Made by a program: the position numbers and the translations under genes
Shown: piece after piece, positions 1 to 64,000 of the stretch
Layout: the number at the start of each line of letters is the position of its first letter
Position numbering within the stretch: the first letter of the stretch is position 1
Assembly (NCBI RefSeq): GCF_002174125.1
Contig: NZ_NEXX01000001.1
Coordinates: 124,001-188,000, forward strand
DNA: 64,000 nt
Source of the DNA: Acinetobacter populi
GTDB lineage: Bacteria; Pseudomonadota; Gammaproteobacteria; Pseudomonadales; Moraxellaceae
Reading direction: 5' to 3'
Notes under the pieces: generated by a model
Told to the model about the DNA's origin: nothing
The model's input: the letters and a program-made list of their open reading frames with translations, nothing else
Databases searched by the model: none

Positions 1-3000
1 CACTGGTATTTGCAGTAGGAACAATCTGATAACCCACTGCAACAGCTTGTTCACCACGTTGAGACCCTAAACCGACTGCAACCCGGTTTCGTCCGGATAA
101 ACTTGCCGCATTCATAGACATTCCATTCAATGCCCCACCAATTGCGCCAAGCTGATTAATTTTTTTATCCTGTTCATAAAAACGTGCATCTACTTGACGT
201 TGATATTGCGTTAAGTTTTCACTTAATGCATTCACTTTACTATCTGTATAACTTTGTGCTTTGCTCACTGCAACCTCACTTTGCTGTGATGCATGTGTTT
301 TTGCTTGTTCCAAAATCACTTGATCGGCAGCAATGAGATCTGAACGTACCGCTATTTCTCTTTGATCAGTATAAGTTTTAGCATGGGTTAATGTCGCAAC
401 ATCACCATCAATAATTGCCTGATTCACCCGTACAGTTTCTATTGCTGCTTCACTACGTAGTGTTATGACAGTGGTATCAGTATAGGTTTTCGCTGCACTG
501 AGTGTAAGCGCATTCCCCTCTGTTAGTTGTTTAACATTGATAGCATCAGTATCTGCCGTACCTGCCTTGACATGAATAATCTGACGTTCCTGATCAGTTG
601 TACCGACAGACACTGTATAATCACGATCTGTTGCTGCCCCATTTCCCAATACCACACTATTATCAGCAGTTATCGTAATATTACTCCCTATTACAACACT
701 ATTATCAGCTGAAACTATATTATGATGACCAAGGCTAGAACTGTTATTTGCAGTCACTATACTGGTATCACCGATCCCAACAGAATGGTCACCTGAGACT
801 GCATTGTCCTGACCAATGCTGATGGACTGTTTACCAGTGGCAACTATGCTTTGACCAATTGCAATAGATGCTTCGCCTTGTGCTTGTGCATGTTGAGTTT
901 CATCGTTATTCACATCGTTTTGTACAGCAAAATACGGATGATCTCCTGTACCATTAAGTGAATCCAGCCACTCCTGTTCTGTCCCATTAAATCCTTTTTC
1001 CAATGCAAGTTTAAACGCATCTTTACCATCCTGACCATTAAGTCCATTTAAACCTGTATCTCCTTTATCGCCCTTATCACCTTTTAAACCTTGTAATCCC
1101 TGTTCGCCCCGATCTCCCTTATCTCCTTTTGCGCCATCTTTACCATTGAGTCCATTTAAACCTGCATCTCCTTTATCGCCCTTATCGCCTTTTAAACCTT
1201 GTAATCCCTGTTCGCCTTGATCTCCTTTATCTCCTTTAGCGCCATCTTGACCATTTAAACCATCAATCCCATCTTTACCATTGAGTCCATTTAAACCTGT
1301 ATCTCCTTTATCACCCTTATCGCCTTTTAAACCTTGTAATCCCTGTTCGCCTTGATCTCCATTATCTCCTTTTGCGCCTTGCTCACCTTTAAGTGAAGTC
1401 AACCATTCTAATTCTGTGCCTGCAAAACCATTATTCACTGCAACCTGATACGCACTATCCCCCTGTACTCCCAGACCACCGCCAGCATTATTTTCTACTG
1501 TAGTCAAACGGCTATCTAAACTTGTCAATTTACTATCTACAGCAGTAAAGGCACTGCCAACATTTTGATAATTATTATTCTGAATTACATAGGTGGGGGC
1601 AGTAAATACACCATTATTAAAGTTTGCTCCACCACCAAAGCCATTTGTTAGCATTTTGATTTGGGACAGATTGACTGCATCAGTATCAAATACACCTGCG
1701 GCAACATTGGCAATTTGTTTTTCTGCACCAGCTTTCCCCACTGAAACAGTATTGGTCCGATCTGCCACAGCAGCATAACCAATGGCAGTACTGTTTTCAG
1801 CAATTGCTGCACTTTGCACACCAAATACACTACTATTTTTTGCCAATGCCACATTTGCACCCTGAGTCAATTCATTGATCAGAATGCCACGCTGGGTATA
1901 ATCCAAAGCAACACCATTAACATGAGTAATGCTAAAAATATCATTACTTGTTGCAGTCACTGGAATACCATTTACTGCAATTAACACATCATTTTCAATC
2001 GTCAATTGAGGTGGCTGTCCAGAAGCACTCCCTACTGCAACCGAACTTTCAGCGAAAGCAATATTATGATTACCCACTGCACTGGCACCATTAGAAAAAA
2101 CATGATTGCCAATTCCCAATGCACTACCAAATTCACCTGTAATCCGATTGCCAATACCAATTGCAGCAGCTGAATCTGCCAGCACATTATTCTGATTACC
2201 AAGCACTGTGCTTTGCTGACCAGCAGTATGGTTATGATTCCCTATAGCACTGCTGTTTTCAGCAAGCACACTATTATTTTTACCGACTGCACTGGATGCT
2301 TCGCCCGATACATCATTTTGATAACCTAAGGCAGTACTTGCTGTGGCTGATGCCGTATTCCAATAACCAACTGTACTGCTACTCTCACCTGATGCTTTAT
2401 TACCATAACCTACGGCACTCGCTGTATGACCAATAGCATTGTTTTCTACACCTAACGCACTACTATTCGATCCAAAAGCAACATTACCGCCATTTTCAAT
2501 CGCATAGATAAATGCTTCTCGCTGTGTCGCATCTATTTCCAAACCCTGAATATGAGTAATATCCTCCAGACTCTCTCCCGTTGCAGTGACAGCAATACCA
2601 TTTACATGCGTAATGATACTGTGAGGATCATTGATATCGTCGTAAATGACACTAACTATCTGACCAGATGCACTCCCTACTGCTGCCGAGCCTGAACCAA
2701 CCGCCGCATTAAAACTACCCAATGCACTAGAACGATTATTTAAGGCACGATTGGCTATCCCTACTGCATTACTTCCATTGCCGAAAGATGTATTCAAATA
2801 ACCAATCGCACTGCTATAATGACCTGATGCGCTATTTTCAAAACCCACTGCACTACTTTCTAGACCTGATGCTTTATTCTCACTGCCTAACGCACTACTT
2901 CGATTACCATTTGCCAGATTATTAGCACCAAATGCATTACTACCAGAACCTGATGCAGTATTTTGATAACCTACTGCACTACTATTGGTACTTTCTGCTA

Positions 3001-3691
3001 TATTATTTGCCCCCAATGCACTGCTTAATTCATCGGAAGTTTTATTGTTATAGCCTATGGCACTATTTCTTCCTCCTGATGCTTCATTTATATAACCCAC
3101 AGCACTACTTCTTGCTTCGGATACCTTATTGCTATAACCCAAGGCACTACTGCCATCTCCACTCGCCTGATTATTAGCACCAAATGCATTACTTGCTACA
3201 CCCACCGCCATATTTATATTGCCCAAAGCACTACTCTGAAAACCTGATGCGAAATTTTTATAACCCAATGCACTTGATTCATTTGATGCTTTGTTCATAA
3301 AGCCCACTGCACTACTATATCTTCCTGCCTCATTGCTATAACCTAACGCACTACTGGCATTTCCTGATGCTTCATTGCCAGCACCCACTGCACTACCCAA
3401 AAGCCCTGATGCTTCATTGCTCATACCACAAGCAAATGCACCTAAACCCGCTGTACTCGCTCCATTACCACTATCTAAAGTACAGGTATCTGCCCACGCC
3501 ACACGACTCCCCATAACTCCTGACAGTGCCACCACCATTACAGATAGCTTCAAAATGGGGGCTGTGAAGGATGTAACTGGAATCACGGTTGTCTTTGAAC
3601 AGACAGTAGTATGACCACTTTTGGCAAGCTCTGATGCCACCACCATACAACCCAACGTTTTATTCCATATTGTTTTAAAGATACGATTCAT
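1..3691 (-). CDS. Trimeric autotransporter adhesin (YadA/Hep_Hag type), 3' end outside window
   Basis: The frame is open from the ATG at 3691 to the left edge (at least 1,230 residues, stop not reached). Residues 1-25 form an extended signal peptide region ('MNRIFKTIWNKTLGC'), with likely cleavage after 'VAWA' near residue 67. The head is a long series of 'S[SN]A[VLI]G..N.A.G' repeats typical of YadA-like beta-roll heads, interrupted by two copies of an unfamiliar module. A 'GTELEWLTSLKG' motif opens a Gly-X-Y collagen-like stalk (about residues 768-890), and a coiled-coil neck and a YadA-type membrane anchor ('GEQAVAVGYQ') end the visible part. Such proteins form surface homotrimers that bind host or abiotic surfaces. 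It lies directly downstream of a paralogue in the same orientation. Only the final residues of the anchor should be missing. The family is confident; the ligand is unknown. Confidence 0.9.
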   Translation of the reverse strand, partial: MNRIFKTIWNKTLGCMVVASELAKSGHTTVCSKTTVIPVTSFTAPILKLSVMVVALSGVMGSRVAWADTCTLDSGNGASTAGLGAFACGMSNEASGLLGSAVGAGNEASGNASSALGYSNEAGRYSSAVGFMNKASNESSALGYKNFASGFQSSALGNINMAVGVASNAFGANNQASGDGSSALGYSNKVSEARSSAVGYINEASGGRNSAIGYNNKTSDELSSALGANNIAESTNSSAVGYQNTASGSGSNAFGANNLANGNRSSALGSENKASGLESSAVGFENSASGHYSSAIGYLNTSFGNGSNAVGIANRALNNRSSALGSFNAAVGSGSAAVGSASGQIVSVIYDDINDPHSIITHVNGIAVTATGESLEDITHIQGLEIDATQREAFIYAIENGGNVAFGSNSSALGVENNAIGHTASAVGYGNKASGESSSTVGYWNTASATASTALGYQNDVSGEASSAVGKNNSVLAENSSAIGNHNHTAGQQSTVLGNQNNVLADSAAAIGIGNRITGEFGSALGIGNHVFSNGASAVGNHNIAFAESSVAVGSASGQPPQLTIENDVLIAVNGIPVTATSNDIFSITHVNGVALDYTQRGILINELTQGANVALAKNSSVFGVQSAAIAENSTAIGYAAVADRTNTVSVGKAGAEKQIANVAAGVFDTDAVNLSQIKMLTNGFGGGANFNNGVFTAPTYVIQNNNYQNVGSAFTAVDSKLTSLDSRLTTVENNAGGGLGVQGDSAYQVAVNNGFAGTELEWLTSLKGEQGAKGDNGDQGEQGLQGLKGDKGDKGDTGLNGLNGKDGIDGLNGQDGAKGDKGDQGEQGLQGLKGDKGDKGDAGLNGLNGKDGAKGDKGDRGEQGLQGLKGDKGDKGDTGLNGLNGQDGKDAFKLALEKGFNGTEQEWLDSLNGTGDHPYFAVQNDVNNDETQHAQAQGEASIAIGQSIVATGKQSISIGQDNAVSGDHSVGIGDTSIVTANNSSSLGHHNIVSADNSVVIGSNITITADNSVVLGNGAATDRDYTVSVGTTDQERQIIHVKAGTADTDAINVKQLTEGNALTLSAAKTYTDTTVITLRSEAAIETVRVNQAIIDGDVATLTHAKTYTDQREIAVRSDLIAADQVILEQAKTHASQQSEVAVSKAQSYTDSKVNALSENLTQYQRQVDARFYEQDKKINQLGAIGGALNGMSMNAASLSGRNRVAVGLGSQRGEQAVAVGYQIVPTANTS

Positions 3692-3771
3692 TGGTAAATT
3701 CTCATTTAGATATTTACTGTTATTGCACCTGAAAAAAAATGCTTTGTATGTCCTCTAAATGAATGACAAAA
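3692..3771 (-). promoter_or_regulatory. 5' leader of first adhesin, duplicated at 6890-6969
   Basis: The 80 bases upstream of the first adhesin match those upstream of the second with only about three differences. The leader contains an A8 tract (T8 on the coding strand), a weak ribosome-binding site (GAGAA) and a perfect 9-base inverted repeat, TCATTTAGA at 3702-3710 with TCTAAATGA at 3754-3762. The arm nearest the gene abuts the ribosome-binding site. It probably holds the promoter or untranslated leader; the exact promoter was not assigned. Confidence 0.5.
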
Positions 3772-3872
3772 CATAAATATTTGAAGATAAATTTCGACTA
3801 AAATAAGACTAATGACGATGTTTTATTAATAAGCACATTGAACTGATTTAAACAAAGCGATTCTCTAACATA

Positions 3873-3903
3873 CAAGCCTTGTTACCACAAGCTAACAAGG
3901 CCT
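3873..3903 (-). terminator. Terminator-like hairpin after second adhesin
   Basis: A perfect 9-bp stem, GCCTTGTTA (3876-3884) with TAACAAGGC (3893-3901), follows the stop codon at 3911 on the coding strand. The T-run after it is poor (TTGTATGTT), so termination may be leaky, or this may be an RNA processing stem. Confidence 0.45.
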
Positions 3904-3910
3904 CTTCAAT

Positions 3911-6889
3911 CTATTTCCATTGCCAGCCAATAGAGGCCCCCCCTCCAAAATCCCCCTGAGTATTGGCAGTACTTGCAGCTTTGAAAATAAATTTATTATT
4001 CTCTGTAACACCACTCACACCAATAGAAATACCTTGCTCACCTTTCCATGTACCAGCACCTATACTGACCATTTTATATCCTGCACTACTTGGTTGAGGT
4101 AAAGAAGCAATTGCTATACTGGATGCTACGGCCGCATAAGTATCTTGTTTAAACTCCTTAAAGTTCTGATTAAGGTGATTAATACGACTATCCGTATAAC
4201 GTTGTGCACTTTGTAAAGTTGTGGCATTACCATGATCGGCATAACTCTGAGCTGATTTTAAAGTTGCAGTATCCGCATCTTTCATCTGTTTTACATTGAC
4301 TGCATCGGTGTCCTGTGTGCCTGCTGCAACATGGATAATTTGGCGTTCACTATCAACAGCACCCACCGAAACAGTATTATCACGGTTTGATGTAGAATTA
4401 TTGCCAAGTACTACAGCGTTCTTAGCTTGAGTATTAATGTTATTTCCGAGTACAAATGTGTTATCCCCTGCAACGCTATTATTATTCCCCACTGCATAAC
4501 TATCATTACCACTGACCATATTCGGATCGCCAATTGCGCCTGCATTATGACCTGTCACTTTATTACCAACACCGATACTGATCGATTGGTTACCCTGAGC
4601 AATTGCTCCCGCGCCAAGTGCAATCGCATCTGTTCCTGTCGCTTGTGGCTTGCTTTGCGTTTTTGAAATATTAGATTGAATTGCAAGATAAGGATTGGTT
4701 TGACTATCAAGCCATTGTTGTTCAGTTCCCTGAAAACCATTTTGCACTGCAATTTCAAAGGTACTCTTGCCCTCTAAACCCTGATCACCTTTTGCACCAT
4801 CTTTGCCATTTAACCCTGCTATTCCTTGATCACCCTTGTCACCTTTATCTCCTTTTGCGCCATCTTTGCCATTTAAACCATCAAGCCCGTCTTTACCATC
4901 CTGACCATTGAGTCCATTTAAACCCTGCAAGCCTTGATCACCTTTTAACCCCTGATCGCCTTGTAAGCCCTGCAATCCTTGTTCGCCTTTATCCCCTTTT
5001 AAACCTTGTAACCCTTGATCACCCTTGTCACCTTTATCTCCTTTTGCACCATCTTTGCCATTTAACCCTGCTATTCCTTGATCACCTTTGTCACCTTTAT
5101 CGCCCTGATCTCCTTTTAGACCCTGTAAGCCTTGCTCACCTTTAAGTGAAGTCAACCATTCTGGTTCTGTGCCTGCAAAACCATTATTCACCGCAACCTG
5201 ATACGCACTATCCCCCTGTGCGCCCTGACCACCGCCAGCATTATTTTCTACTGTAGTCAAACGGCTATCTAAACTTGTCAATTTACTATCTACAGCAGTA
5301 AAGGCACTGCCAATATTCTGATAATTATTATTCTGAATCACATAGGTGGGAGCAGTAAATACACCATTATTAAAGTTTGCTCCACCCCCAAAGCCATTTG
5401 TTAGCATTTTTATTTGGGATAGATTGACGGCATCAGTATCAAATACACCTGCGGCAACATGGGTGATCTGACGTTCATTCCCTACCGAACCCACCGAAAG
5501 GGTATATTCACGATCTGCAATCGCCTGATAACCGATTGCGGTACTTCCTATAGCTTGTGCTTCACTTTGATAACCTATTGCGATACTTTCGTCTGCTAAT
5601 GCCGTATTGCCATAACCTATTGCACTACTATAGCCACCTGATGCTATATTGCCAAAACCCATCGCACTACTTTCTATTCCTGATGCGGTATTTTCAGACC
5701 CTAAGGCACTACTACCATCTCCACTCGCCTGATTCGCTGCACCAAAGGCATTACTGCCTGAACCTGATGCAGTATTTTGATAACCCACAGCACTACTATT
5801 AGTACTTTCTGCTGTATTATTTGCACCCAATGCACTGCTTAATTCATCGAAAGTTTTATTGTTATATCCAACAGCACTATTTCTTTCCCCTAATGCCTCA
5901 TTCATATAACCTACAGCATTACTTCTTGCCTCGGATACCTTATTGCTATAACCTAATGCACTACTGTAATCCTCTGATGCCAGATTAAAAGAACCCACGG
6001 CATTACTTGCTACACCCACCGCCATATTTATATTGCCCAAAGCACTACTCTGAAAACCTGATGCTGTATTGACATACCCTACTGCACTTGCTTCATTTGA
6101 CGCTTTGTTCCTAAACCCCACTGCACTACTATTTTTTCCAGCCTCATTGCTATAACCTAATGCACTACTGGCATCCCTTGATGCTGTATTTCCAGAACCA
6201 AAAGCATTACTATCTCGACCTAAGGCTTTATTTGCATAACCAACGGCATTACCAGCATAACCAGATACTTCATTAGAATAACCTATCGCATTACTTGCCT
6301 CATTTTCTGCTTTATTATAAGAACCTATCGCATTACTCAAGTGAACTGATGCTTTATTATTCGTACCTATAGAACTACTCTCGCTACCTGATGCTTCATT
6401 ACTAGCGCCTATCGCATTACTAAAAACCCCAGTTGCTTTATTAGAGTAACCTATCGCATTACTTGCCGCACTTTCTGCAGTATTACCAACACCTATCGCA
6501 TTACTTGATTTATTTTCCGCTTTATTACCAAAACCTATTGCATTACTTGATTCACCTGCTGCATTATTATTTACACCGATTGCACTTCCAAAAGCGCCTG
6601 ATATATTGTTTGAATGGCCACAAGCAATAGAAAAGCCAGTATTGGCAACACTTCCCCCATTACCACCACCATTTAACGTACAAGTACTTGCCCAAACCAC
6701 ACTATTTGCAATCACTCCCGACAGTGCCAGTACAAATATAGACAACTTAAAAATGGGTGCTATAGATGATGTAGCAGGAATCACCGTTGTCTTTGAATGA
6801 GCAGTAGCATGACCACTTTTAGCAAGCTCTGATGCCACCACCATACAACCTAATGTTTTATTCCATATTGTTTTAAAAATACGATTCAT
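3911..6889 (-). CDS. Trimeric autotransporter adhesin with collagen-like stalk (992 aa)
   Basis: This is a complete YadA-family type Vc adhesin. It has an extended signal peptide region and signal sequence (residues 1-67, cleavage near 'VVWA'), then about 35 head repeats of the 'SNAIG..N.A' type. A neck follows with 'DTDAVNLSQIKMLTNGF'. The Gly-X-Y collagen-like stretch (about residues 583-706) is flanked on both sides by 'NGF.GTE..WL' motifs. A second short head and neck and a C-terminal YadA-type anchor (about residues 900-992) complete it. The product should be exported by Sec, trimerise and insert its anchor in the outer membrane. It shares the leader, signal region and a near-identical central cassette with the downstream paralogue, but its anchor is clearly different. 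A LuxR-type regulator lies 97 bases upstream on the same strand. The ligand cannot be read from sequence. Confidence 0.93.
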   Translation of the reverse strand: MNRIFKTIWNKTLGCMVVASELAKSGHATAHSKTTVIPATSSIAPIFKLSIFVLALSGVIANSVVWASTCTLNGGGNGGSVANTGFSIACGHSNNISGAFGSAIGVNNNAAGESSNAIGFGNKAENKSSNAIGVGNTAESAASNAIGYSNKATGVFSNAIGASNEASGSESSSIGTNNKASVHLSNAIGSYNKAENEASNAIGYSNEVSGYAGNAVGYANKALGRDSNAFGSGNTASRDASSALGYSNEAGKNSSAVGFRNKASNEASAVGYVNTASGFQSSALGNINMAVGVASNAVGSFNLASEDYSSALGYSNKVSEARSNAVGYMNEALGERNSAVGYNNKTFDELSSALGANNTAESTNSSAVGYQNTASGSGSNAFGAANQASGDGSSALGSENTASGIESSAMGFGNIASGGYSSAIGYGNTALADESIAIGYQSEAQAIGSTAIGYQAIADREYTLSVGSVGNERQITHVAAGVFDTDAVNLSQIKMLTNGFGGGANFNNGVFTAPTYVIQNNNYQNIGSAFTAVDSKLTSLDSRLTTVENNAGGGQGAQGDSAYQVAVNNGFAGTEPEWLTSLKGEQGLQGLKGDQGDKGDKGDQGIAGLNGKDGAKGDKGDKGDQGLQGLKGDKGEQGLQGLQGDQGLKGDQGLQGLNGLNGQDGKDGLDGLNGKDGAKGDKGDKGDQGIAGLNGKDGAKGDQGLEGKSTFEIAVQNGFQGTEQQWLDSQTNPYLAIQSNISKTQSKPQATGTDAIALGAGAIAQGNQSISIGVGNKVTGHNAGAIGDPNMVSGNDSYAVGNNNSVAGDNTFVLGNNINTQAKNAVVLGNNSTSNRDNTVSVGAVDSERQIIHVAAGTQDTDAVNVKQMKDADTATLKSAQSYADHGNATTLQSAQRYTDSRINHLNQNFKEFKQDTYAAVASSIAIASLPQPSSAGYKMVSIGAGTWKGEQGISIGVSGVTENNKFIFKAASTANTQGDFGGGASIGWQWK

Positions 6890-6969
6890 GGGTAAATTCT
6901 CATTTAGATATTTACCGTTATTGCACCTGAAAAAAAACGCTTTGTATGTCCTCTAAATGAATGACAAAA
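6890..6969 (-). promoter_or_regulatory. 5' leader of second adhesin, copy of 3692-3771
   Basis: This leader is nearly identical to that of the tandem paralogue, including the A8 tract and the TCATTTAGA/TCTAAATGA inverted repeat close to the start codon. It fills most of the gap between the regulator gene and the adhesin, so any promoter private to the adhesin must lie in it or in the end of the regulator gene. Confidence 0.5.
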
Positions 6970-6986
6970 TGCACAAATCTAAATTT

Positions 6987-8129
6987 TTATGATGAAAAAC
7001 AGGACAAAGACAGGATTTGTACCAATAGGGCAATGAGTTGATTCTGATTATAGGTGTTGGTTTTTCTAAAAATTCGAGCCAGATGTGTTCTAGCGGTGGT
7101 AATACTGATCTCTTCTTGCATTGCGGCTTCTTTTAGCGATTGCCCATTCAATAAATAACTCGCAATTAATGCCTCTTTGGGACTCAGTCCTAATAACTGT
7201 TGTATTTTTAAATGATTAGACATGGTTTGATCAAAACCCAATTGTCGAATAAATATTCCCACCACACTATGATTCACAGGTAAAGATAATGTCTGTTGGT
7301 CATAAACCGGAACAACTGACACCACAAATTTTAATAAAGGCATCAATGGATTGCTTAAAATAAGCTCTTGGTTACCCACCAATACATGATGTATTCGACT
7401 CACATTCAACATAAACTGATGCAATTGTTTTTGTTGCTGTGCAATAACCGTCGTGATATGACCTTTCTTTATCCAAATAGGTGAATTAGCTAACGTTAAA
7501 AATCGCTCTGCAAGTTGATTAGCATATAATAATTTACCCTGTGCTGTGGTTAAAACAAAACCAATATTGGCATGATCAAAATTTTGCCCTTTTTGTGTCA
7601 ACAATAATTCACCAAATTGCTGTCGCAACTTTGCCGCCTGTACCAATATCGGTGCAATATATTGCATTTTTTGTAAATCTATCTGGTCAAAATCGGGTTG
7701 CAACCCGCCACGATTAATTACAAAATAGCCAGAACCTTGCTGATTTTCTGCAACTTTAATATTTAATGCACTATGTTCATCCTGTGGACGATACCATTCA
7801 TTATAAAATATAGAATTCTTAAATTGCTGTTTCGGCAGAATCATTTGATCGGTATAAATTGTGCCAATCTTGTCCTGTTGCATTGAGCGCCATAAAATAT
7901 TATGCGATACAATTTCATGTTGATATAAATCCGCATAATAAGGATCACAATTCCCTGCAATGACCTGTGTTGTATTATTCTCATATTCATAACAAAAACA
8001 GGCGGCAGACCCTGAAAAGATATCCTGTATTTTTAAAATTACATCTTTCCAAGGCAACAATGCAGATGCAGCATCAAATAATTGATGTTGTAGATCTAAC
8101 ACGCGTTTTTCGCATAGCATATCAGACAT
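6987..8129 (-). CDS. LuxR-type helix-turn-helix transcriptional regulator
   Basis: A 380-residue regulator with a GerE/LuxR-type DNA-binding domain in its last 70 residues ('LLGLSPKEALIASYLLNG', 'EISITTARTHLARIFRKTNT'). The N-terminal and central parts look like a PAS/GAF-type sensor domain but carry no motif that names a ligand. ATG at 8129 is chosen because AAGGGG lies six bases upstream; a TTG one codon earlier is possible. It is transcribed in the same direction as the two adhesins and ends 97 bases before the first of them, so it is a candidate regulator of adhesin expression, which is inference from position only. The lack of a phosphoacceptor domain argues against a classical two-component response regulator. 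Confidence 0.8.
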   Translation of the reverse strand: MSDMLCEKRVLDLQHQLFDAASALLPWKDVILKIQDIFSGSAACFCYEYENNTTQVIAGNCDPYYADLYQHEIVSHNILWRSMQQDKIGTIYTDQMILPKQQFKNSIFYNEWYRPQDEHSALNIKVAENQQGSGYFVINRGGLQPDFDQIDLQKMQYIAPILVQAAKLRQQFGELLLTQKGQNFDHANIGFVLTTAQGKLLYANQLAERFLTLANSPIWIKKGHITTVIAQQQKQLHQFMLNVSRIHHVLVGNQELILSNPLMPLLKFVVSVVPVYDQQTLSLPVNHSVVGIFIRQLGFDQTMSNHLKIQQLLGLSPKEALIASYLLNGQSLKEAAMQEEISITTARTHLARIFRKTNTYNQNQLIALLVQILSLSCFSS

Positions 8130-8306
8130 CAATTTCCCCTTGGCAATTGGGTCAGCGTTATTATTTTTTCCTTATCGATATATTTATAGCGCAAATTTTG
8201 ACATAAATACTAGTTTTTATAAATTCCGTTACAATGTGAGGCAACGGAAAATACTCAGCAATCATTCAATCCTTTTTTAAATCAAAAAGATTTGTATAGG
8301 ATCGTT

Positions 8307-8648
8307 CTACTCATCCCGAGTAAGCACTTCAAATAATTCTATTTCAAAGATTAAATCCGAATTGGCTGGAATCATTTGACCAATTTGACGTTCACCATAG
8401 GCAAGATGCGCAGGTACAATAAGTTTTCGTTTACCTCCCACTTTCATGCCCATAATTCCCTGATCCCAGCCTTTGATTACCCGACCTGTACCAATCACGC
8501 ACTGGAATAATTGACCGCGGTCATGGGAGGAATCAAATTTTGTTCCATCATTTAACCAGCCAGTATAGTGGGTTTTAATCAATGCACCTTTGACTGCTGC
8601 CTTCCCCTCACCCACGATTAAGTCTATGATTTCCAACTGTTCTGTCAT
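8307..8648 (-). CDS. FKBP-type peptidyl-prolyl cis-trans isomerase
   Basis: A 113-residue single FKBP domain with the usual core, 'THYTGWLNDGTKFDSSHDRG', then 'VIKGWDQGIMGMKVGGKRKL' and 'IPAHLAYGER'-like ends. It has no signal peptide, so it should act in the cytoplasm as a proline isomerase or chaperone. The size matches the minimal FkbP/FKBP12-like bacterial family. It stands alone, divergent from the LysR gene to its right, with 234 bases between the two starts holding a candidate small RNA on the other strand. Confidence 0.92.
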   Translation of the reverse strand: MTEQLEIIDLIVGEGKAAVKGALIKTHYTGWLNDGTKFDSSHDRGQLFQCVIGTGRVIKGWDQGIMGMKVGGKRKLIVPAHLAYGERQIGQMIPANSDLIFEIELFEVLTRDE

Positions 8649-8720
8649 GATTTTGATGTCCCATACTGATGAACATATGATAAACTGTTTCTAACAAACA
8701 ATAAAAGCAAAGATTACACC

Positions 8721-8750
8721 TTGATTTTGCTTTTTTAATCGCCATATTAA
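8721..8750 (+). promoter_or_regulatory. Candidate sigma-70 promoter for leader or small RNA
   Basis: TTGATT (8721-8726) and TATTAA (8745-8750) are separated by 18 bases. It would start a transcript near 8757 ending at the strong terminator at 8829-8868. The boxes are imperfect and the call is tentative. Confidence 0.3.
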
Positions 8751-8756
8751 TAAACA

Positions 8757-8868
8757 AGATTGATAGATAAGAATCATGCCCAATGATCAATTTTAAGGTA
8801 ATCTGTTCTCCAGGCAGATTATCGTATTTGCAGTCCTTGTTCCCCTTTGGACTGCATTTTTTTATTTT
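8757..8868 (+). ncRNA. Candidate two-hairpin small RNA or attenuator leader before LysR gene
   Basis: No protein gene lies upstream on this strand, yet there is a strong Rho-independent terminator. Hairpin I is GGTAATCTG (8797-8805) with CAGATTATC (8815-8823), with a C-containing loop (TTCTCCAGG). Hairpin II is TGCAGTCC (8829-8836) with GGACTGCA (8849-8856), with a loop containing TTCCCC, followed by T7-A-T5. This is the architecture of an intrinsically terminated small RNA, or of a leader controlling read-through into the LysR gene that begins 14 bases after the T-run. The 5' end is a guess from a weak promoter. Confidence 0.5.
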
Positions 8869-8882
8869 TGGGAAGATCATTG

Positions 8883-9764
8883 ATGAATCTTAATCAGGAA
8901 CTTTTACTGGTATTCAAAACCGCGATAGAAACCGGATCATTTTCTGCCACCGCGCGAAAACTGGGTAAAGCCCCCTCAGCTGTGAGTATGGCGATTTCCC
9001 AACTCGAAGATGAATTGGCATTAAGTCTGTTTGATCGCTCCAAACGCGAACCACAACCAACACCGGCTGCTTTAAGTCTTTACCGATCCACCTTACAAAC
9101 ACTAGCCGTGATGCAACAATGGCAGAACCACGCTCTACAACTTGCCGATCATGTTGAACCAGTCTTGAGTATTGCCTTTGCCACAGAATTGGAAAGCCTG
9201 ATCTGGACCAATATATTTCGGCAACTTAGTGAATATTATCCTTTATTAAAATTAGAAATTTTAACCTTACCGCAACAGGAAGCACTGGAATCGGTATTGT
9301 CGGGTCGCGTCAATTTTGCCATTTTACTGGAACGTCAAAGCCTAAATGGGATTGAACAATTTATCGAAATTGGTAAAGAAAATATGGTGGCTGTAGTTGC
9401 GCCTAATCACCCCTTATACCATCAAAAAGCCAGTTATGATGATTTATTACAGCATCGCCAGATCGTGTTTAATAGCCGTGAAAATCAATCCACCTCAGTT
9501 TTGCAATTGTCTTATCATAGTTGGCAAACAGATAATCAATATTTTGCTGTGGATATTATTCATGCTGGTCTTGCTTGGGGCTTTTTACCGCAATCCTATA
9601 TTGAAGATCATTTAAAAAATCAAACGCTGGCACTCATTGATGTAGAAGATTTCTGTCCAAGTATTACCTTATGTATCGATCTGGTCTGGAGTCGGGAAAG
9701 ACCCTTGGGTAAAGCTGCACAGCACTTTATCGAGCTGGTCAAACAATCAAGACATAAAGCATAA
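8883..9764 (+). CDS. LysR-family transcriptional regulator
   Basis: A 293-residue protein with the LysR winged helix-turn-helix at residues 3-62 ('FKTAIETGSFSATARKLGKA', 'AVSMAISQLEDELALSLFDR') and a periplasmic-binding-like effector domain after about residue 85. The ATG at 8883 is preferred over an upstream ATG at 8847, because it puts the helix-turn-helix at the usual distance from the N-terminus and follows a GGGAAG ribosome-binding site. The upstream start would also lie inside the terminator hairpin. It faces the FKBP gene divergently and ends convergently with glnS over a shared terminator. Its target and effector are unknown. Confidence 0.88.
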   Translation: MNLNQELLLVFKTAIETGSFSATARKLGKAPSAVSMAISQLEDELALSLFDRSKREPQPTPAALSLYRSTLQTLAVMQQWQNHALQLADHVEPVLSIAFATELESLIWTNIFRQLSEYYPLLKLEILTLPQQEALESVLSGRVNFAILLERQSLNGIEQFIEIGKENMVAVVAPNHPLYHQKASYDDLLQHRQIVFNSRENQSTSVLQLSYHSWQTDNQYFAVDIIHAGLAWGFLPQSYIEDHLKNQTLALIDVEDFCPSITLCIDLVWSRERPLGKAAQHFIELVKQSRHKA

Positions 9765-9793
9765 AAAAGACCTCAAATTTGAAGTCTTTTTTA
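9764..9793. terminator. Bidirectional terminator between LysR gene and glnS
   Basis: AAAAAAGACCTCAAA pairs with TTTGAAGTCTTTTTT with one mismatch. The arms carry A-runs and T-runs at both ends, so it can serve both converging genes. Confidence 0.8.
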
Positions 9794-9819
9794 GATCCGC
9801 TGAATAAAATAACCGTGAC

Positions 9820-11547
9820 TTATTTAGGTGCTTTAAAGCTGTCTCTTAAATCTAGAATACGGTTAAATACTGGTTTTTCATATAAATGATCATAGCGATC
9901 TGCGACAAAATAACCTTCCCGTTCAAACTGGAAACGCTGCTCTTTTTCTGCCAGAGCCAATGCTGGTTCAACCACAGCCTGCACCACTTTGAGAGAATCT
10001 GGATTTAAATTTTCCAGAAAATCTTCACCCTGTTCCGGATCGGCTACAGTAAATAAACGCTCATAAATACGCACTTCGGCAGGAATACCTTTGGAAGCAG
10101 AGACCCAGTGAATTACACCTTTGACTTTACGGCCTTCCGGATTTTTACCCAGTGTGTCCGGATCAATTGAGCATTTCAATTCGATCACTTCGCCATTGGC
10201 ATCTTTAATCACTTCATCACATTTAATCACATAGGCATGACGTAAACGTACTTCCCCCTGTGGAATCAACCGTTTAAAGCCTTTTGGTGGAACTTCTTCA
10301 AAATCCTTACGATCAATATAGATTTCCTTGGTCAAAGGAATAATCCGTTCTCCCATGTCCACATTTGGATGACGCGCATGACTTAAGTCCAGTTCTTCAG
10401 GCAAATTGGTTAAGGTGACTTTTAATGGATTTAACACAGCCATACCACGTGCAGCAGTATTTTCCAGTGATTGACGAATACAAAATTCCAGCATCGCCAC
10501 ATCGACGATACCATCCGTTTTGGATACACCAACACGTTTACAGAAATCTTTTAAGCCTTCTGCGGTAAAACCACGACGGCGCATACCGACCACAGTTGGC
10601 ATACGCGGATCATCCCAGCCATTGACAAAGCCACCTTCAACCAGACGACGTAATTTCCGTTTTGAGGTAATGGTGTAGTCAATATTTAAACGGGAAGACT
10701 CATACTGACGTGGCACAGCCTGTGAATGAACTTTTTCAATCACCCAATCATAGAATGGACGATGATCCTGAAACTCCAATGTACACAAGGAATGTGTCAC
10801 CCCTTCAATGGCATCGGATAACGGATGAGCATAATCATACATCGGATAAATTTTCCAGGTATCCCCTGTTTGATGATGGTCGGAATGCAACACACGATAT
10901 AAAATCGGATCACGCATATGGACATTTGCGCTGGCCATATCAATTTTGGCACGCAATACCGCTTCGCCTTCGCCCAATTCGCCATTACGCATTTGCTCGA
11001 ATCGTGCCAGATTTTCATCTACACTGGCATCACGATACGGTGAATTTTTACCCGCCTCATTAAAATTACCACGGTTGATACGAATTTCTTCCGGAGTTTG
11101 TAAATCCACATAGGCATCGCCCTGTTGTATCAATTGCAATGCCCATTGATACAATTGCTCAAAATAGCTGGAAGCATAACGTGGCTGATCTTGCCACTGA
11201 AATCCCAGCCATTTGACATCATTGGCAATACCATCAACATATTCCTGCTCTTCGGCATCCGGATTGGTATCATCAAACCGCAAATTACAATAACCGTTAT
11301 ATTCTTCTGCTATTCCAAAATTCAGACAAATGGCTTTGACATGGCCAATATGTAAATAACCATTTGGTTCAGGTGGAAAGCGTGTTACCACATGTTGTGT
11401 ACGACCACTGTCCAGATCATCGGTAATCACCTGACGGATGAAATCTAAACCCGGCTGTTGCTGTACTTGCTGTTCGCTTGCAACATCAGAATTTGTTGAA
11501 GGAATATTCGGCACATGAGTTACAGCATCTTTTGAGTTCATAGTCAT
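9820..11547 (-). CDS. glnS: Glutaminyl-tRNA synthetase
   Basis: A 575-residue class I synthetase that charges tRNA-Gln with glutamine. The HIGH signature is '[12 protein letters not shown]' at residues 58-69, with 'RFDDTNP' following. The KMSKS-equivalent is in '[15 protein letters not shown]' near residue 296, and the C-terminal anticodon-binding beta-barrels follow. It has a polar N-terminal extension of about 35 residues before the conserved domain, rich in Gln and Ser, which seems longer than in E. coli. The gene is monocistronic by appearance, divergent from the cyclophilin gene and terminated by the shared hairpin at its end. Confidence 0.97.
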
Positions 11548-11730
11548 ACATCACTAAAATTAGGTTAAAGTTAAACAACAAAGTACAAATTTTCGGGAAT
11601 CCTGCTCAAAATAGCAATTTTCTATATGGAAAATTTGTTTTTTTACTTGCCATGCAGTTTACAGTTTGCTTATCCTTCTCTCAACTAAAAACACATGGCT
11701 TTTTACAGTCCATGATCAGGAGATGTATCA

Positions 11731-12240
11731 ATGAGTTTTCCTCAAGTTGAATTAAACACCAATAAAGGTCGTATTGTACTAGAGTTAAACAGTGAAAAAG
11801 CGCCTAAAACTGTAGAGAACTTTTTACAGTATGTTCGTGATGGTTTCTATGATGGTGTGATTTTTCACCGTGTGATTGATGGTTTTATGATCCAAGGTGG
11901 CGGTATGGATGAAAACTTCAAGGAAAAAGCAACCCGCGATTCAATTGAAAATGAAGCTGATAATGGCTTAACCAATGATGAAGGGACTGTGGCAATGGCG
12001 CGTACACAAGCGCCACATTCTGCATCTGCACAATTTTTTATCAATGTGAAAAATAATGCGTTCCTTAACCATACCGGTAAAACCGCACAAGGTTGGGGCT
12101 ATGCTGTATTTGGTAAAGTTGTTGAAGGTATGGATGTAGTGAATGCCATCAAAAACGTACGCACTGGCAGCCGTGGCTACCATCAAGATGTGCCATTAGA
12201 AAATGTTGTGATTGAATCTGCAAAAATCATTGCTGAATAA
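11731..12240 (+). CDS. ppiB: Cyclophilin-type peptidyl-prolyl cis-trans isomerase
   Basis: A 169-residue cytoplasmic cyclophilin. Characteristic segments are '[19 protein letters not shown]', '[18 protein letters not shown]' and '[16 protein letters not shown]'. No signal sequence is present, so it corresponds to the PpiB rather than the periplasmic PpiA form. A good ribosome-binding site (AGGAGATG) precedes ATG. lpxH follows after 45 bases, across a perfect hairpin, suggesting co-transcription with modulated translation of lpxH. Confidence 0.93.
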
Positions 12241-12250
12241 TCCATCTTCT

Positions 12251-12275
12251 TTCCCTCCTTTTCATAAGGAGGGAA
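12251..12275 (+). promoter_or_regulatory. Perfect hairpin sequestering the lpxH ribosome-binding site
   Basis: TTCCCTCCTT (12251-12260) and AAGGAGGGAA (12266-12275) form a perfect 10-bp stem with a 5-base loop. The right arm contains the only Shine-Dalgarno-like sequence before lpxH (start 12286). No T-run follows, so it is not a normal terminator. It could limit lpxH translation. Confidence 0.5.
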
Positions 12276-12285
12276 GCTGATACTT

Positions 12286-13020
12286 ATGCAACAATTATTT
12301 ATTTCGGATTTACACCTCTCAGAAGATCACCCCCGACTGGTTCACGGGTTTTTATCATTACTACAACATTATCAACAGCAACCCACTGCACTCTATATTC
12401 TAGGTGACTGGTTTAATGCCTGGTTATCCGATGGCGATCCCGGAGAATGGTTATTGCCGATTGTCAAACAACTCAGAGCCTTTACTGCAACTGGAAACAC
12501 GGTTTATTTTCTGTGTGGCAATCGTGATTTTGTTCTGGGGCAACAATTTCTGGACCGTTTTGGCGGACAACTATTAATTGAACCTTATATCTATCAATGG
12601 CAAGGTTTACACATCCGGCTGGAACATGGCGATGCTTTATGTACTGATGATGTAGCTTATCAACGCTTTAAAAAAATTATTCGTAATCCGCTATTACTTG
12701 GCATATTGAAATTATTACCTTTTTATTTAAAAAAACGTTTAGGCGATTTTTTCCGTAAAAAAAGTCAGGCTCGGCAAACAACTCAGCATTATCAACCCAT
12801 TGATGTCAATCAGGCAGAAGTATTGCGACAAATTCAGGGAATCAATCTGCTGATTCATGGACATACCCATCGTCCTGCAATTCATGAGATTTCACCGACA
12901 CAACAGCGTATCGTATTAGGTGACTGGCGTGAAAAAGATGGGCAAGCGCAGCATGGTTGTGCTAAAGTTTTGTTATTGCGCTCTGCAACTGATATAGAAT
13001 TTTTTGACTGGCAATTTTAA
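12286..13020 (+). CDS. lpxH: UDP-2,3-diacylglucosamine diphosphatase
   Basis: A 244-residue calcineurin-like metallophosphoesterase that releases lipid X and UMP in lipid A synthesis at the inner face of the cytoplasmic membrane. The metal-binding motifs are all present: 'FISDLHLSED' (Asp8, His10), 'LGDWFNAW', 'CGNRDF' and 'HGHTHRP'. Length matches the LpxH family. The ribosome-binding site is inside a perfect hairpin. Its stop codon abuts the ATG of the TusA-like gene, so the two are surely translated from one message. Confidence 0.95.
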   Translation: MQQLFISDLHLSEDHPRLVHGFLSLLQHYQQQPTALYILGDWFNAWLSDGDPGEWLLPIVKQLRAFTATGNTVYFLCGNRDFVLGQQFLDRFGGQLLIEPYIYQWQGLHIRLEHGDALCTDDVAYQRFKKIIRNPLLLGILKLLPFYLKKRLGDFFRKKSQARQTTQHYQPIDVNQAEVLRQIQGINLLIHGHTHRPAIHEISPTQQRIVLGDWREKDGQAQHGCAKVLLLRSATDIEFFDWQF

Positions 13021-13254
13021 ATGTCCGAACTTCATGTTAACCAGCTTGTCGATGCCCGGCAACAACCCTGCCCGATGCCAATTTTAATGTTAAAACGTAC
13101 CTTAAAAACCCTGCCATCAGGTCAAATTATTTTGGTTAAAAGTACCGATCCCCATAGTCAGCAGGATCTGGTGCATTTTTGTCAGGTACAACAACTTAAA
13201 TTACTGAAAACTGAAATTCAAAATGATGAATTTCATTATTATATTGAAAATTAA
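13021..13254 (+). CDS. TusA-family sulfurtransferase
   Basis: A 77-residue protein of the TusA/SirA/YedF fold, with the hallmark 'QPCPMPILMLKRTL' in which Cys17 is the persulfide-carrying residue. Such proteins relay sulfur for tRNA 2-thiouridine, molybdenum cofactor or other thiolation. The start codon follows the lpxH stop codon directly, so it depends on lpxH translation. Whether it is the true TusA of tRNA thiolation or a paralogue cannot be decided here, so no symbol is given. Confidence 0.88.
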   Translation: MSELHVNQLVDARQQPCPMPILMLKRTLKTLPSGQIILVKSTDPHSQQDLVHFCQVQQLKLLKTEIQNDEFHYYIEN

Positions 13255-13411
13255 CCAATACATCTTCGGTGATCGATAAAGCGATTGCCAAGCGCTTAAA
13301 CTCACTTTAAAATTATTTATTTACATATTTAAACGCATTCTCACTTACATATTATTGGGCTTCTCTTTAAGATAAAGCTTTGGGAATTCCATACCCTATC
13401 AAGGAGTTTAC

Positions 13412-14281
13412 ATGACTACTGACAGTAGCAACCAATTGATGCCCCTGTCGTTGTCTGCGCCAGGTGTAAATCTCGGTGCCTATATCAGTACGGTGAATCA
13501 AATTCCGATTCTAACCGCAGAGCAAGAAAAAGAACTTGCCGAACGCTATTATTATGATCAGGATCTTGATGCTGCCAAAATGCTGGTAATGTCACATTTA
13601 CGTTTTGTGGTTCATATCGCACGCAGTTACGCAGGTTATGGTTTACCACAGGGGGATCTAATTCAGGAAGGCAATTTAGGCCTGATGAAAGCAGTAAAAC
13701 GCTTCGACCCGACCATGGGCGTGCGTCTAGTTTCCTTTGCAGTCCATTGGATTAAAGCCGAAATTCACGAATATGTAATTCGTAACTGGCGTATCGTTAA
13801 AGTTGCCACCACCAAAGCACAGCGCAAATTGTTCTTTAATCTACGCAGTCTAAAAAAATCCAGTAAAAAACTCACACTGGAAGAAGCACAGGCAATTGCC
13901 AATGATTTAAACGTGACCCCGGAACAAGTTCTGGAAATGGAAGGTCGCCTCACTGCCTATGATGCTGCATTTGAAGCACAAAATGATGATGACGATGACA
14001 GTCATTACACTGCGCCAGCATTATATCTGGAAGATAACCGCTACGATCCTGCCCGCCTAATTGAAGAAGAAGACTGGGAAGACCAAAATACCCATGCGTT
14101 ACATGAAGCCATGGAACAACTGGATGATCGCTCACGTAATATTCTGCAACGTCGCTGGTTGGATGATAATAAATCCACTTTACACGAACTTGCAGCAGAA
14201 TATAATGTATCCGCAGAGCGTATCCGTCAGCTCGAAAAAAATGCAATGGAAAAAATCAAAGTTGCCATGTCTGCGGGCTAA
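13412..14281 (+). CDS. rpoH: RNA polymerase heat-shock sigma factor sigma-32
   Basis: A 289-residue sigma-70-family protein. Region 2 is '[19 protein letters not shown]', followed by the RpoH-specific box 'QRKLFFNLR', which distinguishes sigma-32 from other sigma factors. Region 4.2 near the end holds the helix-turn-helix that reads -35 elements ('[20 protein letters not shown]'). AAGGAG precedes the ATG at ideal spacing. It directs transcription of chaperone and protease genes such as ftsH, which also lies in this window. A terminator directly follows. Confidence 0.97.
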
Positions 14282-14295
14282 AAATCAGGTTACAC

Positions 14296-14321
14296 TTAGG
14301 CATCATTTAGATGCCTTTTTA
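14296..14321 (+). terminator. Rho-independent terminator after rpoH
   Basis: AGGCATC (14298-14304) pairs with GATGCCT (14310-14316) and is followed by TTTTTATT. It separates rpoH from the DUF423 gene 28 bases further on, which may thus be expressed partly by read-through. Confidence 0.75.
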
Positions 14322-14348
14322 TTGGTTACAAAAAAATAGGAGCACGAT

Positions 14349-14714
14349 ATGTGGCTGGGTATCGCTGCAATAAATTTAGCACTTGCCGTTATGTTGGGTG
14401 CATTCGGGGCGCATGGTTTAAAAAAAGTTGCCTCTCCTGAGCAACTGGTCTGGTGGCAAACGGCTACAGATTACTTTTTTTATCATGCTTTGGGTTTACT
14501 GGCTTTAGGCATTATCGCCAGGACCTTACCGCAACTGGCAATCAAAACACCCTTCTGGTTGATTCAAATTGGTATTGTCTTTTTCTGTGGTTCACTCTAT
14601 ATCATGGCACTCGGCCTACCCAGAGGTTTGGGTGCAATCACACCAATTGGCGGTTTATTCATGATTCTGGGCTGGCTCACACTGGCATGGCAAGCATTTA
14701 AAACAGCACACTAG
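14349..14714 (+). CDS. DUF423 small membrane protein (YgdD-like)
   Basis: A 121-residue protein with four predicted membrane helices, beginning 'MWLGIAAINLALAVMLGAFG' and 'AHGLKKV', the typical DUF423 opening. Conserved 'YHALGLLALGI' and 'LGAITPIGGLFMILGWL' segments support the family. It sits in the inner membrane and its role is unknown. A ribosome-binding site (AGGAG) lies before the ATG. thiS starts seven bases after its stop, suggesting co-transcription. Confidence 0.85.
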   Translation: MWLGIAAINLALAVMLGAFGAHGLKKVASPEQLVWWQTATDYFFYHALGLLALGIIARTLPQLAIKTPFWLIQIGIVFFCGSLYIMALGLPRGLGAITPIGGLFMILGWLTLAWQAFKTAH

Positions 14715-14721
14715 ATACGAT

Positions 14722-14925
14722 ATGACCATCTCCATTATTTTAAATGGCGAAAGCCAACAAACAACCCACCTTGACCTGTTAGCATTGGTTCAGGACCTTC
14801 ATCTGGAAGGTAAACGGTTTGCAGTCGAATTGAATGAGCAAATCATTCCCAAAAGTCGTTTGGCCGAAACACCAATTGCGCCAAATGATCGTATAGAAAT
14901 CATCCATGCAGTGGGTGGCGGTTAA
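14722..14925 (+). CDS. thiS: Sulfur carrier protein ThiS
   Basis: A 67-residue ubiquitin-fold protein ending in Gly-Gly ('IIHAVGGG'), the C-terminus that is adenylylated and thiocarboxylated to deliver sulfur for the thiazole ring of thiamine. Length and fold match the family. It is followed two bases later by thiG, its partner enzyme. No TPP riboswitch is visible upstream; the gene appears to belong to the DUF423 transcript. Confidence 0.93.
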
Positions 14926-14927
14926 AT

Positions 14928-15737
14928 ATGGAGGTTATAGCTAAAAACATTATGCAAGATTCAAGCTTTAAAATAGGACAACGCGAATTTAACTCACGCT
15001 TATTGGTTGGAACAGGTAAATATAAGGATTTACAAGAAACTGGCGCAGCGATACAAGCCAGTGGAGCAGAAATTGTTACCGTAGCCATTCGCCGGGTAAA
15101 TATCGGACAAGACCCAAACCAGCCCAATCTGCTTTCGGTGATTCCGCCAGAAAAATATACCATTCTTCCCAATACTGCTGGCTGTTTTGATGCAAAAAGT
15201 GCAATACGTACCTGTCAACTGGCGCGCGAATTACTTGATGGGCACAATCTGGTCAAACTTGAAGTGCTGGGGAATCAGGAATCTCTTTATCCCAATGTAG
15301 TGGAAACCTTAAAAGCAGCGCAAGTTTTGATTGATGACGGTTTTGATGTCATGGTCTATACCTCGGATGATCCTATTGTGGCCCAGGAACTTGAATCCAT
15401 GGGTTGTGTAGCGATCATGCCTTTAGGCAGCCTAATTGGTTCTGGTCTGGGTATTTTAAATCCGCACACGTTATCCTTAATTATCGAAAATGCCAAAGTC
15501 CCTGTTTTAGTCGATGCCGGTGTCGGTACTGCAAGTGATGCTGCAATTGCGATGGAACTGGGTTGTGATGGTGTGTTAATGAATACCGCGATTGCACAGG
15601 CACAACACCCTATCCTAATGGCAAGTGCCATGAAAAAAGCCATAGAAGCTGGTCGTGAAGCTTATCTTGCTGGTCGTATGCCACGCAAACGTCTGGCACA
15701 TGCTAGCTCACCAGAAACGGGATATTTCTTTAAGTAA
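14928..15737 (+). CDS. thiG: Thiazole synthase
   Basis: A 269-residue TIM-barrel enzyme that condenses 1-deoxy-D-xylulose 5-phosphate, dehydroglycine and ThiS thiocarboxylate into thiazole phosphate. Visible family segments include '[15 protein letters not shown]', the Schiff-base lysine in 'LVKLEVLG', and the phosphate-binding end '[20 protein letters not shown]'. It is translationally tied to thiS. The start may instead be the ATG at 14952 ('MQDSSFKIG'), which matches the usual N-terminus better, but only 14928 is closely linked to thiS. Confidence 0.94.
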
Positions 15738-15757
15738 TATTCTTTCTTGCTTTATTC

Positions 15758-15796
15758 TGCCCTATTGATGATATATGTCATGGATAGGGTTTTTGC
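15758..15796 (+). terminator. Terminator after thiG
   Basis: CCCTAT with an interrupted ATGA/TCAT inner stem pairs with ATAGGG (15784-15789), followed by a T-rich tail. It lies between thiG and the converging unknown gene. Confidence 0.65.
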
Positions 15797-15805
15797 TTTT
15801 CTAAT

Positions 15806-17560
15806 TTAACTTTCTATAAAAAATCCATCATCTTTTTGCGGGCTAAAAGGATTATAAGTCACCATGGCCTGATTGAGTGTGGTAAAAATTTTTTCAATAC
15901 TAAAATCGGTTAAATCATTCTGAATATGGAATAAAATCGGTAATAAATTAATGCCATTTTCACCATTACTAAATGCGTAATATGTTTCACACCCTTGAAT
16001 GGACATGAGATTTTCATCCTGAATCATCACACAATATTTTTTGTATTGTCTGGGTATAAACAATAAATCCTGATATGCCATTTTCTTTAACAGCATTGCA
16101 TCATGAAATAAGTCACCATAGCTTTTCTGTACTTTCTGTTTCGGTAAAAACGCACTAAACATACCACCATTTGAACGTTTGACTCGAGTGCGTTCAACCT
16201 CTTTCAATTCGAGCTGTAAAGCCAGATATTGTTCCAGTTTATGTTGAATTGCATGATACAGCGCCTCAATCGGAGCCTGTGCCCGACGATTGACAATTTT
16301 ATATTCCTCTGCCGATAAAGGGACAAACAACTCATCCCGACGACGTTCCAATAACTTTAAGTAACTGAGCAATCTATAGCCAAATTCTTGTATTTTATGA
16401 TTAAAAATTAATAAAGGTTGTTGTTTAAAAACATCAAAACAGTTCAGCATTTCTTGAAACATATTACGCAGACTATGAAAGACAAAATCATATTCATCCT
16501 GATGGGTTAAATCCTGTTCCAGTGCTCTTTTCAATGGCGTCAAAATTTTTTCTACAATGACATTTTCAATATTGAGAATATGATTAGAAATCACCAAATC
16601 AAGATTTTTTTCTGTCAATGCAATAGGTTCTATAAATAATGGGGTAATTTCCTGACTAAAGCTAAACTCCATTTGTGCCACTATATCAATCACAGTCTTA
16701 TGCACTTTATATTCAATGGTCACCATTTTTTCCATCAGTGACTTGAACCAGTCGATATAGCTTTTTTCGGCAGCTGGATTGAGGGGTAGAACCAAACCAA
16801 AAATATAAGTTTTATTATTATATTCAATTACTTGTTCGGTCAAAAAACGACGAATTGAATAAATATTCTCTTCAACTTTTTTCCCAGGCGCCAAAAAGAA
16901 ATAATATCGGCTCGTTTTAACTACGGCAAATTTACGAATTTTTTGTTCTTTACGAATATAATATTTAAAGAAAAAATGTTTTTCCTGCTGCACCTCAAAT
17001 GAACTTAAAGGTCGATACCAATAACCGAGAATTTGATGCTTAATATATACTTCAAGAATAAAATTTTTCACTTGATCGGCAGTGAGATGTCGAATGTTAT
17101 CAACAATCACCAGCTCTTTTTTACGAATAATTTTGGCAATATGATATAAAAAAACCTTACGAATTGATTCTTTCTCCTCAAGGAGTTTCAAATCATCTTC
17201 AACCACAATTTCATCAATTTGTTTTAAAACATTTTCAATATAGTCTGCAAAAAATAATACGTTATTGTTTTGATGAATAAATTGTAAAGAATCCAGTATA
17301 TTACTGACCACTTCTCGCATACGTGGATTTTCTAATTTAAACTTTAACACCTGAAGTGAAGTGTCGACCTTGCTTTCAAAGGTATTAGAAATACGATGCC
17401 AAATGATTTGTTTGGGACGTAAAATTTGTTTATCAATTTCTATTTTCACATCCATATCAAGAGATGCAAAAATGTTTTCGAGCTGCATTTGCCAATCTAT
17501 ATCTAACAACGGATCGATTTGAATCAGTTCAGATCTCAATAGATAAGGGATATAAATCAT
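15806..17560 (-). CDS. Unrecognised large cytoplasmic protein (584 aa)
   Basis: I do not recognise this protein. The ATG at 17560 ('MIYIPYLLRSELIQIDPLLD') is preferred. An upstream ATG at 17653 would add a 31-residue AT-encoded, Lys/Ile/Phe-rich stretch without a ribosome-binding site. The protein is rich in Ile, Lys, Leu, Phe and Gln, mostly alpha-helical in appearance, with no signal peptide and no membrane segment, nucleotide-binding loop or metal cluster that I can see. Charged helical stretches in residues 300-500 could be coiled coil. Its DNA is more AT-rich by eye than its thiG and thioesterase neighbours, and it stands alone between two housekeeping-type genes on the opposite strand, which suggests a lineage-specific or acquired gene. 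Length and codon structure make it a real gene. Confidence 0.8.
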   Translation of the reverse strand: MIYIPYLLRSELIQIDPLLDIDWQMQLENIFASLDMDVKIEIDKQILRPKQIIWHRISNTFESKVDTSLQVLKFKLENPRMREVVSNILDSLQFIHQNNNVLFFADYIENVLKQIDEIVVEDDLKLLEEKESIRKVFLYHIAKIIRKKELVIVDNIRHLTADQVKNFILEVYIKHQILGYWYRPLSSFEVQQEKHFFFKYYIRKEQKIRKFAVVKTSRYYFFLAPGKKVEENIYSIRRFLTEQVIEYNNKTYIFGLVLPLNPAAEKSYIDWFKSLMEKMVTIEYKVHKTVIDIVAQMEFSFSQEITPLFIEPIALTEKNLDLVISNHILNIENVIVEKILTPLKRALEQDLTHQDEYDFVFHSLRNMFQEMLNCFDVFKQQPLLIFNHKIQEFGYRLLSYLKLLERRRDELFVPLSAEEYKIVNRRAQAPIEALYHAIQHKLEQYLALQLELKEVERTRVKRSNGGMFSAFLPKQKVQKSYGDLFHDAMLLKKMAYQDLLFIPRQYKKYCVMIQDENLMSIQGCETYYAFSNGENGINLLPILFHIQNDLTDFSIEKIFTTLNQAMVTYNPFSPQKDDGFFIES

Positions 17561-17901
17561 AAATGCACACTTTTTAATTGTGAGATATAAAACTAAATAA
17601 AAAAATATTTTGATGATTTTAACATTTTTTATTATTTTTGTATAAAAAAACAAACACTATTTTTGATGCTTAATTCATTTTCCCTTCTAGTCTCATCTTC
17701 TTAAGCCTTTATTAATATTTGCATTTGTTATTGGTACGTTGAGGTTTTATCTATATTGAAATCACATAACGAGTACAAACGATAATAAGTAAAATACCAC
17801 AAGATAAATATAAAATTTTATTTTACAATGCGGTATTTTATTTTAAATTAATCCAAAAAACATTAAAATAAAGGAAATCGCAAAAAAGGAAGTATTCATA
17901 G
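17561..17901. other. AT-rich intergenic stretch with a long hairpin
   Basis: This gap separates the divergent unknown gene and the thioesterase gene and must contain both promoters. The notable structure is TAAAATACC (17790-17798) pairing with GGTATTTTA (17832-17840), with the self-complementary ATAAAATTTTAT inside. On the plus strand it is followed by TTTTAAATT, so it could act as a terminator or leader structure before the thioesterase gene. Confidence 0.4.
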
Positions 17902-18336
17902 ATGTCTAAGGTCGAATATACAGGTTTAGAATTTTTAACCGCTGTTAAAAATGGTGAAATCCCGCACGCACCCATGGCCAAGATTATTCCAATGAAACTG
18001 GTTGAAGTACAACAAGGTTATATTGTCTATGAAGTAACTCCGGAAGATACACATATCAATCTACAAGGTGGCATCCATGGTGGGTTTGGTGCAACGGTTC
18101 TGGATAGCGTCACTGGCGCTGCTGCACATACCATGATGGAAAAAGGGGTTAATTTTGTCACCACCGATCTGAATATTAAAATGATCCGTCCCATGCAATC
18201 CGGAAAGACCTATCGTGGTGTCGGACAGTTGATTAATTTAGGACGAACACTGGTGATCACCGAAGGCCGTATTATTGATGAAAACAATAAAATCTATGCT
18301 CATGCAACAGCCACATTGATGATTATCCGTAAATAG
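17902..18336 (+). CDS. PaaI-family acyl-CoA thioesterase (hotdog fold)
   Basis: A 144-residue single hotdog domain with the catalytic-region signature 'LQGGIHGGFGATVLDSVTGA' and 'TTDLNIKMIRPMQSGKTYRG'. Members hydrolyse acyl- or aryl-CoA thioesters and often rescue CoA from blocked degradation intermediates. It is followed by the IclR-controlled acyl-CoA cluster on the other strand, so a supporting role there is plausible but unproven. A purine-rich AAGGAAG site lies upstream of ATG. Confidence 0.87.
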   Translation: MSKVEYTGLEFLTAVKNGEIPHAPMAKIIPMKLVEVQQGYIVYEVTPEDTHINLQGGIHGGFGATVLDSVTGAAAHTMMEKGVNFVTTDLNIKMIRPMQSGKTYRGVGQLINLGRTLVITEGRIIDENNKIYAHATATLMIIRK

Positions 18337-18353
18337 CAACTAAATTGATATGA

Positions 18354-18385
18354 TGGGCAAGTTTCCTGTGGAAGCTTGCTTCTGA
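18354..18385 (+). terminator. Possible terminator after the thioesterase gene
   Basis: GCAAGTTTCC and GGAAGCTTGC form a 10-bp stem with one G-U pair and a 3-base loop. The following bases are only weakly T-rich, so the call is tentative. Confidence 0.4.
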
Positions 18386-18420
18386 ATGCTTCTTGGATCG
18401 GCCCAGACTATTCCCTTTCC

Positions 18421-19266
18421 TTAACCAACTTCATTGCGGATATTGTTAACCATATGTAATAAGCGTGGCGCAATATCATCTTCTAGCTTTTCACGATTGA
18501 GAATAAAACTTGGTCCTCCACAGTTAAAGACCAATAATCCATGTTGCTCATGATAATACGGTACAGCAACGGAGTTTACATCTTTATGCCATTCACCAAT
18601 CGAAAAACAATAACCAAAATCCTGATAATCTTTAAATGCCTTATCTAATTCACGATTAATTTTGATCCAGTCATCTTTATGTCGGGCTCGAATGGCATTA
18701 AGTAAAAATTCACGTTCATCAACAGGAATGGCTGCCAAACAGGCACGTCCGACTGAGCTTAAATGAATCGGTAAATAAGTACCCACCTGCCGTCGCATGG
18801 TGATATTGCCTTTACCTTGCACAACATCCAGATAAATCATGTTAAGACGATCACGAGTTGTCATGGCAACTGCAGCGCCTGCATAATCCGCCAACTCTTT
18901 CATATACGGATGAGCAATAGAACGAATCGACAAATTGGATAACATCGAATAACCAAAAGCAAGCACGCCCACCGAAAGCTGAAATTTACTTGAATTGGGT
19001 ACTTGTTTTAAATAACCCAGACGTGACAGCGTATGTGTTAAACGGGTAATAGTCGGTTTGGGTAAACCTGTCATATGGGATAATTCCTGATTACCCAGAT
19101 GTGGATGCTTGGGCGAAAAACAACGTAATAATTCTAATCCACGAGCAAGCGCCGTAATATATTGACGATCATTTTCATCTTGCATATCTTCAATGGGATG
19201 CAAAAGTTCATGTCTTAATGGAGCAAGTAGCTTCTCTGCCTGTTCAGCCTCGGTTACTTCTGTCAT
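18421..19266 (-). CDS. IclR-family transcriptional regulator of the acyl-CoA cluster
   Basis: A 281-residue protein with the IclR winged helix-turn-helix at about residues 35-95 ('LARGLELLRCFSPKHPHLG', 'MTGLPKPTITRLTHTLSRLG') and the IclR effector domain after it ('HLSSVGRACLAAIPVDERE', 'SVAVPYYHEQHGLLVFNCGG'). Such regulators usually sense a small organic acid or its CoA derivative. A perfect palindrome, TTTCGC-ATG-GCGAAA, lies 28 bases upstream of its start, and related palindromes lie in the divergent promoter region at 24139 and 24286. Autoregulation and control of the adjacent catabolic genes are therefore likely. Confidence 0.92.
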   Translation of the reverse strand: MTEVTEAEQAEKLLAPLRHELLHPIEDMQDENDRQYITALARGLELLRCFSPKHPHLGNQELSHMTGLPKPTITRLTHTLSRLGYLKQVPNSSKFQLSVGVLAFGYSMLSNLSIRSIAHPYMKELADYAGAAVAMTTRDRLNMIYLDVVQGKGNITMRRQVGTYLPIHLSSVGRACLAAIPVDEREFLLNAIRARHKDDWIKINRELDKAFKDYQDFGYCFSIGEWHKDVNSVAVPYYHEQHGLLVFNCGGPSFILNREKLEDDIAPRLLHMVNNIRNEVG

Positions 19267-19293
19267 TTAATTCGCCTAAACTCTTTAATTTTG

Positions 19294-19308
19294 TTTCGCA
19301 TGGCGAAA
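19294..19308. promoter_or_regulatory. Candidate IclR-type operator 1
   Basis: TTTCGC-ATG-GCGAAA, a perfect 6-3-6 palindrome, lies between the CoA-transferase gene's end and the iclR-type gene's start. It is the best of three related sites in the cluster and suits autoregulation. Confidence 0.6.
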
Positions 19309-19384
19309 ATTATAATATAAATCTTGTATTGATGGCAAAGAAGCAACCGATTAAAAGTTGCTTCTTCAAGATAACTGCGAATAA

Positions 19385-20602
19385 TTATCCAACGATACCT
19401 TTATCACGTAGTGCTGCCAGTTTTTCGCGATCAACGATTCGAGCCAAGATTTCATCAGTATGCTCGCCCAGCATTGGCGGTGCTTTCTTGTATTCTACCG
19501 GTGTACGTGAAAGTTTAATCGGCGAACCAATCACTTGCAGTTTATCTTTTAATGGATGCTTCATTTCAATTAGCATATTGCGCGCCTGAACTTGAGGTTC
19601 TGCAAATGCCTGTTGTAAATTGTTGATCAAACCCACAGGAACTTTGGCTGCATGAATTACTTCAACCCAATGTTTTGCCGTATTGGTCATAAAATGTGCT
19701 GCTAGCAGTTCACCAATTTCGGTACGATGTTTGATCCGTAAAGTATTGGTGGCAAAACGTGGGTCTTTGGGCAAGTCAGCCAATCCAATGGCCTGACTTA
19801 AGGCAACAAACTGTTTATCATTACCACAGGCAATAATAAACTCCTGATCTACAGCTTTAAAGACTTGATAAGGTACGATATTCGCATGTGCATTGCCGTA
19901 TCGTCCCGGCACTTTACCCGATGCCAAATAATTCATACCCTGATTTGCCAGTGTCGCAACTTGTACATCCAGCAAAGCCATATCAATATATTGTCCCAGC
20001 CCCGTGATCGTACGATTCAGTAAGGCAGCCTGAATTGCAATGGTTGAATACAAGCCTGTGGCTAAATCGGCAAATGCGACCCCGACTTTTTGTGGACCAC
20101 CACCCGGCAAATCATCTTTTTCTCCGGTCACAGACATTAAACCGCCCATTCCCTGAATAATAAAATCATACCCCGGCTCTGCTGCCCGTGGTCCAGTCTG
20201 ACCAAAGCCAGTAATGGAGCAATACACCAGTTTGTCATTAATTTCTTTTAATGTATCGTAGTCTAGACCATAATTTTTAAGCGAACCTGCTTTATAGTTC
20301 TCAATTAGCACGTCAGATTCAGCCACCAGCGCACGCACCAGCTCTTGACCTTCAACTGTCGAAATATCAATTGCAATAGACAGTTTATTACGGTTTGTCG
20401 ACTGATAATATGCAGCTTCGTGAGTATCTTCACCCTGATCATCTTTCATCCACGGCGGTCCCCACAAACGTGTGTCATCACCTGTTTTTGGACGTTCAAT
20501 CTTGATCACCTCTGCGCCCAGATCGGCAAGGATTTGACCACACCACGGACCAGCCAGCACTCGACTTAAATCCAGTACACGTATTCCCTCTAATGCACCC
20601 AT
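19385..20602 (-). CDS. CaiB/BaiF family (class III) CoA-transferase
   Basis: A 405-residue class III CoA-transferase. The N-terminal 'LEGIRVLDLSRVLAGPWCGQ' with 'LGAEVIKIERP', the middle 'SITGFGQTGP' and the catalytic Asp region 'GQYIDMALLDVQVATLANQ' are diagnostic. It moves CoA from a donor acyl-CoA to a free acid. It is the first activation step available in this cluster, which has no acyl-CoA ligase, and succinyl-CoA from the thiolase reaction would be the natural donor. It lies 12 bases from the thiolase gene in the same transcript. The exact acid is not readable from sequence. Confidence 0.93.
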   Translation of the reverse strand: MGALEGIRVLDLSRVLAGPWCGQILADLGAEVIKIERPKTGDDTRLWGPPWMKDDQGEDTHEAAYYQSTNRNKLSIAIDISTVEGQELVRALVAESDVLIENYKAGSLKNYGLDYDTLKEINDKLVYCSITGFGQTGPRAAEPGYDFIIQGMGGLMSVTGEKDDLPGGGPQKVGVAFADLATGLYSTIAIQAALLNRTITGLGQYIDMALLDVQVATLANQGMNYLASGKVPGRYGNAHANIVPYQVFKAVDQEFIIACGNDKQFVALSQAIGLADLPKDPRFATNTLRIKHRTEIGELLAAHFMTNTAKHWVEVIHAAKVPVGLINNLQQAFAEPQVQARNMLIEMKHPLKDKLQVIGSPIKLSRTPVEYKKAPPMLGEHTDEILARIVDREKLAALRDKGIVG

Positions 20603-20614
20603 GTCTTTTCTCTT

Positions 20615-21817
20615 TTATATCCGTTCAATAACCATTGCGAGACCTTGCCCCACACCTATACACAAGCTGATCACAGCATATTTTTTGCCACTACGCTGTA
20701 ACTCACGCGCTGTCGATAATGCCAAACGAGCACCCGAAGCACCCAGCGGATGACCAACTGCAATCGCACCACCATTCGGGTTCACTCGTGGATCATCAAA
20801 CGCAATATCCAGTCCCTTTAAACAGGCCAGCACTTGTGAGGCAAAGGCTTCATTAATTTCAATAATATCCATATCATCTAGCGTTAGCTTGGCACGTTTC
20901 AATGCCAGTTTAATGGCTTCAATCGGGCCTGCACCCATGATACGTGGTTCTATACCGGCAGCCGCAGAGGAAAGAATTTTTGCCATGGGCTTAATACCCA
21001 GAGTCTGTTCGGCCTGTGCAGAACCAATCAATAATGCCGCTGCACCATCATTCACGCCAGAAGCATTGCCTGCTGTCACCACACCACCTTCAAACAATGG
21101 TCGAAGCTTTTGTAAGGTTTCAAGATTAGAAGAAGGACGTGGATGCTCATCTGTGTTCACCAGTTTAGGCGGCAATTTACGCCCCTGTGCCACTTCTACT
21201 GCGACAATTTCACCGTCAAAAAAACCGGATTGTCGTGCGACTTCATATTTGGCTTGTGATGCTGCTGCAAAAATATCTGCCGCTTCACGACTGATACCAT
21301 ATTCAACCGCAACGTTATCTCCTGTTTTTGGCATGGTGTCATCGCCAAATTGTTTTTCTAGCAACGGATTTGGAAAACGTGCGCCGATGGTTGAATCAAA
21401 TACAGTAAAGTCACGACTAAAAGGTGCTTCAGATTTAGCAAATACAAAAGGCGCACGAGACATAGACTCCACTCCGCCCGCTATAAAAATATCTCCTTCA
21501 TCACAGGTAATCGCGCGGGCTGCATCAATAACCGCAGCTAAACCGGAAGCACATAAACGATTGACCGTTTGTGCCGGCGTCTTAACATCCAGCCCGGCAA
21601 GCAAAGTGGCATGACGAGCAATATTACGGCTGTCTTCACCTGCCTGATTGGTATTACCCAAAATTACATCGGCAAAAATATCATTGGGAAGCTGATGTTT
21701 TTCAAGTAATGCTTTAATCACATGTGCCGCTAGGTTATCAGGCCGAACCGTCGCCAGACAACCAGCGTGACGGCCAAATGGTGTACGCACACCGTCATAA
21801 ATATAGGCATTTAACAT
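20615..21817 (-). CDS. Acetyl-CoA acyltransferase, 3-oxoadipyl-CoA thiolase type
   Basis: A 400-residue thiolase with the acyl-accepting cysteine in 'VNRLCASGLAAVIDAARA', the C-terminal 'NPNGGAIAVGHPLGASGAR' histidine and the 'CIGVGQG' cysteine. 'ESMSRAPFVFAK' and 'FDSTIGARFPNPL' closely resemble PcaF/PaaJ thiolases, which cleave 3-oxoadipyl-CoA to succinyl-CoA and acetyl-CoA. The ATG at 21817 is chosen because AAGGA precedes it and it gives the standard N-terminus 'MLNAYIYDGVRTPFGRH'; an upstream extension would overlap the preceding gene. It is part of the minus-strand catabolic operon. Substrate assignment is by resemblance recalled from memory. Confidence 0.9.
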   Translation of the reverse strand: MLNAYIYDGVRTPFGRHAGCLATVRPDNLAAHVIKALLEKHQLPNDIFADVILGNTNQAGEDSRNIARHATLLAGLDVKTPAQTVNRLCASGLAAVIDAARAITCDEGDIFIAGGVESMSRAPFVFAKSEAPFSRDFTVFDSTIGARFPNPLLEKQFGDDTMPKTGDNVAVEYGISREAADIFAAASQAKYEVARQSGFFDGEIVAVEVAQGRKLPPKLVNTDEHPRPSSNLETLQKLRPLFEGGVVTAGNASGVNDGAAALLIGSAQAEQTLGIKPMAKILSSAAAGIEPRIMGAGPIEAIKLALKRAKLTLDDMDIIEINEAFASQVLACLKGLDIAFDDPRVNPNGGAIAVGHPLGASGARLALSTARELQRSGKKYAVISLCIGVGQGLAMVIERI

Positions 21818-21828
21818 TTCATCATTCC

Positions 21829-23346
21829 TTAAATGGTAGAGCTGTGAAGTAAAGACAGGTTTAGCGCTGAACGGCGTTTTAACCAAGGACTTGGTCGATA
21901 GCGCTGATCGCCCGTATTGCTATACATACGTTCCAGAATCAGTAAAATACGCTCACTTCCAAGCACATCTCCCCATGAAATCGGTCCATAGGGATACCCC
22001 AATCCTAATTTCACTGCTTTATCAATATCTGTGACTGTGGCGATTTTTTGTTGAGCAATATCACAGGCCAAATTCACAACCATTGCCAGCACACGTTGTG
22101 CAATAAAGCCAACACTTTCTGCAATGATGCTGACCCCATGACCATCTCTGGCAAAAATCGCATGTGCCTGATCAATATAAGATTGTTGTGTCACAATGGA
22201 TGGCATCAATGTACGATGTTTATCAAAGTCTGTCAGCAGATCAATATTGACCGCCCTCGTTGCATCAACACCAAAACGTAATGCCGCAGTGGTGGTATCT
22301 TCACCATAAGTTGCCAACAGAATTAAACTCTCAGATGCAGGTTGTTCGGCATTGTCACAAACCAGCCCTTGCATCTGAATAAACTGGCGTAGGATTACAG
22401 CATCCTGTTCCCGATCTGCCTTAATCCAGACTGACGAATAAGCCGCAACTTGTGGTACAGTCTGTCTTGGTGCTTCGTTTGTCTTAGCGCCATCGACATA
22501 TTTATAGAAGCCTTCACCTACTTTCCGTCCGACTTTTTTACCAGCTAACATTTGGCGAGTTAATGGATGTGGACGATAGCGGTCTTCCTGATAAAACTGG
22601 TTAAAAATTGATTCCATAACAGGGTGTGACACATCTAGACCTGTCAAATCAAACAACTCCAGTGGTCCCATGCGAAATCCTGCACCTTCACGTAAAATAC
22701 GATCGATTTCACTGACTGTAGTCACACCTTCCCCTAATATTTTCAGGGCTTCTGTACCGTAAGCACGACCAGCATGATTGACAATAAATCCAGGTGTATC
22801 TTTGGTACGGACACCACAATGTCCAATGTGTGAAGCAAAGGCAAGCAGCTCGGTTATCACATCTTCTTTTGTTGCAAATCCAGCAATCACTTCCACCACT
22901 TTCATCAGTGGTACAGGATTAAAAAAATGTAGTCCAGCCATACGCCCCTGATGTTCCAGCACCGAAGCAATCGCAGTGACGGAAAGTGAAGACGTATTTG
23001 TTGCCAAAATGGTGCTGTCCGAGACAATTGATTCAAGCTGTTTAAACAAATTTTGCTTAATTTCCAGATTCTCGATGATAGCTTCAACCACCAAATCGAC
23101 CCCGGCAATTGCTTCAATATTTTCTACAATATGTAAATGAGCAAGTGTATCGGTAAATTGCTGTTGGCTAATTTTCCCTTTCGCCTGTAACTTTTCCAAG
23201 GTAAGTTTGAGTTTTGCCAAACCCTGCTCAGCCGCATCAGCTCTGGCATCAAACAAACGTACATCAATGCCGGCTTGCGCTGCGATTTGTGCAATCCCCA
23301 TTCCCATAACACCTGTACCAATCAGTGCCATTATTTGAATTGCCAT
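21829..23346 (-). CDS. 3-hydroxyacyl-CoA dehydrogenase (PaaH-like, two C-terminal domains)
   Basis: A 505-residue NAD-dependent dehydrogenase. The Rossmann motif 'ALIGTGVMGMGIAQIAAQAG' starts at residue 6. 'GLHFFNPVPLMKVVEVI' and 'DTPGFIVNHAGRAYG' mark the catalytic domain, and a second copy of the C-terminal helical domain is present ('SVGFIAQRVLAMVVNLACDI', 'GLGYPYGPISWGD'). This duplicated layout and length match PaaH/PaaC enzymes that oxidise 3-hydroxyadipyl-CoA. AGGGAG precedes the start. It is two bases from the enoyl-CoA hydratase gene and 11 bases from the thiolase gene. Confidence 0.93.
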   Translation of the reverse strand: MAIQIMALIGTGVMGMGIAQIAAQAGIDVRLFDARADAAEQGLAKLKLTLEKLQAKGKISQQQFTDTLAHLHIVENIEAIAGVDLVVEAIIENLEIKQNLFKQLESIVSDSTILATNTSSLSVTAIASVLEHQGRMAGLHFFNPVPLMKVVEVIAGFATKEDVITELLAFASHIGHCGVRTKDTPGFIVNHAGRAYGTEALKILGEGVTTVSEIDRILREGAGFRMGPLELFDLTGLDVSHPVMESIFNQFYQEDRYRPHPLTRQMLAGKKVGRKVGEGFYKYVDGAKTNEAPRQTVPQVAAYSSVWIKADREQDAVILRQFIQMQGLVCDNAEQPASESLILLATYGEDTTTAALRFGVDATRAVNIDLLTDFDKHRTLMPSIVTQQSYIDQAHAIFARDGHGVSIIAESVGFIAQRVLAMVVNLACDIAQQKIATVTDIDKAVKLGLGYPYGPISWGDVLGSERILLILERMYSNTGDQRYRPSPWLKRRSALNLSLLHSSTI

Positions 23347-23348
23347 GA

Positions 23349-24128
23349 TTATTCTCCCTGATATCGAGCTGGACGTTTTTCAAAAAAAGCATTCACACCT
23401 TCTTTTTGATCTTTGGTATCAAATAAAATCTGGAATGCTTTACGCTCTAGACTCAACGCCGCTTGCAAGGACATATCCTGTCCTAGATTGGTAACTTCCT
23501 TGATTTGCTGTACTGCAATAGGAGAAAAACCGGCAATCGTTTTTGCCAGTTCCACTGCATGTTCAATCGTGTTTGCATCCTCAACCACTTCGGAAACCAG
23601 TCCCATTTGTTTGGCCTCCTCAGCACCAATAAATTTACCAGTCAGTACCAGCAGCATGGTCTGAAATTTGCCAATCGCCCGAAGTAACCGCTGAGTGCCA
23701 CCTGCGCCAGGCATCAAGCCTAGTTTCACTTCGGGCTGTCCAAACTGGGCCGAACGACCAGCAATAATCATGTCGGCATGCATAGCAAGCTCGCAACCAC
23801 CACCCAGCGCATAACCATTGACAGCAGCAATAATCGGCTTGGTACAGTCAATAATACTTTGCCAGTATTGTTCGGTATGACGTAAATACATCTGGGCAGT
23901 ACTGGCAGTGGCAAAATCCTTGATATCAGCGCCAGCAGCAAAAACCTTTTCACCACCGGTCAATACAATGGCGCGAACAGAAGCATCATGATTCAATTGC
24001 CGAAAGGTCTCGGAGAGCGCTTGGCGCAAAGCAAGATTCAAAGCATTTCTCGCTTCGGGACGATGTATTTCAATGATTGCTACACCATCTTCACGGATAT
24101 CTAATTTCAAAATTTGTTGACTTTCCAT
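23349..24128 (-). CDS. Enoyl-CoA hydratase (PaaF-like)
   Basis: A 259-residue crotonase-family enzyme that hydrates 2-enoyl-CoA. The oxyanion-hole segments 'FAAGADIKDF' and 'VNGYALGGGCELAMHADM' are present, and the catalytic glutamates are expected in the latter region and in 'PEVKLGLMPGAGGTQRL'. ATG at 24128 ('MESQQILKLDIRED') is preferred to one at 24146, which lies inside a palindromic operator-like site. It is the first gene of the minus-strand operon, whose order continues with dehydrogenase, thiolase, CoA-transferase and probably the regulator. Confidence 0.92.
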   Translation of the reverse strand: MESQQILKLDIREDGVAIIEIHRPEARNALNLALRQALSETFRQLNHDASVRAIVLTGGEKVFAAGADIKDFATASTAQMYLRHTEQYWQSIIDCTKPIIAAVNGYALGGGCELAMHADMIIAGRSAQFGQPEVKLGLMPGAGGTQRLLRAIGKFQTMLLVLTGKFIGAEEAKQMGLVSEVVEDANTIEHAVELAKTIAGFSPIAVQQIKEVTNLGQDMSLQAALSLERKAFQILFDTKDQKEGVNAFFEKRPARYQGE

Positions 24129-24138
24129 AGTAATCTCA

Positions 24139-24153
24139 TTTCGCACTGCGATA
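24139..24153. promoter_or_regulatory. Candidate IclR-type operator 2
   Basis: TTTCGC-ACT-GCGATA differs from the perfect site at 19294 by one base in one half-site. It lies 11 bases before the chosen enoyl-CoA hydratase start, a position suited to repression. Confidence 0.5.
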
Positions 24154-24285
24154 CTTAAAACATAATATACTTGTTATTTGATGCTGTAAATTCCAAAAAT
24201 AACGTATAAAATATTTACAAATTCTGCCAATTACTAAAAATAAAATATAAACAGATCATTAATATTGATTTAAAAACGATAAATA

Positions 24286-24300
24286 TATCGCATTGCGAAA
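24286..24300. promoter_or_regulatory. Candidate IclR-type operator 3
   Basis: TATCGC-ATT-GCGAAA, which on the other strand reads as the same one-mismatch version as site 2. It lies upstream of a possible promoter for the acyl-CoA dehydrogenase gene. Confidence 0.5.
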
Positions 24301-24430
24301 TTTATTTTCATATATATTGATTATTGTATCAAAGTTGAATTAGTATGCATGAAAATTTGTTGAGTCGATCAAACTCAACCAAGCTACAGATATGCCACTA
24401 AGCTCATCAATTCTAAAATGGAGTTAGAAC

Positions 24431-25585
24431 ATGGTTCGTGATCAGGAAACCTTAGACCAGTTGATCGATATGATTCATCAGTTTGTTGAGGGTGTATTAA
24501 TCCCAAATGAAGAACTCATTGCAGAAACAGATGAAATTCCATCGGAAATCATTCAGCAAATGAAGGCGTTAGGATTGTTTGGTTTAACAATTCCTGAAGA
24601 ATATGAAGGCCTTGGCCTGACCATGGAAGAAGAAGTTTATGTTGCATTTGAGCTGGGCCGTACTTCCCCTGCTTTTCGTTCACTGATCGGTACCAACAAT
24701 GGTATTGGTGCTTCTGGTTTGATCATTGATGGTACAGAAGAGCAAAAACAATATTTTCTACCACGCTTGGCCAGTGGTGAAATCATCAGTTCATTCTGTT
24801 TAACCGAACCAGATTCCGGTTCTGATGCTGCCTCATTAAAAACAACAGCAGTAAAAGATGGTGATGAATATATTCTCAATGGTACCAAACGATTTATTAC
24901 CAATGCACCACATGCAGGTGTATTTACAGTTATGGCACGTACCAATCCAGACATAAAAGGCTCTTCTGCAATTTCGGCTTTTATTGTCGATAGTAAAACT
25001 CCTGGTATTTCACTGGGTAAACGTGACAAAAAAATGGGACAAAAAGGTGCGCATACCTGTGATGTCATCTTTGAAAATTGTCGTATTCCGGCATCTGCCT
25101 TAATTGGTGGTGTAGAAGGTATTGGCTTTAAAACCGCAATGAAGGTGCTGGATAAAGGACGTATTCATATTGCGGCACTGAGTGTTGGAGCAGCAACGCG
25201 TATGCTCGATGACTCCTTAAAATATGCGATTGAACGTAAACAATTTAATCAGCCAATTGCCAACTTTCAATTGATTCAAGGCATGTTGGCAGACTCCAAG
25301 GCAGAAATTTATGCTGCAAAATGTATGGTACTGGATGCAGCCCGTTTGCGTGATGCAGGCAAAAATGTAAGCACTGAAGCCTCATGTGCAAAAATGTTTG
25401 CAACCGAAATGTGTGGTCGTGTTGCAGATCGTGGTGTGCAAATTCATGGTGGTGCAGGATATATCAGTGAATATGCCATTGAGCGTTTCTACCGTGATGT
25501 ACGTCTATTCCGTTTATATGAAGGTACAACACAAATTCAACAGGTCATTATTGCTCGTAATATGATCCGTGAAGCAACTCGTTAA
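24431..25585 (+). CDS. Acyl-CoA dehydrogenase
   Basis: A 384-residue FAD-dependent acyl-CoA dehydrogenase that forms the trans-2-enoyl-CoA in the first oxidative step of beta-oxidation and passes electrons to ETF (etfA/etfB are at 52944-54645). Signature segments are 'FCLTEPDSGSDAASLKTTA', 'YILNGTKRFITNAPHAGVF', 'QFNQPIANFQLIQGMLADSK' and 'VQIHGGAGYISEYAIERFYRD'. The expected catalytic Glu is in 'RLYEGTTQIQQ'. It is transcribed divergently from the hydratase operon and is followed by a strong terminator, then the transporter. The substrate is inferred to match the C6-type thiolase. Confidence 0.93.
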   Translation: MVRDQETLDQLIDMIHQFVEGVLIPNEELIAETDEIPSEIIQQMKALGLFGLTIPEEYEGLGLTMEEEVYVAFELGRTSPAFRSLIGTNNGIGASGLIIDGTEEQKQYFLPRLASGEIISSFCLTEPDSGSDAASLKTTAVKDGDEYILNGTKRFITNAPHAGVFTVMARTNPDIKGSSAISAFIVDSKTPGISLGKRDKKMGQKGAHTCDVIFENCRIPASALIGGVEGIGFKTAMKVLDKGRIHIAALSVGAATRMLDDSLKYAIERKQFNQPIANFQLIQGMLADSKAEIYAAKCMVLDAARLRDAGKNVSTEASCAKMFATEMCGRVADRGVQIHGGAGYISEYAIERFYRDVRLFRLYEGTTQIQQVIIARNMIREATR

Positions 25586-25590
25586 CAGTT

Positions 25591-25629
25591 TGGACCAGTC
25601 ATCATTCCCTTATGACTGGTCCTTTTTTT
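25591..25629 (+). terminator. Strong Rho-independent terminator between dehydrogenase and transporter
   Basis: GGACCAGTCAT (25592-25602) pairs perfectly with ATGACTGGTCC (25612-25622) and is followed by T7. It ends 13 bases before the transporter start, leaving no room for a separate promoter, so the transporter is presumably expressed by partial read-through. Confidence 0.9.
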
Positions 25630-25641
25630 AGGTAATGGATT

Positions 25642-26889
25642 ATGACTGTAACAAATACACTCGCTAGGATTGGCCCACATACGTGGAAAATAGCTTTCTT
25701 CTTTGCCTTTCTGGCATTACTGGTAGATGGTGCAGATCTAATGCTGCTTTCATATAGCTTGAATAGCATTAAAGCAGATTTTGGACTGAGTTCTGTAGAA
25801 GCCGGCATGCTGGGTAGTTTTACACTTGCGGGTATGGCAATCGGCGGCATTTTTGGTGGCTGGGCATGTGATCAGTTTGGTCGTGTGCGGGTCGTGGTCA
25901 TTTCGATTCTGACCTTCTCAATTCTCACCTGTGGTCTTGGATTTACCCATAGTTTTTGGGAATTTGGTATTTTACGTTTCTTCGCATCATTAGGTTTAGG
26001 TTCTTTATATATCGCCAGTAATACATTGATGGCTGAATACGTCCCAACAAAATATCGCACCACAATCCTCGGTACGCTCCAAGCTGGATGGACGGTTGGT
26101 TATATTGTCGCAACATTGCTTGCAGGCTGGATCATTCCGGATCATGGCTGGCGCATGCTGTTTTATGTTGCAGCTATTCCAATTATCATGGCGATTCTTA
26201 TGCACTTTTTGGTACCAGAACCTGCATCATGGCAAGAAAATCGTTTCAAAAAAGTTGATCTCAACCCAGCAGAAAAAGCAGAATCGACCTGGAAAACTAT
26301 TTTTCAGGACAAGAAAAATCGCAACATGTTTATCTTGTGGGCTTTAACTGCTGGTTTTCTGCAATTCGGTTACTATGGTGTCAACAACTGGATGCCAACC
26401 TATCTGGAAAGCGAACTGGGGATGAAGTTCAAAGAAATGACGTCCTATATGGTAGGCACATATACTGCAATGATCTTAGGTAAAGTTCTGGCCGGATTTA
26501 TGGCGGATAAATTAGGTCGTCGTTTTACTTATGCTTTTGGTGCAATGGGTACTGCAATTTTTCTGCCCCTGATTGTATTTTATAACTCCCCTGCAAATAT
26601 CCTATATTTATTGGTGGCTTTTGGATTCCTATATGGTATTCCTTATGGTGTAAATGCAACCTATATGACAGAAAGCTTTCCAACCATTATCCGTGGTACA
26701 GCCATTGGCGGCGCATATAATGTGGGGCGTTTAGGCGCGGCCATTGCCCCTGCAACCATTGGCTATCTTGCCAGTGGCGGTTCGATTGGTATGGGCTTTG
26801 TGGTAATGGGTGCGGCCTACTTTATTTGCGGTCTAATCCCTGCATTATTCATCAAAGAAAAACTCTATGATCCGCAAAAAGCTGCATAA
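25642..26889 (+). CDS. MFS transporter of the aromatic or dicarboxylic acid:H+ symporter type
   Basis: A 415-residue major facilitator with 12 predicted helices. 'FFFAFLALLVDGADLMLLSY' in helix 1, with acidic residues in the membrane, is typical of the AAHS group (PcaK, BenK, MucK). The MFS motif A is seen as 'GGWACDQFGRVRV' and repeated in the second half as 'GFMADKLGRRF'. Proton-coupled uptake of an organic acid fits its place next to CoA activation and beta-oxidation genes. It starts directly after a strong terminator. The substrate is inferred, not shown. Confidence 0.88.
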   Translation: MTVTNTLARIGPHTWKIAFFFAFLALLVDGADLMLLSYSLNSIKADFGLSSVEAGMLGSFTLAGMAIGGIFGGWACDQFGRVRVVVISILTFSILTCGLGFTHSFWEFGILRFFASLGLGSLYIASNTLMAEYVPTKYRTTILGTLQAGWTVGYIVATLLAGWIIPDHGWRMLFYVAAIPIIMAILMHFLVPEPASWQENRFKKVDLNPAEKAESTWKTIFQDKKNRNMFILWALTAGFLQFGYYGVNNWMPTYLESELGMKFKEMTSYMVGTYTAMILGKVLAGFMADKLGRRFTYAFGAMGTAIFLPLIVFYNSPANILYLLVAFGFLYGIPYGVNATYMTESFPTIIRGTAIGGAYNVGRLGAAIAPATIGYLASGGSIGMGFVVMGAAYFICGLIPALFIKEKLYDPQKAA

Positions 26890-26936
26890 GAATAAGATCA
26901 ATAGAGATCATTCCTTAGAAATTTAATAGCGGATGA

Positions 26937-26974
26937 CTACGGCATGTTTATAACTTAAACATGCCGTATGTCTT
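26937..26974 (+). terminator. Terminator after the transporter gene
   Basis: ACGGCATGTTTA (26939-26950) pairs with TAAACATGCCGT (26956-26967), a 12-bp stem with a 5-base loop, followed by a modest T-rich tail. Confidence 0.65.
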
Positions 26975-26993
26975 ATTTAAAGGGGATAAATAC

Positions 26994-27035
26994 ATGTCTT
27001 ATGAATCGAAAAAATCAGCTGTACCAAAACATTAA
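26994..27035 (+). CDS. Possible 13-codon mini-ORF
   Basis: ATG at 26994, eight bases after AAGGGG, reads 13 codons to TAA and encodes 'MSYESKKSAVPKH'. The ribosome-binding site is better than those of many genes here. It may be the stub of a decayed gene or a real micropeptide; there is no further support. Confidence 0.2.
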   Translation: MSYESKKSAVPKH

Positions 27036-27119
27036 ATCTACAATATAAAAGATCCATTATGCTTGTTTGTTCGGTTACGATTTCTATGTTCCTTCATTTT
27101 TAAATCATTTATTTCAACA

Positions 27120-27155
27120 ATTAAAAGGCCTATTGATAGATCATCAATAGGCCTA
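27120..27155 (-). terminator. Terminator after the GST gene
   Basis: AGGCCTATTGAT (27126-27137) and ATCAATAGGCCT (27143-27154) form a 12-bp stem. On the minus strand it is followed by TTTTAATTG. Confidence 0.8.
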
Positions 27156-27234
27156 AACATGATAATACTTTTACTTTCCAGTTCAGAATATAACTGTGAA
27201 ATTAAATCTCATTCATGCTTTAATCAAATAAGTT

Positions 27235-27846
27235 TTAATCAATTAAACCTTCATCCCGCATCGCAATTTGTACAGATTGACGTTGCGACACCACATCTCG
27301 AAGATCATTAATTTCTTTAAATTTAGACAAATCGTGTCCTATACCCTTAGACCAGTTTGTCAACACAAAAAGATACGCATCTGCCGGACCGAAATTATCA
27401 TCAACCAGATAATCCGTATCAACTTCTGCCAAATAATCCTCTACATATTGTAATAAACGATCAATTTCGACATAAGCTCGTTGTTTAGTCTCGTCATCCA
27501 TGGGTTGAGCAAAAAAGACTGCATAGGCATCATGTAATTCGGAATTTAAATATCCTAGCCATTCGAGTACTTTGGCTCGTCCCAAACCTGATGGCGGGAT
27601 AAGATCCTGTTTTGGATCATGCTGTGCTAGAAATGGTAAGACCGCAACATTTTCGGTAAGAATCAGCCCCGGATTAATTTCCAGTGCAGGGACATAACCT
27701 TTTGGGTTAATCGTATAATAATCCTGCCCTTTTTCTGTGGTATGTGTTTTAAGATCAACACGTTCCAAATCAAAATCAACATTAATTTCATTTAAAATAA
27801 TATGTGATGCAAGAGAACATGCACCTGGCGCATAATACAGCTTCAT
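27235..27846 (-). CDS. Glutathione S-transferase family protein
   Basis: A 203-residue protein with an N-terminal thioredoxin-like domain ('MKLYYAPGACSLASHIILNE', where the Ser/Cys pair is typical of the bacterial beta class) and 'NPKGYVPALEINPG...LTENVAVL', followed by the all-helical C-terminal domain. It most resembles GstA-type beta-class enzymes, which conjugate or bind glutathione in detoxification. It is a single gene with its own terminator. Catalytic activity is not shown by sequence alone. Confidence 0.88.
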   Translation of the reverse strand: MKLYYAPGACSLASHIILNEINVDFDLERVDLKTHTTEKGQDYYTINPKGYVPALEINPGLILTENVAVLPFLAQHDPKQDLIPPSGLGRAKVLEWLGYLNSELHDAYAVFFAQPMDDETKQRAYVEIDRLLQYVEDYLAEVDTDYLVDDNFGPADAYLFVLTNWSKGIGHDLSKFKEINDLRDVVSQRQSVQIAMRDEGLID

Positions 27847-27976
27847 TGTGTTTCCCTGTTATGAACTCTTGTTAGTTTTAATATGTTATTGAGAAACTTG
27901 CAAGTATTAAAAGGTTTTATCTTGCGACAACTTATGTATCAAATTACTACTAGGATGAAACACAAATCCTATATAC

Positions 27977-28003
27977 AAAAAAGCGAGCCGAAGCTCGCTT
28001 TTA
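27977..28003 (-). terminator. Terminator after carO
   Basis: AAAAGCGAGC and GCTCGCTTTT form a 10-bp stem. On the minus strand the loop is TTCG, the stable tetraloop, followed by a T-run. It is a textbook Rho-independent terminator. Confidence 0.92.
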
Positions 28004-28026
28004 TCAATGGATTACTTGACTAAAAA

Positions 28027-28755
28027 TTAGAAGCGGAAGCTTACACCAACTTTAGCAACTGGAGCCCATTTGTATTTGTCGTCATTTGCAATTTTATGCG
28101 CTTCACGATCAACAGCAGCTTGAGCAGAAGTCGTATTACCAGAAACAGGAGCTAAGTTATATTGAGCCAACTCAACTTCTGGATTACCAGTATAGTACGC
28201 ACCAACTTCACCAAATAAACCCCAACGATTAGTAATTGCTGGAGAGAAACCAAGACCTAAGTAAGGTGCAAACTCATTATTATATTGCAAATTACCTTTA
28301 ACACCACCTTCTTGACCAGCTACAGCTAATTGATAGTTTTTACCATCAATGCTTAATGTATTACCATTACCGATACGTTTTTGAAGATCGTATGTATTAT
28401 CTAAATAACCCACACCAGCAGCAACATAGAACCAGTTGGCAAATGGGCGAATTTCTGCATTTAAATAAGCAGTTTTATTGTCCATATCTAAATCGTATTT
28501 GGTACCATTGACTTTGATATCATCAGACCAAGAAATATCGCCACCGTTATAACCAGCTGTTAAACCAACATATGGATTAACACTCCAGCTTAAAGCACCA
28601 CCGTAACCAGTTGTGCCCACTTCGGCACGAACAGATGCTGGTTTAAAAGTAGAGAAAGATGCAATCCCTTCTTCAGTGATGACTTGTTCATCTGCCATTG
28701 CAAAAGTTGCAGAACTTGCCAAGGCAGCTACAGCTAAAACACGTAACATTTTCAT
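28027..28755 (-). CDS. carO: Outer membrane protein CarO
   Basis: A 242-residue outer-membrane beta-barrel with a cleaved signal peptide (residues 1-21, 'ASSATFAMA' then 'DE'). The segments 'VRAEVGTTGYGGALSWSVNP', 'GYNGGDISWSDDIKVNGTKY' and 'LGEVGAYYTGNPEVELAQYN'-like stretches closely match CarO of Acinetobacter as I recall it, and the C-terminus ends in Phe ('VGVSFRF') as barrels do. CarO is a channel associated with uptake of basic amino acids and carbapenems in Acinetobacter baumannii. ATG at 28755 is chosen since GAGGAG lies six bases upstream. It is monocistronic with a strong terminator. Confidence 0.92.
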   Translation of the reverse strand: MKMLRVLAVAALASSATFAMADEQVITEEGIASFSTFKPASVRAEVGTTGYGGALSWSVNPYVGLTAGYNGGDISWSDDIKVNGTKYDLDMDNKTAYLNAEIRPFANWFYVAAGVGYLDNTYDLQKRIGNGNTLSIDGKNYQLAVAGQEGGVKGNLQYNNEFAPYLGLGFSPAITNRWGLFGEVGAYYTGNPEVELAQYNLAPVSGNTTSAQAAVDREAHKIANDDKYKWAPVAKVGVSFRF

Positions 28756-28981
28756 TTTATACTCCTCAAGATACCCAAACGACATTGTTGTTTGAATTAT
28801 GGGTAATTTTACGTGAAAAACGAGATAAAGTGACTGTTTTTTTGTTTTTTCTTTGTAATCTTTTGATACATTTCATATAACATATTGATTCTATAATTTT
28901 TATTTCAAAAAATTACAAAATACTGTGCAACTTTAACCAATCGTGTAGAATATTGCAAAATTTTATTTTCGGAACAAGATT

Positions 28982-29803
28982 ATGTCCCAGCTCGCTCAAA
29001 TTATCGAACAAGCCTTTGAAGATCGTGCCCAATTATCCAGTAGCAACTGTCCTCAGGACATCCGTGACGCAGTAGAACAAGCCCTAGCAGGTTTGGATAA
29101 TGGTTCTTTAAGAGTAGCAGAAAAACAAGGTGGTGAGTGGGTTGTTAATCAATGGTTAAAAAAAGCCGTTTTATTGTCATTTAAATTAAATGATAACCAA
29201 GTGATTGAATCTTGCGACTTACGTTTCTTTGACAAAGTAGATACAAAATTTACTGCTTGGACTGAACAACAATTTAAAGATGCTGGCATCCGTGTAGTTC
29301 CTCCTGCTGTTGCACGTAAAGGCAGCTACATCGCAAAAAATGTCGTATTAATGCCATCTTATGTCAATATCGGTGCCTATGTTGATGAAAGTACCATGGT
29401 AGATACTTGGGCTACAGTTGGTTCATGTGCACAAATTGGTAAAAATGTACATTTATCAGGTGGTGTTGGTATTGGCGGTGTATTGGAACCGTTACAAGCA
29501 GGTCCGACGATTATTGAAGACAATTGTTTTATTGGCGCACGTTCAGAAATCGTTGAAGGTGTCATTATCGAAGAAGGTTCCGTGATTTCAATGGGTGTTT
29601 ATATTGGTCAATCAACCCGTATCTATGATCGCGAAACTGGCGAAATTTATTATGGTCGTGTACCAGCAGGTTCAGTTGTTGTACCTGGAAGCTTACCATC
29701 GAAAGACGGTAAATATAGCTTATATGCAGCAATCATTGTAAAACGCGTAGATGCACAGACCCGTGCCAAAACTAGCTTAAATGATTTATTACGTGCTGAT
29801 TAA
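28982..29803 (+). CDS. dapD: 2,3,4,5-tetrahydropyridine-2,6-dicarboxylate N-succinyltransferase
   Basis: A 273-residue acyltransferase of the left-handed beta-helix type, catalysing the succinyl-CoA-dependent step of lysine and diaminopimelate synthesis. '[20 protein letters not shown]', '[20 protein letters not shown]' and '[20 protein letters not shown]' are standard DapD sequence. Length matches the family. A terminator follows. Other genes of the pathway in this window are dapF and lysA at 56893-58992. Confidence 0.97.
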
Positions 29804-29832
29804 GTCAAAGCAGTATTAACCAAAATAAAAAA

Positions 29833-29867
29833 TAAGCCCTCACATAAATGTAGAGGGCTTTTTTATT
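29833..29867 (+). terminator. Terminator after dapD
   Basis: AGCCCTC (29835-29841) pairs with GAGGGCT (29853-29859), followed by TTTTTT. Confidence 0.85.
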
Positions 29868-29917
29868 TAATTTAGGGTAAAATCATCGGCCTTCTATTTC
29901 TGTCTGATATTTTATTT

Positions 29918-30622
29918 GTGTCTATGCGCAACCAGTTTATTCCTGTTACCGATCCTGCGGCAGGTTTAAAAATTACCGAAATTTTTTATTCCCTGCAAGG
30001 CGAAGCAAACGAAGCCGGCAGCCCGACGGTTTTTGTTCGATTAACTGGATGCCCTTTGCGTTGTCATTATTGTGATACCACCTATTCTTTTGAAGGCGGT
30101 AAACGCATGACACTCGAAGACATTTATCAGCAAATTGCTTCCTATCAAGCAAAATTTGTCTGTGTAACCGGTGGTGAACCCCTCGCCCAACCCAATTGCC
30201 TAACCTTATTAAGTGCACTATGTAATAAAGGTTATCGTGTTTCTCTGGAAACCAGCGGTGCGTTGGATATTTCTAGGGTTGATACACGTGTGTCCCGTAT
30301 TGTCGACGTAAAAACTCCTTCCAGTGGTGAAGAACATCGCAATCTGATTGACAACTATCAGCATCTTACACAACATGATCAAATCAAATTCGTCATTAGC
30401 GATGAAGATGATTATCAATGGGCAAAAGATTTTCTTGCTCGACATCAATTGGCTCAAAAAGTAGGGACAGTATGGTTTTCTCCTGCTTTTGCGATAGAAG
30501 GTGATGTTAGATTACCCGCTTTTGCCCGCCAACTTGCCGGATGGATTTTACAAGACCATCTGCCAGTCAAATTTCAATTGCAATTACACAAACTGCTCTG
30601 GCAGGATGAAAAGGGTCGTTAG
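29918..30622 (+). CDS. queE: 7-carboxy-7-deazaguanine synthase
   Basis: A 234-residue radical SAM enzyme making 7-carboxy-7-deazaguanine from 6-carboxytetrahydropterin on the way to queuosine. The cluster-binding motif is 'GCPLRCHYCDTTYSF' with Cys45, Cys49 and Cys52 in the CxxxCxxC form. 'SLQGEANEAGSPTVFVRLTG' precedes it and 'VTGGEPLAQ' follows. The listed start is GTG; an ATG two codons later is equally possible, as neither has a clear ribosome-binding site. queC follows after 95 bases. Confidence 0.94.
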   Translation: MSMRNQFIPVTDPAAGLKITEIFYSLQGEANEAGSPTVFVRLTGCPLRCHYCDTTYSFEGGKRMTLEDIYQQIASYQAKFVCVTGGEPLAQPNCLTLLSALCNKGYRVSLETSGALDISRVDTRVSRIVDVKTPSSGEEHRNLIDNYQHLTQHDQIKFVISDEDDYQWAKDFLARHQLAQKVGTVWFSPAFAIEGDVRLPAFARQLAGWILQDHLPVKFQLQLHKLLWQDEKGR

Positions 30623-30717
30623 ATCGATTTTTATCCTAGACCTGTCAAGTTGATGCCTCCTTGAGATGTGACTGTGATAAAATTCAAGCGCTGCAATTTT
30701 TGATATAGGTTGGTTCA

Positions 30718-31386
30718 ATGCGCCCTAAAGCTGTTGTTTTATTATCAGGTGGTTTAGATTCCAGTACATGTCTGGCATGGGCTGCTGCACATTATGATTG
30801 TTATGCCATTAGTTTTATGTATGGTCAACGCTCAACCAGCGAGCTTAAAGCGGCCCAAATCCTGGCACAACAATTTGCACTTGAACACCGTATTATCAAT
30901 ATTGATCTGGGCAATATTGGTGGGTCTGCTCTCACCGATCATAATCTAGATGTACCAGAACAATTACAAGATGGTATTCCCATTACCTATGTTCCTGCGC
31001 GTAATACCATCTTTTTATCCTATGCGCTGGCACTGGCCGAAGTTAAGGAAGCTGAAGCCATTGTGATTGGCGTGAATGCGGTGGATTATTCCGGTTATCC
31101 CGATTGTCGTCCGGAATATATCGATGCCTTTACAAAAATGGCAAATTTGGCGACAAAAGCCGGCATCGAAGGCCATCCTATTAAAATTGAAACACCTCTG
31201 TTACATTTATCCAAAGCGAATATCATACAGCTCGGATTAAAACATGGGTTAGACTATTCCCAAACCGTATCGTGTTATCAAGCCGACGATCAGGGCCGGG
31301 CTTGTGGGAAATGTGATAGCTGCCGATTACGCCATCAAGGCTTTATCGAGGCAAATGTTGCAGATCCAACACGCTATATCATGTGA
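30718..31386 (+). CDS. queC: 7-cyano-7-deazaguanine synthase
   Basis: A 222-residue ATP-dependent enzyme converting 7-carboxy-7-deazaguanine to preQ0. The PP-loop is '[15 protein letters not shown]' near the N-terminus, '[15 protein letters not shown]' follows, and the zinc site near the C-terminus is '[19 protein letters not shown]'. It is paired with queE, giving two consecutive steps of queuosine precursor synthesis. Length is typical. Confidence 0.96.
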
Positions 31387-31409
31387 TTTTTAGGAACTGA
31401 TAAAATATT

Positions 31410-31871
31410 ATGAATATCAAATTACTTACAGCTGGTGTTATTGCCTGTTCAACCCTATTTGGTTCAGCCGCTTTTGCAGCCGATGCCAATAGTTCACAAG
31501 CAGAATTTGAAGCATTAAAAGCGGAATATCAAAAAAGTCTAGAAACTGCGGCAAAAAGCTCGGATATTCGTGGTGGTTTGGTCAAAGCCTGTAGCGTTAA
31601 ATATAAAACAGCCGTAGCCAATAAAGCATTAACACAAGCTGATGTTAATAAATTATGTTCATGTAGTGTGACTGCCGAAGGTCAAGTGACTACAGCAGAA
31701 ACATGGGAATTACAAAGTGCAGCCAATGCAAAAAATAAAACCAAGTTTGAACAACTACAAGTTTCCTTAATGAAAAAACAAGGTGACAGCATTAAAAAAT
31801 GTGTAGGAACGGATTTGGATCAGAAATTAACCAAATTAACGCAACAAGCTCAAGCTGCTGCGAAAAAATAA
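31410..31871 (+). CDS. Small secreted cysteine-containing protein, function unknown
   Basis: A 153-residue protein with a clear signal peptide (residues 1-24, 'AGVIACSTLFGSAAFAADA'). The mature part is helical, Lys/Ala/Gln-rich, and carries four cysteines (61, 83, 85, 131) that could form two disulfides in the periplasm. I recognise no family beyond a general resemblance to small Acinetobacter periplasmic proteins. It lies 23 bases after queC and 22 before the Bcp gene on the same strand, so it is probably co-transcribed with them. Confidence 0.8.
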   Translation: MNIKLLTAGVIACSTLFGSAAFAADANSSQAEFEALKAEYQKSLETAAKSSDIRGGLVKACSVKYKTAVANKALTQADVNKLCSCSVTAEGQVTTAETWELQSAANAKNKTKFEQLQVSLMKKQGDSIKKCVGTDLDQKLTKLTQQAQAAAKK

Positions 31872-31893
31872 TCTTGACTGGGATAAAATTATA

Positions 31894-32367
31894 ATGGATA
31901 CACAAGAAGATATTCGCTTACCTGATTTTAGTGTGCCTTCGACACAAGGCGACATCAATCTAAGTCAGCTCAAACAGAATTGGCTTGTGCTTTATTTTTA
32001 TCCCAAGGATTCAACGCCGGGCTGTACCACACAAGCCAATGAGTTTACACAGTTTAATGATGCGTTTAAGGCACTGGATATCCAAGTTGTAGGCATATCG
32101 CGTGATTCCCTTAAAAGTCATGAGCGTTTTATCGAGAAACAAGGCATTAATTTCACTTTGATCAGTGATGCTGACGAAAAACTCTGTCAACATTTTGATG
32201 TGATTAAAGAGAAAAATATGTATGGGAAAAAAGTAATGGGCATAGAACGCTCTACTTTTATTTTCCATCAAGGCAAACTCATTAAAAGTTTCCGTAAAGT
32301 AAAAGCTGCTGGTCATGCCGAAATCGTTTTGGCAGAAATTAAAAATTTACAACAACAAGAAGCTTAG
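31894..32367 (+). CDS. bcp: Peroxiredoxin of the Bcp type
   Basis: A 157-residue thiol peroxidase that reduces hydrogen peroxide and organic hydroperoxides. The active site is 'YFYPKDSTPGCTTQANEF', with peroxidatic Cys44. The resolving cysteine that sits five residues later in E. coli Bcp is replaced by Asn49, so a one-cysteine or atypical mechanism is expected, with the other Cys in 'DEKLCQHF' a possible partner. Its last four bases overlap the end of the converging nadM gene. Confidence 0.93.
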   Translation: MDTQEDIRLPDFSVPSTQGDINLSQLKQNWLVLYFYPKDSTPGCTTQANEFTQFNDAFKALDIQVVGISRDSLKSHERFIEKQGINFTLISDADEKLCQHFDVIKEKNMYGKKVMGIERSTFIFHQGKLIKSFRKVKAAGHAEIVLAEIKNLQQQEA

Positions 32368-32954
32368 GCTTCTTGTTGATTCACAACGGACAAATCCTGT
32401 TTTAAATAATATTGTTGTAGCTTTGGATACCATTCACTGTTTTTAAATTGTTGTAAGAATTGCTGTACGTTCTCAGGAAAATGTTCGCGATCAATCTCAC
32501 CTTGATAATATTTCTCCCGTAATGGAGTTGCCGATAAGGCATTTTTTAGATTATCCAGTTCTACCAATTCCCATTCTGGAAATAATCTCAAATAATACGA
32601 ACTTTCATCCTTAAAATGGCCAATCAAACCAACTTTGTGCCCCTCTCCTGTCACCGCCGCAACCCCATCTGTCACTGCCTTTACCCATTTTTTATCATTA
32701 TATAAATCAATAATCGGAACAAAAAATAAATGCTGTTGCACCTCAGAATTAAAATTCCCCAGAATCATCTGTTCACGTTCCGCAATAGAAAATGGATTTT
32801 TAATGGTACGTTCATTTTGTGCAGAGCCTAAAACCAGAATAACGTTTTCACTCATGCCAAATGCAATATCAATCACTTCCTTATGGGCAAAGTGAAAAGG
32901 CTGAAAACGCCCAATAAACACGAGATAATCAAATTTTTTTTGTGTGCCTAACAT
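32364..32954 (-). CDS. nadM: Nicotinamide-nucleotide adenylyltransferase, NadM type
   Basis: A protein of about 196 residues with the nucleotidyltransferase motif 'YLVFIGRFQPFHFAHKEVI' at its start and the C-terminal 'LSATPLREKYYQG' motif. 'VGLIGHFKDESSYYLRLFPEW' is typical of archaeal-type NadM enzymes, which join NMN or nicotinate mononucleotide with ATP to make NAD. No Nudix domain is attached in this copy. The start is taken at 32954 (GGATGAG upstream); 32966 is possible. A much longer upstream reading frame would run over the start of the divergent hydratase gene and is rejected. Confidence 0.88.
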   Translation of the reverse strand: MLGTQKKFDYLVFIGRFQPFHFAHKEVIDIAFGMSENVILVLGSAQNERTIKNPFSIAEREQMILGNFNSEVQQHLFFVPIIDLYNDKKWVKAVTDGVAAVTGEGHKVGLIGHFKDESSYYLRLFPEWELVELDNLKNALSATPLREKYYQGEIDREHFPENVQQFLQQFKNSEWYPKLQQYYLKQDLSVVNQQEA

Positions 32955-33049
32955 AAGCTCATCCATTTGTGTGAACTGTACAGTTTTCCCAAACTTTGCT
33001 AAAACTATATTCACCTTAAACCCATGATATTTCCTCTTGGATAGAAAAA

Positions 33050-33853
33050 ATGAGCTTAGATTGTTTAAATACTCAGATTCCCCATCTTCAGGCCCAATTA
33101 CAAAATGGCGTTTTAACTCTAGCAATTGATCGCCCTGAAGCCAAAAATGCAATATATGGTGAATTATACCTTGCAATCGAGCAGGCATTATATCAGGCTG
33201 ATGCTGCAAACGAAGTAAGAAGTGTCATTTTACGTGGCGCCAATGCAGATTTTAGTGCCGGTAATGACATGCAGGACTTTGCCAAAAACATCAACAATAC
33301 TCAAGTGATTACCAGTGATACGCTTCATCCCTCATTTTTACTGTTACAAGCTGCAGCCAAATTCTCCAAACCACTGATTATTGCGGTAAAAGGTGTTGCA
33401 ATTGGTATTGGTGCAACTTTACTTTTACATGCCGACTTTGTTTATGCTGATAAAAAAAGTATTTTCCAGTTCCCATTTACCAGCCTAGGCTTATCCCCTG
33501 AAGGTTGCTCAAGCAAATTATTGCAGCAACAGGCAGGTTATTTACTGGCAGCAGATTTATTATTTTCTGCCCGTAAATTTGATGCACAAACAGCATTACA
33601 GGCGCGATTAATTTCACAAATTAGTGAAGATTCCTATTTACAAGCAGAACAAACAGCGCAACATCTTGCACAGCTTCCTTTAGCATCGCTTAAACAAGCA
33701 AAAGCATTAATGAAAGCCAATCTTGATGAGATTGTAGAATGGATTGATTATGAAGCCAGAATTTTTATGAAACGGGTACAATCACCAGAAATGCTGGAAG
33801 CACTGACTGCATTTAAAGAAAAACGTAAACCTGATTTTTCTCAATTCAATTAA
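33050..33853 (+). CDS. Enoyl-CoA hydratase/isomerase family protein
   Basis: A 267-residue crotonase-fold protein with 'VLTLAIDRPEAKNAIYGELY', the oxyanion-hole segment 'FSAGNDMQDF' and 'VKGVAIGIGATLLLHADFVY'. The last differs from classical hydratases: the usual Gly-Gly-Gly-x-Glu is replaced by Gly-Ile-Gly-Ala-Thr, so the first catalytic glutamate is missing. That points to an isomerase-like or other crotonase activity (similar to PaaG/ECI-type proteins), not hydration. It is a lone gene, divergent from nadM and convergent with a small NIF3-like gene. Confidence 0.88.
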   Translation: MSLDCLNTQIPHLQAQLQNGVLTLAIDRPEAKNAIYGELYLAIEQALYQADAANEVRSVILRGANADFSAGNDMQDFAKNINNTQVITSDTLHPSFLLLQAAAKFSKPLIIAVKGVAIGIGATLLLHADFVYADKKSIFQFPFTSLGLSPEGCSSKLLQQQAGYLLAADLLFSARKFDAQTALQARLISQISEDSYLQAEQTAQHLAQLPLASLKQAKALMKANLDEIVEWIDYEARIFMKRVQSPEMLEALTAFKEKRKPDFSQFN

Positions 33854-33864
33854 CATTGAAATAA

Positions 33865-34176
33865 TTAAATGTCGATTATTTGAATAAATTCAAAAGCAGG
33901 CTCTTCATAAGGATGACTATGTTGAAGAGCTTGTTTTACAGCAAATGCATCGTGTTCATGCACAATCGTTTCTACTCGCCATTCTTCCACGCATTCCAGT
34001 TTTCCGACTTCACCAATAAACGGTGTTGCCTGATTCATCGGTTTAAATTGTCCAATCCCTTTCACTTGCCATGCACATTCGCAATAATCGCCAATACCGC
34101 CTGCACCCGCTTGAAAGATCGCGGTTTTGGTGGCCTCCAGATGCGATTCTGGCACATAGTAAATCAGTTTTAGCAT
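33865..34176 (-). CDS. Small NIF3/YqfO-type domain protein
   Basis: A 103-residue protein, 'MLKLIYYVPESHLEATKTAI' with 'AGAGGIGDYCECAWQVKG' and 'QALQHSHPYEEPAFEFI', matching the stand-alone YqfO/CutA-like ferredoxin-fold insert domain of NIF3 proteins. The 'HPYEEPA' segment is the best marker. A structural or regulatory role is likely but unknown. It lies 34 bases downstream of the DUF5713 gene on the same strand, so they may form a pair. Confidence 0.82.
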   Translation of the reverse strand: MLKLIYYVPESHLEATKTAIFQAGAGGIGDYCECAWQVKGIGQFKPMNQATPFIGEVGKLECVEEWRVETIVHEHDAFAVKQALQHSHPYEEPAFEFIQIIDI

Positions 34177-34210
34177 AAGCCTCTATCTCAAGCATTCAAA
34201 ATACAATGCA

Positions 34211-34522
34211 TTAAAATTCCTTGTATGCCATCAATTCCTGTATGTCAAAATCAAAATATCCAGAATCCTGAACAATCATCAGCATCGCTTCGGCAATATA
34301 ATCGGCAGCAATATCATCAATAGCACATTCCCGTTCTTCAAATACAGGTTTTAAGCGATTGATCTTTTGTACTACCTCATTGGCAAATATGTAAATATCT
34401 TCTGGCTTAGCTGTTTTCTGTACACGCTGAGAAAAATCGATAAGTACAGCTTTGATTTGATCAACCAAATCATCCGCATAATAATCATCTTCATACATTG
34501 GCAACAATAGATCATCATTCAT
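34211..34522 (-). CDS. Small acidic protein, DUF5713-like
   Basis: A 103-residue acidic helical protein ('LLPMYEDDYYADDLVDQIKA', 'IAADYIAEAMLMIVQDSGYF') that resembles DUF5713 proteins. No signal, membrane segment or catalytic motif is seen. Length agrees with that family as I recall it. The function is unknown. It stands between folP and the NIF3-like gene in the same orientation. Confidence 0.72.
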   Translation of the reverse strand: MNDDLLLPMYEDDYYADDLVDQIKAVLIDFSQRVQKTAKPEDIYIFANEVVQKINRLKPVFEERECAIDDIAADYIAEAMLMIVQDSGYFDFDIQELMAYKEF

Positions 34523-34599
34523 TTATTTTTCACCTCAACATTTTGGTCATCATCATTTGTCATTCTCTCAATTTTCTAATTGAGTATGTCTTTGTTAAT

Positions 34600-35451
34600 T
34601 TAGATGGTTTGTATTGCTTGCCACATTTTAATCGCATCTGCTGTAGCTTTAACATTATGGGTACGAACAATTGATGCGCCTTGTTGAATTGAAAATAGAT
34701 GTCCTGCAACACTCGCAATATCGCGATCCATGGGTGCTGCACCATCTAATACTTCACCAATAAAGCGTTTACGCGATAGTGCTGATAAAATCGGATAGCC
34801 CAACTCATTAAGCTGCCATAATTCGCGTAATAATGTTAAATTTTGGCTGGCATTTTTGGCAAAACCAAATCCGGGATCAATGATAATATTTTTGGTTTGA
34901 ATACCCACTGCCAATGCCTGTTCAACGCGTTCCAGCAATTCGTGCTTTACTTCCAAAGTGACATGATCATAATTTGCCAAATCATTCATGGTATCTGGTT
35001 CACCACGCATATGCATCAACACCACAGGAATATTCAGTGCCGCTGCGGTTTCTAAAGCCTGGGGACGTTTTAATGCCCGAACATCATTCCAGATATGAGC
35101 ACCCGCCTGTACAGCTGCATTCATCACCTCCGGCTGACTAGTGTCAATCGACAAAATAACATCATGTTTCGCCAGTGCCTCTACAACTGGCACTACACGC
35201 TGTAATTCCTCCTCAATCGACACGACAGCAGCATGTGGGCGGGTTGACTCCCCACCAATATCAATAATGCTTGCACCATCGTCAATCATGCTTAAAGCAT
35301 ATTCTATGGCCTGAGCTTTATCGAAATACAATCCACCATCACTGAAAGAATCCGGTGTGACATTTAGTATTCCCATAATATGTGGTACGGATAAATCCAA
35401 TTGTTGTTTTCCACAATCTAAAACTTTTGATGGCAATGGGATTAAATGCAT
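34600..35451 (-). CDS. folP: Dihydropteroate synthase
   Basis: A 283-residue TIM-barrel enzyme joining para-aminobenzoate to 6-hydroxymethyl-dihydropterin pyrophosphate, and the sulfonamide target. The pterin-binding loop is 'MGILNVTPDSFSDGG', with 'IDIGGESTRPHA' and 'IIIDPGFGFAKNASQN' in the barrel and 'SRKRFIGEVLDG' near the end. Length is usual and no sulfonamide-resistance insertion is evident. It follows ftsH in the same orientation, as in many gammaproteobacteria, but a terminator and 262 bases separate them. Confidence 0.97.
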   Translation of the reverse strand: MHLIPLPSKVLDCGKQQLDLSVPHIMGILNVTPDSFSDGGLYFDKAQAIEYALSMIDDGASIIDIGGESTRPHAAVVSIEEELQRVVPVVEALAKHDVILSIDTSQPEVMNAAVQAGAHIWNDVRALKRPQALETAAALNIPVVLMHMRGEPDTMNDLANYDHVTLEVKHELLERVEQALAVGIQTKNIIIDPGFGFAKNASQNLTLLRELWQLNELGYPILSALSRKRFIGEVLDGAAPMDRDIASVAGHLFSIQQGASIVRTHNVKATADAIKMWQAIQTI

Positions 35452-35683
35452 AATATTAAAAATCCTAAATGATACAATGCTATTGTACTCATTTTTTGTA
35501 TTTACAAGCGTACAATTTATAAAAGTTATTCATCTGCTAATTATCGGTTACTGGGTCCTTTATCCGACTAAACTTCAACAATAGCTAGAGCTTATACTCA
35601 GCTTTTTTGTAGGCATATCTTTTTATCTAGCAATTCGATTTATTGTGAGTTATTTACACTTCGAAGTTTTCAAATTTACAAAA

Positions 35684-35706
35684 TAAAACCACCCGAAGGT
35701 GGTTTC
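35684..35706 (-). terminator. Terminator after ftsH
   Basis: AAACCACC (35686-35693) pairs with GGTGGTTT (35698-35705). On the minus strand the loop is TTCG and TTTTATTT follows. Confidence 0.85.
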
Positions 35707-35713
35707 TGCAATC

Positions 35714-37618
35714 TTAAGCTTTAGGTAAAGACGGCAATGGTGGCGGGGTGGTTGGATCAGTTGAAATACTGACCTCAGCCAAAGGCACCGGATTATCCGA
35801 AACATAGACTTTTGGTGGCTGCGGATCACGACCTTCCATGATGTCACGAATCTGATCGCGATCAATGGTTTCCCATTCCATCAAGGCTTTTACCATCGCA
35901 TGTGCAACATCTTTATGTGATTCAATGATGTCACGGGCAACCTTATATTGCTCATCCAAAATACGACGGATTTCACTATCGACTTGTTGTTGGGTTGCTT
36001 CGGAAATCGTACGATTACCGACATTACCAAAGAAGCCCTGTGTATTCTCGTCTTCATAAACCATCACACCCAGTTTATCCGACATACCGTATTTGGTAAC
36101 CATTGCACGTGCCATTTTAGTTGCACGTTCAAAATCGTTGGAAGCACCAGTCGATTGCTGATTAATAAAGACTTCTTCAGCAATACGACCACCAAACAGA
36201 ATCGAGATTTCATTGAGCATTTTGCTCTTGTAATTACTGATCGCATCCTGTTCCGGTAATTGCCAAGTCACACCCAATGCCCAACCACGTGGCATGATAG
36301 TGACCTTATGTACTGGATCTGTACCAGGAAGAATTTCTGCAACAATCGCATGGCCAGATTCATGATAAGCCGTCGCACGACGCTCTTCGTCACGAATCAC
36401 CATGGATTTACGTTCTGGTCCCATATAGATCTTGTCTTTTGCATCTTCAAAGTCATGCATATCGACGGTATTTTTATTACGACGAGCTGCAAACAATGCT
36501 GCCTCGTTGACAAGATTGGCAAGCTGTGCACCAGAAAAGCCCGGTGTACCTCGTGCCAGAACAGGAACATCAACACCTGTTACAGACGGCAATTTTTTCA
36601 GGTGGACATTCAAAATCTGTTCACGACCTTTAATGTCAGGCAGACCGACCATCACTTGACGGTCAAAACGTCCCGGACGCAACAATGCTTTATCCAGTAC
36701 ATCAACACGGTTGGTTGCTGCAATGACGATGATCCCTTCATTGCCTTCAAAACCGTCCATTTCTACCAACATCTGGTTCAAGGTCTGTTCACGTTCATCA
36801 TGACCACCACCTGTACCAGAACCACGATGACGACCTACCGCATCAATCTCATCAATAAAAATGATACAAGGCGCATGACGTTTTGCCTGCTCGAACATGT
36901 CACGAACACGGGAAGCACCCACACCGACAAACATCTCGACAAAGTCAGAACCGGAAATACTAAAGAAAGGAACTTTTGCTTCACCGGCAATGGCTTTTGC
37001 TAATAAGGTTTTACCTGTACCAGGAGGCCCTACCATCAATACGCCTTTTGGAATAGATGCACCCAGACGTTTAAATTTGGCAGGATCTTTGAGGAAATCA
37101 ACGATCTCAACCACTTCCTGTTTGGCTTCATCACATCCTGCAACATCGGTAAATGTCACTTTAATTTGATCTTCAGATAACATTTTGGCTTTAGACTTAC
37201 CAAAGCTCATTGGTCCGCCTTTACCACCGGCACCGCCACCCATGTTCCGCATAAAGAACATAAACAGCAGAATGATCAGTAATACTGGAAAACTGGCAAT
37301 TAACAATTGCATCAATAAGCCTTGGCGATGTGGTGCAGTTCCTTGAACTTCCACACCATTTTGCAACAAGTTTGGTACAAATTGTGGATCAAAAACATCT
37401 GGACGAATCGTTTCGAACTCAGTGCCATTCGCTTTGGTACCAGTTATACGTTCGCCATCAATTGTGACCTGTTTGATCTGTTTCGCTTCAACAGCCGTCA
37501 CGAATTGAGAGTAATTTAAGGTATCAGTCTTATTCTGGCCGCTGAAATTACTAAAGACTAGTATCAGAACACCGATGATAATCAGCCACAATACGGCATT
37601 CTTGAAGATATCGCTCAA
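35714..37618 (-). CDS. ftsH: ATP-dependent zinc metalloprotease FtsH
   Basis: A 634-residue inner-membrane AAA protease that degrades sigma-32, LpxC and damaged membrane proteins. Two N-terminal membrane helices (about residues 6-23 and 102-122) flank a periplasmic domain. The AAA module shows Walker A '[13 protein letters not shown]', Walker B '[15 protein letters not shown]' and the SRH 'RPGRFDRQ'. The zinc site is '[11 protein letters not shown]'. The start appears to be TTG at 37618, since no in-frame ATG precedes it and GGGAAT lies upstream. Rare start use may limit synthesis. It is downstream of rlmE, the classical partner. Confidence 0.96.
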
Positions 37619-37747
37619 AGCATTATTCCCATATTTATTAAACTGAGTAGATGTGATTTCAAACTGAAAACTCTACCTAACCAAAATGCTAAACACAAAT
37701 TCTAACAGCTTTACAGCTCATAAGCATGTCTATAAATAGACAATTTG

Positions 37748-38404
37748 CTACTGAGCTTGTAACGCTTTTTTCCGTCCCTGTCCAATCAAAAATACCTCTT
37801 TTGATCTGGCACGAGAAGCCTCAGGTTTTGCAGTTTTCAAAACATCAAAACTGTCTACCATCTGTTTACGGAACTCATCAAATCCAGTTCCCTGAAACAC
37901 TTTCACCACCATTTGTCCATGTGAACCCAGTACTTTTTGTGCAAAATCCAGTGCCAGCTCACATAAATAAATTTGTCGTGGTTGATCGACAGCCCTATTA
38001 CCTGATGTATTGGGTGCCATATCGGAAATTACAAGGTCTACCGTGCGTCCATTTAAAATATTTAACAATTTTTCGAAAACTTCCTGCTCACGAAAATCAC
38101 CCTGTAAAAAGGTCACATCAGGCAAAGCATCCATTTCCAAAATATCTGAGGCAATCACCAGCCCTTTATTTCCAACCAGTTTACCTGCGATCTGAGACCA
38201 GCTACCCGGTGCAGCGCCCAAGTCAACCACAGTCATACCGGGTTTGATCAGCTTATATTTATCCTGAATTTCTAGTAACTTATATGCAGCTCTAGCACGA
38301 TAACCTTCTTTTTGAGCTTTTTTTACAAAAGGGTCATCTAAATACTCACGCATCCAGGCTCGACTACTTTTGGATAATTTTTGATTGGTAATTTTGGTTG
38401 CCAT
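37748..38404 (-). CDS. rlmE: 23S rRNA 2'-O-methyltransferase RlmE (FtsJ)
   Basis: A 218-residue SAM-dependent methyltransferase that modifies U2552 of 23S rRNA. The SAM-binding motif is 'TVVDLGAAPGSWSQIAGKLV', and 'LVISDMAPNTSGNRAVDQPR' holds the catalytic Asp. The catalytic Lys is in 'QMVVKVFQGTGFDEF'. Length is typical. It is divergent from yhbY and is followed after 129 bases by ftsH. Confidence 0.96.
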   Translation of the reverse strand: MATKITNQKLSKSSRAWMREYLDDPFVKKAQKEGYRARAAYKLLEIQDKYKLIKPGMTVVDLGAAPGSWSQIAGKLVGNKGLVIASDILEMDALPDVTFLQGDFREQEVFEKLLNILNGRTVDLVISDMAPNTSGNRAVDQPRQIYLCELALDFAQKVLGSHGQMVVKVFQGTGFDEFRKQMVDSFDVLKTAKPEASRARSKEVFLIGQGRKKALQAQ

Positions 38405-38595
38405 GATAGTTCATTGAAGAAATCGATAAAACATTGAACATTGTACGTGAAAAAAAATCCAATTGCAGTAAGTGATTGTCGCTTTAAAGCTGAATTTCTT
38501 TAAAAGAAAACTCTAATATAAAATAAAATCATCTGATTGATTAGTTTTATCATAAAAAAAAGATTAGAATAAAGCGTTTTTATAAGTGGTTTGCA

Positions 38596-38925
38596 ATGAT
38601 GTCTGCATTAAAAATTCAAGAACGTAAGCGTTTACGTCAAATTGGTCACTCTTTACAACCTGTAGTCATGATTGGTAACCATGGTTTGACAGATAATGTC
38701 ATCGAAGAAACCTTGCGCGCCTTAAATGACCATGAACTGATCAAGGTAAAAATTGGCGGAGAAGATCGTGAGTTACGCAATCAACTCATTGCCGAATTAA
38801 TTGAACGTACTCAGGCACAGAACGTCCAACAAATTGGTAAAATTGTATTGCTTTATAAAAAAGCACCGCAACAAAATCAGAAACTTTCCAATCTTGTGCG
38901 CTACGCACATTTAATCAATTCCTGA
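38596..38925 (+). CDS. yhbY: Ribosome assembly RNA-binding protein YhbY
   Basis: A 109-residue CRM-domain protein that binds pre-50S ribosomal RNA. The core 'LRQIGHSLQPVVMIGNHGLT' with its GxxG loop and 'ELIKVKIGGEDRELRNQLIA' are typical. ATG codons at 38596 and 38599 are both possible starts. It is divergent from rlmE, another 50S maturation factor, as in other gammaproteobacteria. Confidence 0.94.
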   Translation: MMSALKIQERKRLRQIGHSLQPVVMIGNHGLTDNVIEETLRALNDHELIKVKIGGEDRELRNQLIAELIERTQAQNVQQIGKIVLLYKKAPQQNQKLSNLVRYAHLINS

Positions 38926-38935
38926 TTGGTTAATT

Positions 38936-39472
38936 ATGGCAACTTTCGATTTAATTTCTTTTGAACCAACACATGATATACAGTTGATTGGTGCCATAGA
39001 AACACCCGGTACAGGCATCATTCAGGTCGGGTTTTGGGTCAATGATCCCAACCAGCTGATTATCTGGGATGATAAAGTGGCAGGTTTCCCCCGTCGGGAC
39101 TATCTCTGGGAAAAAACCTGTTTTGAACTTTTTATTGGCGTGAAAGATCAGGATATCTATCGGGAAATTAACCTTTCCTCCTCAAATGCATGGCAAGCCT
39201 ATCAATTTGAAGAATATCGTTATCCTGAAAGTATGCCCCCTCAAACTGCCAATGATATAGAACTGGTTGATCTGCAACGAACCAAGTTTGGCATGACAGC
39301 CACTCTGGATATCAATCCTTTCTTATATCAGCAGCAACTCAAAAGTCGGGATATCTTTTTAGGATTATCAGCGGTTATCCTTACTGCCAAGCAACAACAT
39401 TTGTTTGCCATGCAACACAGTGGTCGCCAAGCAGATTTTCATAATAAAAGAGACTGGCTACATCAACTTTAA
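38936..39472 (+). CDS. DOMON-like domain protein
   Basis: A 178-residue protein predicted to be a beta-sandwich of the bacterial DOMON-like type. Segments such as 'RRDYLWEKTCFELFIGVKDQ', 'YREINLSSSNAWQAYQFEEY' and 'HFHNKRDW'-like C-terminal residues ('QADFHNKRDWLHQL') support this. The related domains bind haem or sugars, but no ligand is clear here. It starts ten bases after yhbY, so it is probably in the same transcript. A terminator follows. Confidence 0.8.
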   Translation: MATFDLISFEPTHDIQLIGAIETPGTGIIQVGFWVNDPNQLIIWDDKVAGFPRRDYLWEKTCFELFIGVKDQDIYREINLSSSNAWQAYQFEEYRYPESMPPQTANDIELVDLQRTKFGMTATLDINPFLYQQQLKSRDIFLGLSAVILTAKQQHLFAMQHSGRQADFHNKRDWLHQL

Positions 39473-39477
39473 AAGAC

Positions 39478-39521
39478 ATAAAAAAAGAACATGCCAATCT
39501 AAATTTGCCTGTTCTTTTTCT
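39478..39521. terminator. Bidirectional terminator
   Basis: AAAAAAGAACATGCCAA pairs with TTTGCCTGTTCTTTTTC with one mismatch, with A- and T-runs on each side, between the converging DOMON-like and coiled-coil genes. Confidence 0.8.
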
Positions 39522-39537
39522 TACTTTATATCGCTGA

Positions 39538-39960
39538 TCAGGATTCAGTCTGATCACTCTTTTCCTTTGGTTGTGATAGGTTAATTTTATTTAAGGCTTC
39601 CACCGTATGCTGTTTTGAACGTTTAAAGATTTCTGCCAGTTGTTCCTTATGTTTTGCAGAAATATCGCTTATTTCCTGCTTAATTTCTTTGGAGACCTGA
39701 TTCACATCTTCTATTACAGTTGAAAACTCTTCTTTCACCACATCTTTGAGTTCCAGCAAATCTGCCTGAGAAAGCGGAAACTGCGCCTTGATTGATTCAA
39801 TTCTATTTAGAAAATCCTGTTTTAACTCGATAATTTGTGCTTGAACAAGTTCTGCAAAATCCTGTTTTGTTGTTTGTTCAGCAGTTTCCGCTTTCTGTGT
39901 TTCTGCTGTAACTTTTTCTGCTGTCACGGGTTCTTGAGGTTTTGGCGTATGTTCTGTCAT
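39538..39960 (-). CDS. Acidic coiled-coil protein, function unknown
   Basis: A 140-residue protein with a Thr/Glu/Lys-rich, low-complexity N-terminus (residues 1-35, repeating 'TAEKVTAETQKAETAEQ') and then a long charged helix (about residues 36-120) that should form a coiled coil. No signal peptide or membrane segment is visible. I do not recognise the family. It stands alone with a terminator shared with the DOMON-like gene and a long gap on its upstream side. Confidence 0.7.
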   Translation of the reverse strand: MTEHTPKPQEPVTAEKVTAETQKAETAEQTTKQDFAELVQAQIIELKQDFLNRIESIKAQFPLSQADLLELKDVVKEEFSTVIEDVNQVSKEIKQEISDISAKHKEQLAEIFKRSKQHTVEALNKINLSQPKEKSDQTES

Positions 39961-40341
39961 GATAAAAGTCCTTCTATCAATGGATTTTAATTGATCATTA
40001 TTTAACTATGTTTTGAATTAAACAGTGATAAGAATTGTCTGACAATTTATGTTTGAGGAAACTTTCCGATGAATAGCAGCAAAATACTTTTGGTGTAAAA
40101 AAAACCATACAGTTTCTATTGTTTGATAAGGTGGTCGAATATCGAAAATAATGTTTAAATTATGTACAACCTCCAATGCTATCTATATAGAATAGGACAC
40201 TTTATTTTTAAGCAGCTTAAATCCCAAAACGCAAATAACGATCAGCCACTTCTACACTTTATCTGATTATTTTATGCTGTATTTTCATAAACTATATTCC
40301 ACCAAGTTTTAGCTATTTTTAAATGGACTTTTCACTACTTC

Positions 40342-40362
40342 ATGCGTACAATACGTTTTTAA
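40342..40362 (+). other. Six-codon leader-like frame before carA
   Basis: ATG at 40342 reads 'MRTIRF' and stops, just before the attenuator-like hairpin. Two of six codons are Arg, which is suggestive for carbamoyl-phosphate synthase control, but there is no convincing ribosome-binding site. Confidence 0.2.
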
Positions 40363-40367
40363 GTTAC

Positions 40368-40433
40368 AAGCGAGTAGACCAAAGGTGGACGTACACACGT
40401 TTCCTTCTTTTTTTTAGTCTTCTCGCTTTTTTA
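40368..40433 (+). promoter_or_regulatory. Attenuator-like overlapping hairpins in the carA leader
   Basis: The outer stem AAGCGAGTAGAC (40368-40379) pairs with GTCTTCTCGCTT (40417-40428), one mismatch, followed by TTTT. Inside it, AAGG..ACGT (40382-40393) pairs with ACGT..CCTT (40397-40406), itself followed by C and T8. Two mutually linked terminator-like structures 26 bases before the start codon suggest premature termination control of carAB. Confidence 0.5.
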
Positions 40434-40458
40434 CAGCTTAAAATTCAGGAGCTTTGGT

Positions 40459-41598
40459 TTGAGCACCCCCGCCATTTTAGCCCTTGCTGATGGAACGATC
40501 TTTAAAGGAACGTCTATCGGTGCAATGGGATTCACCACTGGTGAAGTCGTTTTTAATACTGCCATGACAGGCTATCAAGAAATTTTAACTGATCCAAGTT
40601 ATGCACAACAACTTGTGACATTGACTTATCCACATATTGGCAACACTGGTTGCAATGAAGAAGATACTGAGTCTGTCCGTATTCATAAAGTCTGGGCAAA
40701 TGGTCTGATTATTCGTGACTTACCCCTTTTACACAGCAATTTCCGTGCAACACAATCTTTAGGTGACTATTTAAAACAACATAACGTGGTTGCCATTGCC
40801 GATATTGATACACGTAAATTAACCCGTATTTTACGTGATAAAGGTGCACAAAACGGCTGTATTCTGGCTGGTGAAAATATTTCGGAAGAAGAAGCCCTTG
40901 CCAAAGCACGCGCATTCGGTGGCTTAAATGGTCTAGACCTTGCCAAAGAATGCTGTGATCCAGAAGGTTTTGAATGGACAGAAGGTTCATGGCAATTAGG
41001 TCAGGGTTTTAGCAAACCTGAGCTTAAATACCATGTAGTAGCGTACGACTATGGTGTCAAAACCAACATCTTGCGTATGCTTGCAGATCGCAGCTGTAAA
41101 TTAACTGTGGTACCGGCTCAAACACCAATCGAAAAGGTTCTGGCACTCAATCCAGATGGCGTATTCCTGTCCAATGGTCCAGGCGATCCAGCAGCATGTG
41201 ATTATGCTATTGCAGCGGTAAAAACATTGATTGAAACAACGACTCTGCCTGTATTCGGTATTTGTCTGGGTCATCAGATTCTGGCACTTGCTTCTGGTGC
41301 CAAGACACTTAAGATGGGTCACGGGCATCATGGTGCCAACCATCCGGTTCAAAACATTGAAGATGGTACGGTAATGATCACATCACAAAACCATGGTTTT
41401 GCCGTTGATGAAAGCACCTTGCCTGCGACTTTAAAAGTCACTCATCGTTCCCTATTTGACGGGACAAATCAGGGCATTCATCGTACCGACAAACCTGCTT
41501 TTAGCTTTCAGGGTCATCCCGAAGCCAGCCCAGGTCCGCACGATTGTGCCCCATTGTTCGATCACTTTATCGAACTGATTGAAGCAGCAAAACAGTAA
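40459..41598 (+). CDS. carA: Carbamoyl-phosphate synthase small subunit
   Basis: A 379-residue glutamine amidotransferase subunit supplying ammonia to CarB for arginine and pyrimidine synthesis. The N-terminal CPSase_sm domain has '[20 protein letters not shown]', and the class I amidotransferase has '[13 protein letters not shown]' and the nucleophile in '[14 protein letters not shown]'. His and Glu of the triad lie in '[13 protein letters not shown]'. The start is TTG at 40459 with CAGGAG seven bases upstream; no ATG fits. An attenuator-like structure lies just before the gene. carB follows 18 bases later. Confidence 0.97.
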
Positions 41599-41616
41599 TT
41601 CAAGAGCGAGTAAATC

Positions 41617-44600
41617 ATGCCTAAACGTACGGATATTAAAAGCATCTTAATTATTGGTGCTGGTCCAATTGTGATTGGTCAAGCCTGTGAGTTTGACTAT
41701 TCTGGCGCACAAGCCTGTAAAGCCCTTCGTGAAGAAGGCTATCGTGTCATTTTGGTTAACTCTAACCCAGCAACCATCATGACCGATCCTGCCATGGCTG
41801 ATGCAACCTACATTGAGCCAATCACTTGGCAAACAGTTGCACAGATCATTGAAAAAGAACGTCCCGATGCAGTTTTGCCAACCATGGGTGGACAAACCGC
41901 ACTTAACTGTGCGCTTGCCCTTGATGAACATGGTGTATTGGCACAATATGGCGTGGAATTGATCGGCGCAAGCAAAGATGCCATCGAAAAAGCCGAAGAC
42001 CGTAAATTATTCGATCAGGCAATGCGTAAAATCGGACTGGAATGTCCAAAAGCTGCCATCGCAGAAACTATGGAAGAAGCCTTAGCAATTCAGGCAGGTT
42101 TCGGTTTCCCTGTGATTATCCGCCCATCATTTACCATGGGTGGTTCTGGTGGTGGTATCGCTTATAACCGCGAAGAATTTCTGGAAATTTGTGAGCGTGG
42201 CTTTGACCTTTCTCCAACCCATCAATTATTGATCGATGAATCATTGATTGGCTGGAAAGAATACGAGATGGAAGTTGTCCGTGACAAAAAAGACAACTGT
42301 ATCATCGTCTGTGCCATTGAAAACTTTGATCCAATGGGTGTCCATACTGGCGACTCAATTACCGTTGCACCAGCTCAAACTCTGACCGATAAAGAATATC
42401 AAATCATGCGGAATGCATCGATTGCAGTATTGCGTGAAATCGGTGTGGAAACTGGTGGTTCTAACGTACAATTCGGGATCAACCCGAAAGATGGACGTAT
42501 GGTGGTAATCGAGATGAACCCTCGTGTTTCTCGTTCCTCTGCCCTCGCCTCTAAAGCCACAGGTTTCCCGATTGCAAAAGTTGCGGCAAAACTTGCTGTA
42601 GGTTATACCCTTGATGAATTAAAAAATGACATCACAGGTGGTATTACACCAGCATCATTTGAACCATCTATCGACTATGTGGTCACCAAAATTCCTCGCT
42701 TTAACTTTGAGAAATTCCCACAAGCCGAACCCGTGCTCACCACACAGATGAAATCTGTCGGTGAAGTCATGGCGATTGGCCGTAATTTCCAAGAATCGGT
42801 ACAAAAAGCCTTACGCGGTCTGGAAGTTGGCGTGAGTGGTTTTGATGAAAAAATTACCGATGATGTTGAAAATATCAAAGATAAAATCAAAGTTGAGCTA
42901 AAAGTTCCCGGTCCAGAACGGATCTGGTACGTTGCTGATGCATTCCGTCATGGTTTTAGTCTGGACGATGTATTTGAAGCCACCAAAATTGACCGCTGGT
43001 TCCTGATTCAGATTGAAGATATTGTCAAAACTGAAGCAGAAATCAAAACATTAGGCTTTGGTGATCTTACTGCCGAAAATATTCGCAGTTTTAAACGCAA
43101 AGGTTTGTCTGATCTTCGTATTGCAGATTTGATGGGAATTTCACAAAAGCAGTTCCGCAAACAACGCTGGAATCTGGGTGTTTATCCTGTCTACAAACGT
43201 GTCGATACTTGTGCAGCAGAATTTGCGTCTAGCACAGCCTATATGTATTCGACTTATGACGAAGAATGTGAAGCCAATCCATCAAATCGTGAAAAAATCA
43301 TGGTGATTGGTGGTGGACCAAACCGTATTGGTCAAGGTATCGAGTTTGATTACTGTTGTGTGCATGCTGCACTGGCGATGCGTGATGATGGTTATGAAAC
43401 CATCATGGTCAACTGTAACCCAGAAACAGTATCAACCGATTATGATACCTCAGACCGTTTGTATTTCGAGCCAATTACACTCGAAGATGTACTGGAAATC
43501 GTCCGTACCGAAAAACCAAAAGGTATCATCGTGCAATATGGTGGTCAAACACCATTGAAACTGGCACGTGCCTTAGAAGAAGCTGGTGCACCAATTATCG
43601 GGACCTCTCCTGATGCGATTGACCGTGCTGAAGATCGTGAACGCTTCCAGCAAATGATTCAGAAACTCGGTCTGCGTCAGCCAAGTAACAGTATTGTTAA
43701 ATCTGCTGAAGAAGGCATTGCCGAAGCAGCAAAAGTGGGCTTCCCACTGGTTGTACGTCCTTCCTATGTTTTAGGTGGTCGTGCGATGGAAATCGTCTAT
43801 AACGAAGAAGAGCTGAAACGTTATCTGCGTGAAGCGGTACAAGCATCAAATGAAGCACCAGTATTACTGGATCATTTCCTTGATGATGCAACCGAAGTCG
43901 ATGTCGATTGCGTTTCTGACGGCAAAGATGTGGTGATTGGCGGTATTATGCAGCATATCGAACAAGCAGGGATTCACTCTGGTGACTCGGCATGTTCTAT
44001 CCCGCCTTATTCATTGTCTGCCGAAATTCAGGATGAAATGCGCCGCCAAACTGTTGCCATGGCAAAAGAATTGGGCGTAGTTGGCCTTATGAATGTCCAG
44101 TTTGCTGTTAAAGGCAATGATGTGTATATTCTGGAAGTGAATCCTCGTGCATCTCGTACGGTACCATTCGTATCGAAATGTATTGGTGAATCGCTGGCTA
44201 AGGTTGCTGCACGCTGTATGGCGGGTCAATCGCTGGCATCCCAAGGCTTTACCACTGAAATTATCCCAACTTACTACTCGGTAAAAGAAGCAGTCTTCCC
44301 ATTTGCCAAGTTCCCGGGTGTAGACCCTGTACTTGGGCCAGAAATGAAATCAACTGGTGAAGTCATGGGTGTGGGTAAAACTTTCGGTGAGGCCTTCTAC
44401 AAAGCAGTATTGGGTTCCAATGATCGCTTACCTGGTAAGCCAACTGAAGGCGAAACCAAATATGTGTTCCTATCAGTCCGTGATTCGGATAAGCCACATG
44501 TTGCACGAATTGCCAAACAACTGGTCGAACATGGCTTCAAACTGGTTGCAACAGGTGGTACGTTTGATGTGATTAATGAGGCTGGCATCGCCTGTGAACG

Positions 44601-44850
44601 TGTAAATAAAGTCACAGAAGGTCGCCCTCATATTGTTGACCGCTTGAAAAATGGCGAGATACACCTCATTATTAATACCACTGAAGGTAAACAAGCACAG
44701 CAAGACTCGTTCTCGATTCGCCGCTCTGCATTACAAGGCAAAGTGTATTACACCACGACATTGAATGGTGCTGATGCAGTCTGCCAAGCATTAGGAATCA
44801 AATTACCAATGGATGTATATCGCTTACAGGATTTACAAACAGTAGGTTAA
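41617..44850 (+). CDS. carB: Carbamoyl-phosphate synthase large subunit
   Basis: A 1,077-residue synthetase with two homologous ATP-grasp halves. The first opens with '[20 protein letters not shown]' and the second near residue 560 with '[20 protein letters not shown]'. The oligomerisation domain lies between them and the MGS-like allosteric domain at the end ('[20 protein letters not shown]'). It makes carbamoyl phosphate from bicarbonate, ammonia and two ATP. Length matches the family. It is co-transcribed with carA and followed by a strong terminator. Confidence 0.98.
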
Positions 44851-44858
44851 TCATATTC

Positions 44859-44902
44859 GACACTTCCGTCACCTTTACGGAGGTGGCGGAAGTTTTTTTT
44901 TG
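44859..44902 (+). terminator. Terminator after carB
   Basis: CACTTCCG-T-CACC pairs with GGTG-G-CGGAAGT, followed by T9. It separates carAB from greA. Confidence 0.88.
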
Positions 44903-44995
44903 GTACTTAAGAAACTTGCTGAACCTAGCATTTTTAATGTTTAGCAAATTCTATATGTATTATTTATCATAACTCTCTGGATGTGAGGGAAAATT

Positions 44996-45472
44996 ATGCA
45001 ACGCTACCCAATGACACCCGAAGGCAAAATAGCTTTGGAAAAAGAATTACAGCAGTTAAAAACTGTAGATCGTCCACGTATTACTCAAGCGATTGCAGAA
45101 GCACGTGAACATGGTGATCTGAAAGAAAATGCCGAATATCATGCTGCACGTGAACAACAAGGCTTCTGCGAAGGTCGTATCCAGGATATCGAGGGGAAAC
45201 TTGGCGCTGCACAAGTGATCGATGTCAAAGACCTTGAACAAAATGGCCGAGTGGTCTTTGGTGTAACAGTGACCATTGAAAATCTGGATACCGAAGAACA
45301 AAAAACCTATAAAATTGTAGGTGATGATGAAGCAGACTTTAGAATTAATAAAATTTCTGTGAACTCCCCTATTGCCCGTGGTCTGCTAGGCAAAAACGAA
45401 GGTGATGATGCAAAAATCACTACCCCACAGGGTGAAGTTGAATACGAAGTTGTTAAAGTTGAATATTTGTAA
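44996..45472 (+). CDS. greA: Transcription elongation factor GreA
   Basis: A 158-residue factor that stimulates RNA cleavage by backtracked RNA polymerase. The N-terminal coiled coil ('[20 protein letters not shown]', '[20 protein letters not shown]') carries the acidic tip with Asp and Glu in 'GDLKENAEY', and the C-terminal FKBP-like domain includes '[15 protein letters not shown]'. Length matches. It follows carAB, as commonly seen in Acinetobacter, with its own leader and terminator. Confidence 0.97.
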
Positions 45473-45479
45473 AAAATTT

Positions 45480-45511
45480 AGCCCCTCAATATGAGGGGTT
45501 AAGTTTTTTAT
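45480..45511 (+). terminator. Terminator after greA
   Basis: CCCCTCA and TGAGGGG form the stem with a 3-base loop, followed shortly by TTTTTT. Confidence 0.78.
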
Positions 45512-45576
45512 GACATCAATTTTTTCAAATCAACCTTATTTTTTATCACATCTAATATAGTCTAGCTGAAATATTA

Positions 45577-46344
45577 TTATTGAAACGGTATCACCACTTT
45601 TTTGCTTTTCTGCACTTGCTTATGGCTTTCCGGCTCGAATGCAGGCCAATCATATTCTAAAAAATTGAGTGTCCATTGATAATATTTTTGACCAATGTCC
45701 TTAAACTCAATCTGTAAAATGCCCCACACTTCATCATGGCAATGCGGCGATGTTTTATATTCCTGTTCGCTAAAACAAGCCCGGATCATTTGAGAATAAG
45801 AAAATGGAATATCTTTTAATCCCACTTGATATTTGCCTTTGGCTTCAAGTCTAACAAAATCAGCAACATTCTCATGTGCGCCACCACCAGAATAACCGAT
45901 AAAATATCGATTTAATATTGCAATTGCCCTCTCTGTTTTATTCAAGGGATAAAGTGCTGGATAAATTGATAATCCTTCAGGTGCCATATCATAATCGTGG
46001 ATAGGTGCCTGATTCGAATGCTGATAATCCTTAAAATTCCAATGGTCTAGTACTTTATATTGTCCATCAAATTTCTGTAGTTTGATCATTTGCGGTGTAT
46101 TATCAATCAGATAATAGGCTGTCGGATCATTTTTTAATTGCCATAAACCCAGTGCATCATTACGACAGTTGATTTGAATAGAGAGACAAATATTTTGTAG
46201 GGCATCTTGCGTCATTTTGACAGCAATAAATGGCAAAGCCGTCACTTTTTGCTGCTGTGCAGCCATTGTAATTTGCATCGTAGACATCGAAGACAATGCC
46301 AGGATCATCGGAATAATTTTTATCTTTGCCAAATTTTTCTGCAT
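45577..46344 (-). CDS. Secreted or periplasmic protein, function unknown
   Basis: A 255-residue protein with a signal peptide (residues 1-28, 'IIPMILALSSMSTMQITMAA'). I do not recognise the family. The mature part carries a paired cysteine motif ('NICLSIQINCRNDALGLW', 'RACFSEQEYKTSPHCHDEVW') suggesting two disulfides, and aromatic-rich strands as in secreted globular proteins. ATG at 46344 is used, because one at 46356 overlaps the preceding gene. It follows the alkyltransferase-like gene on the same strand at short distance. Confidence 0.78.
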   Translation of the reverse strand: MQKNLAKIKIIPMILALSSMSTMQITMAAQQQKVTALPFIAVKMTQDALQNICLSIQINCRNDALGLWQLKNDPTAYYLIDNTPQMIKLQKFDGQYKVLDHWNFKDYQHSNQAPIHDYDMAPEGLSIYPALYPLNKTERAIAILNRYFIGYSGGGAHENVADFVRLEAKGKYQVGLKDIPFSYSQMIRACFSEQEYKTSPHCHDEVWGILQIEFKDIGQKYYQWTLNFLEYDWPAFEPESHKQVQKSKKVVIPFQ

Positions 46345-46349
46345 TATTA

Positions 46350-46658
46350 TCACCATTCAAAATATTTTAACGCTATCCTATTATTTTTAAACGTAACTCC
46401 TTCCTCCAGCAACATTAATTTTTGAATATTTTCTCCTTTTGCATTAACACCAGTGGTTCGGATTTGTCCTTGGGCATTGACCACTCTATGCCATGGAATC
46501 TCACTATTATCATCCGTGTGTTGTAGCACTTTGGCAACCATACGTGCATGTCTAGGCAGACCTGCCAGCCTTGCGACTTGACCATAGCTGGCAACCCGTC
46601 CATATGGAATCAAATCAACTACAGCAAGAATCTGCCGGGCGAGTTCAATATTCTGCAA
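46350..46658 (-). CDS. Alkyltransferase-like (ATL) DNA repair protein
   Basis: A 102-residue protein homologous to the C-terminal domain of O6-alkylguanine-DNA alkyltransferases. It keeps the DNA-binding helix-turn-helix and arginine finger ('YGRVASYGQVARLAGLPRHA') but has Trp in place of the alkyl-accepting cysteine: 'IPWHRVVNAQGQI' where MGMT has PCHRVV. That makes it an ATL protein like E. coli YbaZ, which binds O6-alkylguanine and flags it for nucleotide excision repair. The symbol is left blank because paralogues vary. It is preceded by the fur terminator. Confidence 0.92.
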   Translation of the reverse strand: MQNIELARQILAVVDLIPYGRVASYGQVARLAGLPRHARMVAKVLQHTDDNSEIPWHRVVNAQGQIRTTGVNAKGENIQKLMLLEEGVTFKNNRIALKYFEW

Positions 46659-46709
46659 AATTTAATATCCCGATAAACGCTGAACTAAAATCTGAAAATA
46701 ATTTATATA

Positions 46710-46741
46710 AAAAAAGCGTACTGTATTTGTACGCTTTTTTA
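46710..46741. terminator. Terminator after fur
   Basis: AAAAAGCGTAC pairs with GTACGCTTTTTT around a 7-base loop. The symmetric A- and T-runs allow function in both directions; fur is the gene served. Confidence 0.9.
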
Positions 46742-46768
46742 AATCGAATCACATCATTACATTGGAGA

Positions 46769-47206
46769 TTATTTTTTCTTTAAAGCTTCCTGACATTCCG
46801 GACTATCGCAATAGCCATACAGATTTAAAGAGTGACCAGTTAAAGTAAATCCATGTTGTTCTGCAATGGTATGTTGTTCTTCTTCAATCGTATCATTGGT
46901 AAATTCAACGACTTTATTACAACTTTGACAGACCAGATGATCGTGATGATCTTCCTGCATGATTTCAAATACAGAATGATTATTATCAAAATGATGACGT
47001 TGAATAATGCCTGCTGCCTCAAACTGAGTCAAAACACGGTAAACCGTTGCCAAGCCAACATCTTCACCTTGTTCTAGGAGTGTTTTATAAATATCTTCCG
47101 CACTTAAATGGTGTTGCTTTGAATTTTCCAATAATTCTAAAATCTTAATACGTGGTAAGGTGACTTTAAGGCCAGCTTTACGTAAATCTTGATTTGTAAT
47201 CGCCAT
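46769..47206 (-). CDS. fur: Ferric uptake regulator Fur
   Basis: A 145-residue iron-sensing repressor. The N-terminal winged helix includes 'AGLKVTLPRIKILELLENSK' and 'EDVGLATVYRVLTQFEAAGI', and the metal-binding dimerisation domain includes 'MQEDHHDHLVCQSCNKVVEF' with the CxxC zinc site and a second pair in 'YCDSPECQ'. Length and motifs match canonical Fur. It is divergent from bamE, as in many gammaproteobacteria. I did not find a convincing Fur box in the intergenic region. Confidence 0.97.
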   Translation of the reverse strand: MAITNQDLRKAGLKVTLPRIKILELLENSKQHHLSAEDIYKTLLEQGEDVGLATVYRVLTQFEAAGIIQRHHFDNNHSVFEIMQEDHHDHLVCQSCNKVVEFTNDTIEEEQHTIAEQHGFTLTGHSLNLYGYCDSPECQEALKKK

Positions 47207-47316
47207 GTAAATAAATCTCTCAACAAAATTAAGTGGTCATATGCAAGCACAATAAGATAAAGTATGATCTAACTTTTAACTCTGCGCATTAAAAATCTGT
47301 GGGATAGTGTAGCAAA

Positions 47317-47703
47317 ATGCAAAAATTTATGTTGTCCATGTTCTTAACCCTTCTCGTTTCTGGCTGTGTCTATAAAATAGATATTCCGCAGGGAACGCCT
47401 CTTATTCAATCACAAGCCGCTCAGGTCAAAGTTGGTATGACACCACAACAAGTGCGCTTTTTGCTCGGTAGTCCAACGATTAGCGATCCTTTAAACCCTT
47501 TACGCTGGGACTATATATACAACTATATCCCTGGTACATACGCCAAAAAAGCAAAAATACCTGAGTCAAAAGGTCAACATTTAAAGATATACTTTAACCA
47601 ATCTGGCGTCGTTTCGCAAATAGAAGGTTTAGAAACTATTCCAGAAAGCCAACCAGGTCTTCCAGGCTCTAAAGAAGCGATCTTAACCGCTCCACCTCTT
47701 TAA
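47317..47703 (+). CDS. bamE: Outer membrane protein assembly factor BamE
   Basis: A 128-residue lipoprotein with the lipobox 'LLVSGC' and lipidated Cys17, so it is anchored in the outer membrane facing the periplasm. The SmpA/OmlA fold is shown by 'AAQVKVGMTPQQVRFLLGSP' and 'DPLNPLRWDYIYNYIPG'. It stabilises BamA-BamD in the barrel assembly machine. It is divergent from fur and followed by a strong terminator. Confidence 0.95.
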   Translation: MQKFMLSMFLTLLVSGCVYKIDIPQGTPLIQSQAAQVKVGMTPQQVRFLLGSPTISDPLNPLRWDYIYNYIPGTYAKKAKIPESKGQHLKIYFNQSGVVSQIEGLETIPESQPGLPGSKEAILTAPPL

Positions 47704-47745
47704 ATCATCATTCTCCATATTGAAGAGATGAAAATACGAGGAACA

Positions 47746-47778
47746 AAAACCAGTCATTTGAAATGACTGGTTTTTTAT
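47746..47778 (+). terminator. Terminator after bamE
   Basis: AACCAGTCATTT pairs perfectly with AAATGACTGGTT, followed by TTTT. Confidence 0.9.
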
Positions 47779-47804
47779 ATATTTTGCAACGAAACGATTC
47801 TGAT

Positions 47805-47834
47805 AAAAATAAGGCATCCAAAGACACCTTATTC
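47805..47834 (-). terminator. Probable terminator after gyrA
   Basis: AATAAGG and CCTTATT flank a partly paired interior. On the minus strand the structure is followed by TTTTATC. Confidence 0.5.
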
Positions 47835-47854
47835 CTACTTAAACCTGTATAAGA

Positions 47855-50584
47855 CTAATCTTCCTCGTTTGAAGCCTGAGGATCTGATCCTTCCGGATCA
47901 TTGTCTAATACATCTTCACTTCGTCCATCAGCAACGTCATTTACCGGCTCTTCTTCCTCATCATCAATCGACAAGTCCTGTAATGCCGCCAAACCGACCA
48001 GAACCTCATCTTCTGCAAGACGAATCAGACGAACACCTTGTGCATTACGACCCGTTGTGGCAATCTCTACCGCACGCGTACGCACCATGGTGCCACCATC
48101 AGAAATCAACAATAATTCCTTATGTTCATCAATTGCGACGGCACCCACCAGTTCACCATTACGTTCACTGGTCTTAATGGCAATCACTCCTTTACCACCA
48201 CGTTTTTTGGTCGGGAAATCACCTACAGGTGTACGTTTACCATAACCATTGGCACAGGCACATAAAACTTCACCAGTTTCAGGCACAACCACCAAGGAAA
48301 CGATACGACTGCTAGAATTGCTCTCGCTATCATCATTATCGTCCTGATCATCATTCAATTCGGTATCTTCATCAACCAGAGCACTGCCTGCAAAGTTAAC
48401 CCGCATACCACGGACACCTTTTGCAATACGGCCCATTGAACGTACATCAGTTTCGGCAAAACGAATCGCTTTACCTTCATTACTGAACAACATGATTTGT
48501 TGTAAACCATCAGTAATGGCAACACCAATCAAGGTGTCATCATCGCTCAATTCAATCGCACGCAAGCCATTGGCACGAATATTACTAAACTGCTCTAGGT
48601 CAACACGTTTTACCGTACCTGATGCGGTTGCCATAAAGATATACTGATTTTCAGCAAACTCTTTTAACGGCAGAATTGCTGTGATGCTTTCGTTGGCTTC
48701 CAGTGGCAATAAATTGACCATCGGACGACCTTTGGCACCACGAGAAGCAATCGGTACTTCAAATGTTCTCAAGCGGTACACTTTACCGCGCGTAGTAAAG
48801 AACAATACCGTTGCATGATTGGACGTCACCAGTAAATGCTGAATGTAATCATCGTCTTTCATGCTGGTTGCAGATTTACCACGACCACCACGACGTTGTG
48901 CTTCATAATCCGAAAGTGGCTGTGTCTTGGCATAACCCGTTTGAGAAACAGTCAATACCACCTGTTCCTCTGGAATCAAGTCTTCACGGCAGAAGTCCAC
49001 ACCCGATTCAATAATTTCGGTACGACGTGCATCACCATACTGTTGCAATACCGCAGCAAGCTCTTCACGAATAACATTCATCAATAAATTAAAATCGTTC
49101 AAAATCGCTGTTAATTCGGCAATTTGCCCCAAAATCTCACTGTATTCGGCATGCAGTTTATCCTGTTCCAGACCGGTTAAACGGTGCAAACGCAATTCCA
49201 GAATAGCACTGACCTGAGCCGGCGATAAACGATAGTTTTCACCATTTAGACCAAATGGATGCTCGGAATCTTCACCTTCAATTTCATCTGGACGAACTGA
49301 TACCGAACCAGCTTTTTCCAGTAATGCAATGACACCACCTGACTGCCACTGACTTGCCAATAATCGTTCACGTGCCTCACCCGGATTGGCCGAGGTTTTG
49401 ATGGTTTCAATGATCTCGTCAATATTGGCTAAAGCAACTGTCAAACCTTCCAGAATATGTCCACGTTCACGTGCCTTACGCAACTCAAACATGGTACGAC
49501 GAGTCACAACTTCCTGACGATGACGGATAAATGCAGCAACAATATCTTTCAAATTCATTAATTTGGGTTGACCATTGTCCAGACAAACCATATTAATGCT
49601 GAAGGAATTTTGTAATTGTGTATTTAAAAATAGATTATTAACCAGGATTTCTGCATTTTCACCACGTTTTAAATCAATGGCGATTCGCATACCTTCCTTA
49701 TCAGATTCATCACGTATTTCACTGATGCCTTCCAGCTTTTTCTCTTTAACCAGTTCGGCAATACGCTCAATGACTTTGGCCTTGTTGACCTGATATGGAA
49801 TCTCGGTAAATACAATGGTGCTGCGATCAGTTTTCTCATTGGTTTCAATATGATATTTACCACGGATATGCAAACGACCTTTACCGGTACGATAAGCATC
49901 ATAAATCCCTGATTTACCATAGATGATTCCGCCAGTCGGGAAATCCGGCCCAGTGACATGCGTCATCAGACCTTCGATGGAAATATTGGGATTATCCACA
50001 TAGGCAAGGCAGGCATGAATCGCTTCTGTGATGTTGTGAGGTGCCATATTGGTTGCCATCCCCACAGCAATCCCTGCAGCACCATTGATCAGCAGGTTGG
50101 GAATACGGGTTGGCAATACATCGGGAATACGTTCTGAGCCATCATAGTTATCGACCCAGTCAACCGTATCCTTTTCCAAATCGGCAAGTAGTTCATGCGT
50201 GAGTTTGGTCATCCGGATTTCGGTATAACGCATTGCTGCGGCACTATCACCATCGACCGAACCGAAATTACCCTGACCATCGACCAGTAAATAACGTAAA
50301 CTAAAATCCTGTGCCATACGAACAATCGTTTCATAGACTGCGCTATCACCATGCGGATGATATTTACCGATGACATCACCTACCACACGTGCAGATTTTT
50401 TATAGGCTTTGTTATAGTCGTTACCCAATTCGTGCATCGCAAACAGTACACGACGGTGTACTGGTTTCAAGCCATCACGTACATCAGGTAAAGCACGTGA
50501 CACAATGACGCTCATTGCATAATCAAGATAAGAATTCTTTAACTCATCTTCAATCGCAATCGGTCGGATTTCCGATACGCTCAT
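47855..50584 (-). CDS. gyrA: DNA gyrase subunit A
   Basis: A 909-residue type II topoisomerase subunit that cleaves and rejoins DNA. The quinolone-resistance region reads '[20 protein letters not shown]' with Ser81 and Glu85, the susceptible-type residues in Acinetobacter. The active-site tyrosine is in 'AMRYTEIRM' (Tyr120), and the GyrA box in the C-terminal pinwheel is 'QRRGGRGK'. An acidic Asp/Asn/Ser-rich insertion lies near residues 735-758 in the C-terminal domain, and the tail is acidic. AAGGAG precedes the ATG. Confidence 0.98.
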
Positions 50585-50963
50585 GCAAACTCCTTATTTA
50601 CAGATAGAGTGTTCTATCTGTTTTTATGTCTTCAATCCTGCAAAAATTTAGCTCAAAAACCTGAACCAAAAAATAAAAATACAGCCCTGAATTATAGCAT
50701 AAAGGACCTATTAACTGGGAGTTTAACCATCTAAAAATAGTATTTTTTTATAGTAAAAAATTAATTAAAATGAATAAGTTAAAAACAGAGTTTTAAGTTT
50801 CTAAATCTATCTGAAAAATCCTTACGATTTGGTTAAAATACACGCTGTATAAACACTGTTCTTTTCGCATATTGTTTGGCTTTCATTGAAAAATAATTAC
50901 TGTTCAAATATGGACATTGCATGGCTATTTTTCATCTTTATCAATAGCAGCATATGTACAAGA
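50585..50963. other. Intergenic region upstream of gyrA
   Basis: The 379 bases between gyrA and the end of the hydrolase gene must contain the gyrA promoter. The sequence is AT-rich with no clear RNA gene, terminator or long frame. Frames running rightward into the hydrolase gene are antisense shadows. Confidence 0.5.
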
Positions 50964-51938
50964 TTACTTTATTACCCGATATTGCGCAGGAACCCACCGG
51001 TAGCCTATTACATTTTCACCAATATGCCCAATGCCCGGAAAAGCAATATGTGCCGCACCAATCCACCATTTTTTCCGATATGCCTGTTCAAAAATATTCT
51101 TACGTGCTAATACTGCACGATCAGAATCTGTATCCGGTTTATATATCGCATCAGGATAAGGAAATTGAACCGCAGCATAATGCACAATATCACCTAGACC
51201 TAGAAACTTCTGTCCATTTTTCCCATCAACCAAATAAGATGAATGCCCTTCGGTATGCCCCGGAGTAGCCAAAAGTTGAACATTGGGTACATTAAAAGAA
51301 GTTTTAGTAAATACCACCAACTGCCCCGCTTGTTGGTAAGGTTTTAATGCATCTCGAGTCATTTTAAATAATGGCTTAAAAAAATGGCTGGCTTCTGCTT
51401 CGTTATGCGCTGATGTCCAATATTCAGCATCTTGCTTAGCTAAATAAACTTTGGCATTCGGATAAGCCATTTTTCCATCTACAGTAATGCCACAAAGATG
51501 ATCAGGATGTGCATGTGTGATTAAAATTGTATCAATTTGCTCTGGTTGTATGCCAGCATGCTTTAAATTCTCTAGCACATGCCCGAGCGTTGGACCAAAA
51601 CATTTTGCTGTACCGGCATCTATTAAAATATTTTGTGTAGGTGTTTGTACAAGAAATGCTGAAAAATCCGTCACAATCTGATTTTGATCATCTATAGGAA
51701 CAAAATTTTCTGCAAAAAGTTGATCAGCCTGTTCACTGGAAATACGCAACAAATCACTACGCGGCAACCCAAATTCGCCATCAAATAACGCAGTGACTTT
51801 CAAATTCCCAATATTTTGCACAAAATAACCATCGACTTGTTGAACTGCTCTGACTTGTTGAGCTGGTATAATGGGCTGAGCAGATGCAATATTTGCACTG
51901 AGCAAAACTGCCAATGCCAAAAACTTAAAACGATTCAT
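50964..51938 (-). CDS. Secreted metallo-beta-lactamase-fold hydrolase
   Basis: A 324-residue MBL-fold enzyme with a signal peptide (residues 1-20, 'FLALAVLLSANIASAQ'). The metal site 'TILITHAHPDHLCG' is the HxHxDH motif (His142, His144, Asp146, His147 by this start), and further ligands are in 'LATPGHTEGHSSYLV' and 'LGLGDIVHYA'. The late 'GAAHIAFPGIGHI' His is typical of methyl-parathion-hydrolase and lactonase-like members. The substrate is unknown. An AraC regulator gene lies 97 bases upstream on the same strand and may control it. Confidence 0.9.
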   Translation of the reverse strand: MNRFKFLALAVLLSANIASAQPIIPAQQVRAVQQVDGYFVQNIGNLKVTALFDGEFGLPRSDLLRISSEQADQLFAENFVPIDDQNQIVTDFSAFLVQTPTQNILIDAGTAKCFGPTLGHVLENLKHAGIQPEQIDTILITHAHPDHLCGITVDGKMAYPNAKVYLAKQDAEYWTSAHNEAEASHFFKPLFKMTRDALKPYQQAGQLVVFTKTSFNVPNVQLLATPGHTEGHSSYLVDGKNGQKFLGLGDIVHYAAVQFPYPDAIYKPDTDSDRAVLARKNIFEQAYRKKWWIGAAHIAFPGIGHIGENVIGYRWVPAQYRVIK

Positions 51939-52035
51939 GTAGATTTTACCCATTGATTGCCTGATGTATATTCACTGTAATCAGTTCGAGCAGATAAAAT
52001 CGCTCAATTCAATGTACAAACTGCTCAAGTTTGAG

Positions 52036-52866
52036 TTAATTCATGGACAGAACTTGTGGATCAAAACCGTATCTCTGATAAAACCGATGTTTAAACACAG
52101 CAACCGAGTGATATCCAGATTTTGCTGCGATACTTTTCAAAGGCAGGTTCTTTGAATATAAAAGGCTTAATGCATAAGCCAATCTGGCATGGGTAATAGT
52201 TTCTCTTAGAGTCGTGCCTTCTGCACTTAATTTTCTTCGTAAGGTTGCACCACTTAAAGCCATTTGCATTTCTATATCTCGTGATTGCCAGTCCCGTTGC
52301 GGTTCGTTCATCACCGATTGATAAATTTTTTTGGAAAGATTTGGAGCTGGAATCACCAAAATATCTGCATGTCCAGACTGACATAATTTAAGCAAAATAC
52401 CCACAATGCACAATCTTGCCTGCGCCAGATCATGATTAAATAATGCTGCCTGCCATGTGGACAGTTCCAAAGCAAAATCCCGAATCGAAAATTTAAAAAT
52501 GTCATTACTTTTATCTGTAATCGGTTTTGCCCAGATCAACTGGGTCGCCTGAATCACTTCCTCGCAAACAGGCACAAGTATTGTAAGATATTCGCCTGTA
52601 TGTTGATCTGGAATATTCACTGCATCAATAATTGCATCAGCTTTCATAATCAAGATGTCACCAGCAAGCAATGACATTTTTAGATTCTGCATATTGACTT
52701 TCTTTTCACCAGATACAATGATGCCCAAATGCAGTTGGTTGACCTTAACGCTGGACAGACCATGTTGATTTTTAGCACGAATACATAAGTAATCCCGTGC
52801 AACATCTGCCTTGGCTAATGCCACTAATGACGAATATAAATCGCTGATTTCATGCTGCATATTCAT
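52036..52866 (-). CDS. AraC-family transcriptional regulator
   Basis: A 276-residue regulator with a cupin-like AraC-type N-terminal sensor and a C-terminal double helix-turn-helix ('MQMALSGATLRRKLSAEGTT', 'KNLPLKSIAAKSGYHSVAVF'). The start is taken at 52866 after GGAAA; an upstream ATG at 52917 would sit inside the etfA terminator hairpin and is rejected. It lies upstream of the MBL hydrolase gene in the same direction, a likely regulator-target pair. The effector is unknown. Confidence 0.87.
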   Translation of the reverse strand: MNMQHEISDLYSSLVALAKADVARDYLCIRAKNQHGLSSVKVNQLHLGIIVSGEKKVNMQNLKMSLLAGDILIMKADAIIDAVNIPDQHTGEYLTILVPVCEEVIQATQLIWAKPITDKSNDIFKFSIRDFALELSTWQAALFNHDLAQARLCIVGILLKLCQSGHADILVIPAPNLSKKIYQSVMNEPQRDWQSRDIEMQMALSGATLRRKLSAEGTTLRETITHARLAYALSLLYSKNLPLKSIAAKSGYHSVAVFKHRFYQRYGFDPQVLSMN

Positions 52867-52878
52867 AAAATATTTCCA

Positions 52879-52913
52879 ATAAAAAACGCTCTTTGGATAG
52901 CCAAAGAGCGTCT
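52879..52913 (-). terminator. Terminator after etfA
   Basis: ACGCTCTTTGG (52886-52896) pairs perfectly with CCAAAGAGCGT (52901-52911), with T6 following on the minus strand. Confidence 0.92.
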
Positions 52914-52943
52914 TCAATACGTGTTACAGCGTAGGAGCGTAAA

Positions 52944-53879
52944 TTACAGTTTAGATACCAATTCTGGTACAACAGTATTTAAATCGCCAACTAACCAGTA
53001 GTCTGCAACACTATTAATCGGTGCTTCTTCATCCTTGTTGATCGCTACGATCACTTTGGAATCTTTCATACCTGCCAAGTGCTGAATTGCACCGGAAATA
53101 CCCACTGCAACATACAGATCAGGCGCAACGATTTTACCAGTTTGTCCCACCTGAAAATCATTTGGTACAAAGCCAGCATCTACCGCAGCACGTGATGCAC
53201 CTTGAGCAGCACCCAGTTTGTCTGCCAATGGATCAAGTACTTTGTGATAGTTTTCACCAGAACCAACACCACGACCACCAGAAACAACGATACGTGCAGC
53301 AGCCAGTTCAGGACGATCCAGTTTCACGATTTCTTCATTGATAAAGGTAGAAATACCCGCATCTTTGACTTCGCTTACAGTTTCAATTGTGGCAGAACCA
53401 CCTTCTGCTGCAACTGCATCAAATGCAGTCGTACGTACTGTACCAATAATGATGGCTTCATCAGATTGAACAGTCGCAATCGCATTACCTGCATAAATCG
53501 GACGTTTAAATGTATTGGCATTTTCAACAGCAATAATATCGGTAATTTGACTGACATCAAGCAATGCAGCAACACGAGGCAAAATATTTTTGCCAGTTGT
53601 GGTTGATGCAGCCAGTACATATTTATAACCACCTTTGGCAATATCAGCGACTAAGCCAGCCACATTTTCAGCCAATTGATGTGCATATGCAGCATTGTCA
53701 GCAAGTAATACTTTGCTTACACCAGCAACTTTGGCAGCTTGTTCTGCAACTACTTGTGCAGCTTCACCTGCCACTAATACAGTAATATCACCACCGATTT
53801 TTTGAGCTGCCGCAACAACGTTTAAAGTTGCGCCATTTAATGTTTTATTGTCGTGCTCAGCGAGAACTAAAATACTCAT
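52944..53879 (-). CDS. etfA: Electron transfer flavoprotein subunit alpha
   Basis: A 311-residue FAD-binding subunit that, with EtfB, carries electrons from acyl-CoA dehydrogenases to ETF-ubiquinone oxidoreductase. The C-terminal FAD-binding domain has 'AARIVVSGGRGVGSGENYHK', 'GQTGKIVAPDLYVAVGISGA' and 'IQHLAGMKDSKVIVAINKDE'. Length matches the family. It lies 16 bases after etfB. It would be the electron acceptor for the acyl-CoA dehydrogenase at 24431. Confidence 0.97.
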   Translation of the reverse strand: MSILVLAEHDNKTLNGATLNVVAAAQKIGGDITVLVAGEAAQVVAEQAAKVAGVSKVLLADNAAYAHQLAENVAGLVADIAKGGYKYVLAASTTTGKNILPRVAALLDVSQITDIIAVENANTFKRPIYAGNAIATVQSDEAIIIGTVRTTAFDAVAAEGGSATIETVSEVKDAGISTFINEEIVKLDRPELAAARIVVSGGRGVGSGENYHKVLDPLADKLGAAQGASRAAVDAGFVPNDFQVGQTGKIVAPDLYVAVGISGAIQHLAGMKDSKVIVAINKDEEAPINSVADYWLVGDLNTVVPELVSKL

Positions 53880-53895
53880 GATTATTATCCCTATC

Positions 53896-54645
53896 TTAGA
53901 TGACTTTCGCTTCGTTTTTAAGTTTGTCGATTAATTCATCAACAGACTTCACTTGTACACCGGCTTTACGTTCCGCCGGTGCTTCAACTTTAACAGTTTT
54001 CAGCTTGGTACCTGTCGCAACGCCATAATCTGCCGGAGTTTTTGTTTCAAGTGGTTTTTTACGTGCTTTCATGATGTTAGGCAAAGCAGCATAACGTGGT
54101 TCATTTAAACGTAAATCCGTAGTGATAATCGCTGGAAGCGATAATTCTACAGTTTGTAAACCACCGTCAATTTCACGTGTTACTTGAACTTTACCACCAT
54201 CAACTTTAACTTCTGATGCAAAAGTACCTTGACCTGCACCCAGTAAAGCACCCAACATTTGACCGACCTGATTAGAGTCATCATCAATCGCTTGTTTACC
54301 AAGAAGGATAAGTTCCGGTTTTTCTTGTTCTACAATGCCTTTTAAAATTTTGGCAACTTCCAAAGCACCAATTTCATCTGTGGTTTCAACTAAAATACCA
54401 CGATCTGCACCCAATGCCATCGCAGAACGAATTTGTTCCTGCGCTTCTTTAGGGCCAATAGAAACAACCACGATTTCCGAAACGACGCCTTTTTCCTTTA
54501 AACGTACAGCTTCTTCAACAGCAATTTCACAAAATGGGTTAATTGACATTTTAACGTTGGTTAAATCAACCCCAGTATTATCCGCTTTCACACGTACTTT
54601 AACGTTGGCATCCACCACACGTTTTACAGCGACAAGAGCCTTCAT
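53896..54645 (-). CDS. etfB: Electron transfer flavoprotein subunit beta
   Basis: A 249-residue AMP-binding subunit of ETF. '[20 protein letters not shown]', '[20 protein letters not shown]' and '[20 protein letters not shown]' are standard EtfB sequence. A good ribosome-binding site (GAGGAA) precedes ATG. It is first in the etfBA operon. Confidence 0.97.
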
Positions 54646-55173
54646 GTAATTCCTCGGCTGTTTTTACAAATGAATATGGAAGAGTTTATACAACTCTTAT
54701 GCTTAAAATTATAGTGCACTATCTTGCATTGCATTGGGCATTTCGGTCAAGTCAGATTCGTGAACTTGATGTAAAAAGACGTAAATAAAAATCTTTATCA
54801 AGATCAAGCCACCTGATTTAACAATGTATTTTATTACTTTATAGCAGTATAGTTTATGAAAATATCGAATGAGTCTTATCAAACTTTTTCACATTAAAAA
54901 GTATCATTTCCTTCTCGATCTTTAAAGATCAAAATAACAAAGAATTTAAAATAACTATTTAATTTTCAAATATATTTATATAAATGTACTTTTAGAAAAA
55001 TAGCTCTTATAAATGCTCACATCACAATATCCAAAACAACTACCGACTATCTTTCAAACGATCCAAACCAGTTAAAAATAGATACTGGGAAACCGACTCA
55101 TCAACATCCAGCAATGCAGTTCAACGCTTACAATGGCAATGACTAATCGGTCACCTGATGCTTTTTTAAAATG
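54646..55173. other. Long intergenic region between etfB and xerC
   Basis: The etfB promoter and the 3' end of the xerC transcript lie in these 528 AT-rich bases. I see no tRNA, convincing hairpin terminator, repeat or reading frame of use. It may contain decayed sequence. Confidence 0.4.
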
Positions 55174-56091
55174 TTATTTTTTCGCCCGTGGATGAGCCTG
55201 ATCGTAAATTTTGGCTAAATGGTCAAAATCCAGATGGGTATAGACTTGCGTCGTGGTTAAATTACTATGACCCAGCATTTCCTGTACGGTTCGTAATTCG
55301 CCACTATTCGATAATAAATGACTGGCAAAACAATGTCGTAATAAATGCGGATGTAAATCGGCACTTAATCCCGCCCGTTTGGCCTGTTGTTTGATCCGAT
55401 TCTGAACTTGTCGGTCAGAAATCTTTTGTCCGGAACGTGAAATAAAAATAAAATCGTGATCCAGCGTTTTTACTATACGCAAGCTTAACCAGTGACGCAA
55501 AGCCTGTTCTGCTTTTCCTCCAAAGGGAATAATCCGTGTTTTATTGCCCTTACCTTTTACTCTGACCAAGTGTTGTGACCAGTCGATATCTGACAGTTTT
55601 AGGTTGACCAGTTCATTTAAACGTAATCCACTGGAATACAGGAGTTCCAGCATGGCTTTATCCCGTGCCCATAACCATTGATCATTTTCCGATTGTGGTG
55701 CCGCCTGATCCAGTAATTGATTGAGTGTTTCAGGCGATAACATCCCCGGTAAAGGTCGAGGTTGGCGTTTAATATTAAAATCTTTAAAGTTGGCATCAAC
55801 CTGTGTACCGTGTTGCTGTAACCACTGCATAAATTGACGAATTGCAGATAGAGCCCGTTGCACACTCTGGTTCGACCATTGTTTCTGTTCGATGCAATAG
55901 CCCATATACTGTCGTAAATCACTGATTTGTAATTGCTGTGGTTGTAAATTTTGTTGTTCACAGTAGCTTAAAAATGCCACCAGATCTCGATGATAGGCTG
56001 CAATAGTATGTTGTGAATGTTGTTGTATGGCAAGTTGATCGAGCCAGTCTGGGAGAGCATTGTGTAAAACTGGATTGATGGTCTGATTCAT
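55174..56091 (-). CDS. xerC: Tyrosine recombinase XerC
   Basis: A 305-residue site-specific recombinase that acts with XerD at dif to resolve chromosome dimers. The catalytic set is complete: Arg in 'LLYSSGLRLNELVNL', Lys in 'VKGKGNKTR', His-x-x-Arg in 'HLLRHCFASHLL', His in 'MLGHSNLTTTQVY' with Tyr following. The N-terminal core-binding domain fills residues 1-100. In relatives it sits next to dapF, but here a toxin-antitoxin pair separates the two. Confidence 0.95.
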   Translation of the reverse strand: MNQTINPVLHNALPDWLDQLAIQQHSQHTIAAYHRDLVAFLSYCEQQNLQPQQLQISDLRQYMGYCIEQKQWSNQSVQRALSAIRQFMQWLQQHGTQVDANFKDFNIKRQPRPLPGMLSPETLNQLLDQAAPQSENDQWLWARDKAMLELLYSSGLRLNELVNLKLSDIDWSQHLVRVKGKGNKTRIIPFGGKAEQALRHWLSLRIVKTLDHDFIFISRSGQKISDRQVQNRIKQQAKRAGLSADLHPHLLRHCFASHLLSNSGELRTVQEMLGHSNLTTTQVYTHLDFDHLAKIYDQAHPRAKK

Positions 56092-56149
56092 TTAAGTTCC
56101 TATGTGACCCTTCTTTATTCTAAACCTAGATCCCCACGGTAAAACTATT

Positions 56150-56449
56150 TCATTTGTATCTTTCATCTATGTGCTTAGATGTATGGAGTATGCGTAAAAT
56201 AAATACCTGTTTTTTATTTTCATCAATTAAAATAATTGCCCGATAAGGGGTATCCAAAATCAATTTCTCACGCGTATTGAATCGTCTAGCTTTGGTACGA
56301 TAAGGGAAAAAATATAAAGTTTCCAATTGCCCAGTAATTTTTACATACATTTCTTCGGCTAACTGTTCACCCCATCTTTCTATACCATATGCCAGAATCT
56401 CAATTAAATCTTGTTCGGCTTCTGGTGAATATAGAACGATATAATTCAT
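56150..56449 (-). CDS. ParE/RelE-family toxin
   Basis: A 99-residue protein of the ParE/RelE fold ('YIVLYSPEAEQDLIEILAYG', 'LETLYFFPYRTKARRFNTRE', 'YRAIILIDENKKQVFILRIL', 'HTSKHIDERY'). Its ATG overlaps the antitoxin stop by four bases, the usual TA arrangement. Whether it blocks gyrase (ParE) or cleaves mRNA (RelE) cannot be told from this sequence. It lies between xerC and the antitoxin gene, in the same orientation. Confidence 0.9.
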   Translation of the reverse strand: MNYIVLYSPEAEQDLIEILAYGIERWGEQLAEEMYVKITGQLETLYFFPYRTKARRFNTREKLILDTPYRAIILIDENKKQVFILRILHTSKHIDERYK

Positions 56450-56760
56450 TTTTGCCGACTTGCAACCAATTCACGTGCTTTTTCTAATGCGGTCAAATGA
56501 ACTGTTTGCATCGATTTTACTTGCGTGGCATCTTTTTCGATGGTAGCGATTGCCTGTAAAATTTTTGCTTTTTCCCAATCCGCATAATCGTCTTCCCCAG
56601 TGTAAAACAGTTGCTCTAAGTGTGTACCTTGTACATCTTTTAAGGAAACAAATACACCTACTGGACGATTATTTTTGGTCACTAAAACAGGTTCACGTTG
56701 CATGGTATCCAATAATTCACCAAAACGTAATTTTGCATCTTTTGCACTGATAACCTGCAT
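56446..56760 (-). CDS. Phd/YefM-family antitoxin
   Basis: A 104-residue antitoxin. The N-terminal DNA-binding part reads 'VISAKDAKLRFGELLDTMQR' and 'EPVLVTKNNRPVGVFVSLKD', typical of Phd/YefM, and a longer C-terminal acidic tail wraps the toxin. The two genes overlap by four bases, with the antitoxin first. An inverted repeat upstream (56780-56807) may be its autoregulatory operator. Confidence 0.9.
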   Translation of the reverse strand: MQVISAKDAKLRFGELLDTMQREPVLVTKNNRPVGVFVSLKDVQGTHLEQLFYTGEDDYADWEKAKILQAIATIEKDATQVKSMQTVHLTALEKARELVASRQK

Positions 56761-56779
56761 AATACACCCTATTAAAAAA

Positions 56780-56807
56780 AGTAGTCACTTTAATCATTTT
56801 AACTACT
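56780..56807. promoter_or_regulatory. Possible toxin-antitoxin operator
   Basis: AGTAGT and ACTACT, inverted and 16 bases apart, lie 20-47 bases before the antitoxin start. It is short and only suggestive. Confidence 0.35.
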
Positions 56808-56843
56808 ACAATGCAATACACAAGTCTTTTTAATTTAATTCCA

Positions 56844-56881
56844 TAAAAAAACCTATCTTACATTGCGTAGATAGGTTTTAA
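56844..56881 (-). terminator. Terminator after dapF
   Basis: AAAACCTATCT pairs with AGATAGGTTTT. T7 follows on the minus strand. It isolates dapF from the toxin-antitoxin pair. Confidence 0.88.
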
Positions 56882-56892
56882 GATTTCAATGA

Positions 56893-57735
56893 TTAACCTT
56901 GAAAATATCTTAAATCAAAGCGTCCATCATAAACTTTCGCTGTCGGACCAGTCATCCACACCACATCGCCTTCCTGCCATGCAATATTCAACATACCACC
57001 TGCCAGTTCAATATTGACATTATTGTCCAGTAAACCACGACGAATGCCGCTGACAACCGCAGCACATGCCCCTGTACCACATGCCAGTGTTTCACCTACT
57101 CCACGTTCATAAACACGTAAACGTGCCTGATTGCGTGAAATAACCTGCAAAAATCCTGCATTAACGTGTTCCGGAAAACGTACATGGGATTCTACTTGTG
57201 GTCCAATTGCTGCGACATTGGCTTTAAGTACATCATCCACCAAAATCACGGCATGGGGATTGCCCATATTCACTACGTCGACTTTAATTTCTAAATCTTT
57301 TAACTGTAACGGATAAAGCGCTTGGACATCGTCAGCAACAAAAGGAATTTGTTCGGGTAAAAATTTTGGTTCGCCCATATTGACCCGCACCCAGCCATTT
57401 GCACCCAGTTCAGGCTCCACAATGCCCGATTTGGTCTGCACCCGGATTTTGGTTTTATAAGTCAATTGATGCTCGTAGACAAAACGGGCAAAACAACGCA
57501 CGCCATTACCACATTGTTCTACTTCGGAACCATCAGCATTAAAAATTCTGTACTTAAAATCAACTGTCGGATCTTCCGGTGGTTCAATAATCAATAGTTG
57601 ATCAAAACCAATCCCGAAATGGCGATCTGCCATACGCTGAATCGTCAAACTATCCAGATAAGCACGTTGACGAACTAGATCAATCACCACAAAGTCATTG
57701 CCCAAACCATGCATTTTGGTAAATTCCAATAGCAT
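56893..57735 (-). CDS. dapF: Diaminopimelate epimerase
   Basis: A 280-residue cofactor-independent racemase that converts LL- to meso-diaminopimelate. The two catalytic cysteines are in '[20 protein letters not shown]' and '[16 protein letters not shown]'. '[15 protein letters not shown]' is the canonical start. It is six bases downstream of lysA in the same operon. Confidence 0.97.
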
Positions 57736-57741
57736 CTCAAT

Positions 57742-58992
57742 TTACTCCTGTGGTAATAACTGTTCGTTGGCCCAAAGCGATTCAATGGTTTCACGCTTGC
57801 GAATCAGATATGCCTGATCACCATCGACCATGACTTCTGCCGCACGGCCACGTGAATTATAATTTGAACTCATCACAAAACCATATGCACCAGCCCCAAG
57901 AACTGCAAGGGTGTCATTTTCCTTGATCGCAAGATCACGATCTTTACCGAGGAAATCTCCGGTTTCGCAAATGGCACCGACCACATCCCAAGTTTTGACT
58001 TCGGTATTTTTACGTGGCGTAACCGAAACAATATCCATCCAGGCTTCATATAAAGACGGACGAATTAGATCATTCATTGCTGCATCAACAATGGCAAAGT
58101 TACGATGCGAAGTCGGTTTGAGCAAATCCACTTTGGTCAATAACACCCCAGCATTGGCACTGATACTGCGACCAGGCTCCATATAGACTTTTAAACCCAG
58201 TTGTTCCAGTTGCGGACGCATGGCATTTGCATACTCTGCAACAGTTGGGGGTGTTTCATCTTTGTAGGTAACACCCAGACCACCGCCAATATCAATATGT
58301 TTTAAGGTGATCCCTAACTGTTTAAGTTGTTCAATCATCACTTGTACCCGTTCAAGCGCATCAACAAATGGCTTGGTTTCGGTCAGTTGGGAACCGATAT
58401 GACAGTCAATTCCAATGATGTCCAAATTCGGCAAACTCGCAGCATATTGATAGGTATCGAATACACTGTCACTCGGAATACCAAATTTATTTTCTTTTAA
58501 ACCTGTTGAAATATAAGGATGGGTTTTGGCATCGACATCCGGATTAACCCGCAAGGAAATCGGTGCTTTTTTATTTAAACCTGCTGCAACTTTTTGAATA
58601 CGATCCAGTTCTGCATGAGATTCCACATTAAAACATGCAATACCAACGATCAGTGCTTTGGCGATATCGGCTTCAGATTTGCCCAAACCGGAAAATACAA
58701 TTTTCGATGGATCACCACCTGCTGCAAGCACACGTGCCAGTTCGCCACCGGTCACAATATCAAAACCGGCTCCCAATTTTGCCAATACATTCAGCACAGC
58801 AATATTGGAATTGGATTTCACAGCAAAACAAATCTGATGATCAATAAATGCAAAAGCTTCATCCATATCCAGATAATGCTTGCAAAAAGCAGCTTTGGAA
58901 TACACGTACAAAGGTGTAGAAAATTGCTGAGCTAAATCTTCAAGGGAACAATTTTCAGCGTGTAAAACGCCTTGTTGACGTGTAAAACTCAT
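57742..58992 (-). CDS. lysA: Diaminopimelate decarboxylase
   Basis: A 416-residue PLP enzyme making lysine from meso-diaminopimelate. The PLP lysine is in 'ICFAVKSNSNIAVLNVL', with 'DCHIGSQLTET', 'HIDIGGGLGVTY', 'EPGRSISANAGVLLT' and the active-site 'ICETGDFLGKDR'. Its start overlaps the lptM stop by four bases. The order lptM-lysA-dapF is conserved in many gammaproteobacteria. Confidence 0.97.
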   Translation of the reverse strand: MSFTRQQGVLHAENCSLEDLAQQFSTPLYVYSKAAFCKHYLDMDEAFAFIDHQICFAVKSNSNIAVLNVLAKLGAGFDIVTGGELARVLAAGGDPSKIVFSGLGKSEADIAKALIVGIACFNVESHAELDRIQKVAAGLNKKAPISLRVNPDVDAKTHPYISTGLKENKFGIPSDSVFDTYQYAASLPNLDIIGIDCHIGSQLTETKPFVDALERVQVMIEQLKQLGITLKHIDIGGGLGVTYKDETPPTVAEYANAMRPQLEQLGLKVYMEPGRSISANAGVLLTKVDLLKPTSHRNFAIVDAAMNDLIRPSLYEAWMDIVSVTPRKNTEVKTWDVVGAICETGDFLGKDRDLAIKENDTLAVLGAGAYGFVMSSNYNSRGRAAEVMVDGDQAYLIRKRETIESLWANEQLLPQE

Positions 58993-59195
58993 TGTTGACT
59001 ACCTAAATCCTGATCTGAGGGCTGTGACGATGATTGTGTTTCCTGAACGGTCTGTTTGTCTTTTTTGTAGAGCAAATATTCCGAGCGCTTGTCATAATTT
59101 GGATCGGAAGGCAGCATCAATGCGCCAGATTGACCACAAGCAACAAGGCCACATAGAGAAGAAAGACATAAACCGATAAGACACAAAGTACGCAT
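58989..59195 (-). CDS. lptM: Small lipoprotein LptM (YifL family)
   Basis: A 68-residue lipoprotein with signal 'LIGLCLSSLCGLVACGQ' whose lipobox Cys is followed by 'GQSGALMLP', resembling the LptM N-terminus 'CGLKGPLYFP'. LptM aids oxidative maturation of LptD in the outer membrane. A start at 59210 is an alternative. Overlap with lysA and its place before it support the call. Confidence 0.82.
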   Translation of the reverse strand: MRTLCLIGLCLSSLCGLVACGQSGALMLPSDPNYDKRSEYLLYKKDKQTVQETQSSSQPSDQDLGSQQ

Positions 59196-59284
59196 AATCA
59201 AAATGCTCATTATTGATTATTGTTGAGTATAGCTTGATTTATAAAGTGACCAAAGCATTTCATGTGCTTAAAGCATCTTGAGGT

Positions 59285-59318
59285 ATAAAAAAACGCCAGT
59301 ATCAACTGACGTTTTGTA
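59285..59318 (-). terminator. Terminator after the permease gene
   Basis: AACGCCAGT pairs with ACTGACGTT, with one G-U, and T7 follows on the minus strand. Confidence 0.85.
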
Positions 59319-59337
59319 TTGACCGTGATTAACCGAC

Positions 59338-60753
59338 CTATTTTCTTCCTTTAAGATATTTCGGCTTATAGAAAACATAATAGCCAATTGCCAGAATCAC
59401 CAACCACAATGGACTGACTTTTAATGCTTTAAAAGTATCGGCTTCAAGTGACAGGATATACACAGTCCCAATAAAGAAAATGATCACCACCCAACAGGTA
59501 AATACACCACCCGGAAGTTTGAAAGTTGATGCTGCATGTAGCTCTGGACGTTGCTTTCTATAATTGATATAGCTCCACATAATGATGATCCAGACACAGA
59601 TAAACAAAATCGTGGACAAAGTGGTTGCCAGCGTAAATGCTTCAACAGTATTTGGCACAAGGTACTGTAATCCTGCACCTGCCAGTAAGCATACAGTTGA
59701 AAAATACAAGGCATTTGCCGGTACTGCGGATTTAGACAATTTACCAAAGCCCTGAGGCGCCTGATGATCTTTTGCCAGACCAAATAGCATACGACTGGTA
59801 GAGAAAACCCCACTATTCATCGAAGACATCACCGAAGACAATACCACTAGATTCATGATAATTGCAGCTGCGGCAATACCTGCTTGTGAAAATAGATTTA
59901 CAAATGGACTGACTTTAGGATCAATCTGATTCCATGGCGTAACTGACATCACGATAAACAATGCCAATACATAGAAAATAATGATACGAATTGGAATAGA
60001 GTTTACAGCTTTAGGTAGATTACGCTCTGGATCATGTGTTTCTGCTGCGGTGGTTCCCACCAGCTCAACGCCCACAAACGCAAAAATCGCAATCTGGAAT
60101 CCGGCTAAAAACCCATCAAAACCAGTCGGAAAGAATCCGCCATTTGACCATAAATTGCTAAATTGAGCGACTGTTCCTGCATCGGTGGTAAATCCAGTGA
60201 AGATCATCCAAAAACCCACGAGAATCAATACAATAATCGCTGTAATCTTGACCATGGCAAACCAGAATTCCATTTCACCAAACAGCCGTACAGTGACCAG
60301 ATTGAGCCCCATAATAAACAAGATCGCTGCGATACTGATCAATGCCCCTTCGGTCGGACTAAACTCCTGTCCTCCGTTGAAAAACTGCAAGTAATAAATA
60401 ATCGCAGATAAATCGGCAATCCCGATGGTAATCCAACATAGCCAATAGGTCCACCCGACAAAATAACCAGCCCATGGACCAATCAAATCGGTAGAGAAAT
60501 CGATAAAGGATTTATATTGCAAGTTCGAAAGTAATAATTCACCCAGTGCTCGCATAACCAAGAACACCATCAATCCGATAATCATATAGATAAACAGAAT
60601 CGAAGGACCTGCTAGGCTAATGGTTTTACCGGAACCCATAAACAAACCTGTTCCAATTGCCCCACCAATTGCAATCAATTGCAAATGGCGGTTGGATAGG
60701 CTGCGTTGCAGACTTTCTGGATCCCCTTGCGGTAAATCGTGTGGATATGACAT
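59338..60753 (-). CDS. cycA: Amino acid permease, CycA-like (D-serine/D-alanine/glycine)
   Basis: A 471-residue APC-family transporter with 12 predicted membrane helices. The opening 'LQLIAIGGAIGTGLFMGSGK', 'ALGELLLSNLQYKSFIDF' and 'VGVELVGTTAAETHDPERNL' closely match CycA as I recall it, as does 'SMNSGVFSTSRMLFGLA'. ATG at 60753 ('MSYPHDLPQGD') is chosen over one at 60804. It should import small neutral amino acids by proton symport. Substrate specificity is inferred. Confidence 0.88.
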   Translation of the reverse strand: MSYPHDLPQGDPESLQRSLSNRHLQLIAIGGAIGTGLFMGSGKTISLAGPSILFIYMIIGLMVFLVMRALGELLLSNLQYKSFIDFSTDLIGPWAGYFVGWTYWLCWITIGIADLSAIIYYLQFFNGGQEFSPTEGALISIAAILFIMGLNLVTVRLFGEMEFWFAMVKITAIIVLILVGFWMIFTGFTTDAGTVAQFSNLWSNGGFFPTGFDGFLAGFQIAIFAFVGVELVGTTAAETHDPERNLPKAVNSIPIRIIIFYVLALFIVMSVTPWNQIDPKVSPFVNLFSQAGIAAAAIIMNLVVLSSVMSSMNSGVFSTSRMLFGLAKDHQAPQGFGKLSKSAVPANALYFSTVCLLAGAGLQYLVPNTVEAFTLATTLSTILFICVWIIIMWSYINYRKQRPELHAASTFKLPGGVFTCWVVIIFFIGTVYILSLEADTFKALKVSPLWLVILAIGYYVFYKPKYLKGRK

Positions 60754-61069
60754 TTTTTTAATACACCTACTATATTTCTTCCTGCTAAAAATATTCCAAT
60801 TCATATAGAGAGAAAAGCACTAACTGAATTATTTTTGATTATTTTTATACTTTTTATACTTTTGCACGAATTACAGGCATTCCTAATTACCTGCACCAAA
60901 ATATTTTGAGTAATTTGCATTATATCCGTGCAGCAAACCTTATATCCATACGACATAGTTTGTCGTAATAATCCAAATAAAGCGCATGCGCTGCCTTTAC
61001 TTTTACAAAACAAGTCACTACATTGTTTTTCATCAAAGTATATTTAGCATCCAATCCAAGATCATCATT
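60754..61069. other. Divergent intergenic region between permease and radA
   Basis: These 316 AT-rich bases hold the two divergent promoters, with a TATACTTTTTATACTTTT stretch near 60847. No RNA gene or repeat is evident. Confidence 0.4.
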
Positions 61070-62455
61070 ATGAGTAAAGCCAAAACTGTTTATCGTTGCG
61101 AACATTGTGGAACAGACCATCCCAAATGGGTAGGACAATGTCCCGATTGTGGAGAATGGAACAGTTTGGTCGAAGCACGTTTAGAAAATGTCACCCCTCA
61201 CCGAGCAAAATCCGGGATTAAAACCGGCGGTTATGCTGGTCAAACCAGTCAAATTACCACGCTGGATCAAATCCAGCTAAGCCGTGAATCCCGTACCTCT
61301 ACTGGTATTAGTGAGTTTGATCGGGTACTCGGTGGTGGGCTAGTAATGGGATCAGTGGTGTTAATTGGTGGTGATCCCGGTATTGGTAAATCTACCATTC
61401 TGCTCCAGACAGCAACCTATATGGCAAGCCAACAACCTGCGCTCTATATTACAGGTGAAGAATCATTGTCTCAGGTGGCAATGCGGGCGAAACGTCTGGA
61501 CTTGCCTCTAAATGCCCTGAAAGTCATGGCAGAAACCTGTGTCGAACGCATTTGCGAAGTTCTGGCCCACGAACGTCCACAAATGGCTGTGCTAGACTCA
61601 ATTCAAACACTCTATACTGAAACCATTCAGTCTGCGCCCGGAGGTGTTTCCCAGATTCGTGAATCTGCTGCCATCCTGACCCGATTTGCCAAACACACTG
61701 GCACATCACTGTTTATCGTCGGTCATGTCACCAAAGAAGGTGCGCTTGCCGGCCCTCGTGTACTGGAACATATGGTGGATTGTGTACTTTATTTCGAAGG
61801 ACAATCCGACTCTCGTTACCGCATGATTCGCGCTGTTAAAAACCGCTTTGGTGCAGTGAATGAACTTGGCGTGTTCGGAATGACCGATAAGGGACTAAAA
61901 GAAGTCGCCAATCCTTCGGCCATTTTTTTAAGCCGTTATGATGAAGCCATTCCCGGATCTGTGGTGATGATTAGCCGTGAAGGTACGCGTCCCTTACTGG
62001 TGGAAGTTCAGGCACTGGTCGATGATGCACATGGACAACCGCGTCGGGTTGCATTGGGACTGGAGCAAAATCGTTTATCCATGTTGCTTGCAGTCATGCA
62101 TCGGCACGGTGGTGTACAAACCGTAGGCCAAGATGTCTATGTCAATATCGTTGGTGGTTTAAAAATTACCGAAACAGGCTCAGACTTGGCAGTATTACTG
62201 GCCTGTGCATCAAGTTTAAGGGGCAAGGCACTTCCGCAGCATCTTGCGGTCTTTGGTGAAGTGGGACTTTCCGGGGAAATCCGCCCTGTTCCCAATGGTC
62301 AGGAACGCTTAAAAGAAGCACATAAACATGGTTTTAAAACCATTATTTTACCGCGCGCCAATGCACCACAAAATCCAATCAAAGGCTTAAACGTCATTTC
62401 AGTGGCACGACTGCATGAAGCACTACAAGCGGCTATGGATATCTGTGATGAATAA
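61070..62455 (+). CDS. radA: DNA repair protein RadA
   Basis: A 461-residue RecA-like DNA repair and recombination protein with a branch-migration role. The N-terminal zinc finger is 'RCEHCGTDHPKWVGQCPDCG', Walker A is 'GGDPGIGKST', the RadA motif is 'KNRFGAVNELGVFGM', and the Lon-protease-like C-terminus follows. ATG at 61070 ('MSKAKTVYRCEHC') is used because an earlier ATG at 60986 would add a non-conserved stretch before the zinc finger. It is a single gene. Confidence 0.96.
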   Translation: MSKAKTVYRCEHCGTDHPKWVGQCPDCGEWNSLVEARLENVTPHRAKSGIKTGGYAGQTSQITTLDQIQLSRESRTSTGISEFDRVLGGGLVMGSVVLIGGDPGIGKSTILLQTATYMASQQPALYITGEESLSQVAMRAKRLDLPLNALKVMAETCVERICEVLAHERPQMAVLDSIQTLYTETIQSAPGGVSQIRESAAILTRFAKHTGTSLFIVGHVTKEGALAGPRVLEHMVDCVLYFEGQSDSRYRMIRAVKNRFGAVNELGVFGMTDKGLKEVANPSAIFLSRYDEAIPGSVVMISREGTRPLLVEVQALVDDAHGQPRRVALGLEQNRLSMLLAVMHRHGGVQTVGQDVYVNIVGGLKITETGSDLAVLLACASSLRGKALPQHLAVFGEVGLSGEIRPVPNGQERLKEAHKHGFKTIILPRANAPQNPIKGLNVISVARLHEALQAAMDICDE

Positions 62456-62682
62456 ACTATGCGCCATGCAGCATTAAGTTTAACGTTGTCCCTACTTTTT
62501 ATACATTCCATAGATCGGCTGATTAAGTGAAAAAGTATTTTGCAAATCATGCCTTTAACAGGAATCATGCAAGCAATTTATTAAATTTTCTAACAAAAAT
62601 CACAAACTTAGCCTTGAAATTTGATATAAAACCCGCATTATTGAGGGTAAGAAGTTTTATTGATCATAGGAATATTAAAACA

Positions 62683-63675
62683 ATGCAAAATAAAGCACGC
62701 GGTGCTGTTGTCGCATTAATGATGGCAAGTTTATTGGCTGCGCCCCTTGCAGAAGCCAAACGTGCAGGCGGTGGTAAAAGTGTCGGGATGTCCCGCGCTC
62801 CAAGCTCTAGCCAAAGTTATAACCAAAACCAGAATACTCAATATCGTAATCAAGCACCTGCTACAGCACAACAACAACCGCAGCGTAGTGGTTCAAATGT
62901 TGGCGGTATGGTAGCGGCTGGTGTTGCTGGTGCGGCATTAGGTGCAGTGGCTGCAAATGCAATGGCTGATGATGGCCAAAAAGCCAATCCGAATGAACAA
63001 GCCGCTAACTGGCAAAATGGTGAACAGGCTGCTCAAGAGAAAAAAAGTGGTTTTAGCTGGTTCTGGTTGATTATTCTTGCTGCCGCTGCTTTCTTCCTGT
63101 TTCGTAAATTTTCTGCGAAAAAACAATTCGCAGGTACAGGTAATCCCTATGCACCCAATAACAGTGGTGCAAGCACACGTAATCAAACCTCATCACCTTT
63201 TGGTACAACACCTCCAGCAGGAAATACCAATATCTTTGGTCAACCTGTGAATGGTGGTCAAGCACCAGTACAAGCGCCTTTTGGTGGTGCAACAACCAAT
63301 AGCGGCAACCAATTACCTGATGGTAGCGAACCGGCAACCTTCCTGCGTTTCGCACGTCAACGCTTTAACCATATTCAAGCGATGAACAATGCCACCAATA
63401 TCGAAGAAATTCGTAAATATTTCACTCCTGACATGTATCAGGCGATTTATTCGGATGTTGCCAATAATACCGATGTTGCAGAATTTAGTAATCTGACTGC
63501 AAACGTGATTGATCAAAGTACTGAAAATGGTCAATACGTGGTTAGTGTGCGTTTTACTGGAACAGTAAGTGAAGATTTAAATGCCTTACCACAACCATTT
63601 ACCGAAATCTGGCATTTTGTAAAACCAGTCGGTAGCTCTACTGAGTGGTTAGTTGCAGGAATTCAACAAGTTTAA
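62683..63675 (+). CDS. Tim44-like domain membrane protein
   Basis: A 330-residue protein with a signal peptide (residues 1-25, 'ALMMASLLAAPLAEAKR'), a Gln/Asn/Ser-rich linker, a glycine/alanine-rich segment, one membrane helix ('WFWLIILAAAAFFLFRKF') and a C-terminal Tim44-like domain (about residues 205-330, 'ATFLRFARQRFNHIQAMNNA', 'ENGQYVVSVRFTGTVSED'). The upstream ATG at 62527 is rejected as it lacks a signal peptide. The role is unknown; related proteins sit in the inner membrane. A terminator follows. Confidence 0.85.
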   Translation: MQNKARGAVVALMMASLLAAPLAEAKRAGGGKSVGMSRAPSSSQSYNQNQNTQYRNQAPATAQQQPQRSGSNVGGMVAAGVAGAALGAVAANAMADDGQKANPNEQAANWQNGEQAAQEKKSGFSWFWLIILAAAAFFLFRKFSAKKQFAGTGNPYAPNNSGASTRNQTSSPFGTTPPAGNTNIFGQPVNGGQAPVQAPFGGATTNSGNQLPDGSEPATFLRFARQRFNHIQAMNNATNIEEIRKYFTPDMYQAIYSDVANNTDVAEFSNLTANVIDQSTENGQYVVSVRFTGTVSEDLNALPQPFTEIWHFVKPVGSSTEWLVAGIQQV

Positions 63676-63689
63676 TATCTGAGAAATCA

Positions 63690-63722
63690 AAAAATGGCAA
63701 CTTTAATAGTTGCCATTTTTAT
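63690..63722. terminator. Terminator between Tim44-like and terminal gene
   Basis: AAATGGCAACT pairs with AGTTGCCATTT around a 5-base loop and is flanked by A- and T-runs, serving both converging genes. Confidence 0.88.
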
Positions 63723-63744
63723 ATCCATCTTTCATGGAAAGAAA

Positions 63745-64000
63745 TTATTTTGCAGCAATCATTTTTATTTGTTTAAACTGATCATTTTCAACGAGGTAAT
63801 ATACGGTTTCGCACTTTTCCTGATCACCATAACGACTACCCACTGCAATGACTAGATGGCTATCTTTTTGATAAAAAATGTCATTTTGGGTAAAACCTTT
63901 TTGTACGCTATAACAATCGGCAAAAGTATCCGGCAATATAAAGCTCTGTCCCGTTTTGGCATTAAAGGCTAAAGCAAAGCTACATCCACCACCACAACCT
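63745..64000 (-). CDS. Partial protein of unknown function, 5' end outside window
   Basis: The frame stays open on the minus strand from the right edge to a stop at 63745, giving the last 84 residues. The visible part begins 'GCGGGCSFALAFNAKTGQSF' and ends 'YYLVENDQFKQIKMIAAK'. A Cys-Gly-Gly-Gly-Cys motif and two later cysteines suggest disulfides in a secreted protein, perhaps a small beta-strand-rich periplasmic protein. I do not recognise the family. Confidence 0.65.
   Translation of the reverse strand, partial: GCGGGCSFALAFNAKTGQSFILPDTFADCYSVQKGFTQNDIFYQKDSHLVIAVGSRYGDQEKCETVYYLVENDQFKQIKMIAAK

Follow-up and report, generated by a model that had tools for sequence, protein, structure and literature searches.

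The stretch of DNA analysed (the window) comprises 64,000 nucleotides from Acinetobacter populi, positions 124,001 to 188,000 of contig NZ_NEXX01000001.1. The element described here lies on its + strand between an FKBP-type prolyl isomerase gene (fklB-like; 8307-8648, - strand; Pfam PF00254, FKBP_C), which is the divergent upstream neighbour, and a gene for a LysR-family regulator (8883-9764, + strand; Pfam PF00126, HTH_1, and PF03466, LysR_substrate), which lies downstream and outside the conserved unit. On the - strand, a gene for a LuxR-type regulator with a GerE domain (6987-8132, TTG start listed) adjoins that of a large trimeric autotransporter adhesin (3911-6889), which has YadA head, stalk and anchor domains together with collagen-like repeats. 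Between lysR and glnS, an inverted repeat at 9762-9793 is flanked on either side by runs of A and T; the terminator scan lists it on the - strand, and it is likely to be a two-way terminator.

The element consists of two hairpins. Hairpin 1 (8797-8823, + strand) has a covarying stem of 11 bp, formed by 8797-8807 and 8813-8823, and the loop CUCCA (8808-8812); the hexamer CUCCAG (8808-8813) is the presumed anti-Shine-Dalgarno pairing site. The second hairpin, also covarying, belongs to an intrinsic terminator (8829-8863, + strand) with an 8-bp stem (8829-8836 paired with 8849-8856), a variable loop of 12 nt, UUGUUCCCCUUU (8837-8848), and a run of seven U (8857-8863), after which a second U run reaches 8869. 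From the ends of the two U runs it is 19 and 13 nt to the lysR ATG at 8883. A simple terminator scan does not list this terminator, because the 12-nt loop exceeds the 8-nt limit of the scan.

The folding energy of 8795-8868 is -25.0 kcal/mol, against a mean of -10.3 for shuffled sequences (z -5.93; none of 200 shuffles as good), and hairpin 1 folded alone gives a z of -4.46. The signal is less clear in the longer stretch 8740-8879 (z -2.28; 4 of 200 shuffles equally good). The opposite strand of 8795-8868 folds too (z -3.33), as is expected for inverted repeats, and the U run favours the + strand as that of the element. A first-pass annotation had described a terminator with a preceding hairpin ahead of the LysR gene and no gene before it on that strand. 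Both statements are borne out, the nearest upstream gene, fklB, being on the other strand. The loop it had given as TCTCC is exposed only as CUCCA, since its initial T still pairs, at the top of the stem.

To survey other genomes, two covariance models, built from nine and from 100 sequences, were run on 175 Acinetobacter genomes. The second model finds the element, normally in single copy, in 131 of the 175 genomes at E < 1e-5, the next match being at 2e-4, so that the two-hairpin structure, which the first-pass annotation had proposed to look for in other Acinetobacter, is indeed widespread there. At E ≤ 0.01 each model matches 133 Acinetobacter genomes; the matches in G015 and G173 with the first model, and in G060 and G061 with the second, were set aside as noise. 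The source sequences of the first model all carry CUCCAG, and members without it would therefore have received lower scores. With the covariance model the element was not found in 44 of the 175 genomes, a few of which are incomplete, and the sRNA gene would thus be dispensable. Simpler searches recover far less: a blastn search matched six of 99 genus genomes, some at other loci, and 12 of 175 contained hairpin 1 as an exact pattern.

Among 249 genomes of the family, the covariance model gives 77 matches at E ≤ 0.01, of which 68 are in Acinetobacter and nine in other members. Five of these nine (L084-L088, from two further genera, g8 and g10) are real and all lie downstream of lon. The other four (L089-L092, Psychrobacter-like, the genus being guessed) have a hairpin 1 without CUCCAG and none of the tested neighbour genes; they were taken as false and dropped before the counts of CUCCAG, promoters, unpaired probabilities and terminators given below. 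Among 293 genomes of the order, only two match at E ≤ 1e-4, and both are Acinetobacter.

The window's own stretch has no match in the plasmid and phage collections. With the element of a relative, six A. baumannii records match, all of them apparently chromosomes or pieces of a chromosome, and two contigs filed as phage match but hold chromosomal genes. The chromosomal lon-rlmH region is present both in L052 (NZ_CP064203.1), a record of 3.97 Mb classified as a plasmid, and in L053 (CAKLQF020000025.1), a contig classified as phage. Matches in seven Priestia-type plasmids are confined to 33 nt in the terminator half and were taken as chance.

The stems are maintained by compensatory change. In 100 members (90 distinct sequences), standard pairs make up 95.6% of 1620 cells, and 16 of the 18 pairs have changed on both sides; none of 500 shuffles reaches this level, and sliding the partner by 1-3 columns lowers the paired fraction to 25-43%. 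This alignment is fitted to the covariance model. A MAFFT alignment of nine sequences, which involves no model fitting but a structure set by hand, is 96.9% paired with seven pairs changed on both sides (none of 500 shuffles), and four of five measures agree; the fifth, the number of pair types, is not distinctive (185 of 500 shuffles as high). The stems are thus conserved, contrary to what the first-pass annotation had named as grounds for rejecting its proposal.

The loop of hairpin 1 is invariant. CUCCAG is present in all 127 members whose loci were read (103 of 103 distinct sequences), and with the element folded alone the mean unpaired probability of CUCC over the 103 sequences is 0.96, exceeding 0.8 in 99 of them. 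The element thus exposes a conserved pyrimidine seed complementary to the Shine-Dalgarno sequence. The C run of the terminator loop is not conserved, CCCC being found in the inner terminator region of only 15 of the 103 distinct sequences. Of the two C-rich loops that the first-pass annotation had regarded as pairing sites, therefore, that of hairpin 1 stands and that of the terminator does not.

The 127 loci comprise those of 121 Acinetobacter genomes, out of the 131 matched strongly, together with five other members of the family and one named A. baumannii record. In 119 of them lon lies upstream on the same strand, and rlmH is mostly the next gene. Seven loci are at the fklB and/or lysR site: those of the window genome, A. 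puyangensis, A. qingfengensis, G132, G165, G142 and G031. The lysR gene is directly next in only three, the other four lying near fklB, with no lysR within the sequence read; in A. puyangensis, where the element precedes lysR, the layout is the same as in the window. At one further locus the neighbours are rlmH and a glyoxalase-like gene, and the stretch read does not include lon.

In a tree of rlmH DNA, all five of the moved genomes that were tested group together in a single clade (support 0.966), which is surrounded by lon-linked members from inside and outside Acinetobacter; the tree is of one gene, and its other nodes are weaker. Because the moved genomes form one clade among lon-linked members, the place between lon and rlmH is taken as the older one, and a single move explains the layout in the window. 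A distance of 13 kb now separates lon from rlmH in the window genome, both genes being 100-115 kb away from the element; in the stretches around these genes the covariance model finds no second copy.

The genomes without a model match were also considered. In 20 of these rlmH was located, and in 17 lon also lies within the stretch. The first 420 nt of these 17 lon-rlmH intervals hold lon's own terminator and then other sequence; some genomes without a match have CTCCAG inside the next gene, yet give no match to the model. Since the lon terminator is followed by other sequence without a model match, the sRNA gene looks lost rather than merely diverged.

Several observations suggest that the element is transcribed on its own. 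In the window, a putative -35 box, TTGATT (8721-8726, + strand), a weak match to the consensus, and a putative -10 region, CATATTAA (8743-8750, + strand), lie in a block that is also conserved in A. puyangensis, and with a predicted start at about 8755 (± 5) and an end at the first U run, the predicted sRNA would extend over 8755-8863 (+ strand), approximately 108 nt. The predicted promoter place in A. puyangensis matches the consensus at 8 of 12 positions, and in the window sequence the promoter scan favoured another site (9 of 12). In other members TTGAAA stands at this place, followed at 16-18 nt by a -10-like box. A promoter of the type TTGAAA/TTGACA plus TATAAT, matching at 11 of 12 positions, is present in 53 of 123 upstream stretches against one of 123 shuffled ones, and no match reaching 11 of 12 was found in the other 70. 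Judged by eye from the promoter-like boxes, the A. baumannii form would be approximately 140-145 nt long, as compared with about 108 nt for the window form.

On the lon side, an intrinsic terminator separates the two genes in 78 of the 85 members in which the element directly follows lon (interval < 230 nt), as against none of the 85 intervals when shuffled once each; for all lon-linked members the count is 108 of 119. By these signals the element appears to be a transcription unit separate from its neighbours, with a weak promoter match in the window.

That the element is a small RNA, as the first-pass annotation had suggested, is very likely in view of its genus-wide conservation, the covariation, the promoter-like block in many members, the intrinsic terminator, and its occurrence at two unrelated sites. 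We consider it probable, with good though not full confidence, that it is a free-standing gene for a trans-acting regulatory sRNA whose loop pairs with Shine-Dalgarno sequences. Its structure, conservation, covariation, invariant loop and relocation, as well as the terminator that separates it from lon, can be read directly from the genomes compared; the events from transcription to repression that we infer from them would be as follows. RNA polymerase would start near 8755 and stop at the terminator, giving in the window species an RNA of about 108 nt with these ends, in which hairpin 1 would display CUCCAG at its tip. The loop would pair with GGAG-type ribosome-binding sites (CUGGAG, UGGAGU) of target mRNAs and block the start of translation, probably with the help of Hfq bound at the U-rich 3' end. 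Such a block is proposed because the exposed CUCCAG is the only fixed part of the element and because CUCC has precedents in Aar and AbcR1/2. The ancestral place of the gene is between lon and rlmH; it moved once, to the fklB locus, in the window's clade, and in the three genomes noted above it stands before lysR.

Other explanations of the element may be weighed against this one. The first-pass annotation had also offered a cis-acting leader or attenuator, in which transcription of lysR begins upstream and the terminator decides passage into the gene. The distances of 19 and 13 nt from the U runs to the ATG, which leave little room for a separate promoter, and the identical layout in A. puyangensis are in its favour. 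As the conserved role, however, it is quite improbable and was not upheld, for lysR is the next gene in only three of the 127 members, with 119 after lon, four near fklB without lysR and one by rlmH; the stems and the loop are kept whatever gene is downstream, and the minimum-energy folds contain no anti-terminator pairing. Since there is so little room for a promoter between the terminator and the lysR start, a lineage-specific effect is conceivable, and in the window species only, read-through of the terminator may affect lysR. The position of 119 of the 127 members, downstream of lon and co-directional with it, would also suit an sRNA cut from the 3'UTR of the lon mRNA and left behind after rearrangement. 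This origin is nevertheless very unlikely, considering the predicted intrinsic terminator that intervenes in most adjacent members, the promoter-like block upstream of the element in many members, and the window clade, whose element has no lon in front.

A further explanation accepts the RNA but not its targets: the partner of the hairpin may be not the ribosome-binding sites of mRNAs but a protein or a different small RNA, with sponging as one example. An invariant loop on a covarying stem fits a protein-binding or RNA-kissing site as well. Against this, CUCC is complementary to the GGAG core of Shine-Dalgarno sequences and has been proven as a seed in Aar and AbcR; moreover, no Rfam family matches. 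Binding of this kind is therefore regarded as unlikely. Finally, in an AT-rich genome, and for an element known from sequence alone, a chance hairpin next to an ordinary terminator, with no regulatory RNA at all, has to be considered. It is contradicted by the fold z, the covariation, the invariance of the loop and the presence in 131 of 175 genomes, and is given almost no credence.

With pairing to Shine-Dalgarno sequences as the preferred mechanism, candidate targets were sought in 1.22 Mb, a third of the window genome. Among its 1108 ORFs, CTGGAG in the Shine-Dalgarno zone gives 15 candidate starts, with exbD-like and rutB-like genes among the candidates; as background, TGGAG is present in this zone of 59 of the ORFs and CTGGAG in nine. 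Both gltJ and gltK of the window species have CTGGAG ahead of the start, but as a conserved target they were rejected, since 46 genomes yielded 19 gltJ loci and only four of these have CTGGAG.

The Shine-Dalgarno zone of hns has TGGAG in 27 of 32 genomes bearing the sRNA (CTGGAG in six of these) and in four of six without it (Fisher p 0.30). Two rows of G006 were left out of this tally, and six loci had no blast match in the first count. These six loci, all from genomes without the sRNA, were then read by coordinates and all have CGGAG, which brings TGGAG to four of 12 genomes without the sRNA; no p value is given for the enlarged set, because the near-identical start regions of the six genomes indicate close kinship. 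Since shared descent can account for the pattern, hns is a lead only, and its Shine-Dalgarno sequence a weakly indicated candidate target. Taken over all loci tallied (start regions L293-L338), the Acinetobacter hns Shine-Dalgarno sequence is UGGAG in 31 of 44, a form that stands before only the 59 ORFs of the window genome noted above. A more speculative scheme, in which the sRNA sets the level of H-NS through the hns UGGAG and so reaches the whole H-NS regulon, the terminator having also become a lysR leader in the window lineage, is distinctly doubtful.

A single-copy gene with covarying stems and an unchanging loop, present in 131 of 175 genomes including A. baumannii, suggests a core post-transcriptional regulator. 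With the covariance model, its place and strand can be located in other Acinetobacter genomes, and existing interactome data may be examined again between lon and rlmH. Its one relocation and several apparent losses are natural experiments on the role of the sRNA.

As to previous descriptions, Rfam 15 has no family at the gathering score in the whole window (best E 0.31 at a lax threshold). Kroeger 2018, a dRNA-seq list, is reportedly the source of the A. baumannii sRNA numbers. The A. baumannii copy may already be numbered there or in the RIL-seq (PMC12802169) or Hi-GRIL-seq supplements. The part of the literature searched yielded neither the element's sequence letters nor a description of it. 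By RNA-seq, 78 new sRNAs (Art sRNAs) were reported by Weiss 2016 in A. baumannii AB5075, where 6S RNA is at 2,870,610 (PMC5320573, Table 1). The place of the element in AB5075, judged from other genomes and not from AB5075 itself, is expected approximately 13-14 kb or 65-67 kb after 6S. In the table of that paper no row fits the lon-rlmH place, and none lies between 2,875,954 and 2,982,596 (PMC5320573).

The two expected distances derive from the following records. In four A. baumannii records (CP040048.1, NZ_CP077849.1, NZ_CP064203.1 and NZ_CP104448.1), each with two 6S places, the element lies approximately 65-67 kb after the full 6S, one being counted across the record start. In two shorter records (CP035931.1 and NZ_CP043459.1), only the last 52 nt of 6S are present, 12.9 and 13.6 kb before the element, and in G007 the full 6S is at 14 kb. 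These arrangements fit the insertion, at the gene for 6S RNA, of an island of approximately 52 kb. The sRNA ABUWs054/art50 (148 nt, 5.2 kb after 6S) had been suggested by the gene-number spacing from ABUW_2969 and by the predicted length. This identity was rejected on account of the distances above and because a 16-kb stretch around one copy of the element contains no 6S.

Among known systems, the sibling sRNAs NgncR_162/163 of Neisseria are said to be global metabolic sRNAs with unpaired pyrimidine pairing sites; they are a sibling pair of another family, likened to the element by description only. The rhizobial AbcR1/AbcR2 (alpha-r15) resemble it in having a CUCC-type anti-Shine-Dalgarno motif, CUCCUCCC, in a hairpin loop (PMC8844928). 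They are, however, alphaproteobacterial, with two such motifs per RNA and tandem copies, and their sequence was compared with the element through Rfam scans only, which gave no match of this kind. Another likeness is to Aar of A. baumannii and A. baylyi, an sRNA of about 100 nt with two predicted 3' hairpins and an intrinsic terminator, which covers the carO ribosome-binding site with a CUCC seed whose alteration abolishes binding (PMC11472050). The CUCC of Aar is at nt 29-32, unpaired and near the 5' end, whereas that of the element is in a hairpin loop approximately 55 nt from the 3' end; similarly, aar is at 861,839-862,019 in AB5075 (PMC5320573, Table 1), whereas the element follows lon, which is ABUW_2865 in that strain (PMC5727411). 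Locus and CUCC position thus rule out identity with Aar, and the element, belonging neither to Rfam families nor to Aar, is classed as a new sRNA family within a kind already known.
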